Source: Denitromonas ohlonensis (GTDB taxonomy: Bacteria; Pseudomonadota; Gammaproteobacteria; Burkholderiales; Rhodocyclaceae). From it: a stretch of DNA of 64,000 nucleotides. The stretch's first letter is position 1. Each line of letters opens with the position of its first letter. Shown here piece by piece: positions 1-64,000 of the stretch. The notes beneath the pieces are model-generated. The model searched no databases. It was not told the origin of the DNA and saw nothing but the letters and a program-made list of their open reading frames with translations. A program made the translations under genes and the position numbers. The stretch covers positions 62,001 to 126,000 of the forward strand of contig NZ_VMNI01000001.1 in the NCBI RefSeq assembly GCF_007625205.1. Reading direction: 5' to 3'.

Positions 1-137
1 ACATCCGCATGGGCCTCGACCCGCGCTCAACCCCGGAGGCGCCACATTTCGCCGTGGCCGGTCTGGTCCGCACCGCGCGTCCGCTGTTCATCGGCGTCGT
101 CCACGTGCCGCTCGACAAAGCCAAGACCGCCGCCTGA
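1..137 (+). CDS. 3' end of an unidentified gene (partial)
   Basis: An open frame enters from the left edge in frame 3 and stops at TGA 135-137, giving 44 C-terminal residues that finish PLDKAKTAA. The piece is mildly hydrophobic (ARPLFIGVVHVPL) with no motif I recognise. It could be the tail of a small cytoplasmic enzyme or transport-related protein. Function cannot be assigned from this fragment, and the reading frame itself is supported only by high-GC codon bias and the absence of stops. Confidence 0.45.
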   Translation, partial: IRMGLDPRSTPEAPHFAVAGLVRTARPLFIGVVHVPLDKAKTAA

Positions 138-156
138 AAACCCGCGCCTCTTATCG

Positions 157-171
157 ATGCGAACATCGCAT
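157..171. promoter_or_regulatory. 15-bp perfect dyad upstream of the porin gene
   Basis: ATGCGA-ACA-TCGCAT is a perfect inverted repeat with 6-bp arms, 131 bp before the porin ATG, in the only AT-richer stretch of this intergenic region. Position and symmetry suit an operator for a dimeric regulator. No regulator gene lies beside it, so the role is inference. Confidence 0.3.
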
Positions 172-302
172 AAATAGGCACTGACAATGCATTTCAAAGC
201 ATCAATGAAGCTCGCCATACTTTGGCCAAGCTAGCGGGATCAGACACAGCTTGCCCCAGCCCTAGCCCTGACGACATACCCAAAACAAACCGAGGAGACA
301 CC

Positions 303-1619
303 ATGAAGCAGCAGCGCATTCCCCTACTGATCCAGATCCTGGTCGGAAGCCTGGCCCTGGCCGGCACCGCATCGGCTGCCGACACCAAAGGCCATTCGCT
401 GGAACTCAAAGCCCGTGGCATTTACTTTGACCGCGACTACGAAAACGACGCCAACGATCGCAGCCAGTCGGCCCTGGGTCTGCAGCTGAACTACGAATCG
501 CCCTACTACTGGGACTTCGTCGGTATCGGCCTGTCCGGCTACAGCGTGACCGAACTGGGTGCCAGTGGCCGCCTGACCTCGGACATCCTGTCGGTCGACA
601 AGGACGGCGATGTGCATGACTCCTTCGGCAAGCTCGGCCAGGCCTTCATCAAGCTCAAGTACCAGGACGTGGTCAACGCCAAGCTGGGTCGCCAGGTGCA
701 CAAGAGCATGCTGCTGAGCAGCTCCGGCAGCCGCGCCATCCCCAACTCCTTCTCTGGCGGCACCGTGAATGTCACGCCGATGAAGGGCCTGAAATTCTAT
801 GGCGCGATGTACAACGAGTGGTCGCCGCGCTCTGACGCGCACTTCTACGAGTTCAAGACCGACCGTTCCGCCGAGGGCGACATCGACTACATCGGCCTGG
901 TTGGCGTGAGCTACGACTCCGGCCCGTTCAGCATCGACTTCGAATACCTCAAGGCCGACAACTTCCTGAGCAAGACCGGTCTGGTGGCGTCCTACACCTT
1001 CGCCCTGGCCAACAAGTCCAAGCTGAAAGTCACCGGCGGTGTGCACGCCTCGCGTGACGATGGCGACCTGTTTGTGACCGGTTCGGAAAGCAGCGAGCTC
1101 GACGACGAAGACGTCGCAGGTTCGGTCGCCGGCACCACCGCCAGCGACAACGACGGCCTCGGCGTGTATGTGGCGGCCGACTGGACCTTCGGCAACGTAC
1201 TGCTCGGCGGCGCCCTGTCCAAGTTTGATGGCGCATGGATCGAAGACAACTTCGCCGGCGACCACGGCACCAACGCCTTCCCCACCGGCGGCGTGCTGGC
1301 CGACTTCTCCAACCGCGACGAACTGGTGTGGATGCTCAAGGCCGGTTACGACTGGAAGGACTACATCAAGGGCCTGAAGACGACCCTCAGCTACAAGAAA
1401 GGCACCGGCGCCCGCAACAGCCATGTGCCGTCGCTGGGCGAAGCCGACGAGAGCGAATGGGCCCTCGACGTGCGCTACGCGATCCCGGTTGTCAAAGGCA
1501 TGGCGCTTCGCTACACCTACCTCGACTACCAGTCGGACAAGACCGGTCGTCTCGATGGCGTGAAAGAGAACGAACGCGATCACCGTCTGTACCTCGACTA
1601 CACGTATCGCTTCTTCTGA
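303..1619 (+). CDS. OprD-family outer membrane porin
   Basis: A 438-residue outer-membrane beta-barrel for passive uptake of small solutes. The start ATG 303 follows AGGAG by 6 nt, and the protein opens with a signal peptide (charged MKQQR, hydrophobic core, cleavage near TASA-AD at residues 22-27). Alternating aromatic/polar strands run throughout and the chain ends ...YRFF, the C-terminal Phe typical of barrels inserted by BamA. Length and the RHxHxS-like loop around residues 130-145 fit the OprD family (about 420-450 aa). Substrate cannot be told. It is a single-gene unit: a dyad lies upstream and an intrinsic terminator directly downstream. Confidence 0.8.
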   Translation: MKQQRIPLLIQILVGSLALAGTASAADTKGHSLELKARGIYFDRDYENDANDRSQSALGLQLNYESPYYWDFVGIGLSGYSVTELGASGRLTSDILSVDKDGDVHDSFGKLGQAFIKLKYQDVVNAKLGRQVHKSMLLSSSGSRAIPNSFSGGTVNVTPMKGLKFYGAMYNEWSPRSDAHFYEFKTDRSAEGDIDYIGLVGVSYDSGPFSIDFEYLKADNFLSKTGLVASYTFALANKSKLKVTGGVHASRDDGDLFVTGSESSELDDEDVAGSVAGTTASDNDGLGVYVAADWTFGNVLLGGALSKFDGAWIEDNFAGDHGTNAFPTGGVLADFSNRDELVWMLKAGYDWKDYIKGLKTTLSYKKGTGARNSHVPSLGEADESEWALDVRYAIPVVKGMALRYTYLDYQSDKTGRLDGVKENERDHRLYLDYTYRFF

Positions 1620-1641
1620 TACGGGCACGTAGAACGGGAAG

Positions 1642-1674
1642 CCCCCGTCGGGCACAAGGCCGGCGGGGGTTTTT
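1642..1674 (+). terminator. Rho-independent terminator of the porin gene
   Basis: A 10-bp GC-rich stem (CCCCCGTCGG with CCGGCGGGGG, one G-T wobble) with a short loop is followed immediately by TTTTTGTTT, 23 bp after the porin stop codon. Confidence 0.85.
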
Positions 1675-1732
1675 GTTTATCGACGGGCGCGCCATGTCGC
1701 CCGTTTTCAATCTGTCCTCTGATCTCGTCAAT

Positions 1733-2866
1733 TCACACGACCCGCCCTGAATTTCTCATTCCACTCACCCTCGCCATTTGGCACAACCGCGCCATTTCAG
1801 GCGCCCGCGTTGTGAGGCGTTTGACGACAAAGGGCGATGTCATTGCGCGCAGCAATGCCGCGTAGTTAGGCTGGAAGCGGATTTCGTCGCCGACGGCGAC
1901 CGTGATTTTTTCCGCACGGACAATCAAGTGATCACTGGACGCGCCGAGCAGTTCGATGCCGGCCGGCGGCACCAGCCCGCCGGGATCGGTGTCCTGATGG
2001 CCGACTGCGAGCAGTAGGCGAGTCATCGGACCGTGATCCTGCTCCCGGGGCTTGCCGCCAAACGCGGTTTGCGCGATGTCACCCCAGGGTTCGGAGGGCT
2101 TGAGCTTGGCCTCAATGACTTCGGCGACGAGCACCGCGGCGTCGCTGTGCAAGCCCTTGATGGGCTGCCGATGGAGCGGCTCACGGCCGAGAAGGATGGC
2201 TTCGCCGAGGCGCAGATCGTTGATCCGGCCGGTATCGGCGCCGCTCAGGGCCCAGTCGAGGCTGGCCGAGTTGCCGCCGGAGATGGTTTGCAGCAGCAGG
2301 CCGAAACTTGCGTCGATCGTGTCGGCCAGTGCAGAGAGTTCTGCCATGTTGCGGGCGTCGGGCACCACGCCGCTGGCACAGGCGAGATTACCGCCGATGC
2401 CTTTAAGCAGGATGTTGGGGAGGCGTAGGACCTGACGCACCATGTGCGCGAGATCGCCCGGCAGAATCCCCTCGCGCAGGTCGCCCAACTCGACCATCAA
2501 CACGACGCCGTGGACCACGCCCGCCTTGCCGGCAGCCGATGACAAGGCGTCGATCACATCGATTTCGGTATTGAAGCTGACATTGGCGCCGGCCACCACG
2601 CGCTTCACCTGAGACAGCATCGGCGTGCGGATCAGCGTCATCGGCCCGCGCACATGCGCCGCACGCATCACCTCGATGTTTTCGATCCGCGAATCGCCCA
2701 GCCCGCTGGCGCCACCGTCGAGCATGGCCCCTGCCACTTCGGGGGAGCCGAGCACAGCCTTGGTCACGCCAGTGACGGAGATACCGTGGCGCGCGAGCCG
2801 CTGCACCAGCGTGAGGGCGTTATGACGGATCTTGTCGAGATCGATCTCAAGCCGCGGGGCGGTCAT
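1733..2866 (-). CDS. Alanine/ornithine-racemase-family PLP enzyme
   Basis: A 377-aa fold-type III PLP enzyme. The PLP-binding lysine is K36 in VTKAVLG, and the chain continues as a TIM-barrel (residues about 8-240: ERIEN-like GDSRIEN, ELGDLREG, GGNSAS phosphate loop) followed by a C-terminal beta domain. This is the pattern of the alanine/ornithine racemase family (YhfX/Orr-like) rather than classical Alr. Start ATG 2866 overlaps the stop of the upstream DUF1611 gene by ATGA, so the two are translationally coupled. The likely role is racemisation of an amino acid whose derivative is handled by the partner protein. Substrate is unknown. Confidence 0.75.
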   Translation of the reverse strand: MTAPRLEIDLDKIRHNALTLVQRLARHGISVTGVTKAVLGSPEVAGAMLDGGASGLGDSRIENIEVMRAAHVRGPMTLIRTPMLSQVKRVVAGANVSFNTEIDVIDALSSAAGKAGVVHGVVLMVELGDLREGILPGDLAHMVRQVLRLPNILLKGIGGNLACASGVVPDARNMAELSALADTIDASFGLLLQTISGGNSASLDWALSGADTGRINDLRLGEAILLGREPLHRQPIKGLHSDAAVLVAEVIEAKLKPSEPWGDIAQTAFGGKPREQDHGPMTRLLLAVGHQDTDPGGLVPPAGIELLGASSDHLIVRAEKITVAVGDEIRFQPNYAALLRAMTSPFVVKRLTTRAPEMARLCQMARVSGMRNSGRVV

Positions 2867-4059
2867 TGCAACAGGGCGACCTGCCTCCTGTGCAATTCGG
2901 GAAACGCGGCAAGCACCATATCGACGAGTCGCGCCGGGGCGTGGGTCAGTGCGTCGGCGACCGGGATGCCCAACTCGCGTGAGTAGTGCGTAGCCGCCGT
3001 GTCGACCTCGGCCGCTTCCATGTTCTCGTGGTTCAGGGTGAGGCCGATGACCCGGGTGTCGGAGAAGGTCTGGATCAGATTGATCTCGCTGGCCGGGGTG
3101 GGCATCGGCATGGCCGGAAAGTCACAACGGTGTGCGCGCCCCGGTGCGTGCTGCAGGATCACCGCATGGGGATGGCTGCCGCGCAGGATCAGGCTGGAGG
3201 TTGAAAACGCCGGGTGGCTGAGCGCGCCCTGCCCTTCGATGACGATCACGTCCGGGTGCTCGCCTTCAAAGGCTTCGACCACCACCGCTTCCATTTCGCC
3301 GGAGCAAAACTGCGAGGGAACCGCGTCAAGCGCGACGCCGTAGCGGGCGCCCTGCATCAGGCCTGTCTGGCCGGTGCCGACGAGCACGGCCTTGATGCCG
3401 ACCGCGTTGAGCGCGCGGGTCAGAATCGTTGCGGTGGTGCGCTTGCCAATGGCGCAGTCGGTGCCCAGCACGGCAATGCGCGGGCAGTTGACCTGATTGA
3501 TTCGGCCGGAGAAGAGGCGCAAATCCTTCTTCTCACGCGGCCTGCGCACATCGATGAGCGTGACCTTGCTTGCCGCGGCGGCGGCGACGAACTCGGCGTC
3601 TTCGCAGAGAAACTCGTGCAATCCATTGACCACGTTCATGCCCTGGCCAATGGCCTCGAGCACGATATCGCGTTCGCCTGACGACAACATGCCGCTGGCC
3701 GGCGCCATGCCGAAGATGAAGTAGTCCGGCATGTCACCGGCGAGCGCCAGCGCAGCCGCCAGGTCGGCACAGACGGGAATGGCATTGGGAGTACCGTCGA
3801 GCACGTCGCCTGCGTCACGCCCGGCTTTTTCACTATCGATGACCGACAGGATCTTGTACTTCTCTGAGTGCCGGACGAGACCATTGGCGGTCTTGCCGTC
3901 GATGGCGCCAAAATTAGCCTCGCAATAGACGATTGCGGTGGCCCGCCGCTCGGCACCGGGCACCGGTACGGCGGCAATGGGGGCCGCTGTCGCGCTTGCG
4001 AGCGACGGCATGGGACGGGGGATGGTCGCGCTCGGCGAACGGAGGAACTGACTGGACAT
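2863..4059 (-). CDS. DUF1611 / DgcN-type N-acetyltransferase
   Basis: A 398-aa protein with an N-terminal Rossmann-like part (residues about 45-170) and a C-terminal P-loop NTPase-like part containing GTDCAIGKRTT and VGTGQTG, as in DUF1611. Members of this family include DgcN, a D-glutamate N-acetyltransferase of D-amino-acid catabolism. The start at ATG 4059 (MSSQFLRS) is preferred because GGAG lies 8 nt before it; a longer frame begins at 4083 without such a site. The partner in known pathways is an enolase-type racemase (DgcA), whereas here an alanine-racemase-family protein is coupled by a 4-bp overlap. The exact substrate is inference. Confidence 0.7.
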   Translation of the reverse strand: MSSQFLRSPSATIPRPMPSLASATAAPIAAVPVPGAERRATAIVYCEANFGAIDGKTANGLVRHSEKYKILSVIDSEKAGRDAGDVLDGTPNAIPVCADLAAALALAGDMPDYFIFGMAPASGMLSSGERDIVLEAIGQGMNVVNGLHEFLCEDAEFVAAAAASKVTLIDVRRPREKKDLRLFSGRINQVNCPRIAVLGTDCAIGKRTTATILTRALNAVGIKAVLVGTGQTGLMQGARYGVALDAVPSQFCSGEMEAVVVEAFEGEHPDVIVIEGQGALSHPAFSTSSLILRGSHPHAVILQHAPGRAHRCDFPAMPMPTPASEINLIQTFSDTRVIGLTLNHENMEAAEVDTAATHYSRELGIPVADALTHAPARLVDMVLAAFPELHRRQVALLQ

Positions 4060-4421
4060 TTGGATCTCCTTTGGTGGGCTCAAAGGAAACGACCGATTGG
4101 GCCGACAGCGTATCGCTGAAGGTCAGCCAATAGTCCCCAGAAAGTCGGGTGTATCGCTCACCATAGCACACCGCAACGCAGCACATTTGACGCAACAACT
4201 GACCCGCGACCGGTTGATCGGCGCCCAGCCGCAGCAAGCGCACGGGATTGAGCTGAAAAGCGCGACAACTTGAAATTAAAAGTAAATTGATGCCTTTTAT
4301 CAGCTTGATCACGGCAATTTACCAAGCCGCGGACCGCCAAAACGCCCGCGCCAAACGCATTGTGCCGTGCAACAACCCACCCAAACCAAACGTCCCCCGA
4401 GGACTGCCCCCCCCTCCCGGC
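4060..4421. other. 362-bp intergenic region between M81 and DUF1611 genes
   Basis: No gene is supported here. The stretch about 4268-4325 is clearly AT-richer than its surroundings (runs such as TTGAAATTAAAAGTAAATTG), which suits a promoter for the leftward DUF1611-racemase pair. I could not fix -35/-10 boxes with confidence. It suggests this pair can be transcribed apart from the M81 gene. Confidence 0.4.
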
Positions 4422-5906
4422 TCAATCGTCGAAATCGTCCAGCGGAAAGATCGGTCGGCGCACCCTGCGGTAGGGCAGCGCGCGGTAGTCCGGGGTGCAC
4501 AGGGCGCCGCTGTCACAGACGATGATCCGGCCGGCGATCGACTCGAAGGCCGCACGAAAATGCTGCATCGACTTGAGCGCCACGACGCGTTTCTGTGCCG
4601 GGTCGATCCCAAAGGCCTTGAACTGCTGCACATCGAGAATCTGCCGGGCCAGCGTCACCACTAGAATCTCGACACCCTTGACGCGGATGACGGCAGAGCG
4701 GCCAAAGCTGGCGCTCAGGCCGCCCAGAATCGGGCCGTCGCCGACGAATTTGCCATCCCAGACGGACACCAAAGTGCCTTCCAACTGGAGCGGTCCGCCG
4801 CCGAACCTCGGGTTCGTCTTGCCGCCCAGGGCAAGCCTGACGGGCTGGCCGACGCTCGCCGCGCACAGCAGCTTGACCGCCTCGCTATCGACCATCGGGC
4901 CAAACGCGGCATCGTCAACGTCGGCGTCCAGGAGCGCCGCCAGCAAGGCGGTCGAATCGCCATAGGCGCCCGCGCCGGGGTTGTCGGCATAGTCGGCAAT
5001 CACCAAGAGGCCCTCGCCCGCCGGAAATTCGCGGGCCAGTTTCGCCGCGTCCTTGACGCTCAAATAGGTGTTCAGGGACTCATGACGCCTCACCCACATG
5101 TCATTCGCCAGCCCCTGAGCGAACGCCATATGCGCGTCGACCTCGCCTTGGCCGGTCACCAGCACGGTGGGCCCGACCTCGGCAATATCGGCACTCGCAA
5201 AGCCGGCGTTGATGCTGACGGCGAATACGTCGTCGCGCGTTTCATAAGCGCGTGCGCGGGCCAGACGCGCGATCATCGGGCCAACGTCGGTGCGCCCGCC
5301 GTTGACCTCCTCAAGCATCGGCACCCGGGCCATGATCGTGCGCGGCCGGATCTCGCCGGACATCGTCCGGTGCAGGATAGTCGCCGCGTGCCGCCCGGTG
5401 TCGCGCATGTCGACATGCGGATAGGTCTTGAAGGAAACGATGATGTCGGCGAGCGCGCACATCTGACGGGTGACATTCGCATGAGGGTCCAGCGTGATCG
5501 CCACCGGCACCGTCATGCCGATGGCAGCGCGCAACTGGCGCAACAACTCGCCTTCGCCGTCCTCGCAAAAATCGGTAACCATCGCCCCATGCAGGCACAG
5601 GATCACCCCGTCGAACGGCGCCTCGGCGGCGCGCTGCATGATTGGCGCGGCAAAACTGTCGAAGGCTGCGCGCTTCACCAAGCCGCTCGGGCCGGCGGCG
5701 ACGCTCAGTACATGCCGAACCGTCCAGTCGTGCGCGCGGCCGACATCAAGCACGCCGGCCAACTCGGTATTCGCATGCGCCCGCTCGACGAGCGCGGTTT
5801 CGCCCAGCAAAAAGAAACGATCTCTGAAGGCATCCGCGTCGGTCTGGCGCACGCTGAAGGTGTTGGTCTCGTGTGACACTTCAGCAGTAAGCACTTTGAA
5901 CGCCAT
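4422..5906 (-). CDS. M81-family (MlrC) metallopeptidase
   Basis: A 494-aa protein of the M81 family, named after MlrC, which opens linear peptide products of microcystin. Start is set at ATG 5906 (MAFKVLTAEVSHETNTFS) because homology normally begins there; an upstream ATG at 5945 adds 13 residues without similarity. Family hallmarks are HETNTF (residues about 11-16), CLHGAMV (about 110), TLDPHANV (about 150) and the DMRDTG segment, which contribute the zinc ligands. No signal peptide, so cytoplasmic. It sits upstream, same strand, of a DUF1611-racemase pair, suggesting hydrolysis of a D- or unusual amide/peptide that the pair then processes; this is inference. Confidence 0.8.
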   Translation of the reverse strand: MAFKVLTAEVSHETNTFSVRQTDADAFRDRFFLLGETALVERAHANTELAGVLDVGRAHDWTVRHVLSVAAGPSGLVKRAAFDSFAAPIMQRAAEAPFDGVILCLHGAMVTDFCEDGEGELLRQLRAAIGMTVPVAITLDPHANVTRQMCALADIIVSFKTYPHVDMRDTGRHAATILHRTMSGEIRPRTIMARVPMLEEVNGGRTDVGPMIARLARARAYETRDDVFAVSINAGFASADIAEVGPTVLVTGQGEVDAHMAFAQGLANDMWVRRHESLNTYLSVKDAAKLAREFPAGEGLLVIADYADNPGAGAYGDSTALLAALLDADVDDAAFGPMVDSEAVKLLCAASVGQPVRLALGGKTNPRFGGGPLQLEGTLVSVWDGKFVGDGPILGGLSASFGRSAVIRVKGVEILVVTLARQILDVQQFKAFGIDPAQKRVVALKSMQHFRAAFESIAGRIIVCDSGALCTPDYRALPYRRVRRPIFPLDDFDD

Positions 5907-5969
5907 CGGACCACTATGCCACTGCGGCGAAAAGCCTGCCCGCAAGTTCGCCCGACCTTGGCGCCGAAC

Positions 5970-6872
5970 TTACCGCCGCAGCTCCTGATACAAGCCCCGA
6001 ACCATCCGCTCCGCCTGCCCCAGATAGCCCCGGCCGAACAGGTTGAGGTGGTTGAGCACGTGGTACAGGTTGTACAGCGTCTTGCGTTGTTCGTAGCCCT
6101 CGGCCATTGGCCAGGCGCGGCGGTAGGCGACATAGAAGCTGTGGGGAAAGCCGCCGAAGAGTTCGCTCATGGCGAGGTCGGCGTCGCGGTCGCCGCGGTA
6201 GACGGCGGGGTCGAAGATGGCGGGTCGGCCGGTGTCGTCGATGGCGGCGTTGCCGTTCCACAGGTCGCCGTGCAGCAGACTGGGCGGGGGGCGGTAGTCG
6301 ACGAACAGGCCGGGCACGCGTTCGAGTAAGGCGTCGGCGTCTCGGCCGAGGGCGCCGGCATAGCCTTTGGCGCGGGCACGTTCGAGTTGCGGAGTGAGGC
6401 GATGCAGGATGAAGAAGCGGGCCCAGCCATCGCTCTCGGTGTTGATTTGCGGCGTGCGCCCGATGAAGTTGTCGCGCGGCCAGCCGTAGTGCGCGCCGGT
6501 GTCGTGGTGCAGTTGCGCCAGCGCCTCGGCAAAGCGCAGGCCGTCTTCGTCGCTGGCGAGCGGGCGCAAATCCAGGTGTTCGAGCAGCAGAAAGGCGTCG
6601 TCGTCCGTCGCGCCGCAGCCAAGCACACGCGGGATGCGGAAGGCGCCGATGGCCGCCAGCGCGGCGAGGCCGTCGGCTTCGGCCTCGAACATCGGCAGCG
6701 CGTCGGCGCGGTTGCGCTTGAGGAAAAAGGACTGATCGCCGACGCCGACGCGATACGCCATGTTGATGCTGCCACCGCTCACCGGATCAAAGGTGGCGCG
6801 AGCCACATCGACGCCGCTGGCGTGCAAAATGGCCTGCGCCAGCGCGGCGCTGAATTTGAAGGGCGGTTCCAC
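5970..6872 (-). CDS. Fructosamine kinase family protein
   Basis: A 300-aa kinase of the fructosamine-3-kinase/ketosamine kinase family, which phosphorylates sugar adducts of amines. A nucleotide-binding N lobe (SGGSINMAY, FLKRN lysine) precedes the catalytic HGDLWNGN loop and the metal-binding DPAVYRGDRDADLAM segment. The GTG at 6872 is chosen as start because GGGGAG lies 8 nt upstream and residues before it are unlike the family; an ATG at 6926 is also in frame. It lies 63 bp upstream of the M81 gene on the same strand and could share its transcript. Confidence 0.8.
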   Translation of the reverse strand: MEPPFKFSAALAQAILHASGVDVARATFDPVSGGSINMAYRVGVGDQSFFLKRNRADALPMFEAEADGLAALAAIGAFRIPRVLGCGATDDDAFLLLEHLDLRPLASDEDGLRFAEALAQLHHDTGAHYGWPRDNFIGRTPQINTESDGWARFFILHRLTPQLERARAKGYAGALGRDADALLERVPGLFVDYRPPPSLLHGDLWNGNAAIDDTGRPAIFDPAVYRGDRDADLAMSELFGGFPHSFYVAYRRAWPMAEGYEQRKTLYNLYHVLNHLNLFGRGYLGQAERMVRGLYQELRR

Positions 6873-6957
6873 CGCGATACTCCCCGAGTCATTTGACAAA
6901 CCTGCGCAGCGCAGGCGGTGATGCATTGTCCAGCATCATGCGACCGGCCACCAACGG

Positions 6958-7878
6958 TCAGGGCTGGCCGTCGTTTCGGTCGAAGCGATCCCAGTGGGGC
7001 TGCGGGCCGAAGCGCTCGAGCAGGAAGTCGATGAACACTCGCACTTTGGGTGCGAGGTGGCGCGTCGGCAGATAGACGGCGTAGGCGAAGCGTTCGACCG
7101 GCACGTATTCGGAGAGCACGGCTTCGAGCCGGCCGGCCTGCAGATCGGCGCCAACGATGAAGGTCGGCAGCAGGGCCACGCCCAGCCCGCCGAGCACCGC
7201 CTGCGACAAGGCCTCGTCGTCGTTGATGTGCAGCCGTCCCGACACCGGCACCACGATCTGCCCCTGCGGCCCGGAAAAATGCCACGCATCGCGGTCGTGG
7301 GTGTAGTGCAGGCAGTTGTGATTGACCAGATCTTCCGGCGTGCGCGGAACACCGTAGCGCCGGAAATACTCGGGCGTGGCGCACACCTTGCGGCGGATCG
7401 GCGCCAGCCGCCGCGCCACCAGCGCGGGCGCCGGTTCGGTGACGATCCGCACCGCCACGTCGTAGGCTTCGTCGGCCAGGTCGACGATACGGTCATTGAT
7501 CGTCATGTCGGCGCTGAGTTCGGGGTAGCGCGCGAGGAAGTCAGGCAGCGCCGGGGCGATATGCAAGGTGCCGAAAGCCACCGAGGCGCTGATCCTGAGC
7601 ACGCCGCGCGGCTCGGCCTGCAGGTGGCCGATGGTCTGTTCGGCGTCTTCGAGCTCCTGCGCAATGCGCGCGCAATGGGCGTAGTAGGCCGCACCGACTT
7701 CCGTCAGGCTCAGCCGGCGCGTGCTGCGGTTGAGCAGGCGCACGCCGAGCGAGGCCTCAAGCGCAGCCACCGCCTTGCTCAGCTTGGAGCGCGTGGCGTT
7801 CATGCGCCGAGCCGCTTCGGAAAAGCTCTTCGCCTCGACCACCCGCGCGAACACCAGCATGCCATCGACCTTGCTCAT
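6958..7878 (-). CDS. LysR-family transcriptional regulator
   Basis: A 306-aa LysR-type regulator: winged HTH at residues about 1-60 (FSEAARRMNATRSKLSKAVAALE, LNRSTRRLSLTEVG split across helices) and a periplasmic-binding-protein-like effector domain from about 90 to the end. The N-terminal Thr-Arg-Ser at the recognition helix and the DRIVDLADEAYDVAVRI segment match the CrgA/AaeR-like branch. It is divergent from the Rnk-like gene; the 126-bp gap contains a perfect 11-bp dyad. Effector and targets are unknown. Confidence 0.85.
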   Translation of the reverse strand: MSKVDGMLVFARVVEAKSFSEAARRMNATRSKLSKAVAALEASLGVRLLNRSTRRLSLTEVGAAYYAHCARIAQELEDAEQTIGHLQAEPRGVLRISASVAFGTLHIAPALPDFLARYPELSADMTINDRIVDLADEAYDVAVRIVTEPAPALVARRLAPIRRKVCATPEYFRRYGVPRTPEDLVNHNCLHYTHDRDAWHFSGPQGQIVVPVSGRLHINDDEALSQAVLGGLGVALLPTFIVGADLQAGRLEAVLSEYVPVERFAYAVYLPTRHLAPKVRVFIDFLLERFGPQPHWDRFDRNDGQP

Positions 7879-7893
7879 GACCTGTCCTTTGTC

Positions 7894-7904
7894 GCCAATT
7901 TGGC
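7894..7904. promoter_or_regulatory. GCCAA-T-TTGGC dyad in the LysR/Rnk divergent region
   Basis: GCCAATTTGGC is a perfect inverted repeat 16 bp upstream of the LysR start; a related CAATTTGG occurs about 30 bp further on. Position close to the regulator's own start fits a LysR autoregulatory site, although the classical T-N11-A form is not clear. Confidence 0.3.
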
Positions 7905-8004
7905 ACCAATGCTGTGCCCTTTCGCGATCTTATCAATTTGGTCGGCCTCACCTACCATGGGTTCGGGATGCAGCGAAGCATCCGCACACATCTATGGAGA
8001 GGAA

Positions 8005-8364
8005 ATGCGCAGCGACTACATCATCCTGGGCGACGCCGACTTTGTCCGGCTCATGGCACTCAACCCGGAGCCTCAATTGCGCGCCGAGCTCGAAGGCGCG
8101 GTGGTGATGCCGACCCGCGCCGTGCCGCGCGACGTGGTGATGCTGAACTCCCGTGTCCGCTACATCGATGACGCCACCGGGGTGTCCCGCGACATCGAAA
8201 TCGTCTATCCCACCGACGCGGACGCCGCCGCCGGCAAGGTGTCCGTTCTTGCGCCGGTCGGTTCGGCGCTCATCGGTCTGTCGGTGGGCGAACAGATCGA
8301 CTGGACCTTTCCGGACGGCCGCCGCATTCGCCTGCGGGTGGAAGATGTCCTGACCGACGCCTGA
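8005..8364 (+). CDS. Rnk / GreA-GreB C-terminal-like protein (nucleoside diphosphate kinase regulator type)
   Basis: A 119-aa protein. ATG 8005 follows GAGAGG and starts MRSDYIILGDADF. Residues about 40-119 form the FKBP-like GreA/GreB C-terminal domain (VMLNSRVRYIDD, IVYPTDADAAAGKVSVLAPVGSALIGLSVGEQIDW), and the short N-terminal helix is that of Rnk rather than the long coiled coil of GreA. Rnk-type proteins bind RNA polymerase near the secondary channel. It is followed by a strong hairpin at 8400-8441. Confidence 0.8.
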   Translation: MRSDYIILGDADFVRLMALNPEPQLRAELEGAVVMPTRAVPRDVVMLNSRVRYIDDATGVSRDIEIVYPTDADAAAGKVSVLAPVGSALIGLSVGEQIDWTFPDGRRIRLRVEDVLTDA

Positions 8365-8399
8365 GCGCAGTCGGCCCGTCCTTCGCACCCGACCAACCG

Positions 8400-8441
8400 A
8401 CGACGCCCGACCAGCAGCAGCTGCCGCCAGTCGGGCGTCGT
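8400..8441 (+). terminator. Strong hairpin after the Rnk-like gene
   Basis: A perfect 12-bp stem (ACGACGCCCGAC with GTCGGGCGTCGT) around an 18-nt loop lies 36 bp after the stop codon. No U-run follows, so it may be a transcript-end stabiliser or a weak terminator. Confidence 0.5.
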
Positions 8442-8509
8442 CACGTCTGGCCCAATCGACCTACACTATCGGGTGAACGCCCTCCCCGATACTGCCAAGG
8501 ACTTCACCA

Positions 8510-9244
8510 ATGAAAGCCATTGTCACCGGCACCAGCCGCGGCCTGGGCGCCGCGCTTGCCACGACGCTGCTCGAACGCGGCATCCCCGTGCTCGGCCTGG
8601 CCCGCCAGCACAACCCGGCGCTGACACATGTCGGGCCGGGCTTGACACAGACCGCGCTGGACCTGTCGGACACCGACGCGCTGATGCACTGGCTGGCGAG
8701 CGACGAGATGGCCCACTTTCTGGCCGACGACGACGCCGTGCTGCTGATCAACAATGCCGGCACCGTCGAACCGGTCGGGCCGCTCGGCACGCAGGGCGGC
8801 GGCGCCATTGCACAAGCGGTGAGCCTGAACGTGACCGCGCCGCTACTGCTGGCCGATGCATTCGTGACCGCCACACCGGCCGCGCGCGACCGGCGCATCG
8901 TGCATGTGTCGAGCGGCGCGGCACGCAAGGCGTATGCGGGCTGGAATGTGTATGGCGCCACCAAGGCGGCGCTGGACCACCACGCCCGCGCGGTGGTCGA
9001 GGACGGTGTACCGGGGCTGCGCATTTGCAGTCTGGCGCCGGGGCTGGTCGACACCGATATGCAGCTGCAGGTGCGCAGCAGCGACGGCGCCCGCTTTCCG
9101 GCCCGTGAGCGCTTCGAGTCGCTCAAACGCGACGGCGCATTGATAGCGCCGGCGGTGTGCTCGGCGCAGTTGGTTCGCTATCTGTTGTCGGACGGTTTTG
9201 GCGCGGACGCGACCGCTGACTTGCGCGAACTGGCGTCCGCTTAG
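8510..9244 (+). CDS. SDR-family NAD(P)-dependent oxidoreductase
   Basis: A 244-aa classical short-chain dehydrogenase. It has the cofactor loop TGTSRGLG (residues about 6-13), NNAG (about 80), and catalytic Ser with YGATK (Tyr/Lys at about 150-154). The overall pattern (sepiapterin/benzil-reductase-like, with SLAPGLVDTDMQ) points to reduction of a small carbonyl compound, but the substrate is unknown. Its stop overlaps the stop of the convergent Rieske gene by 4 bp. Confidence 0.85.
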   Translation: MKAIVTGTSRGLGAALATTLLERGIPVLGLARQHNPALTHVGPGLTQTALDLSDTDALMHWLASDEMAHFLADDDAVLLINNAGTVEPVGPLGTQGGGAIAQAVSLNVTAPLLLADAFVTATPAARDRRIVHVSSGAARKAYAGWNVYGATKAALDHHARAVVEDGVPGLRICSLAPGLVDTDMQLQVRSSDGARFPARERFESLKRDGALIAPAVCSAQLVRYLLSDGFGADATADLRELASA

Positions 9245-9828
9245 GCGGCGTCGTCGTCGGCGCCGATGATCAACCGGGTGTCGCTGAGGTATTTGTGCGG
9301 CGGCACTTCGAGGTTGTCGGGCGCGGGCTTGTGCAGATACACCCGGCCGGCCAGATCGAAGGTGGAGCCGTGGCAAGGGCACAGGAAGCCGCCCGGCCAC
9401 TCCGCGCCCAGGCCGCTGGCTGCGCCGGTGCCGAACTTCTCGCTCGGCGAGCAGCCCAGGTGGGTGCAGATGCCTACCGCGACGAGGTAGCGCGGGTTGA
9501 TCGACCGGTGGCGGTTTTGCGCATACGCCGGCTGCATGGGGTGAGCCGACGCGGGGTCAACGAGGTCGGCCTCGTTGCCCTCAAGACTGGCGAGCATGGT
9601 GTCGGTGCGATGCAGGATCCACACCGGTTTGCCGCGCCACTCGACTGTCATCATGTCGCCCGGGGCGAGTTTGCCGATGTCCACTTCCACTGGCGCACCA
9701 GCGGCACGTGCGCGCTCTGAGGGTGTGAGGCTGGCCACCAGCGGTACCGCCACGCCAGCGGTGGCGGCAGCGCCCACGGCAGAAGTCGCGATCAGCAAGC
9801 GACGGCGGTCGGCAAGTGTGTCAGTCAT
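9241..9828 (-). CDS. petA: Rieske iron-sulfur subunit of cytochrome bc1 complex (stand-alone)
   Basis: A 195-aa ubiquinol-cytochrome c reductase iron-sulfur protein. The start ATG 9828 has GAGGTG 8 nt upstream. A Tat-like signal/anchor (DRRRLLIATSAVGAAATAGV) is followed by the Rieske domain with cluster-binding CTHLGC and CPCHGS boxes. It should carry the [2Fe-2S] cluster that takes electrons from quinol. In most betaproteobacteria it heads petABC; here cytochrome b and c1 genes are absent on both sides, so this is an extra or detached copy. A -24/-12-like promoter, IHF consensus and activator half-sites lie upstream (9966-10096). Confidence 0.88.
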   Translation of the reverse strand: MTDTLADRRRLLIATSAVGAAATAGVAVPLVASLTPSERARAAGAPVEVDIGKLAPGDMMTVEWRGKPVWILHRTDTMLASLEGNEADLVDPASAHPMQPAYAQNRHRSINPRYLVAVGICTHLGCSPSEKFGTGAASGLGAEWPGGFLCPCHGSTFDLAGRVYLHKPAPDNLEVPPHKYLSDTRLIIGADDDAA

Positions 9829-9965
9829 GAGTTCAGCACCTCGTTGTTCAGGTGGCGAACCCCGGCACCTGAACCCACACCTTGGGGGTTGGGGAGATCC
9901 ATTTGGCGACTCGTGAAGAGCCAAATTGACGCGGGTGTGCGCCGGGGCTTGCCTGTACTTCCTTA

Positions 9966-9981
9966 CTCAAGTCCCGTGCCA
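9966..9981 (-). promoter_or_regulatory. Candidate sigma-54 promoter of the Rieske gene
   Basis: On the minus strand the sequence is TGGCACGGGACTTGAG: perfect -24 box TGGCACG, correct spacing, and -12 box TTGA in place of TTGC. It lies 137 bp before the Rieske ATG. Nearly the same 16-mer (TGGCACGGAACTTGAT) precedes the ETHE1-like gene. The non-canonical -12 base is the main doubt. Confidence 0.6.
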
Positions 9982-9994
9982 GAACCACAAAACA

Positions 9995-10027
9995 AGGATA
10001 AACCATTGATTAACAATGACTTATCCT
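9995..10027. repeat. 33-bp AT-rich imperfect palindrome
   Basis: AGGATAA and TTATCCT form perfect 7-bp outer arms; inside them CATTG and CAATG flank ATTAA. On the minus strand it is followed by TTGTTTTG, so it may also end transcription of the sigma-54 activator gene. It contains the IHF-like site 9999-10011. Confidence 0.55.
9999..10011 (-). promoter_or_regulatory. IHF consensus site in the Rieske promoter
   Basis: The minus strand reads AATCAATGGTTTA, an exact match to the IHF consensus WATCAANNNNTTR. It lies between the -24/-12-like element and the upstream half-sites, about 45-55 nt before the expected transcription start, where DNA bending helps sigma-54 activators reach polymerase. Confidence 0.55.
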
Positions 10028-10056
10028 CTTTCTCTTCGATGCCGAGATACGCCAAA

Positions 10057-10096
10057 ACTGCCATTCAAGACACTAATTGGCAGTCAGGTGCTGTCA
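10057..10096 (-). promoter_or_regulatory. Candidate upstream activator site for the Rieske promoter
   Basis: Minus-strand TGACAG, 7 nt, then CTGCCAA; a perfect inverted repeat ACTGCCA / TGGCAGT spans 10057-10084. The CTGCCAA half-site is 95 nt from the -24 box, the same distance as at the cyd promoter. It lies just past the stop codon of the activator gene. Confidence 0.5.
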
Positions 10097-10111
10097 CTTC
10101 CGACACATCGG

Positions 10112-11467
10112 TCAGTCGCCGGCATCCGATGCGGTGCGCCCCGCGAGTCCATGCGCTTTCAGCTTCCGGTACAGCGTGCGTTCGGACACGCCGAGTCGGG
10201 TAGCCAGCTGCCGGCGGCTACCGGGATGCTCGGCCAGGGCAGCTTGCAAGGCACGACGCTCCAGGCCAGCCAGGCCCTCGGTGCCGCGGCTGTCGTCGCT
10301 GGCGAGTGTGCGTGTTGGCGCGGTCAGCGGCGCGTCACAGAGTCCGGGCGGGAGGTGTTCGAGGCCAATTTCTTCGCCGTCGCACATCAGGCTGGCGCGC
10401 TCAAGAATATTGCGCAGCTCCCGCACATTGCCCGGAAAGCGATAGGCGCTCAGGCAGCGCAGCACGGCGGGTGACAGACGCAGGGTCCGCGACGGCGCCA
10501 CACGCGTGAGCATGCTGGTCGCCAGTAGCGGAACGTCCTCGGCGCGATCGCGCAAGGCCGGGACCTCGATCGGGAAGGTGTTGAGGCGGTAGTAGAGGTC
10601 TTGGCGGAAACGGCCTTCGTCCACCATCTCGCGCAGCGATCGGTGCGTGGCCGACACCACACGGATATCGGCCGTGCGCAGTTCGGTGGCACCCACACGG
10701 CGGTAGGTGCCGGTCTCGAGCAGGCGCAGCAGCTTGACCTGCATGCCCAGGGGAATATCGCCGACCTCGTCGATGAACAAGGTGCCCCCGCTGGCCACTT
10801 CGACCAGACCCGGCTTGCGCGCCGTGGCGCCGGTGAAAGCGCCGCGCTCGTGACCAAACAGCTCGCTCTCGAACAAGGTTTCGGGCAGCCCGGAGCAATC
10901 GACGGCGATGAAGGGGCGATCGGCGCGGTGGCTGGCTTCATGCAGGGCGTTGGCGACCAACTCCTTGCCGGTACCGGACTCGCCCTGCAGCAACACCGTG
11001 GCCTCCGACGGCGCCACACGCGCCAGCAACCCGAGCATGGCCTGGAAGCGCGGTGCGCGTCCGACCAGGCCGGCCCGGTCAGACAGGCCACGTGCCACCT
11101 TGAGCGGCTCCATTTTCTCGACGAAAAACGCCACCTCTCCGCCCGCCTCGCGCACCGGCGACAGCTCGATGTTCACATACGCCTCGCCCTTGGGGGTGTG
11201 ATGCAGGTGCAGCACCCGCTCGCGCTGGCCGGACGCGAGGCTGCGCGCCAGCGGGCAGCTCTCGCCGGCCTGATCGCAGGGCACCGAATAGTGATGCGAG
11301 ACCTCGTAGCAGGTCCGCCCGATGACGCTGTGGGTCACGTCGTTGGCCTGCCGGTAGGCCGAATTGGCGGCCAGGATGCGGTAGTCCCGATCAAACAGGA
11401 TGTGTGGCTCGGGCAGCGTCTCGAGAAAGGATTTCAGTTCGATCAGCGGGCGGGGGTCATGGGCCAT
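10112..11467 (-). CDS. PAS-containing sigma-54-dependent Fis-family activator
   Basis: A 451-aa enhancer-binding protein. Residues 8-120 are a PAS domain with a Cys/His cluster (C53, H58, H59, C64, C71). Residues about 135-370 are the AAA+ core with Walker A GESGTGKE, the sigma-54-contacting GAFTGA loop, Walker B FIDEVGD and R-finger region. The C terminus holds a Fis-type HTH ([19 protein letters not shown]). No receiver domain, so the signal is probably sensed by the PAS. It is divergent from cydPABX and two more -24/-12-like promoters lie nearby, suggesting that it controls them. Half-sites 7-51 bp before its own start suggest autoregulation. Confidence 0.9.
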
Positions 11468-11473
11468 GGTGCG

Positions 11474-11518
11474 CTGCCAGAGTTGTCAGTCGTACTGCCA
11501 ATAATCTGCCGCTGCCAG
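11474..11518 (+). promoter_or_regulatory. Candidate upstream activator sites for cyd
   Basis: Repeated CTGCC half-sites (CTGCCAG 11474, CTGCCAA 11495, CTGCC 11506, CTGCCAG 11512). TTGTCAGT-CGT-ACTGCCAA at 11483-11501 forms an inverted repeat with one mismatch. CTGCCAA ends 95 nt before the TGGCAC box at 11597, matching the Rieske arrangement. Confidence 0.5.
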
Positions 11519-11561
11519 TCACGCGTCAAGCGTTGAGATGACGATCAACGTACGCAATGCC

Positions 11562-11575
11562 TTGTTTTACATCAA
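11562..11575 (+). promoter_or_regulatory. FNR/ANR-like box upstream of cyd (overlapping an IHF-like site)
   Basis: TTGTTTTACATCAA matches TTGAT-N4-ATCAA at 9 of 10 defined bases. An IHF-like CAATGCCTTGTTT (one mismatch on the reverse-orientation consensus) covers 11555-11567, so either protein could bind. Its position about 46-60 nt before the predicted start suits either. Confidence 0.4.
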
Positions 11576-11596
11576 GAATCGCATCAGCACAGCGCC

Positions 11597-11612
11597 TGGC
11601 ACGCGTCTTGTA
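11597..11612 (+). promoter_or_regulatory. Candidate sigma-54 promoter of cydPABX
   Basis: TGGCACGCGTCTTGTA: perfect -24 box TGGCACG, correct spacing, -12 box TTGT instead of TTGC. It is 34 bp before the cydP ATG and downstream of the sigma-54 activator gene's divergent start. No good -35/-10 pair is visible in this gap. Confidence 0.6.
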
Positions 11613-11645
11613 AGACGTGTAGCGACAGATAAGGAACACCAAGGC

Positions 11646-11828
11646 ATGAAAGACCGACAACTTGCCCGTGAGCTGATCCTCATCGTGATCGTCAAGGTGA
11701 TCGCGATTGCCGCCCTGTGGTGGGCCGTGGTGCGCGATACGAACACGACCGTGACCCCGCAGGCCATGGAAACGCGGATCAACCAGGGCGCGCAACCCAC
11801 TTCGCAAGGACATCCTCATGATCAGTGA
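11646..11828 (+). CDS. cydP: Cytochrome oxidase putative small subunit CydP
   Basis: A 60-aa protein with one membrane helix (residues about 8-28, LARELILIVIVKVIAIAALW) and a polar C terminus ending HPHDQ. Small single-helix proteins of this form precede cydA in many betaproteobacteria and are named CydP. ATG 11646 follows AAGG. Its last 11 bp overlap cydA, indicating coupled translation with the bd oxidase. Confidence 0.75.
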   Translation: MKDRQLARELILIVIVKVIAIAALWWAVVRDTNTTVTPQAMETRINQGAQPTSQGHPHDQ

Positions 11829-13374
11829 ACAACTCGTCGACCTGTCGCGGCTGCAGTTCGCCGCGACCGCGATGTACCACTTCCTGTTCGTTCCGCTCAC
11901 GATCGGGATGACGTGGATTCTGGTCATCATGGAGTCGGTCTATGTGATGACCGGCCTACCCATCTACAAGGACATGACCCGCTTCTGGGGCAAGCTGTTC
12001 GGCATCAACTTTGCCCTCGGCGTCACGACCGGCATCACGCTGGAGTTTCAGTTCGGCACCAACTGGGCTTACTACTCGCACTACGTCGGCGACATCTTCG
12101 GTGCGCCGCTGGCGATCGAGGGCCTGATGGCCTTCTTCCTGGAATCGACCTTCATCGGTCTGTTCTTCTTCGGCTGGGACCGCCTGTCGCGCAAACAGCA
12201 TCTGCTGGTCACGCTGATGATGGCGATCGGCACCAACCTGTCGGCGCTGTGGATCCTTATCGCCAACAGCTGGATGCAGAATCCGGTCGGCGCCGAGTTC
12301 TCGGCCACCACCATGCGCATGGAGATGGTGGATTTCTGGGCCGTGGTGTTCAACCCGGATGCCCAGGCCAAGTTCGTGCATACGGTGTCGGCCGGTTACG
12401 TGACCGGCGCCATGTTCGTGCTCTCGATCAGTGCCTGGTATCTGCTGCGCGGGCGTGACGTGGCCTTCGCCAAGCGATCGTTCCGCATCGCCGCCGCCTT
12501 CGGGCTGGCTTCGGCGCTATCGGTCGTCGTGCTCGGCGACGAGTCCGGCTACACCGTCGGCGAAGCCCAGCAGACCAAGCTGGCGGCGATGGAGGCAATG
12601 TGGGAGACCGAGCCGGCGCCGGCCGGGCTCAAGCTCATCGCCGGCATCAACGAGGCGGAGATGAAGAACGACTGGGAGATCGAGATCCCCTGGGTGCTGG
12701 GCCTGATCGGCACCCGCTCGACCGACACCGTGCTCCCCGGCCTCAAGGAGATCCTGGTCCAGAACCGGGCGCGCATCGTCTACGGCATCGACGCAGTCAA
12801 GGCCCTCGAGGCGGTCCGCCGCAACCCCGACGATAGTGCCGCGCGGACACGGCTTCATGCTCACCAAGCGGATCTGGGCTTCGGGCTGCTGCTCAAGAAA
12901 TATGTGACCGACATGGACCAGGTCACCCCCGAGCTGATCGACCGGGCGGCCGCCGACACCATCCCGCGCGTCACCCCGCTGTTCTGGACCTTCCGGCTGA
13001 TGGTGGCGCTGGGCTTTGCGCTCATTGCGCTGTTTGGACTGGCGACCTGGTACGCGGTCAAGGGCAATTTTGCCGAGCAGCGCTGGCTACTGCGCTGGGC
13101 GCTGTGGTTCCTGCCGATGCCGTGGATCGCCTGCGAAATGGGCTGGTTCGTGGCCGAGTACGGCCGCCAGCCCTGGACCATCTACGGCGTGCTGCCCACC
13201 CATCTGTCGGTCTCGACCCTGTCGGTGGAGTCGCTCTACGGATCGCTGGCGGGCTTCGTCGGCTTCTATACCGTCCTGCTCATCGTCGAGATGTACCTGA
13301 TGGTGAAGTTCGCCCGGCAAGGCCCCGGCAGCCTGGGCACCGGCCGCTATCTGAACGAAACCGCATCCGCCTGA
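11818..13374 (+). CDS. cydA: Cytochrome bd ubiquinol oxidase subunit I
   Basis: A 518-aa integral membrane quinol oxidase subunit carrying haems b558, b595 and d. Visible hallmarks are the N-terminal YHFLFVPLTIGM with a haem-ligand His near residue 21, HTVSAGYVTGAM with the second His, the quinol-binding GRQPW segment near residue 440, and a long Q-loop (residues about 250-370), so the L-type subfamily as in E. coli (522 aa). It reduces O2 to water at high affinity, and bd oxidases resist sulfide and NO. It overlaps cydP and is followed at 13 bp by cydB. Confidence 0.97.
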   Translation: MISEQLVDLSRLQFAATAMYHFLFVPLTIGMTWILVIMESVYVMTGLPIYKDMTRFWGKLFGINFALGVTTGITLEFQFGTNWAYYSHYVGDIFGAPLAIEGLMAFFLESTFIGLFFFGWDRLSRKQHLLVTLMMAIGTNLSALWILIANSWMQNPVGAEFSATTMRMEMVDFWAVVFNPDAQAKFVHTVSAGYVTGAMFVLSISAWYLLRGRDVAFAKRSFRIAAAFGLASALSVVVLGDESGYTVGEAQQTKLAAMEAMWETEPAPAGLKLIAGINEAEMKNDWEIEIPWVLGLIGTRSTDTVLPGLKEILVQNRARIVYGIDAVKALEAVRRNPDDSAARTRLHAHQADLGFGLLLKKYVTDMDQVTPELIDRAAADTIPRVTPLFWTFRLMVALGFALIALFGLATWYAVKGNFAEQRWLLRWALWFLPMPWIACEMGWFVAEYGRQPWTIYGVLPTHLSVSTLSVESLYGSLAGFVGFYTVLLIVEMYLMVKFARQGPGSLGTGRYLNETASA

Positions 13375-13387
13375 AGGAGTTGAAGAC

Positions 13388-14527
13388 ATGATCATCGATT
13401 ACCCGACCCTCAAGGTCATCTGGTGGCTGCTGGTAGGCGTTCTGCTGGTGGGTTTTGCCATCATGGACGGCCACGACATGGGGGTAGGCTCCCTGCTCCC
13501 CTTCGTCGGCCACAACGACGTCGAACGGCGCGTCATCATCAACACCGTCGGCCCGCACTGGGACGGCAACCAGGTGTGGTTCATCACCGGCGGCGGCGCC
13601 ATCTTTGCCGCCTGGCCGCTGGTCTATGCCACCGCCTTCTCCGGTTTCTACTGGGCCATGCTGGCGGTGCTGTGGGCGCTGTTCTTCCGCCCGGTGGGGT
13701 TTGACTATCGCAGCAAGATCCACCACCCGGCGTGGCGCAGCACCTGGGACTGGGGCCTGTTCGTGGGCGGCGCGGTGCCACCGCTGATCTTCGGCGTGGC
13801 CTTCGGCAATCTGCTGCAGGGGGTGCCCTTCCATTTCGACAACACCCTGGCGTCCTACTACACCGGCAGCTTCTGGGGACTGCTCAATCCCTTTGCCTTG
13901 CTGTGTGGCGTGGTCAGCACCGCGATGATCACCTTCCATGGCGCCATCTACCTGATGCACCGCACCGAGGGCGATATTTATCAGCGCAGCCGAACCGCGG
14001 TTCTGCTGTTCGGCGGGTTGTTGCTGGTCGGCTTCAGTCTCGCCGGCGTGTGGCTGCAATGGATTCCGGGCTATGCCATCACCTCGGTGATCGACCCCGC
14101 CGCCCTGCCCGACCCGCTCGCCAAAGAGGTAGTCCGAGCCGCCGGCGCCTGGATGCACAACTACCAGAGCCATCCCGCCACCATCGCAGTGCCGGCGCTC
14201 GCCTACCTGGGCATCATCGCCGCCCTGCTGCTGGCCGCAAAGGGGCGCACGCTGGCCGCCTTTGTCGCCTCGTCGATCGGCACGGCCGGCGTCATCGGCA
14301 CGGCCGGTGTGTCGATGTTCCCGTTCATCCTGCCGTCCTCGACCACCCCCAACGCCAGCCTCACGGTGTGGGACAGCGTCTCGAGCCATCTGACGCTCAC
14401 CATCATGTTCTTCGCCACCCTGATCTTCATGCCAATCATCGTTGCCTACACCAGTTGGGCCTACAAAGTGATGTCCGGCAAGGTCACCGCCGCCTATGTG
14501 CGCGAAAACAGCCACTCCGCCTACTGA
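13388..14527 (+). CDS. cydB: Cytochrome bd ubiquinol oxidase subunit II
   Basis: A 379-aa multi-spanning partner of CydA. It opens with hydrophobic helix 1 and the DGHDMGVG motif, followed by GPHWDGNQVWFITGGGAIFAAWP broken over helices 1-2, both typical of CydB; family length is 378-380. It has no redox cofactor of its own in most bd oxidases and stabilises the complex. AGGAG precedes the ATG by 9 nt, and cydX follows 16 bp after its stop. Confidence 0.97.
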   Translation: MIIDYPTLKVIWWLLVGVLLVGFAIMDGHDMGVGSLLPFVGHNDVERRVIINTVGPHWDGNQVWFITGGGAIFAAWPLVYATAFSGFYWAMLAVLWALFFRPVGFDYRSKIHHPAWRSTWDWGLFVGGAVPPLIFGVAFGNLLQGVPFHFDNTLASYYTGSFWGLLNPFALLCGVVSTAMITFHGAIYLMHRTEGDIYQRSRTAVLLFGGLLLVGFSLAGVWLQWIPGYAITSVIDPAALPDPLAKEVVRAAGAWMHNYQSHPATIAVPALAYLGIIAALLLAAKGRTLAAFVASSIGTAGVIGTAGVSMFPFILPSSTTPNASLTVWDSVSSHLTLTIMFFATLIFMPIIVAYTSWAYKVMSGKVTAAYVRENSHSAY

Positions 14528-14543
14528 CTTCGAGGAGACCCGC

Positions 14544-14672
14544 ATGTGGTACTTCACCTGGATTCTTGGCATCGGCTTCGCCGTGCTCCTGGCCATTCTC
14601 AACGCCCTGTGGGGCGAGCATGAAGACGCTCGCCAGTCGTCCCTCGCCCCCGACGGCCGTCCCGATGACTGA
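14544..14672 (+). CDS. cydX: Cytochrome bd oxidase small subunit CydX
   Basis: A 42-aa single-helix protein beginning MWYFTWILGIGFAVLLAILN, the CydX/YbgT signature, with ALWGEHED after the helix and a short polar tail. CydX sits at the CydA-CydB interface and is needed for haem stability. GAGGAG lies 7 nt before the ATG. Its last 8 bp overlap the next gene. Confidence 0.92.
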   Translation: MWYFTWILGIGFAVLLAILNALWGEHEDARQSSLAPDGRPDD

Positions 14673-14937
14673 CGCACCCGCTGCGTCCGCGCGCATCGCC
14701 TGGCTGCCGCTGCTCGCCGCCATCGCCATCGCGCTGGGCATCACCGCCAACCCCCGCTGGCTGACCGACAGCGCCGGCCATGCCGACCACGGGGCCGCGC
14801 TGGCGCTGTTCTGGGCCATGAGCGCCGGCTTCGTACGCGGCGTCGGGTTCGTGCCGCGTTTGCCGCCCCTGCGCTGGCTGCTGTCCGGCACGGCCTGCAG
14901 CGTCGGCGTGTTGCTGGCGCTGTGGCGGCTCGGGTGA
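14665..14937 (+). CDS. ybgE: Cyd operon protein YbgE
   Basis: A 90-aa membrane protein with three hydrophobic segments (residues about 11-28, 40-57, 70-87) and the family motif GFVRGVGFVPR between the second and third. Start ATG 14665 overlaps the end of cydX by 8 bp. YbgE proteins accompany cydABX; their exact role in bd oxidase assembly is not established. Confidence 0.75.
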   Translation: MTDAPAASARIAWLPLLAAIAIALGITANPRWLTDSAGHADHGAALALFWAMSAGFVRGVGFVPRLPPLRWLLSGTACSVGVLLALWRLG

Positions 14938-15005
14938 CACCCCCGCCATCCCTTCCGACAACTGGAGATTTTCATGACTGAACCGAACTCGTCGATCGCC
15001 TCTAT

Positions 15006-15428
15006 GTGCACATGGCCGAACGCCCCGACGCCCGCCCGGTGTGGCGGATGCATCACAGCGATCTGGCCGAGACCAAAGCCCGTCTGCGCGCCTTTCTCTC
15101 CGGCTGGCTGGGCGGCCCCGATCGCTTCACCGCCCGCTATGGCATGCCGCGCATGCGACGTCGCCATCTGCCGTTCTCGATCGGCTGCAGCGAGCGCGAC
15201 CAATGGCTGCAATGCCTGCGCATGGCGCTCGACGACACCGTGCCGGACACCGCCTTGCGGGCGGCGCTGGATGCCGCATTCACGGCCATGGCGGACCACC
15301 TGCGCAATCGCACCGAGCCAGACGCCGATCGCCACCCCCTGACCGGCGCATGCCTCGCATCGCCCGGTCGCACACCCGCGCCCGACGACGCCGCATGGCG
15401 GCCATGCCAGCCCGACTGCCATCAATGA
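15006..15428 (+). CDS. Group 2 truncated haemoglobin, 5' end lost or frameshifted
   Basis: From GTG 15006 this frame gives 140 aa with clear group 2 trHb features: FLSGWLGGP, RYGMPRMRRRHLPFSIG (proximal His F8), ERDQWLQCLRMAL and ADHLRNR. Homology extends upstream as ELVDRLY, yet the in-frame TGA at 14979 blocks it, and the ATG with a good ribosome site (14974, GGAG) is in another frame. The usual N-terminal GGE helix-A/B region is missing. A deletion plus frameshift near 14985 explains this. The C-terminal 30 residues beyond HLRNR are atypical. Such globins often protect terminal oxidases from NO. It may be a pseudogene. Confidence 0.65.
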   Translation: MHMAERPDARPVWRMHHSDLAETKARLRAFLSGWLGGPDRFTARYGMPRMRRRHLPFSIGCSERDQWLQCLRMALDDTVPDTALRAALDAAFTAMADHLRNRTEPDADRHPLTGACLASPGRTPAPDDAAWRPCQPDCHQ

Positions 15429-15466
15429 CAGCAGACGCTGCCAACAGCCTCGCACTGCCACTGCCA
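15426..15466 (+). promoter_or_regulatory. Candidate upstream activator sites for the ETHE1-like/octaheme unit
   Basis: TGACAG (15426), CTGCCAA (15438), CTGCCA (15455) and CTGCCA (15461) are clustered; CTGCCAA ends 93 nt before the TGGCAC box. The same TG(A/T)CAG-N5-7-CTGCCAA arrangement precedes the Rieske and cyd promoters. Confidence 0.5.
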
Positions 15467-15537
15467 TCCACCTCCACCGACCGCCGGCCGTGCGTCTAAC
15501 CCGCTGTTTTACTGCGGGTATTTCATGATGCAGTCCG

Positions 15538-15553
15538 TGGCACGGAACTTGAT
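15538..15553 (+). promoter_or_regulatory. Candidate sigma-54 promoter of the ETHE1-like/octaheme unit
   Basis: TGGCACGGAACTTGAT: perfect TGGCACG, correct spacing, TTGA for TTGC. It is 50 bp before the ETHE1-like ATG and differs from the Rieske element at two of sixteen positions. Confidence 0.55.
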
Positions 15554-15603
15554 ACAAGCGACTCAAGACGTCCTCGCTTGCGCGACCGCTCAAGGATTGC
15601 GGC

Positions 15604-16272
15604 ATGTACTTTCGCCAGATTTTCCATTCGCCCAGCCACTCGATCGGCTACCTGCTGGCCGACATGAGCGCCTGCGACGCGGTGCTGATCGACCCGCTGC
15701 CCGAGCAGTCCGAATTGCTGCTCGCGCTGCTGCAGGAACGCGACCTGCGCCTGCTCTACGTCCTGCGCACCCACATGCACTCGCCCGAACAGGGCCACTG
15801 CGGCGAGCTGTGCCGCTTCACCGGCGCCGAACTGGTGGTGGGGATCGACTCGCCCTACGACGGCCCGACGCAGCGCAAGGGGCATGGCGAGACGGTGGTT
15901 TTCGGCAATGAGGTGCTGCGGGTGCTGACCACGCCGGGGCACACCCCCGATTCGGTGTGCTTCCTGTGGCGCGACCGCCTGTTCTGCGGCGACACGCTGG
16001 AGATCGGCGGCTGCCGCCTGGATGCCGCGCAGAGCGACCCCGGGCAGTTGTACGACAGCGTCACCCAGCGGCTCTTCCTGCTGCCGGGCGAAACGCTGAT
16101 GTTCCCCGGTCATGACTTCAACGGCCGCACCGTGAGCACCATCGCCGAGGAGCGCCACCGCAATGCCGCCTTCTCGGCCGGCAGCCGCGAGCGCTTCCTG
16201 ACCGCCAATGCCCCACGGCCCGGACATGCCGTTCTGCCCGGCCTGAGTCCCCCATCCCCCCACAGCCCCTAG
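15604..16272 (+). CDS. ETHE1-like MBL-fold protein (persulfide dioxygenase type)
   Basis: A 222-aa metallo-beta-lactamase-fold protein. THMHSPE (residues 56-62) replaces the usual THxHxDH, so D and the last H are P61 and E62; H59, H113 (TPGHT) and D130 (CGDTL) remain. These three correspond to the single-iron ligands of ETHE1 persulfide dioxygenases, and the C-terminal MFPGHDFNGRTVSTI segment is also ETHE1-like. ETHE1 oxidises glutathione persulfide to sulfite. The protein begins a probable operon with an octaheme cytochrome, cytochrome b and rhodanese, consistent with sulfur chemistry. A glyoxalase-II-like hydrolase is the alternative. Confidence 0.72.
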   Translation: MYFRQIFHSPSHSIGYLLADMSACDAVLIDPLPEQSELLLALLQERDLRLLYVLRTHMHSPEQGHCGELCRFTGAELVVGIDSPYDGPTQRKGHGETVVFGNEVLRVLTTPGHTPDSVCFLWRDRLFCGDTLEIGGCRLDAAQSDPGQLYDSVTQRLFLLPGETLMFPGHDFNGRTVSTIAEERHRNAAFSAGSRERFLTANAPRPGHAVLPGLSPPSPHSP

Positions 16273-16342
16273 GGCGCCACGCATCATCCACACCACTGCA
16301 GAGCGCCCGGCCAGAGGCGTCTTACGAGGAGACAAAAACATC

Positions 16343-17929
16343 ATGCGACACCGAGCGATACACGCCCTCTTCGCGCTCGCCGTGCTGATGGCCGGCACGG
16401 CCGGCGCCAGCGGCAAGGCATCGACCGCCGACCACAGCAAGTTCGAGGCACTGGCCGGCCCCTTCGACAGCGGCCCGGCGGTCACCCGCGCTTGCCTCAA
16501 ATGCCACACCGAGGCCAGCCACCAGATCATGCAGACCCGCCACTGGACCTGGGACTACGCCAACCCGGCCACCGGCCAGCGCCTGGGCAAGAAGACCATG
16601 GTCAACGCCTTCTGCATCGGCGACCAATCCAACGAACCCTTCTGCCAGTCCTGTCACATCGGCTATGGCTGGAAGGACAAGCACTTCGACTTCAGCGACG
16701 CCAACAAGGTCGATTGCCTGGCCTGTCACAACACCGGCGAGTACACCAAACCTTTCGGCTTTGCCGGCAACCCGGTCACGGTGCGCAGCGAGTATCCGCC
16801 GGGCTCGGGCAAGTTCGTCGAACCGATCGACCTGGCCAAGATCGCCCAGGCCGTCGGCCCCACCCGCCGCGACAACTGCGGCGCCTGCCACTACAACGGC
16901 GGTGGCGGCGACGGCGTCAAGCATGGCGACCTGGACTCCTCGCTCAACACCGCGACGCACGAGCTCGATGTGCACATGGACAAGGACGGGCTGAACTTCA
17001 GCTGCAGCGACTGCCATGTGAGCGACCAGCACGCCGTGGCCGGCAGCCGCATCGCGATGACCGCCGCCGACCCGCACCCGGCCCTGCTGCGCGGCGAAAA
17101 GTCCGAGCGCAATCCGGCCGCCTGCCAGGCCTGCCATGGCGACAAGCCGCACAAGGAAAACCTGCTCGCCGCCGAACGCCTCAACGCGCACACCGACACC
17201 CTCGCCTGCCAGACCTGCCACATCCCGGCCTTCGCGCGCGGCGGCGTGTCCACCAAGATGGCCTGGGACTGGTCGCAAGCCGGCCAGCTCAGCGCCGAGG
17301 GCAAGCCCTTCCAGAAAAAGGACGAGCACGGCCATGTGATCTACGACAGCAAGAAGGGCGCCTTCGTCCATGGCCAGAACGTGACGCCGGCCTACCAGTG
17401 GTTCGACGGCCGGGTCACCTACACCTTGCAGGACGACACCATCGACCCGACGACCCGGGTGCCGATCAACGTCTTCCATGGCGCGCCGGGCGCGCCGGAC
17501 GCCCGCATCTGGCCGGTCAAGGTCTTCCACGGCCGCCAGCCCTACGACACCGAGCGCAAGACGCTGCTGGTGCCCAATGTGGCGGTGCCGGGCGATACGT
17601 CGTTTTGGTACAACTTCGACTGGCCCAAGGCCCTGGCCGCCGGCGCCGACGCCACCGGCGCCCCCTTCAGCGGCAAGTACGACTTCGTCGACACCCAGAT
17701 GCTGTGGCCGATCACCCACATGGTCGCGCCCAAGGAAAAGGCCGTCGCGTGCCACGAATGCCATGCCGACGGCGGCCGCCTGGCCGGCATCGAGGGCGTC
17801 TATATCCCCGGCCGCGACCGCAGCCCCTGGCTCGACCGCCTCGGCTGGCTCGCCGCCCTGGCCGCCCTGCTCGGCGTCAGCCTGCACGCCATCGCACGCA
17901 TCCTGACCCATCTGCGCAAGGAGGACTGA
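16343..17929 (+). CDS. Octaheme c-type cytochrome, tetrathionate reductase family
   Basis: A 528-aa exported multihaem cytochrome. It has a signal peptide (residues 1-24, ending GTAGA), then eight CxxCH sites (CLKCH, CQSCH, CLACH, CGACH, CSDCH, CQACH, CQTCH, CHECH), and a C-terminal membrane helix (about 495-515) that anchors it. The haem count and spacing match the octaheme tetrathionate reductase (OTR) family, whose members reduce tetrathionate, nitrite or hydroxylamine in vitro. It lies 70 bp after the ETHE1-like gene, and a cytochrome b starts 3 bp after its stop, probably linking it to the quinone pool. Direction of electron flow is not known. Confidence 0.9.
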   Translation: MRHRAIHALFALAVLMAGTAGASGKASTADHSKFEALAGPFDSGPAVTRACLKCHTEASHQIMQTRHWTWDYANPATGQRLGKKTMVNAFCIGDQSNEPFCQSCHIGYGWKDKHFDFSDANKVDCLACHNTGEYTKPFGFAGNPVTVRSEYPPGSGKFVEPIDLAKIAQAVGPTRRDNCGACHYNGGGGDGVKHGDLDSSLNTATHELDVHMDKDGLNFSCSDCHVSDQHAVAGSRIAMTAADPHPALLRGEKSERNPAACQACHGDKPHKENLLAAERLNAHTDTLACQTCHIPAFARGGVSTKMAWDWSQAGQLSAEGKPFQKKDEHGHVIYDSKKGAFVHGQNVTPAYQWFDGRVTYTLQDDTIDPTTRVPINVFHGAPGAPDARIWPVKVFHGRQPYDTERKTLLVPNVAVPGDTSFWYNFDWPKALAAGADATGAPFSGKYDFVDTQMLWPITHMVAPKEKAVACHECHADGGRLAGIEGVYIPGRDRSPWLDRLGWLAALAALLGVSLHAIARILTHLRKED

Positions 17930-17932
17930 GCC

Positions 17933-18580
17933 ATGTCGCACACCACCCCGATGACGCGCATCTACGTCTTCAAACGCTACGAGCGCTTCTGGCACTGGTC
18001 CCAGGCCGTGCTGGTGATCCTGATGCTGGTCACCGGTTTCGAGATCCACGGCAGCTACCACAACCTCGGCTTCGAGCGCGCGGTGCGCCTGCACACGCTG
18101 TCGGCCTGGACGCTGCTGGCGCTGTGGGCCTTCACCATCTTCTGGCAATTCACCACCGGCGAATGGCGCCAGTACATCCCCACCGCCAGCAAGCTGGTGG
18201 CCATGGCGCGCTACTACATGTTCGGCATTTTTGTCGGTGCCCCTCACCCCTATCACAAGACCGCGCTCAAGAAGCACAACCCGCTGCAGCGCCTCGCCTA
18301 TCTGGTGCTGCTGGCGCTGGTCTCACCGATCATCTGGGGCTCCGGGTTGCTCTACCTGTTCTATGCCTACTGGGGCGGCCTCGGGCTGGACCGCTGGCTC
18401 AGCCTGGAACAGGTGGCCACGGTGCACACCGCCGGCGCCTTCATGATGCTGGTGTTCGTCATCGCCCATGTCTATCTCACCACCACCGGCCACACGGTGT
18501 TCGCCCACATCAAGGCGATGATCACCGGTTGGGACGAGGTGGAGGAAGACCTGCGCGCCACCCCCGAAAAAACACACTGA
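17933..18580 (+). CDS. Cytochrome b/b6-type membrane subunit
   Basis: A 215-aa protein with four membrane helices (about 20-40, 58-76, 115-140, 165-185) and haem-ligand histidines in YERFWHWSQ, VRLHTLS and HVYLTTTGH, the pattern of thiosulfate-reductase/Ni-hydrogenase b-type subunits. It should connect the quinone pool with the periplasmic octaheme cytochrome encoded just before it (3-bp gap). The rhodanese gene follows 26 bp later. Confidence 0.85.
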   Translation: MSHTTPMTRIYVFKRYERFWHWSQAVLVILMLVTGFEIHGSYHNLGFERAVRLHTLSAWTLLALWAFTIFWQFTTGEWRQYIPTASKLVAMARYYMFGIFVGAPHPYHKTALKKHNPLQRLAYLVLLALVSPIIWGSGLLYLFYAYWGGLGLDRWLSLEQVATVHTAGAFMMLVFVIAHVYLTTTGHTVFAHIKAMITGWDEVEEDLRATPEKTH

Positions 18581-18606
18581 CATTTTCATTGAAAAAGGAG
18601 ATTCCC

Positions 18607-19212
18607 ATGCCCCGCCACTTTCCCACTGCGGTCGGTATCGTCCTCACCCTGGGCCTTGCCGCCCAGTGCCTCGCCGCCGATGCCCCGACCGACCCGAAAC
18701 AGCAGACATCGTGGGGCCTCTATGTCGACTCACGCGAGGCCTACGAGATGAAGACCGGCCCCGGCGGCGACGCCGTGTTGCTGGTGGATGTGCGCGACCC
18801 GGTCGAGATCATGTTCACCGGCTTCACCGACGTGGTGGATGTGAACATCCCCTTCATGACGGCCGACCGCAGCCGCTGGAACGACAAGAAGAACGTCTTC
18901 CTGATGCAGCGCAACGAAGACTTCGCCCCAGCCGTCGCCCGTGCGCTCGCCGCGCGCAAGCTCGGCAAGGACACGGCCATCGTCCTCATGTGCCGCTCCG
19001 GCGGCACGCGCGGCGCGCCCAGTGCCAAGGCCCTGGAGGGGCAGGGCTACGAGCGGGTCTATGTGGTGGTAGACGGCTTCGAAGGCCGCACTATCAAGGA
19101 CGGCGAACGCAAGCACTGGCGGCTCGTCGACGGCTGGAAGAACGCCGGCCTGCCGTGGAGCTACACCCTCAACAAGGCCAAGATGGCCGCGCAAGACGGC
19201 GCTCCCCGGTAA
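18607..19212 (+). CDS. Exported rhodanese-domain protein
   Basis: A 201-aa protein with a signal peptide (residues 1-24, AAQCLAA cleavage) and one rhodanese domain containing the active-site loop LMCRSGGTRG (Cys near residue 127) and DVRDPVEI at the N-terminal edge. Rhodaneses move sulfane sulfur between carriers. In the periplasm next to an octaheme cytochrome it may feed or accept persulfide sulfur. AAGGAG lies 7 nt before the ATG. Last gene of the probable operon. Confidence 0.85.
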   Translation: MPRHFPTAVGIVLTLGLAAQCLAADAPTDPKQQTSWGLYVDSREAYEMKTGPGGDAVLLVDVRDPVEIMFTGFTDVVDVNIPFMTADRSRWNDKKNVFLMQRNEDFAPAVARALAARKLGKDTAIVLMCRSGGTRGAPSAKALEGQGYERVYVVVDGFEGRTIKDGERKHWRLVDGWKNAGLPWSYTLNKAKMAAQDGAPR

Positions 19213-19231
19213 GCCCACCCCGATGGTCGTG

Positions 19232-19250
19232 GCCTATGCCACCCATAGGC
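19232..19250 (+). terminator. Hairpin after the rhodanese gene
   Basis: GCCTATG-CCACC-CATAGGC is a perfect 7-bp stem with 5-nt loop, 19 bp after the stop codon and before the peroxiredoxin promoter region. No U-run follows, so termination by it is uncertain. Confidence 0.4.
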
Positions 19251-19261
19251 AGAATCGACTT

Positions 19262-19311
19262 CACTGTAAATTAGCATTTACTTATATTTAGTTCATCATC
19301 AATCACCGCAA
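19262..19311 (+). promoter_or_regulatory. AT-rich promoter region of the peroxiredoxin gene
   Basis: This is the most AT-rich 50 bp nearby (GTAAATTAGCATTTACTTAT followed by ATTTAG); TATATT at about 19284-19289 is a plausible -10. No clear -35 or OxyR half-sites could be fixed. Confidence 0.35.
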
Positions 19312-19324
19312 CAAGGAGTCAATG

Positions 19325-19972
19325 ATGGAACCGCAAGCCCCCTGCCCCGCCTTCCCCAGAATCAACGAACCCGCACCCGCCTTCAAGGCCGAGACCACCT
19401 TCGGGCCACGCAGCCTTGAAGACTATCGTGGCAAATGGTTGATCCTGTTCTCGCATCCGGCCGATTTCACGCCGGTGTGCACCACCGAGTTCATGGGTTT
19501 CGCCCGCGCCGCCGACACCTTCCGCAGCATGAACTGCGAGCTGCTCGGCCTGTCGATCGACAGCCTGTTCTCGCATCTGGCCTGGACGCGCAGCATCAAG
19601 CAGAACTTCGGCGTCGACATCACCTTCCCGATCATCGAAGACCTGAAGATGGAGGTCGCCAAGGCCTACGGCATGATTCACCCGGGCGCCGGTGATACCT
19701 CGGCGGTGCGTGCCACCTTCTTCATCGACCCCGAGGGCAAGCTGCGCGCGATGGTCTACTACCCGATGAGCAACGGCCGCTCGATCGATGAGTTCGTCCG
19801 CCTCCTGCAGGCGCTGCAGACCAGCGACGCCCACGGGGTCGCCACACCGGAGAACTGGAAGCCGGGCGAGGCGGTCATCGTGCCGCCCCCCAAGACCGCC
19901 GAAGCCGCCGAAAAGCGGGCCTCGGAGGGCTATGACTACGTGGACTGGTATTTCTCCAGGAAATCGCTGTAA
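19325..19972 (+). CDS. 1-Cys peroxiredoxin (Prx6 type)
   Basis: A 215-aa thiol peroxidase that reduces H2O2 and organic hydroperoxides. The peroxidatic Cys52 is in HPADFTPVCTTE; no resolving Cys pair is evident, and the long C-terminal dimerisation domain (YDYVDWYF) is that of the Prx6 branch. Two ATGs occur in tandem (19322, 19325); the second is preferred because AGGAG is 6 nt before it and only 3 before the first. It is a single-gene unit after the sulfur operon. Confidence 0.88.
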   Translation: MEPQAPCPAFPRINEPAPAFKAETTFGPRSLEDYRGKWLILFSHPADFTPVCTTEFMGFARAADTFRSMNCELLGLSIDSLFSHLAWTRSIKQNFGVDITFPIIEDLKMEVAKAYGMIHPGAGDTSAVRATFFIDPEGKLRAMVYYPMSNGRSIDEFVRLLQALQTSDAHGVATPENWKPGEAVIVPPPKTAEAAEKRASEGYDYVDWYFSRKSL

Positions 19973-20083
19973 CCCGGCCAGAGCGCGGCGGCGTCGCATC
20001 AAGCCAGCGTTGCCGTGCTGCCTCGGTCCATCCGCCGAGGCCACTGGCCCGACCTTGCCACTTCACTTACGCCGGATCCCGAC

Positions 20084-21079
20084 ATGAGCACAGCAAACCC
20101 CACCGACACACCTGCCGCCCCCGCCATCGAGAGCGCCCGACTGGCGCACTTTCCGGTCGCCCTGTTCTCCACCGTCATGGGCTCGGCCGGCCTGGCCATT
20201 GCCTGGCAGAAGGCGGGGCATCTGCTCGGCTGGCCGGCAGTCGTCGGCCAGGCGCTGACCGTGCTGGCCACGGGCCTGTTCGTGCTGATCGCGCTGCTCT
20301 ACACGCTCAAGCTCTTGCGCTACCCGGAGGCCGTCGCCGCCGAGCGCCGCCATCCGGTCAGGATGAACTTCTTCCCCACCTTTTCCATCGGCATCCTGCT
20401 GCTGGCCATCGCCTGGTATGGTGCCGCGCCCGAGGCGGCCCGCTGGCTGTGGGCAATCGGTGCGGTGCTGCACCTGGGCTTCACACTGATGGCCATGAAC
20501 AGCTGGATCCACCACACCCACTATGAGGTGACGCACCTCAACCCGGCATGGTTCATTCCGGTGGTGGGCAACATCATCGTGCCGGTGATCGGCGTGCATG
20601 TCGCGCCGCCCGAGGTGTCGTGGTTCTTCTTCAGTATCGGGCTGGTGTTCTGGATGGTGCTGATGGCGATCGTGATGTACCGCCTGTTCTTCCATGCGCC
20701 ACTGGCCTTGCGTCTGACGCCCACCCTGTTCATCCTGTTGGCGCCGCCATCGGTGGGCTTCATCGCCTACCTGAACCTGACCGGCGAACTCGACGCCTTC
20801 GCCCGCGTGCTCTACTACACGGCGCTGTTCCTGGGCATGTTGCTCGCGTCCAACGCGCTGCGCTTCTTCCGTGTGCCCTTCTTCGTCTCGGCCTGGGCCT
20901 ATTCCTTTCCGCTGGCCGCGCTGTCCATCGCCACGCTTCGCATGGCCGAGGCCACCGGTCTGGACGGCCTGCGCTGGCTGGGCGCGGCGCTGGTGGTGCT
21001 GACTACGGCAGTGATCGCCTTCCTCATGCTGCGCACACTGCGCGCCATCACCGCGGGCGCGATCTGCCAGCCGGAATAA
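20084..21079 (+). CDS. SLAC1/TehA-family anion channel or C4-type transporter
   Basis: A 331-aa membrane protein with about ten helices. HFPVALFSTVMGSAGLAIAW near residue 26 and the WIHHTHYEVTHLNPAWFIPVVGN segment mark the TDT/SLAC1 (TehA) fold, which passes anions or dicarboxylates. ATG 20084 is used because residues before it are unlike the family. The gene is monocistronic; the stop is 14 bp from the convergent stop of the GGDEF-EAL gene. Substrate is unknown; tellurite, sulfite and malate are handled by relatives. Confidence 0.8.
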   Translation: MSTANPTDTPAAPAIESARLAHFPVALFSTVMGSAGLAIAWQKAGHLLGWPAVVGQALTVLATGLFVLIALLYTLKLLRYPEAVAAERRHPVRMNFFPTFSIGILLLAIAWYGAAPEAARWLWAIGAVLHLGFTLMAMNSWIHHTHYEVTHLNPAWFIPVVGNIIVPVIGVHVAPPEVSWFFFSIGLVFWMVLMAIVMYRLFFHAPLALRLTPTLFILLAPPSVGFIAYLNLTGELDAFARVLYYTALFLGMLLASNALRFFRVPFFVSAWAYSFPLAALSIATLRMAEATGLDGLRWLGAALVVLTTAVIAFLMLRTLRAITAGAICQPE

Positions 21080-21093
21080 CCCAGCCCGCCAGC

Positions 21094-24000
21094 CTACACG
21101 GTGGCGGGCACCGCCTCCGCCGTGGGTGCGGCCGGCGGCACACCATCGCCCAGCACCGCCAACAAGGCGTTGAGGCGTTCAAGGAACGCTTTGCGGGCAC
21201 GGAGCATGTCGGCACACAGCGCATCCCGATCCCGCCCCGAGGCCACGCCGTAAGTCTGAGCGAGCGCATCGGCAAGGCGGTACAGCCGGCGATGCGCCGG
21301 CCCGATGGCGGCAAACTCGGGCAGGTGTCCATAGCGTATCTGCCCCTCGCCGGCATACCACTGGGCAAAACGGTGCAAGGCCGGATCATCCTTGAGCGGC
21401 GGGGTCGTCTCGGTGTCGGGCGCCAGGCTGGCCACAAGCTGATCGAGCCACTGGCGGTGATGAAACTCCGCCGCGTACAGCGGCAGGTCGTCCCGCAGCC
21501 AGGGCATGTCGCTGACCTGCTGCCAGGCGACCGGCTGCCGGTAGCTGCGAATCCACTCCGGTAGCGCCTCCGCCGGCATCGGCCGCGCAATGCCGTAGCC
21601 CTGGCCCAGGTGGCAGCCGACTCGCAACAACAGCTTGCCGTGGTCCTCAGACTCAACGCCTTCGGCGATCACCTGACGCCGGAACGCGCGGCTGAGCCCG
21701 ACGATGCCCTCAACGATGGTGAGATCGTCCGCATCGCTGAGCATGTCGCGCACGAAGGAGCGGTCGATTTTCAGCGTGTCGGCGGGCAGCTGCTTGAGAT
21801 AGGTCAGCGAGGAGTAGCCGGTGCCGAAGTCATCGAGCGACACCGACACGCCCAACGCGCGGCACTGGGTAATGATCTCGGACACTTTCGAGACATCGTC
21901 GAGGGCGGTGGTTTCGAGCAGTTCAAGCTCGATCAGCGAGGCCGGCACCTCGGGATGGTTGCGCAGATGTTGCTCCAGATGCGCAGCGAAATCCTGCTGC
22001 TGCAGGTGCGCACCGGAAATATTGATGCTGACCTTGATCTGCAAGCCCTGGCGCAGCCATTCGGATAGCTGGCGCATGGCATCGCCGATCACCCACTCGC
22101 CCAGCGGAATCGCCAGGTCGCCGTCATCGACCGCCGGCAGGAAGGCCGCCGGCGGCAACAGGCCACGCTTGGGATGCGCCCAGCGGATCAAAGCCTCGGC
22201 CCCCACCACACGCCCCTCGCGCATGTCGACCTTGGGCTGATAGTGGAGCACGAACTCGCCAGCCGAGATCGCCCGGCTGATGCGGCTGACCGTCTGGCGA
22301 TGGGCCTGCATCTGGCGGTTCTGCTCGGCATCGAACAGGTGATAGCGGCCGCGCCCCTGCTCCTTGGCAAAGTACATCGCGTGGTCGGCGTGGCGCAGCA
22401 GGGTGTCGGCATCGACATCGTCCATCGGGTACAAGGTCACGCCAATGCTGGCTGACACGGCCGCCGTGTCGCTACCCGACACGGTGTAGGTGTCCTTCAG
22501 GCCCTCGCTCAGGCGCTCGAGCGCATGTTCGCAGGCCAGCGCGTCGTCAATGCCGTTGAGCAGTACCACGAACTCGTCGCCGCCCAGGCGCGCCACGCTG
22601 TCGCTGTCGCGCAGCAGGCTCTTGAGGCGATCGGCCACCTGGATCAGCAACTGGTCGCCCGCAGCATGGCCGAAACGATCGTTCACCGGCTTGAAGCCGT
22701 CCAGGTCGAGATAGCACACCGCCAGCCGCGTGTCGGTTCGCCGGGCCAGCGCCATGGCCTGGGCCAGGCGGTCGGCCAGCAGGCTGCGGTTGGGCAGCCC
22801 GGTCAGCGCATCGTAATGGGCCATGCGTTCGAGCTTTTCCTGCTGCTCGACCATCTTGGTGATGTCGCTGAACACCGCAATGTAGCGGCGCGTTCCGCCG
22901 TCGCCATCCGGCACCGCCGAGATCGTCTCCATCTGTGCATACAAGGCGCCATTCTTGCGCCGGTTCCAGATCTCGCCGCGCCAGAAGCCCGTGCGCTTGA
23001 GCTCGGCCCACATGGCGGCGTAAAAGGCCGCATCGTGCCGGCCCGATTGCAGCAGGGCCGGCGTCTTGCCGAGGACCTCGTCGCGGCGGTATCCGGTGAC
23101 CACGGTAAACGCCGGATTGACGTCGATGATCCGCTGGTGTTCGTCGGTAATGATGATGCCTTCGTAAGCATGATCGAAGACACTCGCCGCCAGCGCGATC
23201 TTGGCATTGGCTTCATGCTGATCAGTGATGTCGCGGTTGACCCCCACCATGCGCAGCGGGCGACCGGCCGGATCGACCTGGGCGGAGCCATGCGCCTCGA
23301 CATGGCGGACCCGCCCATCCGGCAGACAGATGCGGAACACCGAATCGAAGACCCCACCCCGGGTGATCGCTGCCTGGATCGCCGCCTGCACACGGGTGAC
23401 ATCGTCCGGATGCACGCAGCGCTGCCAGTCGGTCAGCCGGCCGAAGAACTGTGTCTCGTCCATCCCGTACAGCTGAAGCATGCGCGCATCCCAGATCACC
23501 CGCCCCTGGGTCAGGTCGATTTCCCAGGTGCCGATCCCGGCAGAGTCCTGCGCCAGTTCGAGTCGCTCGGTGGCTTCGCGAATATCGGCGGTCATGGCCA
23601 TCGCCCTCGCCTCCACCCGTCGGCGCTCGGTGCCGAGTGACCAGATCACCATGAACAGCAGCACATCGACCAGCAGGCCGCCGACGGCGATCATTTCGGG
23701 CTGGCGGCTCGACATGGCCGCTTCGAAACGGGGGGTGCTGTAGAAGGTCGCACTCCAATCCCGCCCTGGCAAGGACAAGGTAGCCGTCTGACGGCGAACC
23801 GCAGCATCGAGCGCAACCGCCGTATCGCTGGCGTAGAGCAGGGTCTCGGCATTCTGGCTGTCGCCATCGTGCAACACGAAGCCGACGTCCGGGGTGTCGC
23901 CACCGAGAATGCCGCGCATCAGGTCGGCCATGCGGAACGGGCTGTACACATACCCGATCAATGCGGCGCGGCGCGCCTCGACCGTCTCGTCCGGGGCGCC

Positions 24001-24654
24001 CGCCCGATACACCGGCAAATAGACGAGAAAGCCGGCCTGCACATCTTTCGCCGTCTCCTGCATCAGCGTCACCCGACCCGACACCGCCGGCAGCCCGGTG
24101 TCGCGGGCATGGTCCATCGCCGCTCGACGCATCGGATTCGAATACATGTCGTAGCCGAAGGCACGGCGATTGCGCCAGTCGAATGGCTCGAGATAGACGA
24201 TCGCGCTATAGACGTCCCGCGCGCCCACGGGCGTGACGGCATAGTCGTCAAACCCCTCCGCCCGCACACTGTCAATATGGGCCGCCAATTGCTCCGGCGG
24301 CAACATCACCGCATAGCCGACGCCCTGAATACCGGGAAAATGACGCTGGATTTCGAGGCCACTGACAAAGGTGTGCCACTCCGTACGGGTGGCCGGACGC
24401 CCGAGCGACGCGACCATCGCCACCCCGCCTCGCAGGACCTGCTCGTACTCAAGCATCCGCCCGAGAATGCGCTGACGGGCATCTTCGACCTCGTAGGCAA
24501 ACCGGTCGGCCGCACGGCGTTCGACATAGGTCTGCGAGATATACCAACCGATCGCGGTGATCACCAGTGACACGGCAAGCACGACCCAGGCGGTCACTTC
24601 GTTGTGGAAGCGGCTAGCGATGGTGGGGGGAGATTCGGCGTTTGTCTGGCGCAT
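21094..24654 (-). CDS. CHASE-PAS-PAS-GGDEF-EAL c-di-GMP signalling protein
   Basis: A 1186-aa membrane receptor. TM1 (about 18-38), periplasmic CHASE sensor (about 60-280), TM2 (about 320-340), two PAS/PAC modules (about 375-610), GGDEF (ARLGGDEFVVLL near 715) and EAL (AEALIRWAHP near 830, with LDDFGTGYS and IAEGVES intact). Both cyclase and phosphodiesterase motifs look complete. A C-terminal 130-residue module resembles CZB zinc-binding domains, but its Cys is His (LHRFAQWY) and the last His is Tyr. ATG 24654 is chosen; an upstream ATG 24720 gives a Cys/Arg-rich extension unlike a membrane leader. Confidence 0.88.
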   Translation of the reverse strand: MRQTNAESPPTIASRFHNEVTAWVVLAVSLVITAIGWYISQTYVERRAADRFAYEVEDARQRILGRMLEYEQVLRGGVAMVASLGRPATRTEWHTFVSGLEIQRHFPGIQGVGYAVMLPPEQLAAHIDSVRAEGFDDYAVTPVGARDVYSAIVYLEPFDWRNRRAFGYDMYSNPMRRAAMDHARDTGLPAVSGRVTLMQETAKDVQAGFLVYLPVYRAGAPDETVEARRAALIGYVYSPFRMADLMRGILGGDTPDVGFVLHDGDSQNAETLLYASDTAVALDAAVRRQTATLSLPGRDWSATFYSTPRFEAAMSSRQPEMIAVGGLLVDVLLFMVIWSLGTERRRVEARAMAMTADIREATERLELAQDSAGIGTWEIDLTQGRVIWDARMLQLYGMDETQFFGRLTDWQRCVHPDDVTRVQAAIQAAITRGGVFDSVFRICLPDGRVRHVEAHGSAQVDPAGRPLRMVGVNRDITDQHEANAKIALAASVFDHAYEGIIITDEHQRIIDVNPAFTVVTGYRRDEVLGKTPALLQSGRHDAAFYAAMWAELKRTGFWRGEIWNRRKNGALYAQMETISAVPDGDGGTRRYIAVFSDITKMVEQQEKLERMAHYDALTGLPNRSLLADRLAQAMALARRTDTRLAVCYLDLDGFKPVNDRFGHAAGDQLLIQVADRLKSLLRDSDSVARLGGDEFVVLLNGIDDALACEHALERLSEGLKDTYTVSGSDTAAVSASIGVTLYPMDDVDADTLLRHADHAMYFAKEQGRGRYHLFDAEQNRQMQAHRQTVSRISRAISAGEFVLHYQPKVDMREGRVVGAEALIRWAHPKRGLLPPAAFLPAVDDGDLAIPLGEWVIGDAMRQLSEWLRQGLQIKVSINISGAHLQQQDFAAHLEQHLRNHPEVPASLIELELLETTALDDVSKVSEIITQCRALGVSVSLDDFGTGYSSLTYLKQLPADTLKIDRSFVRDMLSDADDLTIVEGIVGLSRAFRRQVIAEGVESEDHGKLLLRVGCHLGQGYGIARPMPAEALPEWIRSYRQPVAWQQVSDMPWLRDDLPLYAAEFHHRQWLDQLVASLAPDTETTPPLKDDPALHRFAQWYAGEGQIRYGHLPEFAAIGPAHRRLYRLADALAQTYGVASGRDRDALCADMLRARKAFLERLNALLAVLGDGVPPAAPTAEAVPATV

Positions 24655-24914
24655 GCAGTGTCGGGGGCTCGGGCGTTGTTGTCTGGCGGGACCGCAGCAC
24701 GCCACGGCCAGTGCCCTCAACCGGGGCGTGGCTAATCAACGACCGCCGAACAAGCATTCTTGAATGCCCACGCCGCGCCCAGAAAAGCCGCCCCGCATCG
24801 ACGAATCCGCCGTGGGGTGGGGTTTGCGGCCGATCACACCCAGCACGGCCACGCCGCGCGTCAGTCTGCGCCACAAGCTTTTACACTTGCGCGGCGGCGC
24901 CCCCTGCCGCAGCG

Positions 24915-25331
24915 TCAGCTGGCGGCGGTGCGCACCCGAATGATGACGTCAACCTCTTCGAGCGTGAGGCCGGACGGCAACTCCGGCATACCGACCACCT
25001 GCAGTTCGTCGGCCGCCACATCGGTGAGTTGCCCGCTGTCCTCGTTGTACAGATGGTAGTGAGGCGCCGTATTGGAGTCGTAGACGACGCGCTCCCGATC
25101 GACGATGAGCTCTCTGACCAATTTCTTTTCCCTGAACAGTTTGAGCGTGTTGTAAACAGTCGCCCGCGAGGTCTCGGGAACATGCTCGCGCACCGCGCTG
25201 AAGACCTGGTCGGCAGACATGTGGGCCGGTTTCGACAACATGACGTGCGCAATCTCCACGCGCTGCAAGGTGACCGGGATGCCGGCCTCTCGCAGCCGAT
25301 CGGCCATCTGTCGGTGGATTGAAGTGTCCAT
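24915..25331 (-). CDS. Fur-family regulator, Irr/PerR-like
   Basis: A 138-aa Fur-superfamily repressor: winged HTH at about 10-85 (TLQRVEIAHVM, TSRATVYNTLKLF) and dimerisation/metal domain with HYHLYNEDSGQ. It contains no cysteine, so the structural zinc CxxC pairs of Fur/PerR are absent, as in Irr. Start ATG 25331 has GGAG 7 nt upstream; the TTG 3 nt earlier is not needed. It follows a cytochrome c peroxidase gene by 99 bp on the same strand, and a TTTAGA/TCTAAA palindrome lies upstream of that gene. Confidence 0.85.
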   Translation of the reverse strand: MDTSIHRQMADRLREAGIPVTLQRVEIAHVMLSKPAHMSADQVFSAVREHVPETSRATVYNTLKLFREKKLVRELIVDRERVVYDSNTAPHYHLYNEDSGQLTDVAADELQVVGMPELPSGLTLEEVDVIIRVRTAAS

Positions 25332-25433
25332 CAAATGTCTCCGTCGGGAACGCGGCCATCTGCGTGTGGCCTGTCCGGCGATGCCGGCGCTGCCTAAGTG
25401 TAGGCGGCCGCGGCCCGACGGTCCAGACGGGTC

Positions 25434-26429
25434 TCAGAACGGCTTCGGCCGCGGCGTGCTGTCGCTCGACGGCGCCAGGATCGGCAGCGTGAAGCTGGGC
25501 TGGTCGCCGGTCAGCGTCTTGAGGAAAGCCACGATGCTGGCGTTTTCCTCGGCATTGAAGGTGCGTCCAAGCTGCAGGCGCCCCATGATGTCGACCGCCT
25601 CGGTGAGCGTATTGGCCGCGCCATCATGGAAGTACGGGTAGGTCATTTCCACATTGCGCAGCGTCGGCACCTTGAAGCTGAACCGGTCGATATCCTGCCC
25701 GGTGACCGCCGAGCGCCCCTCCGCCGGGCTGGTCGCCTTGTACGGCTCGACCACGCCCATCTTCTGGAAGGAATTTCCGCCAACCGCCGCGCCGTTGTGG
25801 CAGGCCACACAGCCGCTGCTTTTAAAGAGCTGATAGCCCACCTGCTCCTGCGCCGTCAGCGCATCGGCCTTGCCGAGTAGCCATTGGTCGAAGCGCGAAT
25901 TGGGCGTGACCAGGGTCTTTTCGAACTCGGCGATGGCCGAGGTCACCTGTTCAATGTCGATCTTGCCCGAACCGAACACTTGGGCAAACTCGCGCACATA
26001 GCCCGGGATCGACTCCAGCACGTTGACGGCCAGGGTATGGGTGAAGCCCATCTCACCCGGATTGGCGATCGGACCACCGGCCTGTGCCTTCAGGTCAGCG
26101 GCGCGGCCGTCCCAGAATTGCGCCACGTTCAGGCTGGAGTTGAGCACCGTGGGCGCGTTGATCGGTCCCTGCTGCCATTTGTCGCCGATCGAGGTCGGGA
26201 TGTTGTCGGTGCCCCCCATCGACAGGTTGTGGCAGGAGTTGCAGGAGATGAAACCGGACTTGGACAGGCGCGGGTCAAAGTAGAGCTTCTTGCCCAATTC
26301 GACCATACCGAGGTTGATGTTCTGTGGCGGCCGGATGACCTCGATCGGTTCATCCGCGGCGGGCGCCGCCGCAAACAGGGGCGCGCTCAGCGCGCAGGCG
26401 ATGGCAAGGGCAATTTGCGAGCGTTTCAT
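25434..26429 (-). CDS. Dihaem cytochrome c peroxidase
   Basis: A 331-aa periplasmic peroxidase of the CcpA/MauG family. Signal peptide residues 1-20 (cleavage near FAAA), then two c-type haem sites CNSCH (about 66) and CVACH (about 210), with the AEGRSAVTGQDIDRF and FKVPTLRNVEMT segments typical of the family. It reduces H2O2 with electrons from cytochrome c. Start ATG 26429 (MKRSQ) has GGAGG 9 nt upstream; two earlier ATGs lack one. An Irr/PerR-like palindrome and an FNR-like box lie upstream. Confidence 0.9.
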   Translation of the reverse strand: MKRSQIALAIACALSAPLFAAAPAADEPIEVIRPPQNINLGMVELGKKLYFDPRLSKSGFISCNSCHNLSMGGTDNIPTSIGDKWQQGPINAPTVLNSSLNVAQFWDGRAADLKAQAGGPIANPGEMGFTHTLAVNVLESIPGYVREFAQVFGSGKIDIEQVTSAIAEFEKTLVTPNSRFDQWLLGKADALTAQEQVGYQLFKSSGCVACHNGAAVGGNSFQKMGVVEPYKATSPAEGRSAVTGQDIDRFSFKVPTLRNVEMTYPYFHDGAANTLTEAVDIMGRLQLGRTFNAEENASIVAFLKTLTGDQPSFTLPILAPSSDSTPRPKPF

Positions 26430-26498
26430 GATGGACATCCTCCAGCACAAGAAAATGACGGCGAATCGGGCAATCGGCTCTGAAGGGTGATGTCATTT

Positions 26499-26515
26499 TT
26501 TAGACTTGTTCTAAA
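26499..26515. promoter_or_regulatory. Irr/PerR-like operator upstream of the cytochrome c peroxidase
   Basis: TTTAGA-CTTGT-TCTAAA has perfect 6-bp arms and closely resembles the TTTAGAANNNTTCTAAA-type sites bound by Irr and PerR. It lies 70-86 bp before the peroxidase ATG, and a Fur/Irr-type gene lies downstream of that peroxidase gene. A role in peroxide- or iron-responsive repression is inferred. Confidence 0.6.
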
Positions 26516-26553
26516 TGCTGGAGTGATTTAACGCCCGGCGGCCACCCCCAATA

Positions 26554-26567
26554 TTGATCTGCATCAG
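26554..26567 (-). promoter_or_regulatory. FNR/ANR-like box upstream of the cytochrome c peroxidase
   Basis: TTGATCTGCATCAG matches TTGAT-N4-ATCAA at 9 of 10 defined bases, 125-138 bp before the peroxidase ATG and about 40 bp beyond the Irr-like palindrome. FNR/ANR control of bacterial cytochrome c peroxidases is well documented. Confidence 0.5.
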
Positions 26568-26623
26568 AAACGCAAAAATATCGACGCTGTCGCCGCAGCG
26601 CGGCCCGGCCAGTCGCTTCGCAC

Positions 26624-26649
26624 AAAAAAACGCCCCGGCGTCGGGGCGT
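26624..26649 (-). terminator. Rho-independent terminator of tusA
   Basis: On the minus strand ACGCCCCG and CGGGGCGT form a perfect 8-bp stem with a 4-nt loop, followed by seven T residues, 30 bp after the tusA stop. Confidence 0.88.
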
Positions 26650-26678
26650 TGTCGGACGAAGCGTATGGCGGGCACGCG

Positions 26679-26909
26679 CTATTTGCGCCGCAGGAAGAAC
26701 TCAAAGGTGCTCTCGCCCACGGCCTCGCTCTTGAGCAACTCGTTGCCGGTCTGGCGGGCAAAGGCTTCGAAGTCTTTCACCGAGCCGGGGTCGGTCGCCT
26801 GCACGCGCAGCACCTGCCCGGCCGCCATCTCCGAAAGCGCTTTCTTGGCCCGCAGGATCGGAAGCGGGCAGCTCAACCCGCTCGCGTCTACTTCTTTGTC
26901 GACATTCAT
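26679..26909 (-). CDS. TusA-family sulfurtransferase
   Basis: A 76-aa protein with the TusA/YeeD fold. LSCPLPILRAKKAL (residues 13-26) carries the persulfide-forming Cys14 and the CPxP motif, and DPGSVKDFEAFARQTGN is the second half of the fold. Such proteins relay sulfane sulfur for tRNA thiolation, molybdenum cofactor or sulfur oxidation. It stands alone with its own terminator. moaC and mnmA, two sulfur-linked or cofactor genes, lie 2 and 9 kb away but not in an operon with it. Confidence 0.85.
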   Translation of the reverse strand: MNVDKEVDASGLSCPLPILRAKKALSEMAAGQVLRVQATDPGSVKDFEAFARQTGNELLKSEAVGESTFEFFLRRK

Positions 26910-26965
26910 GTCAGCTCATTCCTTGTGGCGTTAGCGCAGCATTCTAGAGCGATGCGGCGCGCGCG

Positions 26966-28405
26966 TCACCGGCCGTCGCGACCGCGCCAGGCGCGTTCGT
27001 CATCATAGCGGGCGCGAAACTCTCTTAAGCGGGCATCCATCGCAGACTGCGTATAAAAATCGGCCTTACCTTCGCGTAGCGCAATTTCGAGCTGCCCGGC
27101 GGCCGAAGACCACGCGCCCTGCAAGGCGTAAACCTCGGCCTGGGCGCGATGCGACTCGCTCACGTTGCCGCTGGCCTGATAGGCCTTGGCCAGACGCGTC
27201 CAGCTATGGAAATCGTCCGGGCGTGTCGTGGTGGCCTCTCGCAGTTCGGCAATCGCGGTCTTCAGATCGCCCGCAGCGATACGGGCGTCAGCAAGCAAAT
27301 AGCCCAGATAGCGGGCCTGCGGATAGGTGGTGACGGCGGGTTTCAGGCGCGAGATGGCGGCCGCAAAGTCACGCCGCGCCATCGCCAGTTCGGCGCCCAG
27401 CGCGACGATCATGGCGCTTTGCTGCGCCTTCGGAAAATCACGCCAGGCCGCCTCGGCGCGATCCAGCTCATTCGCCCGCAGCGCGGCATGCACATAGGCG
27501 TAGCGCTGCGCGGCGGTCGGCTGCGTGGCTTTTTCCCAGGCCCGCGTTTCACGACGGAACACGTCTGGCGCGGCCCCTTCGAGCGTAGAGAGCCGGGCCT
27601 GAACCAAGGTGAAATCATTCGAACTGGTCACCTGCCGATAGCGCCCGCCTTCAACCCGGTTGCCCATGTCCGCGATCCGCTCGGTGGTCAGCGGGTGGGT
27701 GCGCAGATAAGCCGGGGCGTTGTTTTCGTACAGGCGGGTTTCCTGCTGCAGGCGCTCAAAAAAACTGGCCATCTGGCGGGTATCGAAACCCGCCGCGTCC
27801 AGCGTCTGCAGACCAATCCGGTCGGCCTCGCGTTCGAACTCGCGGGTGTAACCGAGCTGATTCTGGATGCCGGCGGCGGTGCCGCCCGCCACCGCCGCCT
27901 GAGCGATCTGGTCGCTGCTGCGTGCGGCGAGCACCGCCACCAGCAAAGAGGCCAGCATGATGATGCTCGACTGGCTTTGCTTGCCCACCAGGCGGGCGAT
28001 GTGGCGCTGCTCGACGTGGGCAATTTCGTGCGCCACCACCGAGGCCAACTCCGACTCGCTGCGTGCCGACAGAATCAGGCCAGTGTGCAGGCCGATGTAA
28101 CCGCCGGGCATCGCAAAGGCGTTGAGCGTCGGGTCGCGCAAGGCAAAAAACTGATAGCTGCCGCCGCTTTTGGTGGCCGCCACCAGGCGACCGCCCAGGT
28201 CGGTGAGATAGGACTCGACCTGCGGATCATCCAGATAGGAGGGCTCGCGCCAGCGTATTTCGCGGATGATCTGCTCGCCGATACGGCGTTCAGCCGCTTC
28301 CGACAGATCGGCCGCAGACGACTCACCCAGATCCGGCAAACCGGCCGCCACGCTCTGCACCGAGAGCACCGCACTGAGCCCGAAGGCTAGGATTCGTTTC
28401 ATCAT
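26966..28405 (-). CDS. BepA-like M48 metalloprotease with TPR region
   Basis: A 479-aa periplasmic protein. Signal peptide residues 1-21; M48 zinc protease domain about 60-260 with HEIAH (H126, E127, H130) and the third ligand in [11 protein letters not shown]; then tetratricopeptide-like helices to the C terminus. The architecture matches BepA/YfgC, which supports assembly and quality control of LptD and other outer membrane proteins. It is divergent from moaC (56-bp gap). Confidence 0.85.
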
Positions 28406-28410
28406 GGTGG

Positions 28411-28419
28411 TGCTATGAT
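28411..28419 (+). promoter_or_regulatory. Extended -10 promoter element for moaC
   Basis: TGCTATGAT fits the extended -10 consensus TGNTATAAT with one mismatch, 42 bp before the moaC ATG in a 56-bp divergent gap; a -35 box is not obvious, as expected for extended -10 promoters. Confidence 0.4.
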
Positions 28420-28461
28420 ACCCGCGCCCTTAAACAGTTCCGCACCCGCGGCAGACGCATC

Positions 28462-28947
28462 ATGACGCAAGGCTTTACTCATTTCGACGCCGACGGCCAA
28501 GCGCACATGGTGGACGTCGGTGCCAAGGCCGAAACCCGCCGCATCGGCATCGCCGAAGGGCGCATCACGATGGCCCCGGAGACCTTTGCCATGGTGCAGT
28601 CCGGCAGCGCCAAAAAAGGCGACGTGATCGGCATCGCGCGCATCGCCGCCATCCAGGGCGCCAAACGCACGGCCGACCTGATTCCGCTGTGCCACCCGAT
28701 TCCGCTGACCCGCGTCACCGTCGACTTTGCGCTCGACGCCGCCGCCCACACCATCACCTGCACCGCCACCGCCGAAACCGTCGGCCGCACCGGGGTGGAG
28801 ATGGAAGCGCTCACCGCCGTGCAGGTCGGCCTGCTCACCATTTACGACATGTGCAAGGCGGTCGATCGCGGCATGACCATGGACAGCATCCGCCTGCTCG
28901 AAAAGCAGGGCGGCAAGTCAGGACACTGGCGCGCCGACGCCACCTGA
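28462..28947 (+). CDS. moaC: Cyclic pyranopterin monophosphate synthase MoaC
   Basis: A 161-aa cytoplasmic enzyme that completes conversion of GTP-derived 3',8-cyclo-GTP to cyclic pyranopterin monophosphate in molybdenum cofactor synthesis. [35 protein letters not shown] (split in the fold) and the C-terminal [10 protein letters not shown] carry the active-site Lys/Asp residues. Full length for the family. The MacA-like gene follows 10 bp later, so transcription may continue into it, with no obvious functional link. Confidence 0.95.
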
Positions 28948-28957
28948 CCGGCGCCGG

Positions 28958-30097
28958 ATGAAACGCCTCCTCTGGCTCGCACTCATCGCCGCCCTCGCCT
29001 ACGGCGGCTTCTACTTCTGGCAGACGCAAACGCAAGCGCCGACCGGCCCGCAGTGGCGCACCGCCACCGTTGACCGCGGCCCACTGGTGCGCAGCATCAA
29101 TGCCAGCGGCCCGGTGCGACCGGTGGTGCTGGTCAAGGTGGGCACGCGCATTTCGGGCAATATCGCCAAGCTCAACGCCGACTTCAATCAAGCCGTGAAG
29201 CAAGGCGAGATTCTGGCCGAATTGGACACCGCACTGATCCGCGCCGCGCTGGCACAGATCGAGGCCGAGATCGCCGCCGCGCATGCCGAGCGCGCGCTGG
29301 CAAAAACACAGCACGCACGCAACGTTCGCCTGGTCGATCAGGGCTTCATCGCCGCCAGCGTGCTCGACGAGTCCGCCGCCGCGCTGGCCGCGCGCAGCGC
29401 GCAAGTCGACCAGCTTGAGGCCCGCAAACGTCAGGAGCTGACCAACCTCGACCACGCCATCATCCGCGCGCCCATCGACGGCGTGGTGGTGGCGCGCGAT
29501 GTCGACCTCGGCCAGACCGTGGCCGCCAGTTTCCAGACACCGACGCTGTTCCAGATTGCCGGCGACCTCACCCACATGCAGATCGAAACCCGCGTGGCCG
29601 AAGCCGATGTGGGCGAACTGAAAGTTGGCCAGCCGGCCAGCTTCACGGTCGACGCCCATCCGAGCCTGCATCGCAGCGCGCAGGTGCGGCAGATCCGCCT
29701 CAACCCGACCATCGAACAGAACGTAGTGACCTACAACGTGGTGCTCGACACCGACAACGCCGACGGCCTGCTGCTGCCGGGCATGACGGCGCAAGTAAAC
29801 ATCGAACTGGCCCGTCGCGACGACGTATTGCGCGTGCCCAACGCCGCCCTGCGCTTTCGCCCGCCCGCCGACAAAACGGCCGAAGCCCCCGACGCCAAGC
29901 CGCACAGCAAGGGCCCGACGGTGTATCGCGCCAAGGGCCAGGCGCTCGAAGCGGTCAGCGTGCAGCTCGGCGCGACCAACGACACCCACACCGAGCTGCT
30001 CGACAGCCCGCTGGCCGCAGGCGACGCCATCGTGATTGGCGAGCGTAGCGGCGGCAATGCCGAGGGGCGCGGCAACTTCCGCCTGCGCCTGCACTGA
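28958..30097 (+). CDS. MacA-like efflux periplasmic adaptor
   Basis: A 379-aa membrane-fusion protein: N-terminal anchor helix (residues 3-20), two halves of a lipoyl-like domain around a short coiled-coil hairpin (about 85-155, rich in Ala/Glu/Arg), then beta-barrel domains (IEQNVVTYNVVL, PGMTAQVNI). These features mark MacA/HlyD adaptors that join an inner-membrane ABC pump to TolC-type channels. It overlaps the following ATPase gene by one base. The MacB-type permease of the set is 2.7 kb downstream, after two unrelated genes. Confidence 0.88.
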   Translation: MKRLLWLALIAALAYGGFYFWQTQTQAPTGPQWRTATVDRGPLVRSINASGPVRPVVLVKVGTRISGNIAKLNADFNQAVKQGEILAELDTALIRAALAQIEAEIAAAHAERALAKTQHARNVRLVDQGFIAASVLDESAAALAARSAQVDQLEARKRQELTNLDHAIIRAPIDGVVVARDVDLGQTVAASFQTPTLFQIAGDLTHMQIETRVAEADVGELKVGQPASFTVDAHPSLHRSAQVRQIRLNPTIEQNVVTYNVVLDTDNADGLLLPGMTAQVNIELARRDDVLRVPNAALRFRPPADKTAEAPDAKPHSKGPTVYRAKGQALEAVSVQLGATNDTHTELLDSPLAAGDAIVIGERSGGNAEGRGNFRLRLH

Positions 30098-30825
30098 TGG
30101 CAACCCACGCCGACGCGGCGCTGGTGATGCAGGGCATCGGCAAGTGCTACCAGTCGCCGGGGCAAGCGCCCGTCGATGTGCTGCATGCGCTGGATCTGAG
30201 CCTCGCCCCCGGTGACTTCGTGGCCTTGATGGGCCCGTCCGGCTCCGGCAAATCCACGCTCATGAACCTGCTCGGCTGCCTCGACACGCCGTCTGCCGGT
30301 AGCTATCGCATCGGCGACACGGCGGTCGAAGGTCTGTCCGGCGACGCCCTCGCCGCCTTGCGCAACCGCTTCTTCGGCTTCGTGTTCCAGGGCTTTAACC
30401 TGCTGCCGCGCGCCAACCTGATCGACAACGTCGCCCTGCCGCTGATGTACGCCGGCCTCTCGCACCGCGAACGCCAGAAGCGCGCCATTGCCATGCTCGA
30501 TCGGGTCGGCCTCGGCGGCTTGGGCGAGCGGACCCCAGCGCGCCTGTCCGGCGGCCAGCAACAGCGCGTGGCCATCGCCCGCGCACTGGCCAATGAACCG
30601 GCCTGGGTGCTGGCCGACGAGCCCACCGGCAACCTCGACTCGACCACCTCGGCACACATCATGGCACTGTTCGATACGCTCAACAGTCAGGGTGTGTCGA
30701 TCATCATGGTCACCCACGAAGAAGACGTGGCCGCCCATGCGCGACGTGTCATCCGCCTGCAAGACGGGCGCATCCAGTCCGACGTCTCGGCCGGCGCCGC
30801 CGGCAATCATCAATCTGTCACATAA
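30097..30825 (+). CDS. ABC transporter ATPase (MacB/LolD type)
   Basis: A 242-aa ATP-binding protein with Walker A GPSGSGKST, Q-loop FVFQGFNLLPR, signature LSGGQQQR, Walker B VLADEPTGNLDS and H-loop VTHEEDVA. Sequence details (LDTPSAGSYRIGD, DNVALPLMYAG) place it with MacB/LolD ATPases. Start overlaps the adaptor stop (TGATG). It should pair with the FtsX-type permease at 32841-34058. Confidence 0.93.
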   Translation: MATHADAALVMQGIGKCYQSPGQAPVDVLHALDLSLAPGDFVALMGPSGSGKSTLMNLLGCLDTPSAGSYRIGDTAVEGLSGDALAALRNRFFGFVFQGFNLLPRANLIDNVALPLMYAGLSHRERQKRAIAMLDRVGLGGLGERTPARLSGGQQQRVAIARALANEPAWVLADEPTGNLDSTTSAHIMALFDTLNSQGVSIIMVTHEEDVAAHARRVIRLQDGRIQSDVSAGAAGNHQSVT

Positions 30826-30846
30826 ACACAAGACAATGGTGGCCTC

Positions 30847-32358
30847 ATGAGTACCGAAACCGAACTCAAACTCGCCCTCGCCCCCGATGCGATCCGCGCC
30901 CTGCGTCGCCATCCGCTGGTCACCGGCGCCGAAAAACTCGGCAACGCACAAACCCTGATCAACACCTATTTCGACACCGCCGAGCTGACCCTGCACAAGG
31001 CGCGCATCGCCGTGCGCACCCGCAAGCAAGGCAACACCTGGCTGCAGACCATCAAGTGCGCGGCAAACTCGGCCGGCGGTCTCTCGTCGCGCCCCGAGTG
31101 GGAACAGCCCTACAGCGCCGAGTTCGATTTCTCGCAGATAGACGCCCCACCCGTGCGCAAGCGGCTCGAGGCCCTCGCCGGCGAGATCCAGCCGGTGTTC
31201 ACCACCACTTTCAAGCGCGAAACCCGACGGCTGACGCCCTCGCCCGAGGTTGAAGTGCTGATGATGATCGACCAGGGCCAGATCGACGCCGGCGAGCGGA
31301 AAGCACCGATCAGCGAAGTCGAGCTGGAGCTGGTCCGCGGCAACGCGCAAGACCTCTTCGCCATCGCCGGCACACTGGCCGAGCGCGTGGCCCTGATGCC
31401 CACCGACCGCAGCAAGGCCGAGCGCGGCTACCGCCTGTTTCTCGATACACCCGACGCTCCGCGGCAAGCGGCCAAGTCGGCGATTCACGCCAAACAGTCG
31501 CCCCTCGACGCTTTCCGCACCCTGGCCTTCGACGGCCTGCAGCAGTGGCAGGAAAACACCCTCGGCGCCCTGGTGCATGACGACCCGGAATATGTCCACC
31601 AGCTGCGCGTGGCGCTGCGCCGGCTGCGCTCACTGATCCGCCTGTTCGGCCCCGTCCTGCCCGACGCCTTCGCCGAGCGCTGGACCGAAGTCTTGCGCGA
31701 CACGGCCGCCGACCTCGGCGACACCCGCAATATCGACGTACTGCTGTCCGACATTCTCGACCCCGCCGAGCCCGAACCGCTGATGGGCGCCACGCTGACC
31801 GATCCGCTGCGCGCCCATGCACTCGCCCTGCGCGACGCCGCCCGCGCCGACGCACAGACCCGGCTGACCCACGCCGACCACGGCCAGCGCATTCTCGGTT
31901 TTGCCGCCGACATCCATCAGCTCAACGGCGACGCCCTCAACGCCGCCGCCGACCTCACCGCCTTTGCCCGGCTGCAACTGGCCACCCTGCGCAAACGCGC
32001 CCGCAAGCGCTTCACCACGGCCGACATTCTCGACCCCGATCAACTGCACGATCTGCGGGTCAGCCTCAAGCAACTGCGCTACGGCATCGAGTTCTTCCGG
32101 CCGCTGTTCGGCGGCAAGGACGTCAAACAATACCTGGCCGGCGTGCGTCAGGCACAGGCCGACCTGGGCTACCTGAACGACGCGGCCATCGCCCGCAGCC
32201 TGATGCTCGACTGGGCCGATCGCGAACCGGCGCTCATCGGCCCCGCCCACTTCACCATTGGCTGGCACGCCCCGCTGTACGCCCGCACACGGCGGCGCGT
32301 CCTGCTCGAAATCGAAGCCCTGCTGACGGGCAAAACCCCGTGGCGCGCCAGTCGCTGA
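30847..32358 (+). CDS. CYTH and CHAD domain protein
   Basis: A 503-aa protein. The N-terminal CYTH domain (residues 1-200) begins with ETELKLAL, the ExExK motif of tripolyphosphatases, and has paired charged strands (RRLTPSPEVEVLMMIDQG). The C-terminal CHAD domain (about 215-500) has the His-rich helices VHQLRVALRRLRSLIRLF and LHDLRVSLKQLRYGIEFF. CHAD domains bind polyphosphate; this fusion typically hydrolyses inorganic triphosphate or attends polyphosphate granules. It and SixA interrupt an ABC exporter operon; it starts 21 bp after the ATPase stop. Confidence 0.92.
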   Translation: MSTETELKLALAPDAIRALRRHPLVTGAEKLGNAQTLINTYFDTAELTLHKARIAVRTRKQGNTWLQTIKCAANSAGGLSSRPEWEQPYSAEFDFSQIDAPPVRKRLEALAGEIQPVFTTTFKRETRRLTPSPEVEVLMMIDQGQIDAGERKAPISEVELELVRGNAQDLFAIAGTLAERVALMPTDRSKAERGYRLFLDTPDAPRQAAKSAIHAKQSPLDAFRTLAFDGLQQWQENTLGALVHDDPEYVHQLRVALRRLRSLIRLFGPVLPDAFAERWTEVLRDTAADLGDTRNIDVLLSDILDPAEPEPLMGATLTDPLRAHALALRDAARADAQTRLTHADHGQRILGFAADIHQLNGDALNAAADLTAFARLQLATLRKRARKRFTTADILDPDQLHDLRVSLKQLRYGIEFFRPLFGGKDVKQYLAGVRQAQADLGYLNDAAIARSLMLDWADREPALIGPAHFTIGWHAPLYARTRRRVLLEIEALLTGKTPWRASR

Positions 32359-32377
32359 CGCCACCACCGAGGACACC

Positions 32378-32830
32378 ATGGACTTGTTGTTGTGGCGCCA
32401 CGCCGAAGCCGTTGACGGCACCCCCGACCTGACCCGCGAGCTCACCGAGCGCGGCCACAAACAGGCCAAGAAAATCGCGCAGTGGCTCAGCGAAAACCGC
32501 CCCAAACACCTGCGCACGCTGGTCAGCCCGTCGCTGCGTACGCGGCAGACGGTGGCTGCCTTTTCGGACAAATTCGAGATCGTGCCGGCGCTCGCGCCCG
32601 ACATGGGCGTGCCGGACATCCTCGCCGCCACCGGCTGGCCCGAAGGCCGGGGTGCCGCACTGCTGGTTGGCCACCAACCCTCACTCGGCCGTCTGGCCGC
32701 CTTGCTGCTATCGGGCAGCGAAGCCGACTGGACGATCAAGAAAGGCGCCCTGTGGTGGTTCAGCAACCGCGTGCGCAACGGCGAAACCCAGACCGTGCTG
32801 CGCGCCGTGATCTCGCCCGACCTGCTGTAA
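32378..32830 (+). CDS. sixA: SixA-type phosphohistidine phosphatase
   Basis: A 150-aa histidine phosphatase. It begins MDLLLWRHAEA with the catalytic RHxE-like core (RHAEA), LVSPSLRTRQTV carries the second phosphate-binding Arg, and VGHQPSLGRL carries the second catalytic His. SixA removes phosphate from histidine on phosphorelay/PTS proteins. It lies 19 bp after the CYTH-CHAD gene and 10 bp before the ABC permease; CHAD and SixA genes are often neighbours. Confidence 0.88.
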   Translation: MDLLLWRHAEAVDGTPDLTRELTERGHKQAKKIAQWLSENRPKHLRTLVSPSLRTRQTVAAFSDKFEIVPALAPDMGVPDILAATGWPEGRGAALLVGHQPSLGRLAALLLSGSEADWTIKKGALWWFSNRVRNGETQTVLRAVISPDLL

Positions 32831-32840
32831 AGTTTGGGGC

Positions 32841-34058
32841 GTGAACCCCGCGCTCATCCCCGAAGCCGTCCGCGCCCTTGGCGCCCACCCGCTGCGCACC
32901 CTGCTGGCCATGCTCGGCATGATCATCGGCGTGGGCGCGGTGGTGCTGATGCTGGCCATCGGCGACGGCGCGCGCGCCAAGGTGCAGGAGACCATCGACG
33001 CGCTGGGCAGCGACCTGTTTGTGGTCGTCTCCGGCGCGCCCACCCTCGGTGGCCTGCGCTACGCCGCCGGCAGCGTGCCCACCCTCGACACCGACGACGC
33101 CGACGCCATTGCCCGCCTCGGCAGTGTGCTCGACACCGCCCCCACCCACTGGGGCAGCGCGCAATTGCAGTTTCGCGGCACCAACTGGCCGACCTCGGTG
33201 TATGGCAGCACGGCGGCCTTCCCGCTGGTGCGCAATTGGGATCTGGCCGCGGGGGAGTCCATCGACGACGCCGATGTGCGCGCCGCCCGCCGCAAGGTGG
33301 TGCTCGGTGCCACCGTGGCCACAGAATTGTTCGGCGCCAATTCACCCATCGGCGAGACGGTGCGCATCAACGGCCAACCCTTCGAGGTGCAGGGCGTGTT
33401 CCGCGCCAAAGGCCAGAGCCTGTCGGGCCGCGATCAGGATGATCTTGTATTCATTCCACTCACCACCGCGCAGCGCCAGCTCTTCGGCAGCCCCTTTCCC
33501 GGCGCAGTGCGCTTCATCTCCGCCAAGGCCCAGCCGGGCCGCCTGACCGAGGCGATGAAAGACGTCGGCGCACTGCTGCGCCAGCGCCACCGCCTCAGCG
33601 GCGAGATGGAAGACGACTTCTCGGTGCGCGACCTCACCGCGCGCAATGAAGCGGCCGCCGAATCAGCCCGCGCCATGCGTCTGCTGCTCGGCGCGATTGC
33701 GTCGGTGTCCTTGCTGGTGGGGGGCATCGGCATCATGAACATCATGCTGGTGTCGGTCACCGAGCGCACCCGCGAGATCGGCATCCGCATGGCGGTTGGC
33801 GCACGGCGGCGCGACATTCTCGGCCAATTCCTGCTCGAAACCCTGCTCATCTGCCTGATCGGCGGCGCGCTGGGTGCAGCCGCGGGCATCGGCGGTGCCT
33901 GGCTGGCCGCCACGCTATTTGACATGACCGTGGTTGTCAGCGCCACGGCGGTGATCGTGGCCTTTGTGTTCGCCGCCAGCATCGGCGTGTTCTTCGGCTA
34001 CTACCCCGCCCGCAAGGCCGCCGCCTTGCCGCCGGCCGAGGCGCTGCGCGCGGTCTGA
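32841..34058 (+). CDS. MacB-type ABC transporter permease
   Basis: A 405-aa permease of the FtsX/MacB family: helix 1 (about 20-42, LLAMLGMIIGVGAVVLML), a large periplasmic domain (about 45-270), and three C-terminal helices (about 280-300, 330-355, 370-390) with the GIGIMNIMLVSVTERTREIG segment typical of MacB. It has no ATPase domain, so it must use the separate ATPase encoded at 30097. Start is GTG 32841, 10 bp after sixA. Confidence 0.9.
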   Translation: MNPALIPEAVRALGAHPLRTLLAMLGMIIGVGAVVLMLAIGDGARAKVQETIDALGSDLFVVVSGAPTLGGLRYAAGSVPTLDTDDADAIARLGSVLDTAPTHWGSAQLQFRGTNWPTSVYGSTAAFPLVRNWDLAAGESIDDADVRAARRKVVLGATVATELFGANSPIGETVRINGQPFEVQGVFRAKGQSLSGRDQDDLVFIPLTTAQRQLFGSPFPGAVRFISAKAQPGRLTEAMKDVGALLRQRHRLSGEMEDDFSVRDLTARNEAAAESARAMRLLLGAIASVSLLVGGIGIMNIMLVSVTERTREIGIRMAVGARRRDILGQFLLETLLICLIGGALGAAAGIGGAWLAATLFDMTVVVSATAVIVAFVFAASIGVFFGYYPARKAAALPPAEALRAV

Positions 34059-34176
34059 TTCGCCCCGATGTGCGCCGCCGGGCAGGCGCCGGACGGGCTT
34101 GATATTGCCGCCTGCACGCTTCATATTGCTATGCTCGCCATTTTGGCCGCGACCGATCTCGCCCCTGGACTTCTTG

Positions 34177-34710
34177 ATGATCAAGCGCTTCCTCCCCTCC
34201 CATGAAAGCATCAAAGGCCACCGCCTGTTGCGCTGGGTCGGGCCGCGACTGCACGATCCGTCGCTGTGGCGGATCAATCGCCACACGGTGGCCAAAGCGG
34301 TGGCCATCGGCGCATTTTTCGGGCTGATGATTCCGGTGGCACAGATCCCCGCTGCGGTCATCGTCTCGCTGTCACTGCGCGCCAATCTCTGGATCGCCGC
34401 GGTCAGCACCCTGATCAGCAACCCGCTGACCTACGCGCCGCTGTACTACTTTGCCTACCACCTGGGCGCCGGTCTGCTGGGCATTGCTCCCAAGCCCGAA
34501 GAGGCCGCACCACCGGTGTATGAAAGCTTCGGCGCATGGTTTGAGCACGCCTGGACCTGGCTGTCGGGTATTGGTCAGCCCTTGCTGCTAGGCATGTTAT
34601 TGATGGCGATTGTCGGTGCCATCTGCGGGTATGTGCTCACCCAAGCGGCTTGGCGCTGGCGCGTTCTGCGCAAACGGCGCATCAGCCTGCGCGCCAGAAT
34701 GGTGATCTAA
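34177..34710 (+). CDS. DUF2062 membrane protein
   Basis: A 177-aa inner membrane protein with about three helices. GAFFGLMIPVAQIPAAV, LRANLWIAAVSTLISNPLTYAPLYYFAYHLG (split between helices 2 and 3) and a C-terminal basic tail match DUF2062, a family of unknown function often close to glycosyltransferases or cell-envelope genes. The ATG at 34177 is favoured over long upstream frames that overlap the permease. Probably separate from the ABC operon (118-bp gap). Confidence 0.8.
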   Translation: MIKRFLPSHESIKGHRLLRWVGPRLHDPSLWRINRHTVAKAVAIGAFFGLMIPVAQIPAAVIVSLSLRANLWIAAVSTLISNPLTYAPLYYFAYHLGAGLLGIAPKPEEAAPPVYESFGAWFEHAWTWLSGIGQPLLLGMLLMAIVGAICGYVLTQAAWRWRVLRKRRISLRARMVI

Positions 34711-34814
34711 ACGACCGTTTGTCCCTTCTGCAGTGCACAAATTACAACCTTTGTACTAGACTGGAACGCTCAACACGATTTGGAACGGCGCATCGCCGTT
34801 GCACGGTGGCGTAT

Positions 34815-35744
34815 ATGGACGAGAACCCCGCAGAGGGTACCCGACGGGTCATTAACAACCGATTACGGGTGTATTACGGCGGTTACTGGATCAAGGTCTA
34901 CGACCCGCCCGAAGACACACTGGCCACCAAAAAGAAACTCATTGGTGCGCTGACCCGACGGTTGTTCAACCACGTCGAGCACGGTATCAATATCCCCGGC
35001 TTTCGCCTGGAGGCTGCACGCGCAGCCTATGAGGCCGAAACCAACGAGGCCATGCGCCGCGTCAAAGGCGGCATGCTGGCCGGCGCCCTGTTCAACCGAG
35101 CGGCCGATATCTTTACCAAGCTGGTCGAACTGCAGGCCCTGGGTGTCGACATCGGTCAGGAAAACCCGCTCATGCGCCAGTGTGGCGCCTGTCTGCAAAA
35201 AGCCCTGGAGCTGGGCCGCCTGGTCAATCACATCAGCGGCGAAGAGGGCATCGACGAACTATGGGGCGAACCCTTCCGGGCGTTCTCCATTCCGGTCGAA
35301 GACTTTTACGAGAGTCGCTACATCAAGATCGCGCAGGCCATGCGCGATATCGACAAAATCGCCACGGCGATGATCCATGCCTTTACCTGCAACGGCATCT
35401 TCGCCGGCGTTGAACCCCTGGTTCACGCCTATGCCGAAGCCGCCCGCGAGAAGTGCGAGACCCTGCGCACCGACCCGGCCATTTTCGACATCTGGCCGGC
35501 CTTTGTGGTCGCAGGCGAGCAAATGAATCGTTTTCCGCCCAAACTGCCAGCACGACCGATCCGCAGCCAGATTCGCAACGCCGACACCGGCGTGGAGTTG
35601 ATGCGTGCCGGCACCGACCTGCTGATCTACATCACCCGGGCGCGCGTCCCGATGCCCAAGAGCACCCGCGAGTTTGTCGAAAAGTGCAACGCCTTTGCCG
35701 ACCGCTGGGCAGAGCCGGCCTGTCCGCCGGCTCGGGTGGCCTGA
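34815..35744 (+). CDS. Hypothetical protein, mostly helical, 309 aa
   Basis: I do not recognise this protein. Starting at ATG 34815 (MDENPAEGTRRVINNRL) it is soluble, with no signal peptide or membrane helix. Long charged and Leu-rich helices fill residues about 60-260; MRQCGACLQKALELGRLVNHI and CNGIFAGVEPLVHAYAEAAREK (across two helices) are notable. A conserved-looking N-terminal YYGGYWIKVYDPPEDT segment suggests a small beta unit. Codon use matches the neighbours, so it is a resident gene. It has its own 104-bp upstream region and converges on mnmA across a hairpin. Confidence 0.6.
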   Translation: MDENPAEGTRRVINNRLRVYYGGYWIKVYDPPEDTLATKKKLIGALTRRLFNHVEHGINIPGFRLEAARAAYEAETNEAMRRVKGGMLAGALFNRAADIFTKLVELQALGVDIGQENPLMRQCGACLQKALELGRLVNHISGEEGIDELWGEPFRAFSIPVEDFYESRYIKIAQAMRDIDKIATAMIHAFTCNGIFAGVEPLVHAYAEAAREKCETLRTDPAIFDIWPAFVVAGEQMNRFPPKLPARPIRSQIRNADTGVELMRAGTDLLIYITRARVPMPKSTREFVEKCNAFADRWAEPACPPARVA

Positions 35745-35773
35745 GCCGCCCGAATCACGACAGCCCGTTTAGC

Positions 35774-35806
35774 GCGCGCCGGTAGCCGCAAAGGTCACCG
35801 GCGCGC
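35774..35806. terminator. Hairpin between convergent genes
   Basis: GCGCGCCGGT and ACCGGCGCGC form a perfect 10-bp stem with a 13-nt loop, midway between the stop codons of the hypothetical gene and mnmA. No U-run on either side; it could terminate in both directions weakly. Confidence 0.45.
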
Positions 35807-35827
35807 CGCGCCTTGAGTCGCCGTCGT

Positions 35828-36952
35828 TCAGACGATGACACCGCCGCCCAGACACACCTTGGATTCATACACCACCACACTCTGTCCGGGCGTGAGCGCC
35901 CACTGCGGTTCAGCAAACGCAATTTCGACTTCGCCATTGCCGACGCGGTCGATCTCGCAGGGCTGGTCAGGCGTGCGGTAGCGCGGCTTGGCCGTGTACA
36001 CCCAGTGGGTGTGCGGATCGCGGCCGGCGATCCAGTTCAGCTCGGTGGCCACCAAGCGCTCGCGCAGCAGCGCCGGGTGCTCGTGCCCCTGCACCACGTA
36101 CAACACGTTGGCCGCCATGTCCTTTTTGGCCGCATACCAGGCGTCGTGTTCGCCACCCGCGTCCTCCATGCCCTTGATGCCGCCAATCATCAGTCCCTTG
36201 CGCTGACCGATGGTGTGGTACATCAGGCCCTGGTGCTCGCCGAGCACGCGGCCATCATCCAGCGAGCGGATTTCGCCCGGCTGGGTCGGCAGATAGCGGC
36301 TCAGAAACTCGCGGAACGGGCGCTCGCCGATAAAGCAGATGCCGGTCGAGTCCTTCTTGGCATGCACATGCAGCCCCGCCGCCTCGGCCATGCGCCGCAC
36401 CTCGCGCTTGTAGATGTCGCCGAGCGGAAACAGCGTGCGCGATAGCTGCTGCTGATTGAGCCGGTACAGAAAGTAGCTCTGATCCTTGGTGCCGTCCTCG
36501 GCCTTGAGCAGCTGAAACTCGCTGCGCCCATCGCTGTGCCATTCGCGAACGCGGGCGTAATGGCCGGTAGCGATCTTGTCGGCGCCCAGCTGCATGGCAT
36601 GATCGAGAAAACAGCGGAACTTGATCTCGGAGTTGCACAGAATGTCCGGGTTCGGCGTGCGGCCGGCCTGGTATTCCTTGAGGAAGTCGGCGAACACGCG
36701 GTCCTTGTACTCGGCCGAGAAGTTCACCACTTCGAGGTCGATACCGATCACATCGCACACCGAGGCCACGTCGACCAGGTCCTGGCGCGTCGAGCAGTAC
36801 TCGTCGTCGTCATCGTCTTCCCAGTTCTTCATGAACAGGCCGACCACGTCGTAGCCCTGCTGCTTGAGCAACAGCGCCGCCACCGACGAATCCACCCCGC
36901 CGGACATGCCGACCACTACCTTCATCCCGTTCGGGTCTTGCTTACTGGACAT
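35828..36952 (-). CDS. mnmA: tRNA-specific 2-thiouridylase MnmA
   Basis: A 374-aa enzyme that thiolates U34 of tRNAs for Lys, Glu and Gln. N-terminal PP-loop [13 protein letters not shown] (about residues 19-31), catalytic cysteines in [12 protein letters not shown] and [13 protein letters not shown]-terminal barrel ending GQSVVVYE. Start ATG 36952 (MSSKQ) has AAGGA 5 nt upstream; ATG 36967 is also in frame. It overlaps the upstream hypothetical gene by 11 bp and so belongs to a nudix-hypothetical-mnmA operon. The sulfur donor may be the TusA route. Confidence 0.95.
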
Positions 36953-37625
36953 TCGGTCCTTCTCCATCGAGCCATTCGGCCAGCGGCAAGATCACCGCGG
37001 GCGTGCCATGGTCGTAAAACCAGGTATCCACTGCAAACTGGGCACCTGGGGATCCCGTCGCCGCCACCGGCGGCACGGGCACATCGTTCAATACCTCGGC
37101 GCAGTCACACAAAGCGAGCAAGGTCGGCACGTGATCGGGAATCAAGGCCGGCGCCACCGGTTGCGGCGGAGGGGCAATTTCTTCAAGCACCGCGCCAAAA
37201 TGCTGGAACAGCACCCCCGTCGTCCGCCGCACCGGCGACATCAGCTTGTGAAACCGCAAAGCGCCGCGCTTCTCGAGGATGTCGAGCAGACGCGTCGTTG
37301 AATTGGCGTGGTCGATGCAGTCCATGCGGCCATAGACCCCGTCATCAGCATAGTTGCCGCCGCGATCAGCAAAAATGGGCGACTGTTTGCCCGCTTCGCG
37401 GTACATCCCGCCAACCACCTCGGACAGAATGCTGCGCTCCTCGGCCGCGCTGCGCGCCGCAGCGAGTTGACGCTGCCACGACACCAGCGCCGCGTCCGAA
37501 TAGCGCACCGCCGTCTCGGTGACACAGCCATAGTTGTAGCAGATCGGCACCTCCACCGAGGCGTGCGATGGCGCGCTCACCCACAGGGCCAGCATCGTCA
37601 AGGCAGGAGCACACCAGCGCGTCAT
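36942..37625 (-). CDS. Exported hypothetical protein with Cys-His motif, 227 aa
   Basis: Unrecognised by name. It has a signal peptide (residues 1-22, cleavage after SHA), then VPICYNYGC, an [22 protein letters not shown] helix pair and [16 protein letters not shown], a Cys-x-Asp-His segment like that of papain-fold/transglutaminase-like peptidases. A C-terminal [22 protein letters not shown] could supply Asp/His. A periplasmic cysteine hydrolase is a guess. Its start overlaps the Nudix stop (ATGA) and its end overlaps mnmA, so all three are co-translated. Confidence 0.65.
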
Positions 37626-38080
37626 GATTCCGAATAGTGCCGCAATAAATCCAGCGACGCCCGCTGGCCGGCCAGATAATCATCCACGCAGCGCAACAGC
37701 AGCGGGCTGCGATGCCGCCCAGCGGTGGCCACCATCTCGTCGCGGGTCATCCACACGGCGCGCACAATGCCGGCGTCGAGCTGCTGCCCGGCAATCGCCT
37801 CGCCCACGCTACCGCCAAAGGCAAAGCGCAGATAGGTGACCTCGCCATCCGGCCGCGGCCATTGATAGATGCCGACCAGAAACTCGGGGGTAAATGGATG
37901 CGCGGTTTCTTCCAGCGCCTCGCGCGCGGCCGCCTCAACCAGCGACTCGCCCGCCTCCAGATGCCCCGCCGGCTGGTTAAAACGCAGCCCGTCCGAGGTT
38001 TCTTCTTCGACCAGCAAGAAGCGGCCATCGCGCTCGACAACCGCTGCCACCGTCACATTCGGTTTCCAGACCCGCTCCAT
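37622..38080 (-). CDS. Nudix hydrolase, NudJ-like
   Basis: A 152-aa pyrophosphohydrolase. The Nudix box is GHLEAGESLVEAAAREALEET (G to EET, one gap in the usual pattern), preceded by FNQPAGHLEAGES as in NudJ, which hydrolyses nucleoside tri/diphosphates and HMP-PP. Start is set at ATG 38080 (MERVWKPNV), where NudJ homology begins; ATG 38095 is the alternative. First gene of the three-gene unit with a hypothetical protein and mnmA; NudJ and MnmA are also neighbours in enterobacteria. Confidence 0.82.
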   Translation of the reverse strand: MERVWKPNVTVAAVVERDGRFLLVEEETSDGLRFNQPAGHLEAGESLVEAAAREALEETAHPFTPEFLVGIYQWPRPDGEVTYLRFAFGGSVGEAIAGQQLDAGIVRAVWMTRDEMVATAGRHRSPLLLRCVDDYLAGQRASLDLLRHYSES

Positions 38081-38211
38081 GCGCAGCCCCGACATTAAAG
38101 ATGCGCATTTTAGCGCGGCCACAGCCAGCCACAAGTTGCGATAGAATTGCGCGATTCGTGTGCCCCATCCGAGGGCGCCGCTCAACACAACATTTCGCTG
38201 GAGACTTCAAC

Positions 38212-39132
38212 ATGTCCATGGCCGATCGCGACGGTTCTATTTGGTATGACGGCAAGATGGTGCCGTGGCGTGATGCCACCACCCACGTGCTGTCTCACTC
38301 GCTGCACTACGGTCTGGCGGTCTTTGAAGGCGTGCGCGCCTACGCCACTGCCCGCGGCCCGGCGATCTTTCGCCTGCGCGAGCACACACAGCGCCTGATC
38401 AACTCCGGCAAGATCTACCACATGAACCTGCCCTACTCGCTCGACGAGTTGATGCAGGCGCAGATCGATGTGGTCAAGGCCAACAAGCTCGAGTCCTGCT
38501 ACATGCGTCCGATCGCCTTCTACGGCTCGGAGAAAATGGGCATCTCCACCCGCGGCGCCACGGTGCACGTGGCCGTTGCCGCCTGGCCGTGGGGCGCCTA
38601 TCTGGGCGAAGAAGGCCTGGAGAAAGGCATCCGGGTCAAGACCTCGTCCTACCAGCGCCACCATGTGAACGTCACCATGCCGCGCGCCAAGGTCTCCAGC
38701 ACCTATGCCAACTCCATCCTGGCCAACCTCGAAGCCACGCAAGACGGTTACGACGAAGCGCTGCTGCTCGACGTGCAAGGCTTTGTGGCCGAAGGCGCGG
38801 GCGAGAACCTCTTCGTCATCAAGGACGGCAAGATTTATGAGCCCGAAATTGCCTCGGCGCTGACCGGCATCACCCGCGACTCGGTGATCCGCGTGGCCCG
38901 CGAGTTCGGCCTCGAAGTCCAGTCCCGCCGCTTGACCCGCGACGACATCTACATCGCCGACGAAGCCTTCTTCACCGGCACCGCCGCCGAAGTCACCCCG
39001 ATCCGCGAGCTCGACAACCGCGTCATCGGCGCCGGCAAGCGCGGCCCGATCACCGAAAAGATTCAGGCCCGCTTCTTCGAGATCGTCAATGGCCGCGCGC
39101 CCGAATACGACGACTGGCTCACTTACGTTTGA
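38212..39132 (+). CDS. ilvE: Branched-chain amino acid aminotransferase
   Basis: A 306-aa fold-type IV PLP aminotransferase for the last step of Leu, Ile and Val synthesis. SLHYGLAVFEGVRAY near the N terminus, PLP-lysine in MPRAKVSSTYANS (about residue 160), VAEGAGENLFVIKDG and EAFFTGTAAEVTPI are all family marks. ATG 38212 follows GGAG by 9 nt. The small zinc-binding protein follows after 18 bp. Confidence 0.95.
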   Translation: MSMADRDGSIWYDGKMVPWRDATTHVLSHSLHYGLAVFEGVRAYATARGPAIFRLREHTQRLINSGKIYHMNLPYSLDELMQAQIDVVKANKLESCYMRPIAFYGSEKMGISTRGATVHVAVAAWPWGAYLGEEGLEKGIRVKTSSYQRHHVNVTMPRAKVSSTYANSILANLEATQDGYDEALLLDVQGFVAEGAGENLFVIKDGKIYEPEIASALTGITRDSVIRVAREFGLEVQSRRLTRDDIYIADEAFFTGTAAEVTPIRELDNRVIGAGKRGPITEKIQARFFEIVNGRAPEYDDWLTYV

Positions 39133-39150
39133 TTTCACGAGAGACTCATC

Positions 39151-39351
39151 ATGGCTGACAACAAGGACGCCTTCCGCCGCATCGACGTCACCGCCAAGGA
39201 CTTGCCGCTGCACTGCCCGCAACCGGGCGCGCCGCTGTGGGCCCGCCACCCGCGCGTGTTTCTCGACGTACTGACCGAAGGCGAGGTGTGCTGCCCCTAC
39301 TGCAGCGCCACCTACGTCTTTACCGGCGAACGCCCCAAAGGTCACCACTGA
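39151..39351 (+). CDS. Zinc-finger CHCC-type protein
   Basis: A 66-aa protein of the zf-CHCC family (related to the zinc-binding part of mitochondrial NDUFS6): HCPQPGAPLWARHPRVFLDV followed by CCPYCSATYVF supplies the Cys/His ligands. Function in bacteria is not established. It commonly follows ilvE in betaproteobacteria, and here the gap is 18 bp, so they probably share a transcript. Confidence 0.85.
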   Translation: MADNKDAFRRIDVTAKDLPLHCPQPGAPLWARHPRVFLDVLTEGEVCCPYCSATYVFTGERPKGHH

Positions 39352-39418
39352 CCGGTTGCCAGTCAGGCGGCGCACCGCCGTCTGACTGGCACTTTCGAAC
39401 GCCCGAAGGAATTCCCAC

Positions 39419-39847
39419 GTGTCCGACACCGCGTTCACCTCACCGCAAGAGGTTGAGGTCGCTTTCTATGCTGCGCTCGCGCGCGCCGATCTGGATGCCA
39501 TGATGGCCGTCTGGTGCGACGACGAAGAAGTCGTCTGCGTGCACCCCGGCGCGCCCCGCGTCGTCGGCCTGGCCGCCGTACGCAACACCTGGCAGCAGTT
39601 GTTCTCCGACGGCCCGCGCCTGAAGATCGAAGTCACTCAGCAGGTGGTCTCGGCCGGCACCGTCATGGCCATGCACAACGTGCTGCAGCATGTGCAGATC
39701 GATGGTGACGACGAACTGCATCCGCCCATCGTCGCCACCAACATCTTCATTCGTGGAGCCAAGGGCTGGCGCCTGCTGGCGCATCACGCCTCGCCCACGC
39801 CCGACCTGCACGCCGGCGACCCCGATGCGCCGATGCTGGTGCATTAA
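39419..39847 (+). CDS. NTF2/SnoaL-like domain protein
   Basis: A 142-aa single-domain protein with the cone-shaped NTF2-like fold: helical N terminus (EVEVAFYAALARADLDAMMAVW), CVHPGAPRVVGLAAVRNTW, and strands VMAMHNVLQHV and GWRLLAHHASPTP. It starts at GTG 39419 with AAGGAA 9 nt upstream. Such proteins act as small hydrolases/isomerases or binding modules; the role here is unknown. Same direction as ilvE and the hydrolase that follows. Confidence 0.78.
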   Translation: MSDTAFTSPQEVEVAFYAALARADLDAMMAVWCDDEEVVCVHPGAPRVVGLAAVRNTWQQLFSDGPRLKIEVTQQVVSAGTVMAMHNVLQHVQIDGDDELHPPIVATNIFIRGAKGWRLLAHHASPTPDLHAGDPDAPMLVH

Positions 39848-39882
39848 GACCAGCGCCGCGCCAGGATGACCCACCGGCTCGC

Positions 39883-40854
39883 ATGAATCCCGGCACCTAC
39901 CACGCGCCCGCCTGGCTCCCCGGCGGCCACCTGCAAACCATCTGGCCGCTGGCGCGCATGCCGCGCACGCCCAATTACACCCGCGTGCGCTGGGAAACCC
40001 CCGACGGCGACTTCATTCACGCCGACTGGCTGCCGCTGCAAGAGCGCGCCCCGCTGGTGGTGCTCTTCCACGGGCTGGAAGGCTGTAGCCGGTCACACTA
40101 CGCACGCGCGCTCATGCAGGCGCTCGCCGCCAACGGCTGGAACGGCGTGGTGCCGCACTTTCGCGGCTGCTCCGGCCGACCCAACCGCCTGCTGCGCGCC
40201 TACCACTCCGGCGACAGCGCCGAGATCGGCTGGATTCTCGCCCGCATCGCGTCGCGCTATCACCACGGGCCCATCTTCGCCGTCGGCGTCTCGCTGGGCG
40301 GCAATGCGCTGCTCAAATGGCTGGGTGAGCAAGGCGACGCGGCCAGCCATCACATCGCCGGCGCCGCCGCCATCTGCCCACCGCTCGATCTCACCGTCTC
40401 CGGCATGGCGCTCGGCCAGGGCTTCAACCGCATTTACACCCAGCGCTTCTTGCGCACGCTCAAAGCCAAGGCGCTCGACAAGATCACCATCCACAAGGCC
40501 GCGCTCGACGTCGAACGCATCCGCAAGGCGCGCACCCTGTACGAATTCGATGACGCCTTTACCGCCCCGGTGCATGGCTTCGACGGCGTACTCGACTACT
40601 GGTCGCGCGCCTCCAGCCGCCCCTGGCTCAAGCACATCACCACCCCCACGCTGCTGCTCAACGCCCGCAACGACCCCTTCGTACCGCCCGCCGCCTTGCC
40701 GCTGCCGGGCGACTGTTCCCGCGCCGTCAAGCAGGAATTGCCCGAAGGCGGCGGCCATGTCGGCTTCCTGAGCGGCCGCTTCCCCGGCTCGCTCGGCTGG
40801 CTCCCCGAACGGCTGATCAGCGGTTTCGAGCGCCTCGCTCGCCGCGCGACGTGA
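39883..40854 (+). CDS. YheT-family alpha/beta hydrolase
   Basis: A 323-aa hydrolase: the N-terminal PAWLPGGHLQTIWP segment is characteristic of YheT/EMB8 proteins; oxyanion region LFHGLEG, nucleophile Ser in GVSLGGNALLKWL, Asp in LLLNARNDPF, His in EGGGHVGF. Family members are carboxylesterase-like with unknown natural substrates. It starts 35 bp after the NTF2-like gene. Confidence 0.86.
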   Translation: MNPGTYHAPAWLPGGHLQTIWPLARMPRTPNYTRVRWETPDGDFIHADWLPLQERAPLVVLFHGLEGCSRSHYARALMQALAANGWNGVVPHFRGCSGRPNRLLRAYHSGDSAEIGWILARIASRYHHGPIFAVGVSLGGNALLKWLGEQGDAASHHIAGAAAICPPLDLTVSGMALGQGFNRIYTQRFLRTLKAKALDKITIHKAALDVERIRKARTLYEFDDAFTAPVHGFDGVLDYWSRASSRPWLKHITTPTLLLNARNDPFVPPAALPLPGDCSRAVKQELPEGGGHVGFLSGRFPGSLGWLPERLISGFERLARRAT

Positions 40855-40935
40855 CCCATTCGTCACACGAAAGCCGCACAAATCCGGGATAATCGCGCCA
40901 ACCCTTTCCATTCATTCAGCATCTCCGGACATCTC

Positions 40936-42309
40936 ATGCAACTTGCTCCCGAAATCTTCAAGGCCTACGACATCCGCGGCATCATCGACAAATCGCTGAC
41001 CCCGGAGGTTGCCCGCGCCATCGGCCACGCGCTGGGCTCCGAAGCCCGCGCCCGCAATCTCAAGAGCATCGCCGTCGGTCGCGACGGCCGTCTCTCCGGC
41101 CCCGCACTGGCCGGCGCCCTGGCCGAAGGCATCTGCGCCGCCGGCGTGGATGTGATCGACATCGGCTGCGTGCCCACCCCGCTCACCTATTTCGCCGCCT
41201 ACCACCTCAATGCCGACGGCTGCGTCAGCGTCACCGGCAGCCACAATCCGCCCGACTACAACGGCTTCAAGATGGTCCTCGGCGGCCAGACCCTGTTCGG
41301 CGAGCTGATCCAGGACCTGCGCAAACGCATCGAAACCGGCGACCTCGTGCACGGCACCGGCACGGTGCGCCAGGCCGAGGTGATCGACGCCTATCTCGAC
41401 CGCGTGCTCGGCGACGTCCGCCTCGCCCGCCCGATGAAGATCGTCATCGACTGCGGCAACGGCGTGGCCGGCGCGGTCGCACCCCAGCTCTTCCGCCGCC
41501 TCGGCTGCGAGGTCACCGAGCTGTTCTGCGAGGTCGACGGCAACTTCCCCAACCACCATCCCGATCCGTCCAAGCCCGAAAACCTGCAAGACGTGATCCG
41601 CGCGCTGCGCGAGACCGATGCCGAGCTCGGCCTGGCTTTCGACGGCGACGGCGACCGCCTCGGCGTGGTCACCAAGGACGGGCAGATCATCTACCCCGAC
41701 CGCCAGCTCATGCTCTTCGCCGCCGACGTGCTCTCGCGGGTGCCGGGCGGGCAGATCATTTACGACGTCAAATGCACCCGCAACCTGGCCGGCTGGATTC
41801 GCCAACACGGCGGCGAGCCGCTGATGTGGAACACCGGCCATGCGCTGGTCAAAGCCAAACTCAAGGAAACCGGCGCCCCGCTGGCCGGCGAGATGAGCGG
41901 CCATGTGTTCTTCAAGGAGCGCTGGTACGGCTTCGACGACGGCCTCTACACCGGCGCCCGCCTGCTTGAAATCCTCTCCGCCCGGCCGGACGCCAACGCC
42001 GCCCTCACCGAGCTGCCCGACGCGCTCAGCACGCCAGAACTGAATCTGAAAATGGCCGAAGGTGAGCCCTTCGAGCTGGTGCGTCGCCTGCGTGAACAGG
42101 CCGCATTCGACGGCGCCGACGACGTCATCACCATCGACGGCGTGCGCGTCGAGTATCCCGACGGCTTCGGCTTGGCCCGCCCGTCCAACACCACGCCAGT
42201 GGTCGTGTTGCGTTTCGAGGCCGATTCACAAGCGGCCATCGAGCGCATCCAGACGGCCTTCCGCAGCGCGATCGATGCCGTCTGGCCGGGGCTGGCGCTG
42301 CCGTTCTGA
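40936..42309 (+). CDS. Phosphomannomutase/phosphoglucomutase
   Basis: A 457-aa alpha-D-phosphohexomutase like Pseudomonas AlgC. Active-site phosphoserine loop VTGSHNPPDYNG (about residue 100), metal-binding DGDGDRLG (about 237), sugar-binding GEMSGHVFF (about 320) and phosphate-binding RPSNTTPVVVLRFE near the C terminus. It interconverts mannose/glucose 1- and 6-phosphates for LPS and exopolysaccharide synthesis. Separate promoter region of 81 bp upstream. Confidence 0.93.
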   Translation: MQLAPEIFKAYDIRGIIDKSLTPEVARAIGHALGSEARARNLKSIAVGRDGRLSGPALAGALAEGICAAGVDVIDIGCVPTPLTYFAAYHLNADGCVSVTGSHNPPDYNGFKMVLGGQTLFGELIQDLRKRIETGDLVHGTGTVRQAEVIDAYLDRVLGDVRLARPMKIVIDCGNGVAGAVAPQLFRRLGCEVTELFCEVDGNFPNHHPDPSKPENLQDVIRALRETDAELGLAFDGDGDRLGVVTKDGQIIYPDRQLMLFAADVLSRVPGGQIIYDVKCTRNLAGWIRQHGGEPLMWNTGHALVKAKLKETGAPLAGEMSGHVFFKERWYGFDDGLYTGARLLEILSARPDANAALTELPDALSTPELNLKMAEGEPFELVRRLREQAAFDGADDVITIDGVRVEYPDGFGLARPSNTTPVVVLRFEADSQAAIERIQTAFRSAIDAVWPGLALPF

Positions 42310-42345
42310 GCAGCGCCTATCGCTAACAGCGAACGCAATCGAAGA

Positions 42346-42378
42346 GCTGACCGAGCGCGAGGAATGCGCCCGGTCAGC
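42346..42378 (+). terminator. Hairpin after the phosphohexomutase gene
   Basis: GCTGACCG and CGGTCAGC form a perfect 8-bp stem, extended inside by GCGC/GCGC, 36 bp after the stop codon. A U-run is absent. Confidence 0.5.
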
Positions 42379-42564
42379 GCATCGCCGTAACGGCTTGCCG
42401 CCGGTCGATCGCCCGTTTCACGCCTTCTCATCCGCGTCCCCCCCCCTGAACGCGACACGCCCACGCTTCTCGATCTGGCGTCAAACGGCACCCGTTTCCA
42501 CCAAGAACAAATTTTCGCGGCCCCTCGCATCCGTCATGAATGTGTGGCATGATCCGCCGCATGT

Positions 42565-42760
42565 GATCAGGTGTCCCCGCGCTTCGGCAAGGGGATTAAA
42601 CGGGAAGTCGGTGAGTTTTCAGGCCTTTGGCCGGAGCGATCCCGACACTGCCCCCGCAACGGTAATCGAGTCAAACATCGCGACATGCCACTGTGCCAAC
42701 GCACGGGAAGGCGCGATGTCGGCGCAACAACGCCACTCGAGAGTCCGGAGACCGGCCCGA
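42565..42760 (+). ncRNA. Cobalamin riboswitch
   Basis: All conserved parts of the cobalamin aptamer are present in order: AGGTGTCC (42569), GGGATTAAACGGGAAGTCGG with GTGAG (about 42591-42616), CCGACACTGCCCCCGCAACG with GTAATCG, GCCACTG (B12 box, 42688), GGGAAGGCG, and GCCACTCGAGAGTCCGGAGA near 42732. It binds adenosyl- or another cobalamin and lowers expression of the cobalamin operon that starts at 42890. A hairpin against the ribosome-binding site downstream suggests translational control. Confidence 0.95.
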
Positions 42761-42861
42761 CGCAAACGAGCGGCATCGCGGCGGGCGATCCAGCGGGCAA
42801 CCGGCACATCCGTGCGGCTTCTGCCAACTGACTTCCTCTGCATGTCGTAACGATCCACTTT

Positions 42862-42885
42862 GCACGCGGGTGAGCGTGCGGAGAG
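42862..42885 (+). promoter_or_regulatory. Expression-platform hairpin abutting the ribosome-binding site
   Basis: GCACGC-GGGTGA-GCGTGC (42862-42879) is a perfect 6-bp stem directly followed by the ribosome site GGAGAG (42880-42885) and, 4 nt later, the ATG. It is a likely part of the riboswitch's on/off step, although the competing pairing could not be worked out by eye. Confidence 0.45.
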
Positions 42886-42889
42886 ACAC

Positions 42890-44209
42890 ATGACGCCTGC
42901 AGATTCATCGGCCGCGGTCCACCCCTGCCCGGCCCTCCTCATCGCCGCCCCGGCCTCCGGCCAGGGCAAAACCACCGCCACCGCCGCGCTGGCCCGCTGG
43001 CATACCCGCCAGGGGCGCCGGGTGCGCGTATTCAAGGCCGGTCCCGATTTTCTCGACCCCATGATCCTGGCCCAGGCCTGCGGCCAGCCGGTGTATCAGC
43101 TCGACCTGTGGATGGGCGGTGAAGATCATTGCCGCGCCCTGCTGCACCAAGCCGCCGCCGAGGCCGACCTGATCCTGGTCGAAGGCGTGATGGGCCTGCA
43201 CGACGGCATCGCCTCCAGCGCGTCGCTGGCCGACACCCTCGGCCTGCCGGTGCTGGCCGTGATCGACGGCTCGGCCATGGCCCAGACCTTCGGCGCCATC
43301 GCGCTCGGGCTGGCGCGCTACCGGCCGTCGCTCAACTTCTACGGCGTGCTCGCCAACCGCGTCGGCAGTCCCGGCCATGCCGAGATGCTGCGCGAGTCTC
43401 TGCCTGCCGACATGGCCTGGCTCGGTGCCCTACCGCGCAACGCTGACGCCGCCCTACCCTCGCGCCACCTCGGCCTGGTCCAGGCCGACGAGATCGCCGA
43501 CCTGACGCAGCGCATCGACCGCGCCGCCGACGCGCTCGACGCCGCCAACCCGCCGCTACCTGCCCCGGTCGCGTTCAACGCGTCGCCGCACGCACCGACC
43601 CCGCGCCTGCTCGACGGCATCACCATCGCCGTCGCCCGCGACGCCGCCTTCGCCTTCCTCTACCCCGCCAACCTCGACACCTTGCGAGCGCTGGGCGCCG
43701 AACTATGCTTTTTCTCGCCACTGAGTGACGCCGGACTACCCCGCGCCGACGCGCTCTACCTGCCTGGTGGCTATCCCGAACTGCACCTGAACGCCCTCGC
43801 CGCCAATCGCAGCCTCGTCCTCGCGGTACACGCGCACCATCGGAGCGGCAAACCCATCGTCGCCGAATGCGGCGGCATGCTGGCCTTGCTTGATGCGCTC
43901 ACCGACCACCAAGGCCATCGCACCAGCCTGATCGGCCTGCTCCCCGGCGAGGCCAGCATGGCCAAGCGCCTGGTCAACCTGGGCATGCACAGCGTGCTGC
44001 TGCCGGAGGGCGAAGTACGCGGCCACACCTTTCACCACGCCCAGGCGAACTGCCTGCGCGCGCCGCACGACCACAGCATCGCCCAGCGCCACAACGGCAC
44101 ACCCGAACCCATTTACCGCGATGGCCGGCTGTTTGCCTCTTTCGTCCATCTGTACTTCCCTTCCAACCCGGCCGCCATCGCGGCTTTGTTCACCCCGCAA
44201 CTTTCCTAA
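42890..44209 (+). CDS. cbiA: Cobyrinate a,c-diamide synthase
   Basis: A 439-aa ATP- and glutamine-dependent amidase (CbiA/CobB). N-terminal P-loop APASGQGKTT (about residues 22-31), VEGVMGLHDG, and a C-terminal class I glutaminase-like domain with LPGGYPELH and catalytic Cys in VAECGGMLAL; final His in TFHHAQ. It amidates the a and c side chains of cobyrinate. ATG 42890 follows GGAGAG. First gene after the riboswitch. Confidence 0.94.
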   Translation: MTPADSSAAVHPCPALLIAAPASGQGKTTATAALARWHTRQGRRVRVFKAGPDFLDPMILAQACGQPVYQLDLWMGGEDHCRALLHQAAAEADLILVEGVMGLHDGIASSASLADTLGLPVLAVIDGSAMAQTFGAIALGLARYRPSLNFYGVLANRVGSPGHAEMLRESLPADMAWLGALPRNADAALPSRHLGLVQADEIADLTQRIDRAADALDAANPPLPAPVAFNASPHAPTPRLLDGITIAVARDAAFAFLYPANLDTLRALGAELCFFSPLSDAGLPRADALYLPGGYPELHLNALAANRSLVLAVHAHHRSGKPIVAECGGMLALLDALTDHQGHRTSLIGLLPGEASMAKRLVNLGMHSVLLPEGEVRGHTFHHAQANCLRAPHDHSIAQRHNGTPEPIYRDGRLFASFVHLYFPSNPAAIAALFTPQLS

Positions 44210-44226
44210 GCCCGACAGGAGTCACC

Positions 44227-44856
44227 ATGCATATCGAACCCGGCATGCTCGCGCAAGCCAAGATCCTCTTCGCCTCCGTATCGGCCAGCGGCGTTCTCGC
44301 CGCCCATGCCATCGTACTTTTCAGACAGCCCGCACTGATCCTGCGCACCGTGCTGGCGGCCGTGTTCTTCTCGCTCTTCATGCAGAGCTTCCACCTGCCG
44401 GTCGGCCCGTCCGAGCTGCACTTCGTCGGCGCCATGCCGATCTACCTGACCCTCGGCTTCGTGCCAACCCTGCTCGGGTTCGGCCTCGGCCTGCTGGTAC
44501 AGGGCCTGCTGTTTGAACCCACCGACCTGCTGCACCTGGGCGTCAACACCCTGTCGCTGGCCGTGCCGCTGATGGTGCTGCATCACACCGTCGGCAAGCG
44601 CATCCAGACACTGAGCATCGCCAACATCCTCAAACTCGACGCCCTCTACTACACCGGCGTCACCGTCATGGTCGGCTTCTGGCTCATGCTGGGCGAAGTG
44701 GCCACGCCGCTGGCCGCCTGGGCCACGTTTGCCTCGTCCTACCTGGCCATCGTTGCCATCGAACCGCTGCTCACGCTGGCCACCGTGCGCCTGCTGAAAC
44801 GCCACGCCGACCGTCCGGCGATGCGCCTGTGCTTCGATCTGGCGGGTCGCACATGA
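44227..44856 (+). CDS. cbiM: CbiM-like cobalt transport permease
   Basis: A 209-aa membrane protein with six or so helices beginning MHIEPGML, the N-terminal His/metal-coordinating start typical of CbiM-type ECF substrate subunits (usual MHIPDG). QSFHLPVGPSELHFVGAMP is another conserved region. It should take up Co2+. CbiN, CbiQ and CbiO are not encoded nearby, so it either works alone at low rate or borrows components. Its stop overlaps the next start by ATGA. Confidence 0.78.
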   Translation: MHIEPGMLAQAKILFASVSASGVLAAHAIVLFRQPALILRTVLAAVFFSLFMQSFHLPVGPSELHFVGAMPIYLTLGFVPTLLGFGLGLLVQGLLFEPTDLLHLGVNTLSLAVPLMVLHHTVGKRIQTLSIANILKLDALYYTGVTVMVGFWLMLGEVATPLAAWATFASSYLAIVAIEPLLTLATVRLLKRHADRPAMRLCFDLAGRT

Positions 44857-45647
44857 GTGGAACGGTATGGTTCGTCGGCGCCGGTCCGGGTGACCCGGAC
44901 CTGATCACCGTCAAGGGCCGCAGCCTGCTCGAACAGGCCGGCGCGGTGCTTTACGCCGGCTCACTGGTCGACCGCGCGGCCACCCGCTTCACGCCCGCCG
45001 GCTGCGAGATCCGCGACTCCAAGGGCATGACGCTGGAGCAGATCTGCGCCTGGCTGATCGACGCCGCCGCACGCCATCCCGTGGTGGTGCGCCTGCAGAC
45101 CGGCGACCCCGGCCTGTACGGCGCGCTCACCGAAATGACCCGCCCGCTCGACGCCGCTGCCGTGCCCTGGGCGGTGGTGCCGGGCGTGTCCTCGGCCATG
45201 GCCTCGGCCGCGGCCGCCGGCGAGACGCTGACCCTGCCGGAAGTGACGCAGACGGTGATCCTCACCCGCGTGGCCGGGCGCACACCCATGCCCGCGGGCG
45301 AAGACCTCGCCGCGCTGGCCGCGCACCGCAGCACGCTGTGCATTTTCCTGTCGATCACCTTGCTCGACACCGTGCAGGCCGAGCTACGCGCCGCCGGCTG
45401 GCCGGAGGACGCGCCCATCGTGGTGGTGCAGAAGGCCAGCTGGCCGGGCGCCGAGCAGATCGTGCGCGGTACGCTGTCCGACATCGCCACCCGCTGCGCC
45501 GAGGCCGGCATCACCAGCCAGGCCATGATCATCGCCAGCCCCGCGCTGGGCGCCCGCCACTGGCCCGACATCGCCCGCAGCAAGCTCTACGACCCCAGCT
45601 TCAGCCACCGCTTCCGCCGCGCCAGCGCGGCCGAGGACACCCCATGA
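44853..45647 (+). CDS. cbiF: (Cobalt-)precorrin-4 C11-methyltransferase
   Basis: A 264-aa SAM-dependent methyltransferase of the tetrapyrrole methylase fold: GAGPGDPDLITVKG (SAM loop), LQTGDPGLYGALTEM, VPGVSSAMASAAAAG and the C-terminal SKLYDPSFSHRFR characteristic of CbiF/CobM. It methylates C-11 of the corrin ring. ATG 44853 is chosen from the overlap with cbiM (ATGA); an upstream start at 44829 is possible. Confidence 0.93.
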   Translation: MSGTVWFVGAGPGDPDLITVKGRSLLEQAGAVLYAGSLVDRAATRFTPAGCEIRDSKGMTLEQICAWLIDAAARHPVVVRLQTGDPGLYGALTEMTRPLDAAAVPWAVVPGVSSAMASAAAAGETLTLPEVTQTVILTRVAGRTPMPAGEDLAALAAHRSTLCIFLSITLLDTVQAELRAAGWPEDAPIVVVQKASWPGAEQIVRGTLSDIATRCAEAGITSQAMIIASPALGARHWPDIARSKLYDPSFSHRFRRASAAEDTP

Positions 45648-46522
45648 ACGACACCACCGTCCTGCTCGTCGGCCACGGCTCGCGCAACCCGGCCGGCAAT
45701 ACCGAAATCGAACGCTTCGCCGCGCAGTGGCGCGCCCGCCGGCCCGACTGGCGCATTGAGGTGTGCTTCATCGAGTACGCCGAGGTGCTACTCGATGCCG
45801 GTCTCGACCGCGCCGCGCACAATGCCCGCCGCGTCATCACCCTGCCCTTCATCCTCAACGCCGCCGGCCATGTGAAGATGGAGCTGCCCGCCGCCATCGA
45901 ACGCGCCCGGCAGCGCCACCGGGGCGTGCATTTCGCCTGCGCGCGCCACCTCGGCATGGGCCGCGAGATCCTCGGCGTGCTGCAAGCCCAGCTCGACCGC
46001 CTGATGGCCGAACTGCACCACCCCGATCCGCGCACCACCGGCGTCATTCTGCTCGGCCGCGGCTCATCCGACGCCGGCGCCAACGGCGAGCTGGCCAAGC
46101 TGGCGCGCTGGCTGTTCGAGGACAGCGACCACGACCTGGTCGACCTGGCCTTCACCAGCATCACCTGGCCCCGGCTGGAATCCGTGGTGCAACGCCAGGT
46201 GCGCCTGGGCATGTCGCAGATCGCCATCGTGCCGGTGTACCTGTTCAGCGGCGTGCTGATGGACCGCATCGGCGCGCAGCTCGTCCGCCTGCGCCAGCAA
46301 TACCCCGACGTCGCCTTCGCGCTCGGCGGCGCCTTCGGCTTCGACGCCGGCGTGTTCGACCTGGTCGACGCCCGCGCCCTCGGCGCCGGGGCCACCGAAG
46401 GCGGCCTGCTCGAATGCGACGGCTGCAAATACCGCCTCGCCGCCGAAGCCGAGCATCTGCACGACCACAGCCATACCCACACCGGCCACGGTCACGACCA
46501 TCACCACCACGCACACGCCTGA
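45644..46522 (+). CDS. cbiX: Sirohydrochlorin cobaltochelatase, long form, His-rich tail
   Basis: A 292-aa chelatase with two CbiX-like halves. VLLVGHGSRNPAG holds catalytic His11 and LPFILNAAGHVKMELP the second His; the second half repeats the fold with ILLGRGSSD and VPVYLFSGVLMDRI. Cobalt insertion at sirohydrochlorin makes this an early-insertion (oxygen-independent) pathway. The tail after residue 268 is extremely His-rich (HDHSHTHTGHGHDHHHH), suggesting metal storage. Start overlaps the cbiF stop by ATGA. Confidence 0.9.
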   Translation: MNDTTVLLVGHGSRNPAGNTEIERFAAQWRARRPDWRIEVCFIEYAEVLLDAGLDRAAHNARRVITLPFILNAAGHVKMELPAAIERARQRHRGVHFACARHLGMGREILGVLQAQLDRLMAELHHPDPRTTGVILLGRGSSDAGANGELAKLARWLFEDSDHDLVDLAFTSITWPRLESVVQRQVRLGMSQIAIVPVYLFSGVLMDRIGAQLVRLRQQYPDVAFALGGAFGFDAGVFDLVDARALGAGATEGGLLECDGCKYRLAAEAEHLHDHSHTHTGHGHDHHHHAHA

Positions 46523-46526
46523 GCCC

Positions 46527-47201
46527 ATGACCGCCAACACCGTTACCGAACAGCTCACCGCCGCCGGCCGCGCCATCGAGCACGACTCGTTCTCGATCAT
46601 CGACGCCGAGGTCGGCCCGCACGCCTACCGCGCCGACCAGTGGCCGGTGGTGCGCCGCATGATCCACGCCAATGCCGATTTCGACTTCAACGGGCTGACC
46701 GACTTCCACCCCCAGGCCACCGACGCCGCGCTGGCCGCCATGCTCGGCGGCGCCAGCCGCATCGTCGCCGACGTGGAGATGATCTGCGTCGGCCTGTCGG
46801 CCAGCCGGCTGGCGCACTTCGGCCTTGGCACCCACCAGTTCATCTCCGACGACGACGTCATCGCCCGCGCCCGCGCGGAAGACACCACCCGCGCCGTGCA
46901 GGCCATGCGCAAGGCGCACCGGCTCGGCCTGCTCGACGGCGCCATCGTCGGCATCGGCAACGCACCCACCGCGCTGATCGAGGTCGTGCGCCTGATCCGC
47001 GACGAAGGCGCCCGGCCGGCGCTGGTGGTCGGCATGCCGGTCGGCTTCGTCTCGGCGGCCGAATCCAAGGACTTGATGGCCGAACTGACCGAGGTGCCGT
47101 GGATCGTTATCCGCGGCCGCAAGGGCGGCTCGACCCTGGTGGTGGCGGCGATTCACGCCCTGCTCGGTCTGGCTGAAGCGCGCCAGCGCGAGGCGGCCTG
47201 A
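46527..47201 (+). CDS. cbiC: (Cobalt-)precorrin-8X methylmutase
   Basis: A 224-aa enzyme that shifts the C-11 methyl group to C-12, giving cobyrinic acid. SFSIIDAEVG, RRMIHANADFDF (catalytic His), GNAPTALIEVVRLI and VGMPVGFVSAAESK are standard CbiC/CobH segments. It starts 4 bp after cbiX and ends 7 bp before cbiD. Confidence 0.94.
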   Translation: MTANTVTEQLTAAGRAIEHDSFSIIDAEVGPHAYRADQWPVVRRMIHANADFDFNGLTDFHPQATDAALAAMLGGASRIVADVEMICVGLSASRLAHFGLGTHQFISDDDVIARARAEDTTRAVQAMRKAHRLGLLDGAIVGIGNAPTALIEVVRLIRDEGARPALVVGMPVGFVSAAESKDLMAELTEVPWIVIRGRKGGSTLVVAAIHALLGLAEARQREAA

Positions 47202-47208
47202 TCCGCCG

Positions 47209-48357
47209 ATGAGTGGCCACACGCTCCCCGACAAGGTCCGCAAGGGCGACGCCAGGCGCGACCGCGGCAACCGCACGGGCTTTTCCACCGGCGCCAATTC
47301 AGCCGCCGCGGCGGTGGCGGCCACGCTCGGCCTGGTGCGCGGCGCCGTGCCGGCGGAAGTCGAGACCGTGCTGCCCAACACCCGGCACGTGGTGTTCAAG
47401 ATCACCGACGGGCGCACCGACGGACGCACCGCCCACGCGGTCAGCATCAAGGACGCCGGCGACGACCCCGACGCCACCCATGGCGCGCACCTGACCGCCG
47501 ACGTGCGCCGCATCCCAGGCGGCGGTGGCGAAATCATCCTCAAGGGCGGCCCCGGCGTGGGCGTGGTGACCATGCCCGGCCTCGGGCTCGACGTGGGTGG
47601 CCCGGCCATCAACCCGGTGCCCCGGCGCAACATCGTCGAAAACGTGATGGCCGCCGGCGCCCCCATCCTCGCCGCCGGCGACGCGCTGGAAGTCACCCTC
47701 TCCGTGCCCGGCGGCGAGGAGATGGCCAAGAAGACGCTCAACGCGCGGCTCGGCATCCTCGGCGGCATCTCGATTCTGGGCACCACCGGCATCGTGCGCC
47801 CCTACTCCACCGCCGCCTTCCGCGCCAGCGTGATCCAGGCGGTGGACGTGGCCGCCAACCAGGGCCAGACCACCGTAGTGTTCACCACCGGCGGGCGCAC
47901 CGAAAAATGCGCCATGCGCGAATTCCCCGACCTCGCCGAAGCCTGTTTCGTGCAGATGGGCGACTTCGTCAAGGCCGCCTTCACCACTGCGGTCAAGCAA
48001 GGCATGCAGCACATCATCGTCGGCGCCATGGTCGGCAAGCTCACCAAGATCGGCCAGGGCCTGTCGGTGACCCACGCCTGGCGCGAGGAGATCGACCGCG
48101 AGCTGATCGCCAGCGCCGCCATCGAAGTCGGCGCGCCGGCCGATCTGGTCGAAGAGATCCGCGCCGCCGAAACCGCCCGCTTCGCCGCCGAACGCCTCGC
48201 CGAGCTGGGCCTGGCGGTGGCCTTCCACCGTGCGCTGGCGGCGCGCGCCATCCGCAGCCTGCGCGAACGCTACCCCGGCCCGCACCAGCTCACCGTGCTG
48301 GCCTGCAATTTCGAGGGCAAACCCATCGTCACCGTGAAGGAAGAAGACATTGTCTGA
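47209..48357 (+). CDS. cbiD: Cobalt-precorrin-5B C1-methyltransferase
   Basis: A 382-aa CbiD. GFSTGANSAAAAVAA near residue 25, LGGISILGTTGIVRPYS in the centre and VGAMVGKLTKIGQG in the C-terminal half are its marks. CbiD methylates C-1 and is found only in the oxygen-independent pathway, supporting the class given by cbiX and cbiG. Its end overlaps the following TTG start by 8 bp. Confidence 0.95.
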   Translation: MSGHTLPDKVRKGDARRDRGNRTGFSTGANSAAAAVAATLGLVRGAVPAEVETVLPNTRHVVFKITDGRTDGRTAHAVSIKDAGDDPDATHGAHLTADVRRIPGGGGEIILKGGPGVGVVTMPGLGLDVGGPAINPVPRRNIVENVMAAGAPILAAGDALEVTLSVPGGEEMAKKTLNARLGILGGISILGTTGIVRPYSTAAFRASVIQAVDVAANQGQTTVVFTTGGRTEKCAMREFPDLAEACFVQMGDFVKAAFTTAVKQGMQHIIVGAMVGKLTKIGQGLSVTHAWREEIDRELIASAAIEVGAPADLVEEIRAAETARFAAERLAELGLAVAFHRALAARAIRSLRERYPGPHQLTVLACNFEGKPIVTVKEEDIV

Positions 48358-49627
48358 ACACTGCACCCTCATCGGCATCCTCGACGACGGCTGGGCCGGC
48401 CTGTCCGACACCGCCCGCCAACGCCTCGCCACGGCTGGCCTCGTCATCGGCGCCGGCCGCACGCTGGCCCTGCTCGAGCGCCACCTGTCCGGCACCGCCA
48501 GCGTACGCCCCATGGACGGTGCGCTGGGCAAGGTGCCCGAGTGGATCGCGCAGGCCCACGCCGACGGCCTGAGCACCGTCGTACTCGCCACCGGCGACCC
48601 GCTGTGCCACGGCATGGCGAGTTTTCTGGTGCGCAAGCTCGGCGCCGCGGCGGTGGCCGTGCTGCCCGCGCCGTCCACCTTGCAACTACTCTTCGCCCGG
48701 CTCAAGAAACCGTGGCAAGACGTGGTCATCGGCTCGGTGCACAGCAAGGACGCGGGCGAGTGGATGGCAGGCGCCACGCCAGATCACGGCCTCTACCGCC
48801 TGGTGCGGCAAGTCGCCGAGCACCCGCGCGTGGCCGCCTTCACCGGGCCGGAGAACAGCCCCGACCGCATCGCCCGCGCCCTACTCGCCGCCGGTTTTGA
48901 AGACGCGCGTATCAGCGTGGCCAGCCGGCTGTGCCTGCCGGACGAAGCCGTCTTCGCCGATCTGGCACTGGCCGAGGCGGCGGCCATGCGCTTTGACGAT
49001 CCCAACGTGGTGCTGATCGAACGCGACTCGAATGCCGGGCGCTCCGTGTTCGGTTTCGACGACCTCGACTATGTGCAACGCAGCCCAGAAAAAGGGCTGA
49101 TCACCAAGCTCGAAGCACGCGCCGTGTCGCTGGCCAGGCTCGGCCTGCGCGCCGACAGCATGGTGTGGGACATCGGCGCCGGCTCCGGCTCGGTCGGCCT
49201 GGAAGCGAGCCGCGTGGCCCGCCACGGCCATGTGTGGGCCATCGAGAAAAACGAGGCCGACGCCGCCAACGCGCGCGAGAACGCGCGCCGCTTCGGCGCC
49301 AGCAACTACACGCTGGTGCAGGCGAAGGCACCGGAGCAACTCGCCACCTGGCCCGACCCCGACGCCGTGTTCATCGGCGGCTCGGGCGGCGAGCTGGCCG
49401 CGCTGATCGCGCTGATCCTCACCCGCCTCAAGCCCGGCGGCCGCCTGGTAATGAACTTCGTGACCATCGAAAATCTCGCCACCGCCACCGCCGCGCTGAC
49501 CGCCGCCGGTGCGCGCTGGGACGTCACTCAGCTCTCCGCCGCCCGCAGCCAGCCGATCCTCGAAATGCACCGGCTGGCCGCCCAGAACCCGGTGTGGATC
49601 GTCACCGCGCACAAGGAGTCCGCATGA
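48350..49627 (+). CDS. cbiET: Precorrin-6Y C5,15-methyltransferase/decarboxylase (CbiE-CbiT fusion)
   Basis: A 425-aa fused enzyme. The N-terminal tetrapyrrole methylase part (CbiE, about 1-210) has TGDPLCHGMASFL, and the C-terminal Rossmann methyltransferase part (CbiT, about 235-425) has DIGAGSGSVGLEASR. Together they methylate C-5 and C-15 and decarboxylate the C-12 acetate. The start is TTG 48350, placed by GAAGG 12 nt upstream and by overlap with cbiD; rare initiation codons often indicate reduced translation. Confidence 0.93.
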   Translation: MSEHCTLIGILDDGWAGLSDTARQRLATAGLVIGAGRTLALLERHLSGTASVRPMDGALGKVPEWIAQAHADGLSTVVLATGDPLCHGMASFLVRKLGAAAVAVLPAPSTLQLLFARLKKPWQDVVIGSVHSKDAGEWMAGATPDHGLYRLVRQVAEHPRVAAFTGPENSPDRIARALLAAGFEDARISVASRLCLPDEAVFADLALAEAAAMRFDDPNVVLIERDSNAGRSVFGFDDLDYVQRSPEKGLITKLEARAVSLARLGLRADSMVWDIGAGSGSVGLEASRVARHGHVWAIEKNEADAANARENARRFGASNYTLVQAKAPEQLATWPDPDAVFIGGSGGELAALIALILTRLKPGGRLVMNFVTIENLATATAALTAAGARWDVTQLSAARSQPILEMHRLAAQNPVWIVTAHKESA

Positions 49628-50487
49628 ACCCCGCCCAGCCCACCCATCACCCCATCACGCCTCACCCATCACCGCGCCCCATGGGGCGCCTCATCGGCGT
49701 CTCCCTCGGCCCCGGCGACCCGGAGCTGATCACCCGGCGCGGCTGGGCCGCGCTGCAGTCGGGCGCGCGCTGGGCCTACCCGGTCAAGCGCGCCGAGGAA
49801 CGCTCCTACGCGCTCGACATCGCCGTGCGCGGCGGCCTCGCCGTGCCGGATGACGCCGTCGAACTGGTGTTCCCGATGACCCGCGACGCCGTCGCACTGG
49901 CCAAGGCCTGGGCGCGCGCCGCGGCGCGTACCGTCGAGTTGCTGGCCGAAGGGCGCGACGTGGCCTTCCTGGTCGAGGGCGACGCCTCCACCTACGCCAC
50001 CTTCCGCCATCTGGCCCGCGCCGTGCGCGAGCTGGCGCCCGAAGTGGCGGTGGACACCATCGCCGGGGTCAGCTCCTTTGCCGCGGCCGCCGCCTGCGCC
50101 GACGTGGCGCTGGCCGAGGAAGACGAAACCGTCGCCATCATCCCCGCCGCCTACGGCGTGGGCCTCATCGACCATTTGATCGACGAGTTCGACACCCTGG
50201 TGCTGATGAAGGTGAAGCCGCTGGTGGACGAGATTCTCGACCTGCTCGAACGGCGCGGCCTGCTCGCCACCAGCTGCTTCATCGAAAAGGTCGGTTCGCC
50301 CGAAGAGCGGGTGGTGCACGACATCGCGCGCCTGCGCGGCGAGACGGTGAACTACCTCTCGCTGATGCTGGTGCAGAACCCCAAGCGCGCCCGCGGCGAA
50401 CTGCGTCGCGGCTGCCGCAAGCGCGCCGCATCCGTCGGGCCGGCTTCAACCGGCCTGCCCACTCAACCCATCACCGAGGCGGGCTGA
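49624..50487 (+). CDS. cbiL: (Cobalt-)precorrin-2 C20-methyltransferase
   Basis: A 287-aa SAM methyltransferase. ISVSLGPGDPELITRRG-like loop (VSLGPGDPELITRRGWAAL), FLVEGDASTYATFRHL and VDTIAGVSSFAAAAA are CbiL/CobI motifs. It adds the C-20 methyl that is later lost with ring contraction. ATG 49624 has AAGGAG 6 nt upstream and overlaps cbiET (ATGA), giving a Pro/His-rich leader; ATG 49681 at MGRLIGV would drop it. Confidence 0.93.
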   Translation: MNPAQPTHHPITPHPSPRPMGRLIGVSLGPGDPELITRRGWAALQSGARWAYPVKRAEERSYALDIAVRGGLAVPDDAVELVFPMTRDAVALAKAWARAAARTVELLAEGRDVAFLVEGDASTYATFRHLARAVRELAPEVAVDTIAGVSSFAAAAACADVALAEEDETVAIIPAAYGVGLIDHLIDEFDTLVLMKVKPLVDEILDLLERRGLLATSCFIEKVGSPEERVVHDIARLRGETVNYLSLMLVQNPKRARGELRRGCRKRAASVGPASTGLPTQPITEAG

Positions 50488-50505
50488 AACCCGCCCGACA
50501 AGAAA

Positions 50506-51288
50506 ATGACCCCACTCCCCTTCGCCAATGACCGCATCGCGGTCGTCTCCATCACCCGCCACGGCATCGCCCTGGCCGGCCGCATCACACGTGCCCTGCC
50601 CGGCGCCCACCTCTTCGCTCCGGCCAAGTTCCGCGACATCGCCGAGGCCGCCGCGCCCGGCAGGGCGGCCTGCTACGAGGGCAAGACGGCCGACCAGATT
50701 CCGGGCCTGTTCAAGGCCTTCGACGCTATCGTGGCCGTGGTTTCGCTCGGCGCCATGGTGCGCCTGATCGCCCCGCACCTGGGCGACAAGGAAAGCGACC
50801 CCGGCGTGGTGGCGCTCGACGAGGCCGGCCGCTTCGCCATCCCCATGCTCTCCGGCCACCTGGGCGGCGCCAACGCACTGGCCGGCGCGGTGGCCGAGGC
50901 CATCGGCGCGCAGGCCGTGCTCACCACCGCCTCCGATGCGCGCCAGACCCTGGCCGTCGACCTGCTCGGCCGCGAGCTGGGCTGGCGCTTCGAGGCCAGC
51001 AAGGCGGTGATCGTCAAGACCAGCGCTGCGGTGGTCAATGACGCGCCCATTGCGGTGGTGCAGGAAGCCGGCAGCGCCGACTGGTGGCGCGGCCACGCCA
51101 ACGGCCGCAGCGGCGCCTTGCCCGGCAACATCCAGGTGGTCGAGCACATCGACGCCGTCGATCCGCAGCGCCACGGCGCCGTGCTGTGGATCACCCATCG
51201 CCACACCGGCGAGCTGCCCGCCGCGCTGTACACCGCCATCGCCGACCGGCTGGTGGTCTACCGCCCCACGCCGGAGGCGGCCGGATGA
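50506..51288 (+). CDS. cbiG: CbiG, N-terminal and central domains
   Basis: A 260-aa part of cobalt-precorrin-5A hydrolase, which opens the delta-lactone and releases acetaldehyde. VSITRHGIALAGRI at the start, FDAIVAVVSLGAMVRLIAP and MLSGHLGGANALA are CbiG N-terminal and central features. The C-terminal domain is on a separate gene that overlaps by ATGA, so CbiG is encoded in two pieces. Confidence 0.9.
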   Translation: MTPLPFANDRIAVVSITRHGIALAGRITRALPGAHLFAPAKFRDIAEAAAPGRAACYEGKTADQIPGLFKAFDAIVAVVSLGAMVRLIAPHLGDKESDPGVVALDEAGRFAIPMLSGHLGGANALAGAVAEAIGAQAVLTTASDARQTLAVDLLGRELGWRFEASKAVIVKTSAAVVNDAPIAVVQEAGSADWWRGHANGRSGALPGNIQVVEHIDAVDPQRHGAVLWITHRHTGELPAALYTAIADRLVVYRPTPEAAG

Positions 51289-51680
51289 AGATCGCACTCG
51301 GCCTCGGCTGCGACCGCGGCACCCCCTGGCAGACCATCGACGCGGCCATCGCCCAGGCGCTGGCACGCTGCGCTCTGAGTCATGCCGCCGTGGCGCGGGT
51401 GGCCAGCATCGACCTCAAGTCCGACGAGGACGGCCTGCTCACCGTCATCGCCTGGAACGCCTGGCCGGTGCACTTCTACCGCGCCGCCGAGCTGGCGCGC
51501 GTGCCGGTGCCCAACCCGTCGGACACGGTGCGCAAATACACCGGCACGCCGTCAGTGTCCGAGGCGGCCGCCCTGCTCGCCGCCGGCACCACCATGCACG
51601 ACCTCATCCTCGAAAAGCACAAGCTGCGCGGCCCCGACGGCCGCAACGCCACCGTTTCCATTGCAAGGATTCCCCAATGA
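51285..51680 (+). CDS. CbiG C-terminal domain / CobE-like protein
   Basis: A 131-aa protein matching the CbiG C-terminal (CobE) domain: LGLGCDRGTPWQTIDAAI, IDLKSDEDGL, and the invariant-looking VPNPSDTVRKYTGTPSVSEAAAL. Stand-alone CobE exists in aerobic-pathway organisms; here it directly follows the CbiG N-terminal gene by a 4-bp overlap, so both halves very likely act together. It also overlaps cbiH by ATGA. Confidence 0.88.
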   Translation: MKIALGLGCDRGTPWQTIDAAIAQALARCALSHAAVARVASIDLKSDEDGLLTVIAWNAWPVHFYRAAELARVPVPNPSDTVRKYTGTPSVSEAAALLAAGTTMHDLILEKHKLRGPDGRNATVSIARIPQ

Positions 51681-52618
51681 CCGCACCCGGAAAGATCATG
51701 CTCGTGGGCATCGGCCCCGGCCATGTCGAACACATGACCCAGCGCGCCCGCGAGGCGATTGCCGAGGCCGACACCATCATCGGCTACGTCACCTACATCC
51801 GCCTGGTGGCCGATCTCATCGAAGGCAAGGAAGTCGTCAAGAAGTCGATGACCGAAGAACTCGACCGCGCCATCGAAGCGCTGGCCCGTGCCCGCGCGGG
51901 CAAGAAAGTCGCGCTGATTTCCTCGGGCGATGCCGGCGTGTACGGCATGGCCGGGCCGACCTACGAAGTGCTGTTCGAGGCCGGCTGGACGCCCGGCTTC
52001 GACATCGAAGTGGAGATCGTGCCCGGCGCCTCGGCGCTCAACACCTGCGCCGCGCTGGTGGGCGCGCCGCTGACCCACGACTTCTGCGCCATCTCGCTGT
52101 CCGACCTGCTCACCCCCTGGCCGGTGATCGCCCGCCGGCTCGACGCCGTGGCGGCCTCGGATTTCGTCGTCGCCCTCTACAACCCCAAAAGCGGCCGCCG
52201 CACCCGGCAGATCGTCGAAGCCCAGCGCCTGTTCCTGCGCCACCGCCGGCCCGACACCCCGGTGGCCATTGTCAAGTCCGCCTACCGGCCCAAGCAACGC
52301 ATCGAGATGACCACGCTGGCCGCCATGTGCGAGGCCGACATCGGCATGCTGTCGACGGTGCTGATCGGCAACTCGGCCACCTTCATTCGCGACGGGTTGA
52401 TGGTCACCCCGCGTGGCTATGCCAACAAATACGATGTGAGCAACGGCGACACCCGCGACGGCGAACAAGCCGGGCGCTCGCTGTCCACCGGCCTGGCCGG
52501 CTGGCGAGACACCGTTCGCGCCAGCGGTCACAGCCCGGCGCAACTCGCCGCGCAGTATCAGCTTCCCGTGGACTACATCGAAGCGGTGCTCGCCGAAACC
52601 GAGCCCGAAGCCGCATGA
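51677..52618 (+). CDS. cbiH: (Cobalt-)precorrin-3B C17-methyltransferase, extended
   Basis: A 313-aa ring-contraction methyltransferase. LVGIGPGHVEHMTQRA, ISSGDAGVYGMAGP, IVPGASALNTCAALVGAPLTHDFCAI (across a turn) and VALYNPKSGRR are its marks. The typical enzyme has about 240-250 residues; about 60 more (after GYANKYDVSNG) form a C-terminal extension ending in a helix-rich QLAAQYQLPVDYIEAVLAE. Extended CbiH forms with an Fe-S tail exist, but no Cys cluster is seen here. It overlaps neighbours on both sides. Confidence 0.92.
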   Translation: MTAPGKIMLVGIGPGHVEHMTQRAREAIAEADTIIGYVTYIRLVADLIEGKEVVKKSMTEELDRAIEALARARAGKKVALISSGDAGVYGMAGPTYEVLFEAGWTPGFDIEVEIVPGASALNTCAALVGAPLTHDFCAISLSDLLTPWPVIARRLDAVAASDFVVALYNPKSGRRTRQIVEAQRLFLRHRRPDTPVAIVKSAYRPKQRIEMTTLAAMCEADIGMLSTVLIGNSATFIRDGLMVTPRGYANKYDVSNGDTRDGEQAGRSLSTGLAGWRDTVRASGHSPAQLAAQYQLPVDYIEAVLAETEPEAA

Positions 52619-52959
52619 GTGAGCTTGAAAAACCGAAGATCGGCACCTACAAACACCATCTGCTGGTGTGCACCGGCCCGCGCTGCACACCCAATGATGA
52701 GTCGGACGCGCTGTTCGACCGCCTTGGCGATGTCCTCAAGGCCGCAGGCCTCACCACCGGCGAAGCCCGCGTCAAGCGCACTCGTACCGGCTGCTTTGCC
52801 GCCTGCCAGGGCGGCCCGGTGATGTGTATCCAGCCCGACGGGGTGTGGTACTACAACGTCACCCCCGCCAACCTGCAGCGGATCGTAACCGAGCATCTGC
52901 TTGGCGGCGCAGCGGTCGAGGAACTGGTGTTTCATCGGGGGCCGTCGGTGGCCGACTAA
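52615..52959 (+). CDS. (2Fe-2S) thioredoxin-like ferredoxin
   Basis: A 114-aa protein with the thioredoxin-like [2Fe-2S] fold: HLLVCTGPRC (two Cys), TRTGCFAACQGGPVM (two more), then YYNVTPANLQRIVTEHL. It is the last gene of the cobalamin operon and overlaps cbiH by ATGA. A similar small ferredoxin (CbiW) accompanies cobalamin genes in Bacillus megaterium, so electron supply to a reductive step is a reasonable inference. Confidence 0.88.
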   Translation: MSELEKPKIGTYKHHLLVCTGPRCTPNDESDALFDRLGDVLKAAGLTTGEARVKRTRTGCFAACQGGPVMCIQPDGVWYYNVTPANLQRIVTEHLLGGAAVEELVFHRGPSVAD

Positions 52960-53001
52960 AGGCCGCAGGCCGGAAGCCAGGGCGGTGCTTGATCAAACGA
53001 T

Positions 53002-53044
53002 GGCCCCGGATTCCGCTGCGCTGCATCCGGGTTACGGCGGGGCC
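53002..53044. repeat. Short interspersed palindromic element
   Basis: GGCCCC ... GGGGCC outer arms enclose CCGGAT ... ATCCGG, the dispersed palindrome type (cccggat-tgcgctgcatccgg) seen repeatedly in high-GC proteobacteria. It lies after the ferredoxin stop and could end the cobalamin transcript. Confidence 0.5.
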
Positions 53045-53083
53045 GGAGTGAGCACACGCCACAGCCCGCCCCGCCATGCAGAT

Positions 53084-53314
53084 TCAGGTCAGAATGCTGC
53101 GCACCGTTTGCAGATGCTCAACCACGTCCTGCCCCAGCTTGGTCAAATAGCCACCGTCGTGCTGGCTCAGCAAACCCTTGTCGAACAGGCGCTGAGCCGC
53201 GGCAATCGCCTCGGGCGCCGCATCATGGTGCACTTTCAACCCGGTCTGCGAATTGCTCGCATCGTATTGAACAAGCAGGCTGATCTCGTGAACAAAATCG
53301 GCTGGCAGAGTCAT
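53084..53314 (-). CDS. TIGR02647-family small protein
   Basis: A 76-aa soluble helical protein. GLKVHHDAAPEAIAAAQRLF, DKGLLSQHDGGYLT and LGQDVVEHLQTV match the TIGR02647 family of small proteobacterial proteins with a winged-helix-like pattern and no defined function. Single gene, opposite to the cobalamin operon. Confidence 0.75.
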   Translation of the reverse strand: MTLPADFVHEISLLVQYDASNSQTGLKVHHDAAPEAIAAAQRLFDKGLLSQHDGGYLTKLGQDVVEHLQTVRSILT

Positions 53315-53400
53315 GGTGTTCCCTTTGTAACGCCACCCATGCGGTGGCCATGCTGAACTTTACTTCGCCGGACCTGCCTTGAGCAATTCGACGACGGACT

Positions 53401-53610
53401 TCAAAACGGCACCCGCCGCTTTGGCACCATCGCGGCTGGTTTGGCCTCGACCGCTTTCGCCTTCACCGGCTTTCTCGGCTGATTCATTTCACCCCGCGCG
53501 AAACGCACCTTGCCTTCGAGCTCACAGCCGCGCATGCCGGGTTCGCACTGCGCGCCTTTGACGCGCTGGCAAATGCCATTGAGATCGTGGGGACAGCTCC
53601 AGGCAGACAT
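53401..53610 (-). CDS. Small Cys-rich protein, 69 aa
   Basis: From ATG 53610: MSAWSCPHDLNGICQRVKG followed by AQCEPGMRGCELEGKVRFA, then a Lys/Pro/Ala tail with VKAKAVEAKPAAM. Four cysteines in a 30-residue span could bind zinc or an Fe-S cluster. The compact N-terminal part looks conserved and the tail disordered. I do not know its role. The frame could be opened 33 bp earlier, but that extension lacks the look of coding sequence. Confidence 0.6.
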   Translation of the reverse strand: MSAWSCPHDLNGICQRVKGAQCEPGMRGCELEGKVRFARGEMNQPRKPVKAKAVEAKPAAMVPKRRVPF

Positions 53611-53675
53611 GTTCGTACTCCGCGTATACACAGGATGCAGCAAGTTTAAACGTCAGGGCGCTCGCGGTGCAGCGA

Positions 53676-54488
53676 TCAGGGGAGCCCCGCGCAGGCGTCG
53701 AGCGAGACGAGAATCTGCGCGATCATGTCGCCGCGGGCGTTGTGCATCTCGTACATGAAGCGGGCTTTTCGGGCAGTAAACACGTCACGCATTTTCTCGG
53801 GCAGCGCGCAGAGGTTTTGCGCCGCGACTTCGCGTATTTTGATTCGGCGGTCCGGCGGCAGCGCGGTGCCGGCAAAATTCAGCAGCGTCATGCGCACACG
53901 AAAATCTCCGCCAAATACATCCGCGCCATCGAGCCTCACGCCATCATCAAGTACACGTGGCGCTTTTGTTTCGCGGTTGAAGTCAGCGGTCAGGGCGGCA
54001 AGACTCGGCGTACCATCGACACGCGCGTGCAGCCCGTAAGAATCGATGAATTTCCCCAGCGCGACCAAGGCGATAAAGAGCAGCAGCACGCGCAACCAGA
54101 AACCCTTTGGCACGCCGTCACCGTAAGCGCCGAACAGTCCGACCGAGTAGCTGGCGTCGCGCAACGCGCTCGTAACCCGACGGTTAAGACCCAGCAGAAC
54201 GACAAGATTGACCAGCGGCACGAAGAAGCCGAGAAGTATCAACACGCGCTTGGGCAGGCTGAAACCAAGCTCGCCGCTCAATCGAATGGCACCGAGCAGC
54301 GTGAATACGAAGCTCGCCAAGGCGACCAGCGCCATCGCACCCAGCGAGGTTTTGGTCAGCGCAGAGCTCACGAAATAGAGCAACACGCCGGCAATCGCCA
54401 GTCGTTGGCCAAGCATCAGTCCAGAGAGGTCGGGCTCGTCGTCAGCGATCAACTCGAAGTCGAGGCTGGGTTGCGCGGTCTGATTCAT
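53676..54488 (-). CDS. Membrane protein of unknown function, 270 aa
   Basis: From ATG 54488 (MNQTAQPSLDFELIADDEPDLSG split) the protein has an acidic leader, four helices (about residues 25-42, 45-63, 72-95, 122-140), and a soluble C-terminal domain (about 150-270) with RMTLLNFAGTALPPDRR and FMYEMHNARGDMIAQILVSLDAC. I do not recognise it. Third-position GC is lower than in the cobalamin operon, as for the next gene, hinting that this stretch has a different history. Confidence 0.6.
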   Translation of the reverse strand: MNQTAQPSLDFELIADDEPDLSGLMLGQRLAIAGVLLYFVSSALTKTSLGAMALVALASFVFTLLGAIRLSGELGFSLPKRVLILLGFFVPLVNLVVLLGLNRRVTSALRDASYSVGLFGAYGDGVPKGFWLRVLLLFIALVALGKFIDSYGLHARVDGTPSLAALTADFNRETKAPRVLDDGVRLDGADVFGGDFRVRMTLLNFAGTALPPDRRIKIREVAAQNLCALPEKMRDVFTARKARFMYEMHNARGDMIAQILVSLDACAGLP

Positions 54489-54601
54489 TGGGTTTCCGAT
54501 CTCGACGCTTCGAGACGACAAAAATGCCTAGAGAATATAACCAAACACATGGCAGGCGCGAGATTCTTTCAGTGCCGCTTGAATGCCCGCACTGGCGGCA
54601 T

Positions 54602-54970
54602 TCAGCCCTTGGCCGCGAACTCGTTGATATTCAATACAAACGATTTCCCATCGGTCGCCACCAGGCCGATATTGCTCAAGTACTGATAGGTGACGGCATC
54701 GATATCAACGCACGAATCGATCACGTTGACGACATAGCCACTGTCGCCGAGGTCGACAATCGTGAAGCGTCGCTCGGGTCTTTTCAAGAAGACCGTCAAC
54801 TTTGCGTCATACACGAAGGCAAATCCCTCAAGACGGCACAGCCCGCGATCAACGGCCATGATCTCGCCGAGAAAATGGCGACGTATCGCGCCCTCATACA
54901 ATGCCCGAACACCACGTGAAGGCGCCGAATACCGGCCACTCAGCCCACGAAATTGTGTAGCGTAGCGCAT
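54602..54970 (-). CDS. Hypothetical protein, 122 aa
   Basis: From ATG 54970 (MRYATQFRGLSGRYS). An all-beta-looking soluble protein: RHFLGEIMAVDRGLC, FVYDAKLTVFLKRPERRF, TIVDLGDSGYVVNVIDSCVD, FVLNINEFAAKG. No signal peptide, motif or family is recognised. Codon use is less GC-rich than the neighbours. AAAGG lies 10 nt before the start. It and the membrane protein downstream are on the same strand with a 113-bp gap. Confidence 0.5.
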   Translation of the reverse strand: MRYATQFRGLSGRYSAPSRGVRALYEGAIRRHFLGEIMAVDRGLCRLEGFAFVYDAKLTVFLKRPERRFTIVDLGDSGYVVNVIDSCVDIDAVTYQYLSNIGLVATDGKSFVLNINEFAAKG

Positions 54971-55352
54971 CGACGCGAGCCTTTCGAGACAAAGCCATCC
55001 GGTGGATTCCGACCAACGCGGCGACCCGAACGACGTCCGATATCGATGACGCGCAGACACTTGCAACACGGGCATGGCGGCAAGAAATCACTCCACCTGC
55101 GGGCCGGCCAACGCCCGACATCTCCGACCGTCATCTGGATCCATGCGTGCAGCTTTCGCCAGCGTCAGCTTGCCCCGGCCGTTTTCACTCACTATGCTCA
55201 GAAGGCCACCTTCGGCACCTCTTTGGCGATTCGCGCCAAAGTACTGGCGGTTTCTCTGTCCGTACGCCGCCAGTCCACGCCCGCCTGCCCACCGGCAACC
55301 CGATCCGTATTTTTGGTCAGGCACCGGCGCTACCTGATTATGGGAGAACACC
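54971..55352. other. 382-bp intergenic region with two adjacent hairpins
   Basis: No gene is supported. Two inverted repeats stand close together: TTTGGCG-ATTCG-CGCCAAA at 55222-55240 and ACTGGCGG...CCGCCAGT starting at 55243. Neither has a U-run. They precede the DUF1326 gene by about 75 bp and could be operator or attenuator structures for it. Confidence 0.4.
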
Positions 55353-55967
55353 ATGGCGACCTGGCATATCGAAGGCCAGTACATGGAAACGTGCAATTGC
55401 ACGTATCTTTGCCCCTGCGCCTCATCCAATCTCACCGCCACACCCACCGAAGGCGACTGCAAAGCCGCCATCGCAATGCGAATCGACAAGGGACAAAAAG
55501 ACGGGCTGGCGCTTGATGGACTGGCTTTTATCGTAATGCTGCATTCGCCCAAGGCGATGGCCGAAGGCGACATGACCGTCGGCCTGATTGTGGACGAGCG
55601 CGCCACCGATGCGCAGGTCGAGGCCATCAGCGCCATCGCCACCGGTGCTGCCGGTGGCCCCATGGCAAATCTGGCGCCGCTGGTGGGCCGCATCGCCGGT
55701 GTCGAGCGACGCCCGATCAGCTTCGAGATCGAAGGCATGAGCTACGTCGTCAAGGCCGGCGAGTTTGTCGACCAGGCCTGCGAAGGCGTGGCCAGCGGCA
55801 TCCACCCCAACGAGCCAATCTATCTCGAGAACACGGTCCACCCGGTCAACAGCCGCCTCGGACTGGCCAAGGCGACGCGAACGCTCTTCAAGGTGTTCGG
55901 GATCGAATGGTCCGACACCAGCGGCACACGTAATGGCCACTTTGCGCCCTTCGCGTGGACCGCCTGA
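55353..55967 (+). CDS. DUF1326 protein
   Basis: A 204-aa soluble protein. The N-terminal ETCNCTYLCPCAS (residues 13-25) has four cysteines in a metal- or redox-like cluster, the hallmark of DUF1326; LEGMSY-like FEIEGMSYVV and HPVNSRLGLAKATRT are further conserved parts. DUF1326 genes usually sit beside DUF2182 membrane-protein genes, as here with a 13-bp overlap. Function is unknown. GGAG lies 8 nt before the ATG. Confidence 0.85.
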   Translation: MATWHIEGQYMETCNCTYLCPCASSNLTATPTEGDCKAAIAMRIDKGQKDGLALDGLAFIVMLHSPKAMAEGDMTVGLIVDERATDAQVEAISAIATGAAGGPMANLAPLVGRIAGVERRPISFEIEGMSYVVKAGEFVDQACEGVASGIHPNEPIYLENTVHPVNSRLGLAKATRTLFKVFGIEWSDTSGTRNGHFAPFAWTA

Positions 55968-56749
55968 CCCCCACCGTCGCGCCCGGCGACGGGCTCGACG
56001 CCGCACTGCGTCACGACCGGATGCTCGCCGCCGGCGGCTTGGGCGCGGTCGTTCTGCTGTCGTGGCTCTACCTGTGGCTCAGCGCCTCTGGCATGGACCA
56101 CGCCGCCATGGACATGGCGCCCATGCCCCGCGCGACCAGCGCTGGCGCGTTTGGGCTGACCTTCATGATGTGGACCATCATGATGGCCGCCATGATGCTG
56201 CCGAGCGCCGCGCCGGCCATCCTGTTGTACGGCACGCTGGTGCGCAAGCACACTGCGGCCGGCAAGGTCTTGCCGGCCGTCTCGCGCTTCGTCGCCGGCT
56301 ATCTCCTGGTGTGGACCGCGTTCAGCCTGGCCGCCACCGTGCTGCAAACGGCGCTGGAATACGCCGCGCTGCTGACGCCCGACATGGCCACCGCCAGCAC
56401 CCGACTCGGTGCGCTGGCGCTGATCGCGGCCGGGGTCTATCAACTGACACCGCTCAAGGCCGCCTGTCTGGGCAAGTGCCGAAACCCGCTCCAGTTCTTC
56501 ATCACCCGTTGGCGCGATGGCCACCATGGCGCTCTCAAGATGGGGCTCGAACATGGCGCCTACTGCGTCGGCTGTTGCTGGGCGATCATGCTGCTGCTGT
56601 TTGTGGCCGGTGTGATGAATCTCGTCTGGGTGGCGCTGATAACCGCCTTTGTGTTCATTGAAAAAGTCTTCCCCGGCGCACGGCTCATCACGCTCGGCGC
56701 CAGCGCTGCGCTGATCGCGTCGGGCCTGTTTTTGCTGCTTCGCATCTGA
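55955..56749 (+). CDS. DUF2182 metal-binding integral membrane protein
   Basis: A 264-aa membrane protein with about six helices. The first loop is Met/His-rich (MDHAAMDMAPM), helix 2 carries MMWTIMMAAMMLPSAAPA, and the GLEHGAYCVGCCWAIM segment has a His and three cysteines. These are DUF2182 features and suggest copper or another soft metal as ligand. Start is GTG 55955, inside the end of the DUF1326 gene, so the two are coupled. Confidence 0.82.
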   Translation: MDRLTPTVAPGDGLDAALRHDRMLAAGGLGAVVLLSWLYLWLSASGMDHAAMDMAPMPRATSAGAFGLTFMMWTIMMAAMMLPSAAPAILLYGTLVRKHTAAGKVLPAVSRFVAGYLLVWTAFSLAATVLQTALEYAALLTPDMATASTRLGALALIAAGVYQLTPLKAACLGKCRNPLQFFITRWRDGHHGALKMGLEHGAYCVGCCWAIMLLLFVAGVMNLVWVALITAFVFIEKVFPGARLITLGASAALIASGLFLLLRI

Positions 56750-56768
56750 GTCCGCCCCCGGCAGCGCG

Positions 56769-57275
56769 TCAGCGGCGCGCCGACACCCAGTCCATCACCG
56801 CCCAGCCGGTCCCACGCTCCCAACCCTTGAGCTTGTCCTGCGGAATCAGCTTCACCTCGGCGAGCTCTTCGTTGAGCGTGATTTCACCCGTCGCCTGCAC
56901 GTGATAGACCAGCAGCACCTGGTTGGCGTCGGCAAAACCGTAGTTGCCAATCCAGTGCACCGCCTGCGTGTCGAGGCCGGTTTCTTCCTTTACCTCGCGG
57001 GCCACGGCAATCTCGGGCGCTTCCTCGCGTTCGAGAAAGCCGGTGACCAGGGCGAATTTGCCCTCCGGCCAGGCCGCATTGCGCGCCAGCAGCATCTGGC
57101 CGTCGCGGTCGAGGCACTCGATGAGCGCACAGACCACCGGCACCGGATTGCCCCAGGCGATGAAGCCGCAGTCGCTGCCGGGGCAGACGCGGCGCGGCAG
57201 ATCGCCGAGATGGGCGTCGGCCAGGCCCGTGCCGCAGCGCGGGCAATAGCGCCAGTCGTCAGGATCGAATCGCAT
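56769..57275 (-). CDS. Nudix hydrolase with zinc ribbon (NudC-like)
   Basis: A 168-aa enzyme. An N-terminal zinc ribbon (YCPRCGTGL ... VCPGSDCGFI) precedes the Nudix domain with box GFLEREEAPEIAVAREVKEE. The ribbon plus Nudix order resembles the second half of NudC (NADH pyrophosphatase/deNADding), but the NudC N-terminal domain is absent, so the substrate may differ. Start ATG 57275 lies 17 bp inside the threonine aldolase gene, implying co-transcription with it. Confidence 0.82.
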   Translation of the reverse strand: MRFDPDDWRYCPRCGTGLADAHLGDLPRRVCPGSDCGFIAWGNPVPVVCALIECLDRDGQMLLARNAAWPEGKFALVTGFLEREEAPEIAVAREVKEETGLDTQAVHWIGNYGFADANQVLLVYHVQATGEITLNEELAEVKLIPQDKLKGWERGTGWAVMDWVSARR

Positions 57276-58305
57276 CGCCCGCTCCGGTGAGGTTGCGGAT
57301 GTCAGCCAGGATGGCGTCGACGGTGGCCGGCAGCGTGTCCCAGCCGCACATGAAGCGCGCGCCGCCCGCGCCGATAAAGGTGTAGAAACGCCACCCCTTG
57401 GCACGCAGGCCGGCTTCCACCGGCGCGGGCAAACGGGCGAAAACACCGTTGGCCTCGGTCGGGAACAGCAATTCGATGCCGGCCGCCACCAGGCCGGCGC
57501 TCAGGCGCTGCGCCATGGCGTTGGCGTGGCGGGCGTGTTTGAGCCACACGTCGTCAGTCAGCATGCCCAGCCACGGCGCGGAGAGAAAGCGCATCTTGGA
57601 GGCCAGTTGACCAGCCTGCTTGCAGCGCCAGGCAAAGTCCTCGGACAGCTTGCGATCGAAGAACACCACCGCCTCGCCCACCGGCAGGCCCATCTTGGTG
57701 CCGCCAAAACACAGCACATCCACCCCGGCGCGCCAGGTGATGTCGGCCGGCGCCACACCCAGTGACGCCACGGCATTGGCGAAACGCGCGCCGTCCATGT
57801 GCACGCGCAAGCCGTGCTGGCGGGCGGTGTCGGCAATGGCGGCGATCTGGTCGGGCAGGTAGAGCGTGCCGACCTCGGTCGTCTGGGTGAGCGTCAGGCC
57901 GCGCGGTTTGGGAAAGTGCAGATCACTGCGCCGGGTCACCACCTCGGTGATCGCCTCGGGCGTGAGTCGCCCCTGCTCGCCGGCCGCGGTGAGCAGCTTG
58001 GCGCCGTTGGAGAAGAACTCCGGCGCGCCGCATTCATCGGTTTCCACATGCGCCAGCTGATGGCAGATCACGCTGTGATAGGACTGGCACAAGGTGGCCA
58101 GCGCCAGCGAATTGGCGGCCGTGCCGTTGAACACGAAATACACATCGCAATCGGTTTCAAAGATCTCGCGCAGGCGGTCGGAGACCTTGCGGGTGTAGTC
58201 GTCATCGCCATAGGCCGGGGCGTGCCCGGTGTTGGCTTCGAGCAGGGCGGCGGTGGCTTCGGGGCAGATGCCGGCGTAGTTGTCGCTGGCGAAGTGTTGT
58301 TGCAT
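57259..58305 (-). CDS. ltaE: Low-specificity L-threonine aldolase family enzyme
   Basis: A 348-aa fold-type I PLP enzyme cleaving threonine/allo-threonine to glycine and acetaldehyde. FNGTAANSLAL (PLP phosphate site), HMDGARFANA (Asp-Gly-Ala-Arg) and CFGGTKMGLPVG with the PLP lysine are its marks. Beta-eliminating lyases are relatives. Downstream, the Nudix gene overlaps by 17 bp; upstream lies alaS with a terminator between. Confidence 0.9.
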   Translation of the reverse strand: MQQHFASDNYAGICPEATAALLEANTGHAPAYGDDDYTRKVSDRLREIFETDCDVYFVFNGTAANSLALATLCQSYHSVICHQLAHVETDECGAPEFFSNGAKLLTAAGEQGRLTPEAITEVVTRRSDLHFPKPRGLTLTQTTEVGTLYLPDQIAAIADTARQHGLRVHMDGARFANAVASLGVAPADITWRAGVDVLCFGGTKMGLPVGEAVVFFDRKLSEDFAWRCKQAGQLASKMRFLSAPWLGMLTDDVWLKHARHANAMAQRLSAGLVAAGIELLFPTEANGVFARLPAPVEAGLRAKGWRFYTFIGAGGARFMCGWDTLPATVDAILADIRNLTGAGDAIRS

Positions 58306-58340
58306 GGCTGTCTCCGTTTTTTATTCGCAATCTTATCGCT

Positions 58341-58372
58341 GAAATAGAAACGGGCCGGTTGTGCCGGCCCGT
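58341..58372 (-). terminator. Rho-independent terminator of alaS
   Basis: On the minus strand ACGGGCCGG-CACAA-CCGGCCCGT forms a perfect 9-bp stem followed by TTCTATTTC, 27 bp after the alaS stop. Confidence 0.8.
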
Positions 58373-58398
58373 GGGTGTTACTGAGTACGCGCTTTTAT

Positions 58399-61029
58399 TT
58401 ACAAACGCTCACCCACCCACTCGGACACACGCATGAGCGCGCCGGGGAGGTTTTCGGGTTGGGTGCCGCCGGCCTGGGCCATGTCCGGACGGCCGCCGCC
58501 CTTGCCGCCGACCTGCTGGGCAACAAAGTTGACCAGCTCGCCGGCCTTGACCTTGCTGGTGAGGTCGGCGGTGACACCGGCGATCAGCGTGACCTTGCCG
58601 TCTTCGGCCGAGGCCAGCACGATGGCCGCCGAGCCGAGCTTGTCCTTGAGCTTGTCCATAGTCTCGCGCAGCGCTTTCACATCCGCGCCGTCGAGACTCA
58701 CGGCCAGCACCTTCGCACCCTTGATGTCGACCGCCTTGCTGGCCAGATCGGCGCCGGCACTGGCAGCAAGTTTGGACTTGAGACGGGCCAGCTCTTTTTC
58801 GAGCGACTTCATGCCGTCCTGCAACTGGCTGATACGCTCAGGCAGTTCGGTGCTCGGCGCCCGCACGGCGGCGGCCGCGCCGTCGAGCAGCGCTTGCTGA
58901 TCCTGCACCCAGGCCACAGCGTTTTCGCCGGTGACGGCTTCAACCCGGCGCACGCCCGCCGCCACGCCGCCTTCGGCGACGATCTTGAACAGACCGATAT
59001 CGCCGGTGCGACCCACATGAGTGCCGCCGCACAGTTCTTTGGAGCTGCCGATGGTCAGCACGCGCACTTCGTCGCCGTACTTCTCACCGAAGAGCATCAT
59101 CGCGCCGGACTTCTGCGCATCGTCGAGCGCCATCACCGAGGCGTCGGTGGCGGCGTTGGCGATAATCTCGCGGTTGACGCGACGCTCGACCTCGCGGATC
59201 TCGTCCGCGGTCATGGGTTGGTTGTGGGCGAAGTCAAAGCGCGTCTTGTCGGGGTCGACCAGCGAACCTTTTTGCTGCACATGGCTGCCGAGTACTTCGC
59301 GCAGCGCCTTGTGCATGATGTGCGTGGCCGAGTGGTTGCGCACGGTACGGCCACGGGCATTGATGTCGACCTGCGCGGCCACGATGTCGCCCACCGCCAG
59401 CTCGCCGTTGACGACCTCGCCGTGGTGACCGAACACATCGGCCTGAATCTTTTGCGTGTCTTCCACCTTGAACAAGGTGAGGCAGGCGCCGCCTTTGGAC
59501 AGCTCGCCGCAGTCACCCACCTGACCGCCGGACTCGGCGTAGAACGGCGTGTTGTCGAGCACCACCACGCCGAGCTCACCCGGTAGCAGGCGCTCGACGG
59601 GCGCGCCATCGCGATACAACGCGGTGATGCGGCCCTCGTGCGAGAGCGTGTTGTAACCGTGAAACTGCGTCTTGACGCCGGTGTACTCCAACCCGGCCGC
59701 CATCTTGAACTTGCCGGCCGCGCGGGCCTGCGATTTCTGGCGATCCATGGCGGCGTCGAAGGCCTCGGCGTCGACCGTCACACTGCGCTCGCGGCAGACG
59801 TCGGCGGTGAGGTCGAGCGGGAAGCCGTAGGTGTCATGCAGCTTGAAGGCCGTTTCGCCGTCGAACACGTTGCCGCCCTTGCCCGCCATGGCGGCCAGCT
59901 CGGCATCGAGAATCGCCATGCCGTGCTCGATGGTCTCGAAGAAGCGCGACTCTTCCTGACGCAGCACCTCCATGATGCGCGCCTGATCGGCCACCAGTTG
60001 CGGATAGGCCTCGCCCATCTCGCGGGCCAGATCGGGCACCAGCTTGTAGAAGAAGGCAGCGCGGGCGCCCAGCTTGTAGCCGTGGCGGATGGCGCGGCGG
60101 ATGATCCGGCGCAGCACATAGCCGCGGCCTTCGTTGCCCGGGATGATGCCGTCGGCAATCAGGAAGGCGCAGGCGCGGATGTGGTCGGCGATCACCTTCA
60201 GCGACGGGCTGTCCATGTCGGCCGCGGAGGTCTCGCGCGCCGCGGCGGCGATGAGAGTCACGAACAGGTCGATTTCGTAGTTGGCGTGCACGCCTTGCAG
60301 CACGGCGGCCACACGCTCCAGGCCCATGCCGGTATCCACCGAGGGCTTGGGCAGCGGATGCATCACGCCCTTGTCGTCGCGGTTGAACTGCATGAACACG
60401 ACGTTCCAGATCTCGATGAAGCGGTCACCGTCTTCATCGGGCGATCCCGGCGGGCCGCCGGGGATCTCGGCGCCGTGATCGTAGAAGATTTCGGTACAGG
60501 GGCCACAGGGACCGGTGTCGCCCATCATCCAGAAGTTGTCGGAGGCGTATCGCGCGCCCTTGTTGTCGCCGATGCGGATGATGCGCTCGGTCGGCACGCC
60601 GACGTCCTTGGCCCAGATGTCGTAAGCCTCGTCGTCATCGGCATACACCGTGATCGTCAGCTTGTCGGCCGACAGGCCCAGTTTGACGGTGAGCAGCTCC
60701 CACGCGTACTGAATGGCATCGCGCTTGAAGTAGTCGCCAAAGCTGAAGTTACCCAGCATCTCGAAAAAGGTGTGGTGACGCGCGGTGTAGCCGACGTTTT
60801 CGAGGTCGTTGTGCTTGCCGCCAGCGCGCACGCATTTTTGCGAGGTGGTGGCGCGGGTGTAGGGGCGCTTGTCGAAACCGAGAAACACGTCCTTGAACTG
60901 GTTCATGCCCGCGTTGGTAAACAACAGCGTCGGGTCCTCGTGCGGCACCAGCGAACTGGAGGCGACGATCTCATGCCCTTTGGATTGGAAAAATTCGAGG
61001 AAGGTACGGCGGATCTGGGCGCTTTTCAT
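58399..61029 (-). CDS. alaS: Alanine-tRNA ligase
   Basis: An 876-aa class II synthetase. N-terminal catalytic domain with motif 1 ([13 protein letters not shown]), motif 2 ([17 protein letters not shown]) and the [13 protein letters not shown] region; editing domain with zinc-binding [11 protein letters not shown] and [12 protein letters not shown]-terminal oligomerisation/C-Ala domain with [14 protein letters not shown] and final [15 protein letters not shown]. It charges tRNA-Ala and clears Ser/Gly mischarging. Full length (E. coli 876). Confidence 0.98.
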
Positions 61030-61186
61030 GATGGCGTTTGGCGTCTGGCGGCAACACGGGCCGCGATCAAATCAAAGCGGGCATCTTAGCATGGCGCTTT
61101 GCACAAACGGGGCGGCCACCGGGCGCAAAAACTGCCTTCAAGGCGACGAATTTCAGGGCATACAAAACGCCCGCCAATAAACGGAC

Positions 61187-61230
61187 ATCGCCCCGCCGGA
61201 CCGGTCGCACCGGCACCCTGGCGGGGCGAT
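61187..61230 (-). terminator. Hairpin after the Arg/His-rich exported protein gene
   Basis: ATCGCCCCGCC and GGCGGGGCGAT form a perfect 11-bp stem with an inner small hairpin (ACCGGTCGCACCGG), 20 bp beyond the stop on the minus strand. A GTTTATT tract follows shortly after, so terminator function is plausible. Confidence 0.6.
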
Positions 61231-61249
61231 CCATCGAACACCGTTTGGG

Positions 61250-61726
61250 TTACGGCAGATTTAGCACGAAAGAGATGCTCGGCTCCCGGTCCACATAGAC
61301 CCGGCGAACCACCGGCGCGTGTTGCACCACCGGGCGATAGCCGTAGTAACCATAGGCCGGCGCATTGCGATGGCCGCGATGCCAGCCACGGTCGTTATGG
61401 TCGCGGCGGCTCACCTGGCGGTCATGCCGCTCACGGTAAATGTGGCGGTCCTGACGGGCGACTTCCTTGTGGATGCGCGCCCGCTCGTTGCGACTCACAT
61501 GCCCGTCGGCCCGAGCCCGATCCTGCATGCGATCAATGCGGTTCTGCCCGCGATCGAGTCGGCGCGCTTCGGGGCGGGTCAAATCGCCCGAGCGCACGCC
61601 GCGGTCAATACGATGCTGCTGGCGATCCTGGCGAGCATCCACCCGATCACCGCCGCGCTCTGCCATGGCCGGCACCGACAGCGTGCAGGCCGCAATGATG
61701 GCGCCAAGCGTAATGAGTGTCTTCAT
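61250..61726 (-). CDS. Exported Arg/His-rich protein, 158 aa
   Basis: Start ATG 61726 has AGGAG 8 nt upstream. Signal peptide MKTLITLGAIIAACTLSVPAMA, then a highly charged repetitive region (DRQQHRIDRG, RRLDRGQNRIDRMQDRARAD, RHIYRERHDRQ) that should form helix or stay disordered, then YGYYGYRPVVQH and a C-terminal SFVLNLP. Similar small basic periplasmic proteins are common in betaproteobacteria; some are compared with RcnB or DUF-type envelope stress proteins. Function is unknown. Confidence 0.7.
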   Translation of the reverse strand: MKTLITLGAIIAACTLSVPAMAERGGDRVDARQDRQQHRIDRGVRSGDLTRPEARRLDRGQNRIDRMQDRARADGHVSRNERARIHKEVARQDRHIYRERHDRQVSRRDHNDRGWHRGHRNAPAYGYYGYRPVVQHAPVVRRVYVDREPSISFVLNLP

Positions 61727-61893
61727 GATCAAACTCCTGTTCAGTGTGTGTGAGTGGGGCCCACACCGGCAATAACGCCGACCCACCGCGAACGGAAGAC
61801 AAACCGGTTGTAAGCATTGGTAAGCGCTCGCCATGCAACCTGCCGCCACCACCGCTACAATCGGGCAACATCAATCAACCACAAGACACCGCC

Positions 61894-62445
61894 ATGGGAC
61901 ACCGCCTCTCCAAGATCTACACCCGCACCGGCGACGCCGGCACCACCGGCCTCGGCGACGGCAATCGCGTCTCCAAGAACAGCCTGCGCATCCACTCGCT
62001 GGGTGAAATCGACGAACTCAACGCCTGCGTCGGCCTGCTGCTCACCGAGACCCTGCCCGACGACGTACGCGCCCTGCTCACCGACGTGCAGCACGACCTC
62101 TTCGATCTGGGCGGCGAAGTGTGCATCCCCGGCATGAGCATGATCTCCACCAAACAGGTCGACAAACTCGAAGCCGCGCTCGACGCCTGGAACGAAGACC
62201 TCTCCCCGCTCAAAGACTTCATCCTCCCCGGCGGATCCCGCGCCGCCAGCCAGGCCCACCTGTGCCGCACCGTCTGCCGCCGCGCCGAACGCATGCTGGT
62301 CGGTCTGGCGCAGGAAGAAGCCGTCAACGACGGCCCTCGTCAATACCTCAACCGACTGTCAGACCTGATGTTCGTGCTCGGGCGCCATCTGAACAAGGTG
62401 GACGGGCATGGGGATGTGCTGTGGCAGAAAGGGAAGAACGCCTGA
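61894..62445 (+). CDS. Cob(I)alamin adenosyltransferase, PduO type
   Basis: A 183-aa enzyme that transfers the adenosyl group of ATP to cob(I)alamin. The ATP-binding N terminus IYTRTGDAGTTGLGDG, the middle LGEIDELNACVGLLL and the C-terminal CRTVCRRAERMLVGL and YLNRLSDLMFVL are PduO-type ATR signatures. ATG 61894 is chosen because homology begins at once. It completes the coenzyme made by the cobalamin operon 9 kb away but has no visible riboswitch. Confidence 0.93.
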   Translation: MGHRLSKIYTRTGDAGTTGLGDGNRVSKNSLRIHSLGEIDELNACVGLLLTETLPDDVRALLTDVQHDLFDLGGEVCIPGMSMISTKQVDKLEAALDAWNEDLSPLKDFILPGGSRAASQAHLCRTVCRRAERMLVGLAQEEAVNDGPRQYLNRLSDLMFVLGRHLNKVDGHGDVLWQKGKNA

Positions 62446-62462
62446 GGGGCGTGAGAATTGAG

Positions 62463-62556
62463 GCGTAGCTTGGGTTGAGCGCAGCGAATCCCAACACATA
62501 TCGTCTCCGAACCATCCGTTGCCGTTGGGCCTCGCGTTGCTCAACCCAAGCTACGC
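62463..62556. repeat. 94-bp palindromic intergenic element with 18-bp perfect ends
   Basis: GCGTAGCTTGGGTTGAGC at 62463-62480 is exactly complemented at 62539-62556, and the interior pairs imperfectly (GCAGCGAATCCCAAC with GTTGGGCCTCGCGTTGC). This is the form of dispersed palindromes common in proteobacterial genomes. It lies between the adenosyltransferase and msrA genes, partly where a longer msrA frame would read. Confidence 0.7.
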
Positions 62557-62578
62557 AGACTGCGCAAACAGGAGCGCC

Positions 62579-63181
62579 ATGAAGCACTCGCCCCGCACCT
62601 CACGGCTAGTCACAGGCATGGCACTGCTCCTCGCCAGCCTTGGCGCGCCCGCCGACGCGGCTTCCGACGCCGTGGCCACCTTTGCCGGCGGCTGCTTCTG
62701 GTCGCTGGAGGCCGCCTTCGACAAGCTCCCCGGCGTGCTGGAAACCACCACCGGCTACACCGGCGGCCACGACGACGCGCCCACCTACGAGCGCGTCACC
62801 ACCGGCAAAACCGGCCACCGCGAAGCTGTGCAAGTGCGCTACGACCCCGACCGGCTCGACTACGAAACCTTGCTCGTCGCCTACTGGCACAGCATCAACC
62901 CCATCGACCGCCAGGGCCAGTTCTGCGATGTGGGGCCCTCCTACACCACCGCGATCTACGCTCACACGCCCCGCCAGCGACGCCTCGCCGAAGAGTCCCG
63001 CACGGTGCTCGCGCAGCTCAAGTTCCGCCGCGAACTGGCCACTGAAATCCAGGATGCCGCGCGCTTCTACCCCGCCGAGGCGGTGCACCAGGATTTCGCC
63101 CGACAACGCCCCGAGGCCTACGCTCGCTATCGCCGACAGTGCGGTACCGATGCCACGCTGTCGGTGATCTGGGGGCGGTAG
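62579..63181 (+). CDS. msrA: Periplasmic peptide-methionine (S)-S-oxide reductase
   Basis: A 200-aa MsrA: signal peptide residues 1-27 (cleavage near ADA), then FAGGCFWSLEAAF with catalytic Cys, TTTGYTGGHDDAPTYERVTTGKTGHREAV (consensus split), and CDVGPSYTTAIY; further Cys in GQFCDVG and RRQCGTD may recycle it. It repairs oxidised methionine in exported proteins. ATG 62579 has AGGAG 6 nt upstream; the longer frame reads into the palindrome. Confidence 0.92.
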   Translation: MKHSPRTSRLVTGMALLLASLGAPADAASDAVATFAGGCFWSLEAAFDKLPGVLETTTGYTGGHDDAPTYERVTTGKTGHREAVQVRYDPDRLDYETLLVAYWHSINPIDRQGQFCDVGPSYTTAIYAHTPRQRRLAEESRTVLAQLKFRRELATEIQDAARFYPAEAVHQDFARQRPEAYARYRRQCGTDATLSVIWGR

Positions 63182-63312
63182 TACGGGCGATCTCTCGTCG
63201 AACAAACCGCGACCGACCACGCTTTATTGGTATCCAATACGGCTACAAGAATTTATAGTGTGCGGCCATCTCTGCGAGCGACATGTCAATCGCTCAACAC
63301 TCGAGGGTCTTC

Positions 63313-63747
63313 ATGCTTGCTCGCACCACCACTACGCTTATTGCCGCCGCCGTGCTTTCAGGTTGCGCCATCCATCAAAAAGTCACGCCGGTCGAAAAGT
63401 TCGATAGCAACGAAGTCTGCATTATCGAAAACTCGGCCGTGAAAGCGACTTTTCTTGACGCCTATCGCAATGCCCTCACCGCTAAAAACTATGTCGTGAG
63501 AAAGCTGCCGGCAGCGTCTTCTTTCAACGACTGCGCGATCACCTCGACCTACACGGCAAACTGGCGCTGGGATCTCGCGCTCTATATGGCATATGCCGAA
63601 ATCAAGGTTTACAAGCACGCCAAACCCGCTGGCGAAGCCACCTACGACTCGCTTCGCGGGGGCGCCAATATGGGCAAATTCATCGATGCCGAAGCAAAAA
63701 TCGCCGAACTGGTGAACGCGCTTTTCCCGGGACAGGCCGCGCAGTAA
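63313..63747 (+). CDS. Sbal_3080-family lipoprotein
   Basis: A 144-aa exported lipoprotein: MLARTTTTLIAAAVLSGCAIHQ holds a lipobox LSGC (Cys18 lipidation) if started at ATG 63313, which has GAGGG upstream; ATG 63283 is also in frame. NEVCIIENSAVKATFLDAYR and TYTANWRWDLALYMAYAEI are features of the Sbal_3080 family. Function is unknown. Base composition is lower in GC than most of the window. Confidence 0.75.
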   Translation: MLARTTTTLIAAAVLSGCAIHQKVTPVEKFDSNEVCIIENSAVKATFLDAYRNALTAKNYVVRKLPAASSFNDCAITSTYTANWRWDLALYMAYAEIKVYKHAKPAGEATYDSLRGGANMGKFIDAEAKIAELVNALFPGQAAQ

Positions 63748-63830
63748 GTCAGCCACCGCGCACGGGTCCCGTCAACGACGGGCAGGCAGATTACAATCCT
63801 CCCTGATTCTCTTCTGCCAGCAGCCGCCCC

Positions 63831-64000
63831 ATGCATATCGACACCCTCCGTCAGCAGTTCCGCGACCTCGGCGCCAAGCCCTGCCATGAGGCGCGTCTGT
63901 TGCGCGCCTGGGCGCAACGGCTGCCGCTCGATGGCGGGCCGCGGCCGGCGGAGCATTTCTTGCCGCTGGCGGTGCGCAATGCGCTGCCGTCGATCACCCC
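63831..64000 (+). CDS. 5' part of a gene running off the window
   Basis: ATG 63831 opens MHIDTLRQQFRDLGAKPCHE, continuing ARLLRAWAQRLPL and EHFLPLAVRNALPSIT without a stop for 56 codons. The opening helix pair with GAKP and RAW resembles the N-terminal domain of RlmN-type radical SAM RNA methyltransferases, but the defining CxxxCxxC motif would be beyond the edge. Assignment is therefore tentative. Confidence 0.5.
   Translation, partial: MHIDTLRQQFRDLGAKPCHEARLLRAWAQRLPLDGGPRPAEHFLPLAVRNALPSIT

Follow-up and report, generated by a model that had tools for sequence, protein, structure and literature searches.

A probable FisR- and sigma-54-dependent regulon joining cytochrome bd, an orphan Rieske protein and sulfur genes in Denitromonas ohlonensis

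Three transcription units of Denitromonas ohlonensis, encoding an orphan Rieske protein, cytochrome bd and an ETHE1-like/octaheme cytochrome set, probably belong to a sulfane-sulfur-responsive regulon of FisR, sigma-54 and IHF, extended here to these respiratory genes. They lie around one activator gene in the window (the whole 64,000-nucleotide stretch of DNA that was analysed), and each is preceded by a -24/-12 box with half-sites clustered upstream of it.

Promoter boxes and upstream sites

The box TGGCACGGGACTTGAG (9966..9981, minus strand) precedes the Rieske gene, TGGCACGCGTCTTGTA (11597..11612, plus strand) precedes cydPABX and TGGCACGGAACTTGAT (15538..15553, plus strand) precedes the ETHE1-like/octaheme/cytochrome b/rhodanese genes, with transcription starts predicted near 9955, 11623 and 15564, respectively. 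All three have TGGCAC at -24 and GG-N10-G spacing. Above them stand putative activator half-sites: TGACAG (10096-10091), CTGCCAA (10083-10077) and TGGCAG (10063-10058) at the Rieske promoter (10058..10096, minus strand); CTGCCA (11474), TGTCAG (11484), CTGCCAA (11495) and CTGCCA (11512) at the cyd promoter (11474..11517, plus strand), which also stand just 5' of the start codon of the activator gene; and CTGCCA (15416), TGACAG (15426), CTGCCAA (15438) and CTGCCA (15455 and 15461) at the ETHE1-like promoter (15416..15466, plus strand). A sequence-only reading of this DNA had correctly placed the three 16-mers, its half-sites and the 95, 95 and 93 nt that separate CTGCCAA from TGGCAC; the half-sites at 11474, 11512, 15416, 15455 and 15461 and at 10063-10058 (minus) are additional to it. 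The footprint ranges suggested in that reading take in every additional half-site except 15416. The half-sites of the three promoters lie 77-123 nt above TGGCAC; the portion of PMC7057263 consulted places the upstream activator sites of sigma-54 promoters usually roughly 100-150 bp away.

An exact IHF consensus, AATCAATGGTTTA (9999..10011, read 10011-9999 on the minus strand), lies in the Rieske promoter, and an IHF-like site with one mismatch in reverse orientation, CAATGCCTTGTTT (11555..11567, plus strand), lies in the cyd promoter, both as originally claimed. The ETHE1-like promoter has a weak IHF-like site, TAACCCGCTGTTT (15497..15509, plus strand), with two mismatches, at -41. A position for IHF-like sites common to relatives adds to the earlier description.

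The promoter box on its own was rejected as evidence because it is close to chance level: with one mismatch allowed it has 8 matches in the window against 5.6 expected, a number reached by 19 of 100 shuffles, and a genome scan gave 19 matches to TGGCACNNNNCTTG versus 6 to its reversed form. The composite CTGCCA-N82..111-TGGCACNNNNNTTG has three matches in the 4.42-Mb genome, all at this locus, and its reversed control has none, indicating that the combination of box and half-site is not due to chance. A looser composite returned the identical three genome sites, with two from its control.

The activator, its target genes and the likely signal

The activator gene (10112..11467, minus strand) encodes a bEBP with PAS_4, sigma-54 activation AAA+ and HTH_8 domains by Pfam, with GAFTGA at residue 209 of its AAA+ domain, a Fis-type HTH, and Cys53, Cys64 and Cys71 in its N-terminal domain. 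By these features it is FisR-like. The three cysteines add to the sequence-only reading, and the assignment supplies the likely signal lacking there. The three N-terminal cysteines are as described for Cupriavidus FisR, whose published cysteines we take to bear the numbers 53/64/71; a literature search for this numbering found nothing. The genome has one RpoN match and one IHF-alpha match above the cut-off. A homologue in C. metallidurans CH34, 52% identical and with the same cysteines, adjoins a divergent persulfide dioxygenase gene and an SQR-like gene (both named from translations), and that locus has the same half-sites and promoter layout with other target genes. Available excerpts describe FisR as sensing reactive sulfur via three cysteines (PMC9774590) and its activation as working through raised ATPase (PMC12170894).

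The stand-alone Rieske (UQCR Fe-S) protein (9241..9828, minus strand; Pfam) is 69% identical to the Rieske encoded ahead of cytochrome b elsewhere in the genome. The cyd unit (11646..14938, plus strand) comprises cydP from 11646, cydA (11818-13374), cydB (13388-14527), cydX from 14544 and a ybgE-like gene (about 14620-14938), CydA and CydB being assigned by Pfam and CydP, CydX and the YbgE-like protein by translation, in agreement with an annotated Pseudoalteromonas cluster. In several loci, a truncated-globin-like gene adjoins cyd. The third unit (15604..19212, plus strand), which begins 4 kb from the activator, encodes an ETHE1-like metallo-beta-lactamase fold (15604-16272), a multiheme, octaheme OTR-like cytochrome (16343-17929), a cytochrome b561 (17933-18580; Pfam) and a rhodanese (18607-19212; Pfam). 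Pfam gives Lactamase_B and Cytochrome_cB for the first two, and the names ETHE1-like and octaheme OTR-like are presumptive, following in part the sequence-only reading. The ETHE1-like protein has an altered metal motif, with RTHMHSPEQ instead of HxHxDH; it retains the first His, the TPGHT His and the GDT Asp, which we take to be the iron ligands of ETHE1. SQR is a known FisR target; searching with the CH34 SQR-like protein found none in the window and a best match in the genome of only 27% (E 9e-11), and SQR was rejected as a regulon member because no close SQR was found in the genome.

The main alternative, with a modest chance of being right, is that the three units are under FisR and sigma-54 but respond to a different signal, such as nitric oxide, redox/quinone state or oxygen limitation. 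Cytochrome bd and truncated globin, whose genes are the neighbours noted above, would fit such signals too, as would the absence of SQR from the window and of any close SQR from the genome, and an ETHE1-like protein lacking part of HxHxDH. Against this stand the rhodanese and ETHE1-like genes within one unit, the persulfide dioxygenase and SQR-like genes beside the CH34 homologue, and the three-cysteine motif, which is present in 93/129 activator matches by a loose regular expression that includes one false match (L097) and scores N-terminally cut matches as misses.

Conservation in relatives

Larger neighbourhoods were examined for the 40 best-scoring of the 67 other FisR+ family genomes. Where the activator orthologue is present, the regions 5' of Rieske, cyd and ETHE1-like genes again contain TGGCAC, TTG and CTGYCA/TGRCAG; the comparison with relatives that had been proposed thus largely favours the original reading, and the recurring layout supports its suggestion that the PAS-AAA-Fis protein drives all three units. 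The upstream stretch as a whole has about 27% identity among relatives, taken ungapped at fixed offsets, where small shifts depress the value too, and with L051, a near copy of the window, excluded. In tallies that count both the window and L051, GGCA-N6-TTG was found in 36/42 family upstream regions picked solely by half-site clusters (maxima of 5-8 in shuffles preserving single-base composition only), half-sites at -140..-70 numbered 150 across 61 promoters against 10.3 in 300 shuffles (sd 3.1, max 19; sites <400 nt from a locus end omitted), and IHF-like sites with at most one mismatch occurred in 23/41 family promoters against 2.1 expected (max 6, 200 shuffles). The promoter pattern was present in 38/42 regions with a half-site cluster versus 2/34 unclustered regions. 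When the first site listed for each genus and gene was taken, with the genus of the window excluded, at least two half-sites were present in 17/21, against 0/21 in the control interval -400..-330.

The 68 FisR+ genomes held 98 composite matches against 49 in 82 FisR- genomes (p 5e-6; overlapping matches of one promoter counted separately). The pattern is not exclusive to FisR+ genomes, as FisR- genomes carry these 49 matches against 16 in the control, and about half of those in FisR+ genomes (50/98, by eye, from a list that omits one match 11 kb away in G144) are near FisR. No box was found in 6/40 family neighbourhoods (L040, L043, L047, L048, L050 and L058) or in 49/80 named loci (counted by eye; many distant or cut), nor within 350 nt of 29/43 ETHE1, 12/13 octaheme, 12/13 TDT, 6/7 Prx6, 10/12 globin and 6/6 rhodanese matches. 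The matches remote from FisR, and a half-site motif defined by sequence, would agree with the half-sites serving another activator or repressor and FisR being a mere neighbour. This is improbable given that FisR accompanies the sites across many gene rearrangements, that composite matches are enriched in FisR+ genomes and that the CH34 locus has the same half-sites despite its different target genes.

Base at -12

The three boxes have A, T and A at -12, and the usual C is absent from all. The sequence-only reading had left this as either a local variant or a reason for doubt; it settles mainly as a conserved variant, A/T occupying this position in 34/41 family promoters, with A dominant, versus 4/42 E. 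coli intergenic sense sites. C at 38/42 of the latter is a strong preference and not universal, and by the accessible part of PMC4591121 it is one of the positions of E. coli sigma-54 promoters that seldom deviate. Among the matches listed, C was present at 1/10 FisR-linked versus 73/140 unlinked family sites; the 140 unlinked sites, which include random matches, have 29 A, 27 T (A/T 56/140) and 11 G, so A/T is not unique to FisR-linked promoters. A genome-wide shift of sigma-54 preference was rejected: TGGCACGNNNNTTG has 15 further matches in this genome, where the base at -12 is C in 7, T in 4, A in 3 and G in 1, and all five before plausible genes (by eye: L079, L082, L085, L087 and L088) have C.

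Three E. coli promoters flagged as confirmed also lack C at -12, pspA and pspG having T and hydN having A, and the absence of C is therefore not taken as excluding a sigma-54 promoter. That the boxes are not promoters, with TGGCAC an extra half-site similar to TGGCAG, no sigma-54 binding where the seldom-deviating -12 C is missing, and sigma-70 transcription below FisR-like binding, is very unlikely in view of these E. coli promoters, of a fixed GGCA-N6-TTG that emerged without being selected for and of an activator that is a bEBP with GAFTGA.

Comparison with known systems

The FisR regulon of Cupriavidus pinatubonensis JMP134 was reportedly described by Li in 2017. The present locus shares with the regulons of that organism and Acinetobacter baumannii a bEBP that combines an N-terminal sensor with AAA+ and a Fis HTH, a sigma-54-type promoter and nearby sulfur genes (PMC7315123, in part). 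Unlike in those regulons, its predicted targets include cytochrome bd, an orphan Rieske and an octaheme-type cytochrome, its ETHE1-like protein is altered at the metal motif and a close SQR is missing. The same A. baumannii paper, in the part seen, draws CydAB as upregulated under sulfide and has a FisR without the cysteines still mediating the sulfide response; among the literature matches listed for sigma-54 control of cyd by sulfide, it alone looked relevant. With E. coli pspA/pspG (PspF, IHF), the locus shares upstream activator sites, IHF help (at pspA; predicted here), the TGGCACG -24 box (pspA) and T for C at -12 (both), according to excerpts of PMC3709507 and PMC4591121, but sensing, signal and target genes are other, and A prevails at -12 here. 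Rubrivivax gelatinosus and Rhodospirillum rubrum also carry a second Rieske gene that lies apart from the bc1 cluster and is reportedly redundant in function (Ouchane 2005 and Schneider 2005, as cited in a passage of PMC6256036), whereas the gene here has a predicted FisR/sigma-54 promoter.

Proposed mechanism and implications

In the proposed regulon, FisR would bind half-sites of the form TGRCAG/CTGYCA or TGTCAG that lie about 75-125 nt 5' of each -24/-12 box, and IHF, bending DNA near -42 or -30, would bring it to the RpoN-bound RNA polymerase. The FisR ATPase would be turned on when Cys53/64/71 are modified by persulfide or polysulfide, and the three units would then be induced together. 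CydPABX may act as a sulfide-tolerant quinol oxidase, the orphan Rieske as a spare that may substitute for the bc1 Rieske, and the ETHE1-like/octaheme/cytochrome b/rhodanese unit may handle sulfur; fisR itself is possibly autoregulated from the cyd half-sites.

The half-sites supply a candidate FisR operator; none was found in the literature looked through, in which sources were seen in part, and the original 2017 paper may describe one. These promoters also form a natural set in which a usually fixed sigma-54 base, at -12, is replaced. It is a tentative idea, more doubtful than the regulon itself, that one sulfane-sulfur sensor switches the whole respiratory chain, bd oxidase, substitute Rieske, octaheme cytochrome and ETHE1-like enzyme alike, in Rhodocyclaceae and some neighbouring Betaproteobacteria, selection having kept A/T at -12 as a regulon-typical core-promoter variant that alters the hold of sigma-54 in the closed complex. 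The predicted FisR/sigma-54 promoter could explain, in a way that can be tested, why orphan Rieske genes exist, and the regulon would directly link, at the genetic level, reactive-sulfur sensing to which respiratory enzymes are used. The shared promoter layout beside one activator gene, kept in many relatives, suggests that these bacteria shift their respiration in a single move as reactive sulfur accumulates.

A FisR-like activator and three predicted composite promoters

The protein P0001 (10112-11467, minus strand), described in the sequence-only reading as a PAS-AAA-Fis protein, indeed carries PAS_4, sigma-54 activation and HTH_8 domains, with GAFTGA at residue 209 and seven cysteines, including Cys 53, 64 and 71. 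A CYxVSHxYxxPCDQAGExCP-like motif was recovered with a loose expression in 93 of 129 activator matches, partial matches being scored as misses. The Cupriavidus metallidurans CH34 megaplasmid encodes a homologue with the same cysteine motif, 52% identical to P0001, whose gene is oriented divergently to those for a persulfide dioxygenase (THVHADH) and an SQR-like protein (both named from translations); a TGGCACGGGTTTTGAG box is present there, and half-sites lie at -121 to -73. FisR is reported to sense reactive sulfur via three cysteines (PMC9774590) and to activate by means of its ATPase (PMC12170894). In A. baumannii, FisR drives the PDO/SQR operon and, unlike P0001, lacks the cysteines; CydAB is depicted with higher expression under sulfide, and no statement of FisR control over cyd was found in the accessible part of that source (PMC7315123). 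From its domains, its cysteines, the CH34 homologue and this published comparison, P0001 is FisR-like; its signal we infer.

The three -24/-12 boxes and their TG(A/T)CAG/CTGCCAA half-sites, previously noted beside the activator gene, are present in the window, and the gaps from half-site to box are 95, 95 and 93 nt as reported. The box alone is not rare; the composite of box and half-site has three matches in the genome, all in this locus (reversed-pattern control, 0), and a looser composite finds the same three only (control, 2). The predicted leader of the Rieske gene (9829-9955, 127 nt) has a strong fold with an ATTTGGC/GCCAAAT hairpin; relatives, too, have long spacings between box and gene (117-198 nt).

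Conservation in relatives

At E <= 1e-90, 68 of the 150 family genomes, among them that of the window itself, have an activator orthologue. Composite matches numbered 98 in these 68 genomes vs 49 in the 82 without an orthologue (p 5e-6), with 17 and 16 control matches respectively; by eye, 50 of the 98, roughly half, lie near FisR, spread over 33 genomes. More distant FisR proteins, or sigma-54 systems of another kind, may account for the excess in genomes lacking the orthologue.

Neighbourhoods were examined in the 40 best-scoring of the other family genomes with an orthologue and in the best 80 named loci from a search of named genomes' contigs. Although gene order is highly variable, the activator is repeatedly accompanied by Rieske, cyd, ETHE1-like and octaheme genes. 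Across the window and these 120 loci, a box lies within 350 nt of the gene match for Rieske in 20/26 cases, CydA in 22/37, CydP in 6/8 and ETHE1 in 14/43, and for octaheme in 1/13, TDT in 1/13, Prx6 in 1/7, truncated globin in 2/12 and rhodanese in 0/6; some matches without a box may be internal operon genes. The promoter-pattern scan by locus found no box in 6 of the 40 family neighbourhoods, nor in 49 of the 80 named loci (counted by eye), many of them distant or cut.

A search of relatives' upstream regions, suggested in the sequence-only reading as a check, found both half-sites and GGCA-N6-TTG largely conserved around activator orthologues. Half-sites are most frequent at -140 to -70 (150 at 61 promoters vs 10.3 +- 3.1 in shuffles), and this match is not explained by plain recent ancestry, because the -150 to -60 stretch overall has 27% ungapped identity between loci, although small shifts too depress this value. 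When the promoter pattern is set aside, half-site clusters occur in 42 of 76 upstream regions; GGCA-N6-TTG is their commonest gapped word (36/42; top counts 5-8 in 20 shuffles), and the promoter pattern is present in 38/42 clustered vs 2/34 unclustered regions, the other four clustered regions having a box with one mismatch. When each genus contributes a single site per gene (21 sites, 12 genera, window's genus excluded), 17 of 21 have two or more half-sites vs 0 in the control window.

Elsewhere, one family neighbourhood (L037, G065:C194) contains four FisR-like matches within 20 kb, three at E <= 1e-90. A Pseudoalteromonas xiamenensis plasmid (L176) extends the FisR-cyd pairing beyond Betaproteobacteria: its FisR-like gene is divergent from cydP, which has a TGGCATAGGACTTGTA box upstream, from a 2.7-kb feature annotated as cydB, and from cydX and ybgE.

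The -12 base and IHF-like sites

The non-consensus -12 base had been regarded as either a local variant or a reason for doubt. This base is A 26, T 8, C 6, G 1 in family promoters, C 9, A 8, G 2, T 1 in named loci, and A 12, T 4, C 4, G 1 in the set reduced to a single site for each genus and gene, where C is kept in 4/8 Rieske vs 0/7 cyd promoters. Among the family matches listed, C occurs in 1/10 FisR-linked vs 73/140 other sites (p 0.018), and the one-per-genus set compared with the same 140 listed sites gives p 0.005; C stands at 7 of the 15 further sites in the genome that holds the window. From these counts in family, named loci and unlinked sites, the departure is typical of the predicted regulon within the family, which mainly favours a conserved variant; it is neither general in named loci nor exclusive to the regulon, since unlinked sites also deviate. 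E. coli intergenic sense ChIP sites are reported to have C at -12 in 38 of 42, with A in hydN and T in pspG, ygeW and pspA (PMC4591121). The last of these shares the present layout of TGGCACG box, upstream sites and IHF help (PMC3709507), so a promoter without -12 C can work.

The IHF consensus (<=1 mismatch) is found at -80 to -15 in 23 of 41 family promoters vs 2.1 expected (maximum 6 in 200 shuffles), and in 0/41 in the control stretch at -300 to -235. Thirteen of the 16 reverse-oriented sites start at -41 or -42, a group that includes the window's cyd site; the window's Rieske site is forward, at -30, and its ETHE1 site has two mismatches. IHF-alpha is encoded in the window's genome.

Target genes and function

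In the ETHE1-like protein (15604-16272) the first His, TPGHT and GDT are retained and DH of HxHxDH is lost, a loss common to many family relatives; several more distant FisR loci encode ordinary THVHADH-type enzymes. A truncated-globin-like gene (14974-15428, named from translation) has an apparent ATG out of frame with its body, indicating an uncertain start or a sequence error. Downstream of the rhodanese gene lie a 1-Cys peroxiredoxin and a SLAC1/TDT transporter (19322-21079); Prx6 and TDT genes recur near FisR in other loci.

The window's Rieske gene (9241-9828, minus strand) is a paralogue standing by itself; it shares 69% identity with the copy preceding cytochrome b elsewhere in the genome and resembles in this the extra copies of Rubrivivax and Rhodospirillum, reported as functionally redundant (PMC6256036). 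Three loci (L055, L056, L090) have Rieske, octaheme OTR-like and cytochrome b561 genes in one row in that order, and a joint complex is possible; from this gene order, the Rieske protein may alternatively serve a complex of octaheme cytochrome and cytochrome b.

Cytochrome bd is described as a sulfide-resistant oxidase (PMC8148161), and the likeliest mechanism is that joint induction of the Rieske gene, cydPABX with a ybgE-like gene (11646-14938, plus strand) and the ETHE1-like/octaheme/cytochrome b/rhodanese unit (15604-19212, plus strand) would pair a sulfide-tolerant exit for quinol electrons with sulfur-handling enzymes. We regard such a regulon, with its largely conserved non-consensus -12 base, as quite probable; the proportion of named loci that lack a box lowers our confidence very slightly. 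The activator type is known; the respiratory targets of the predicted regulon are what is unexpected.
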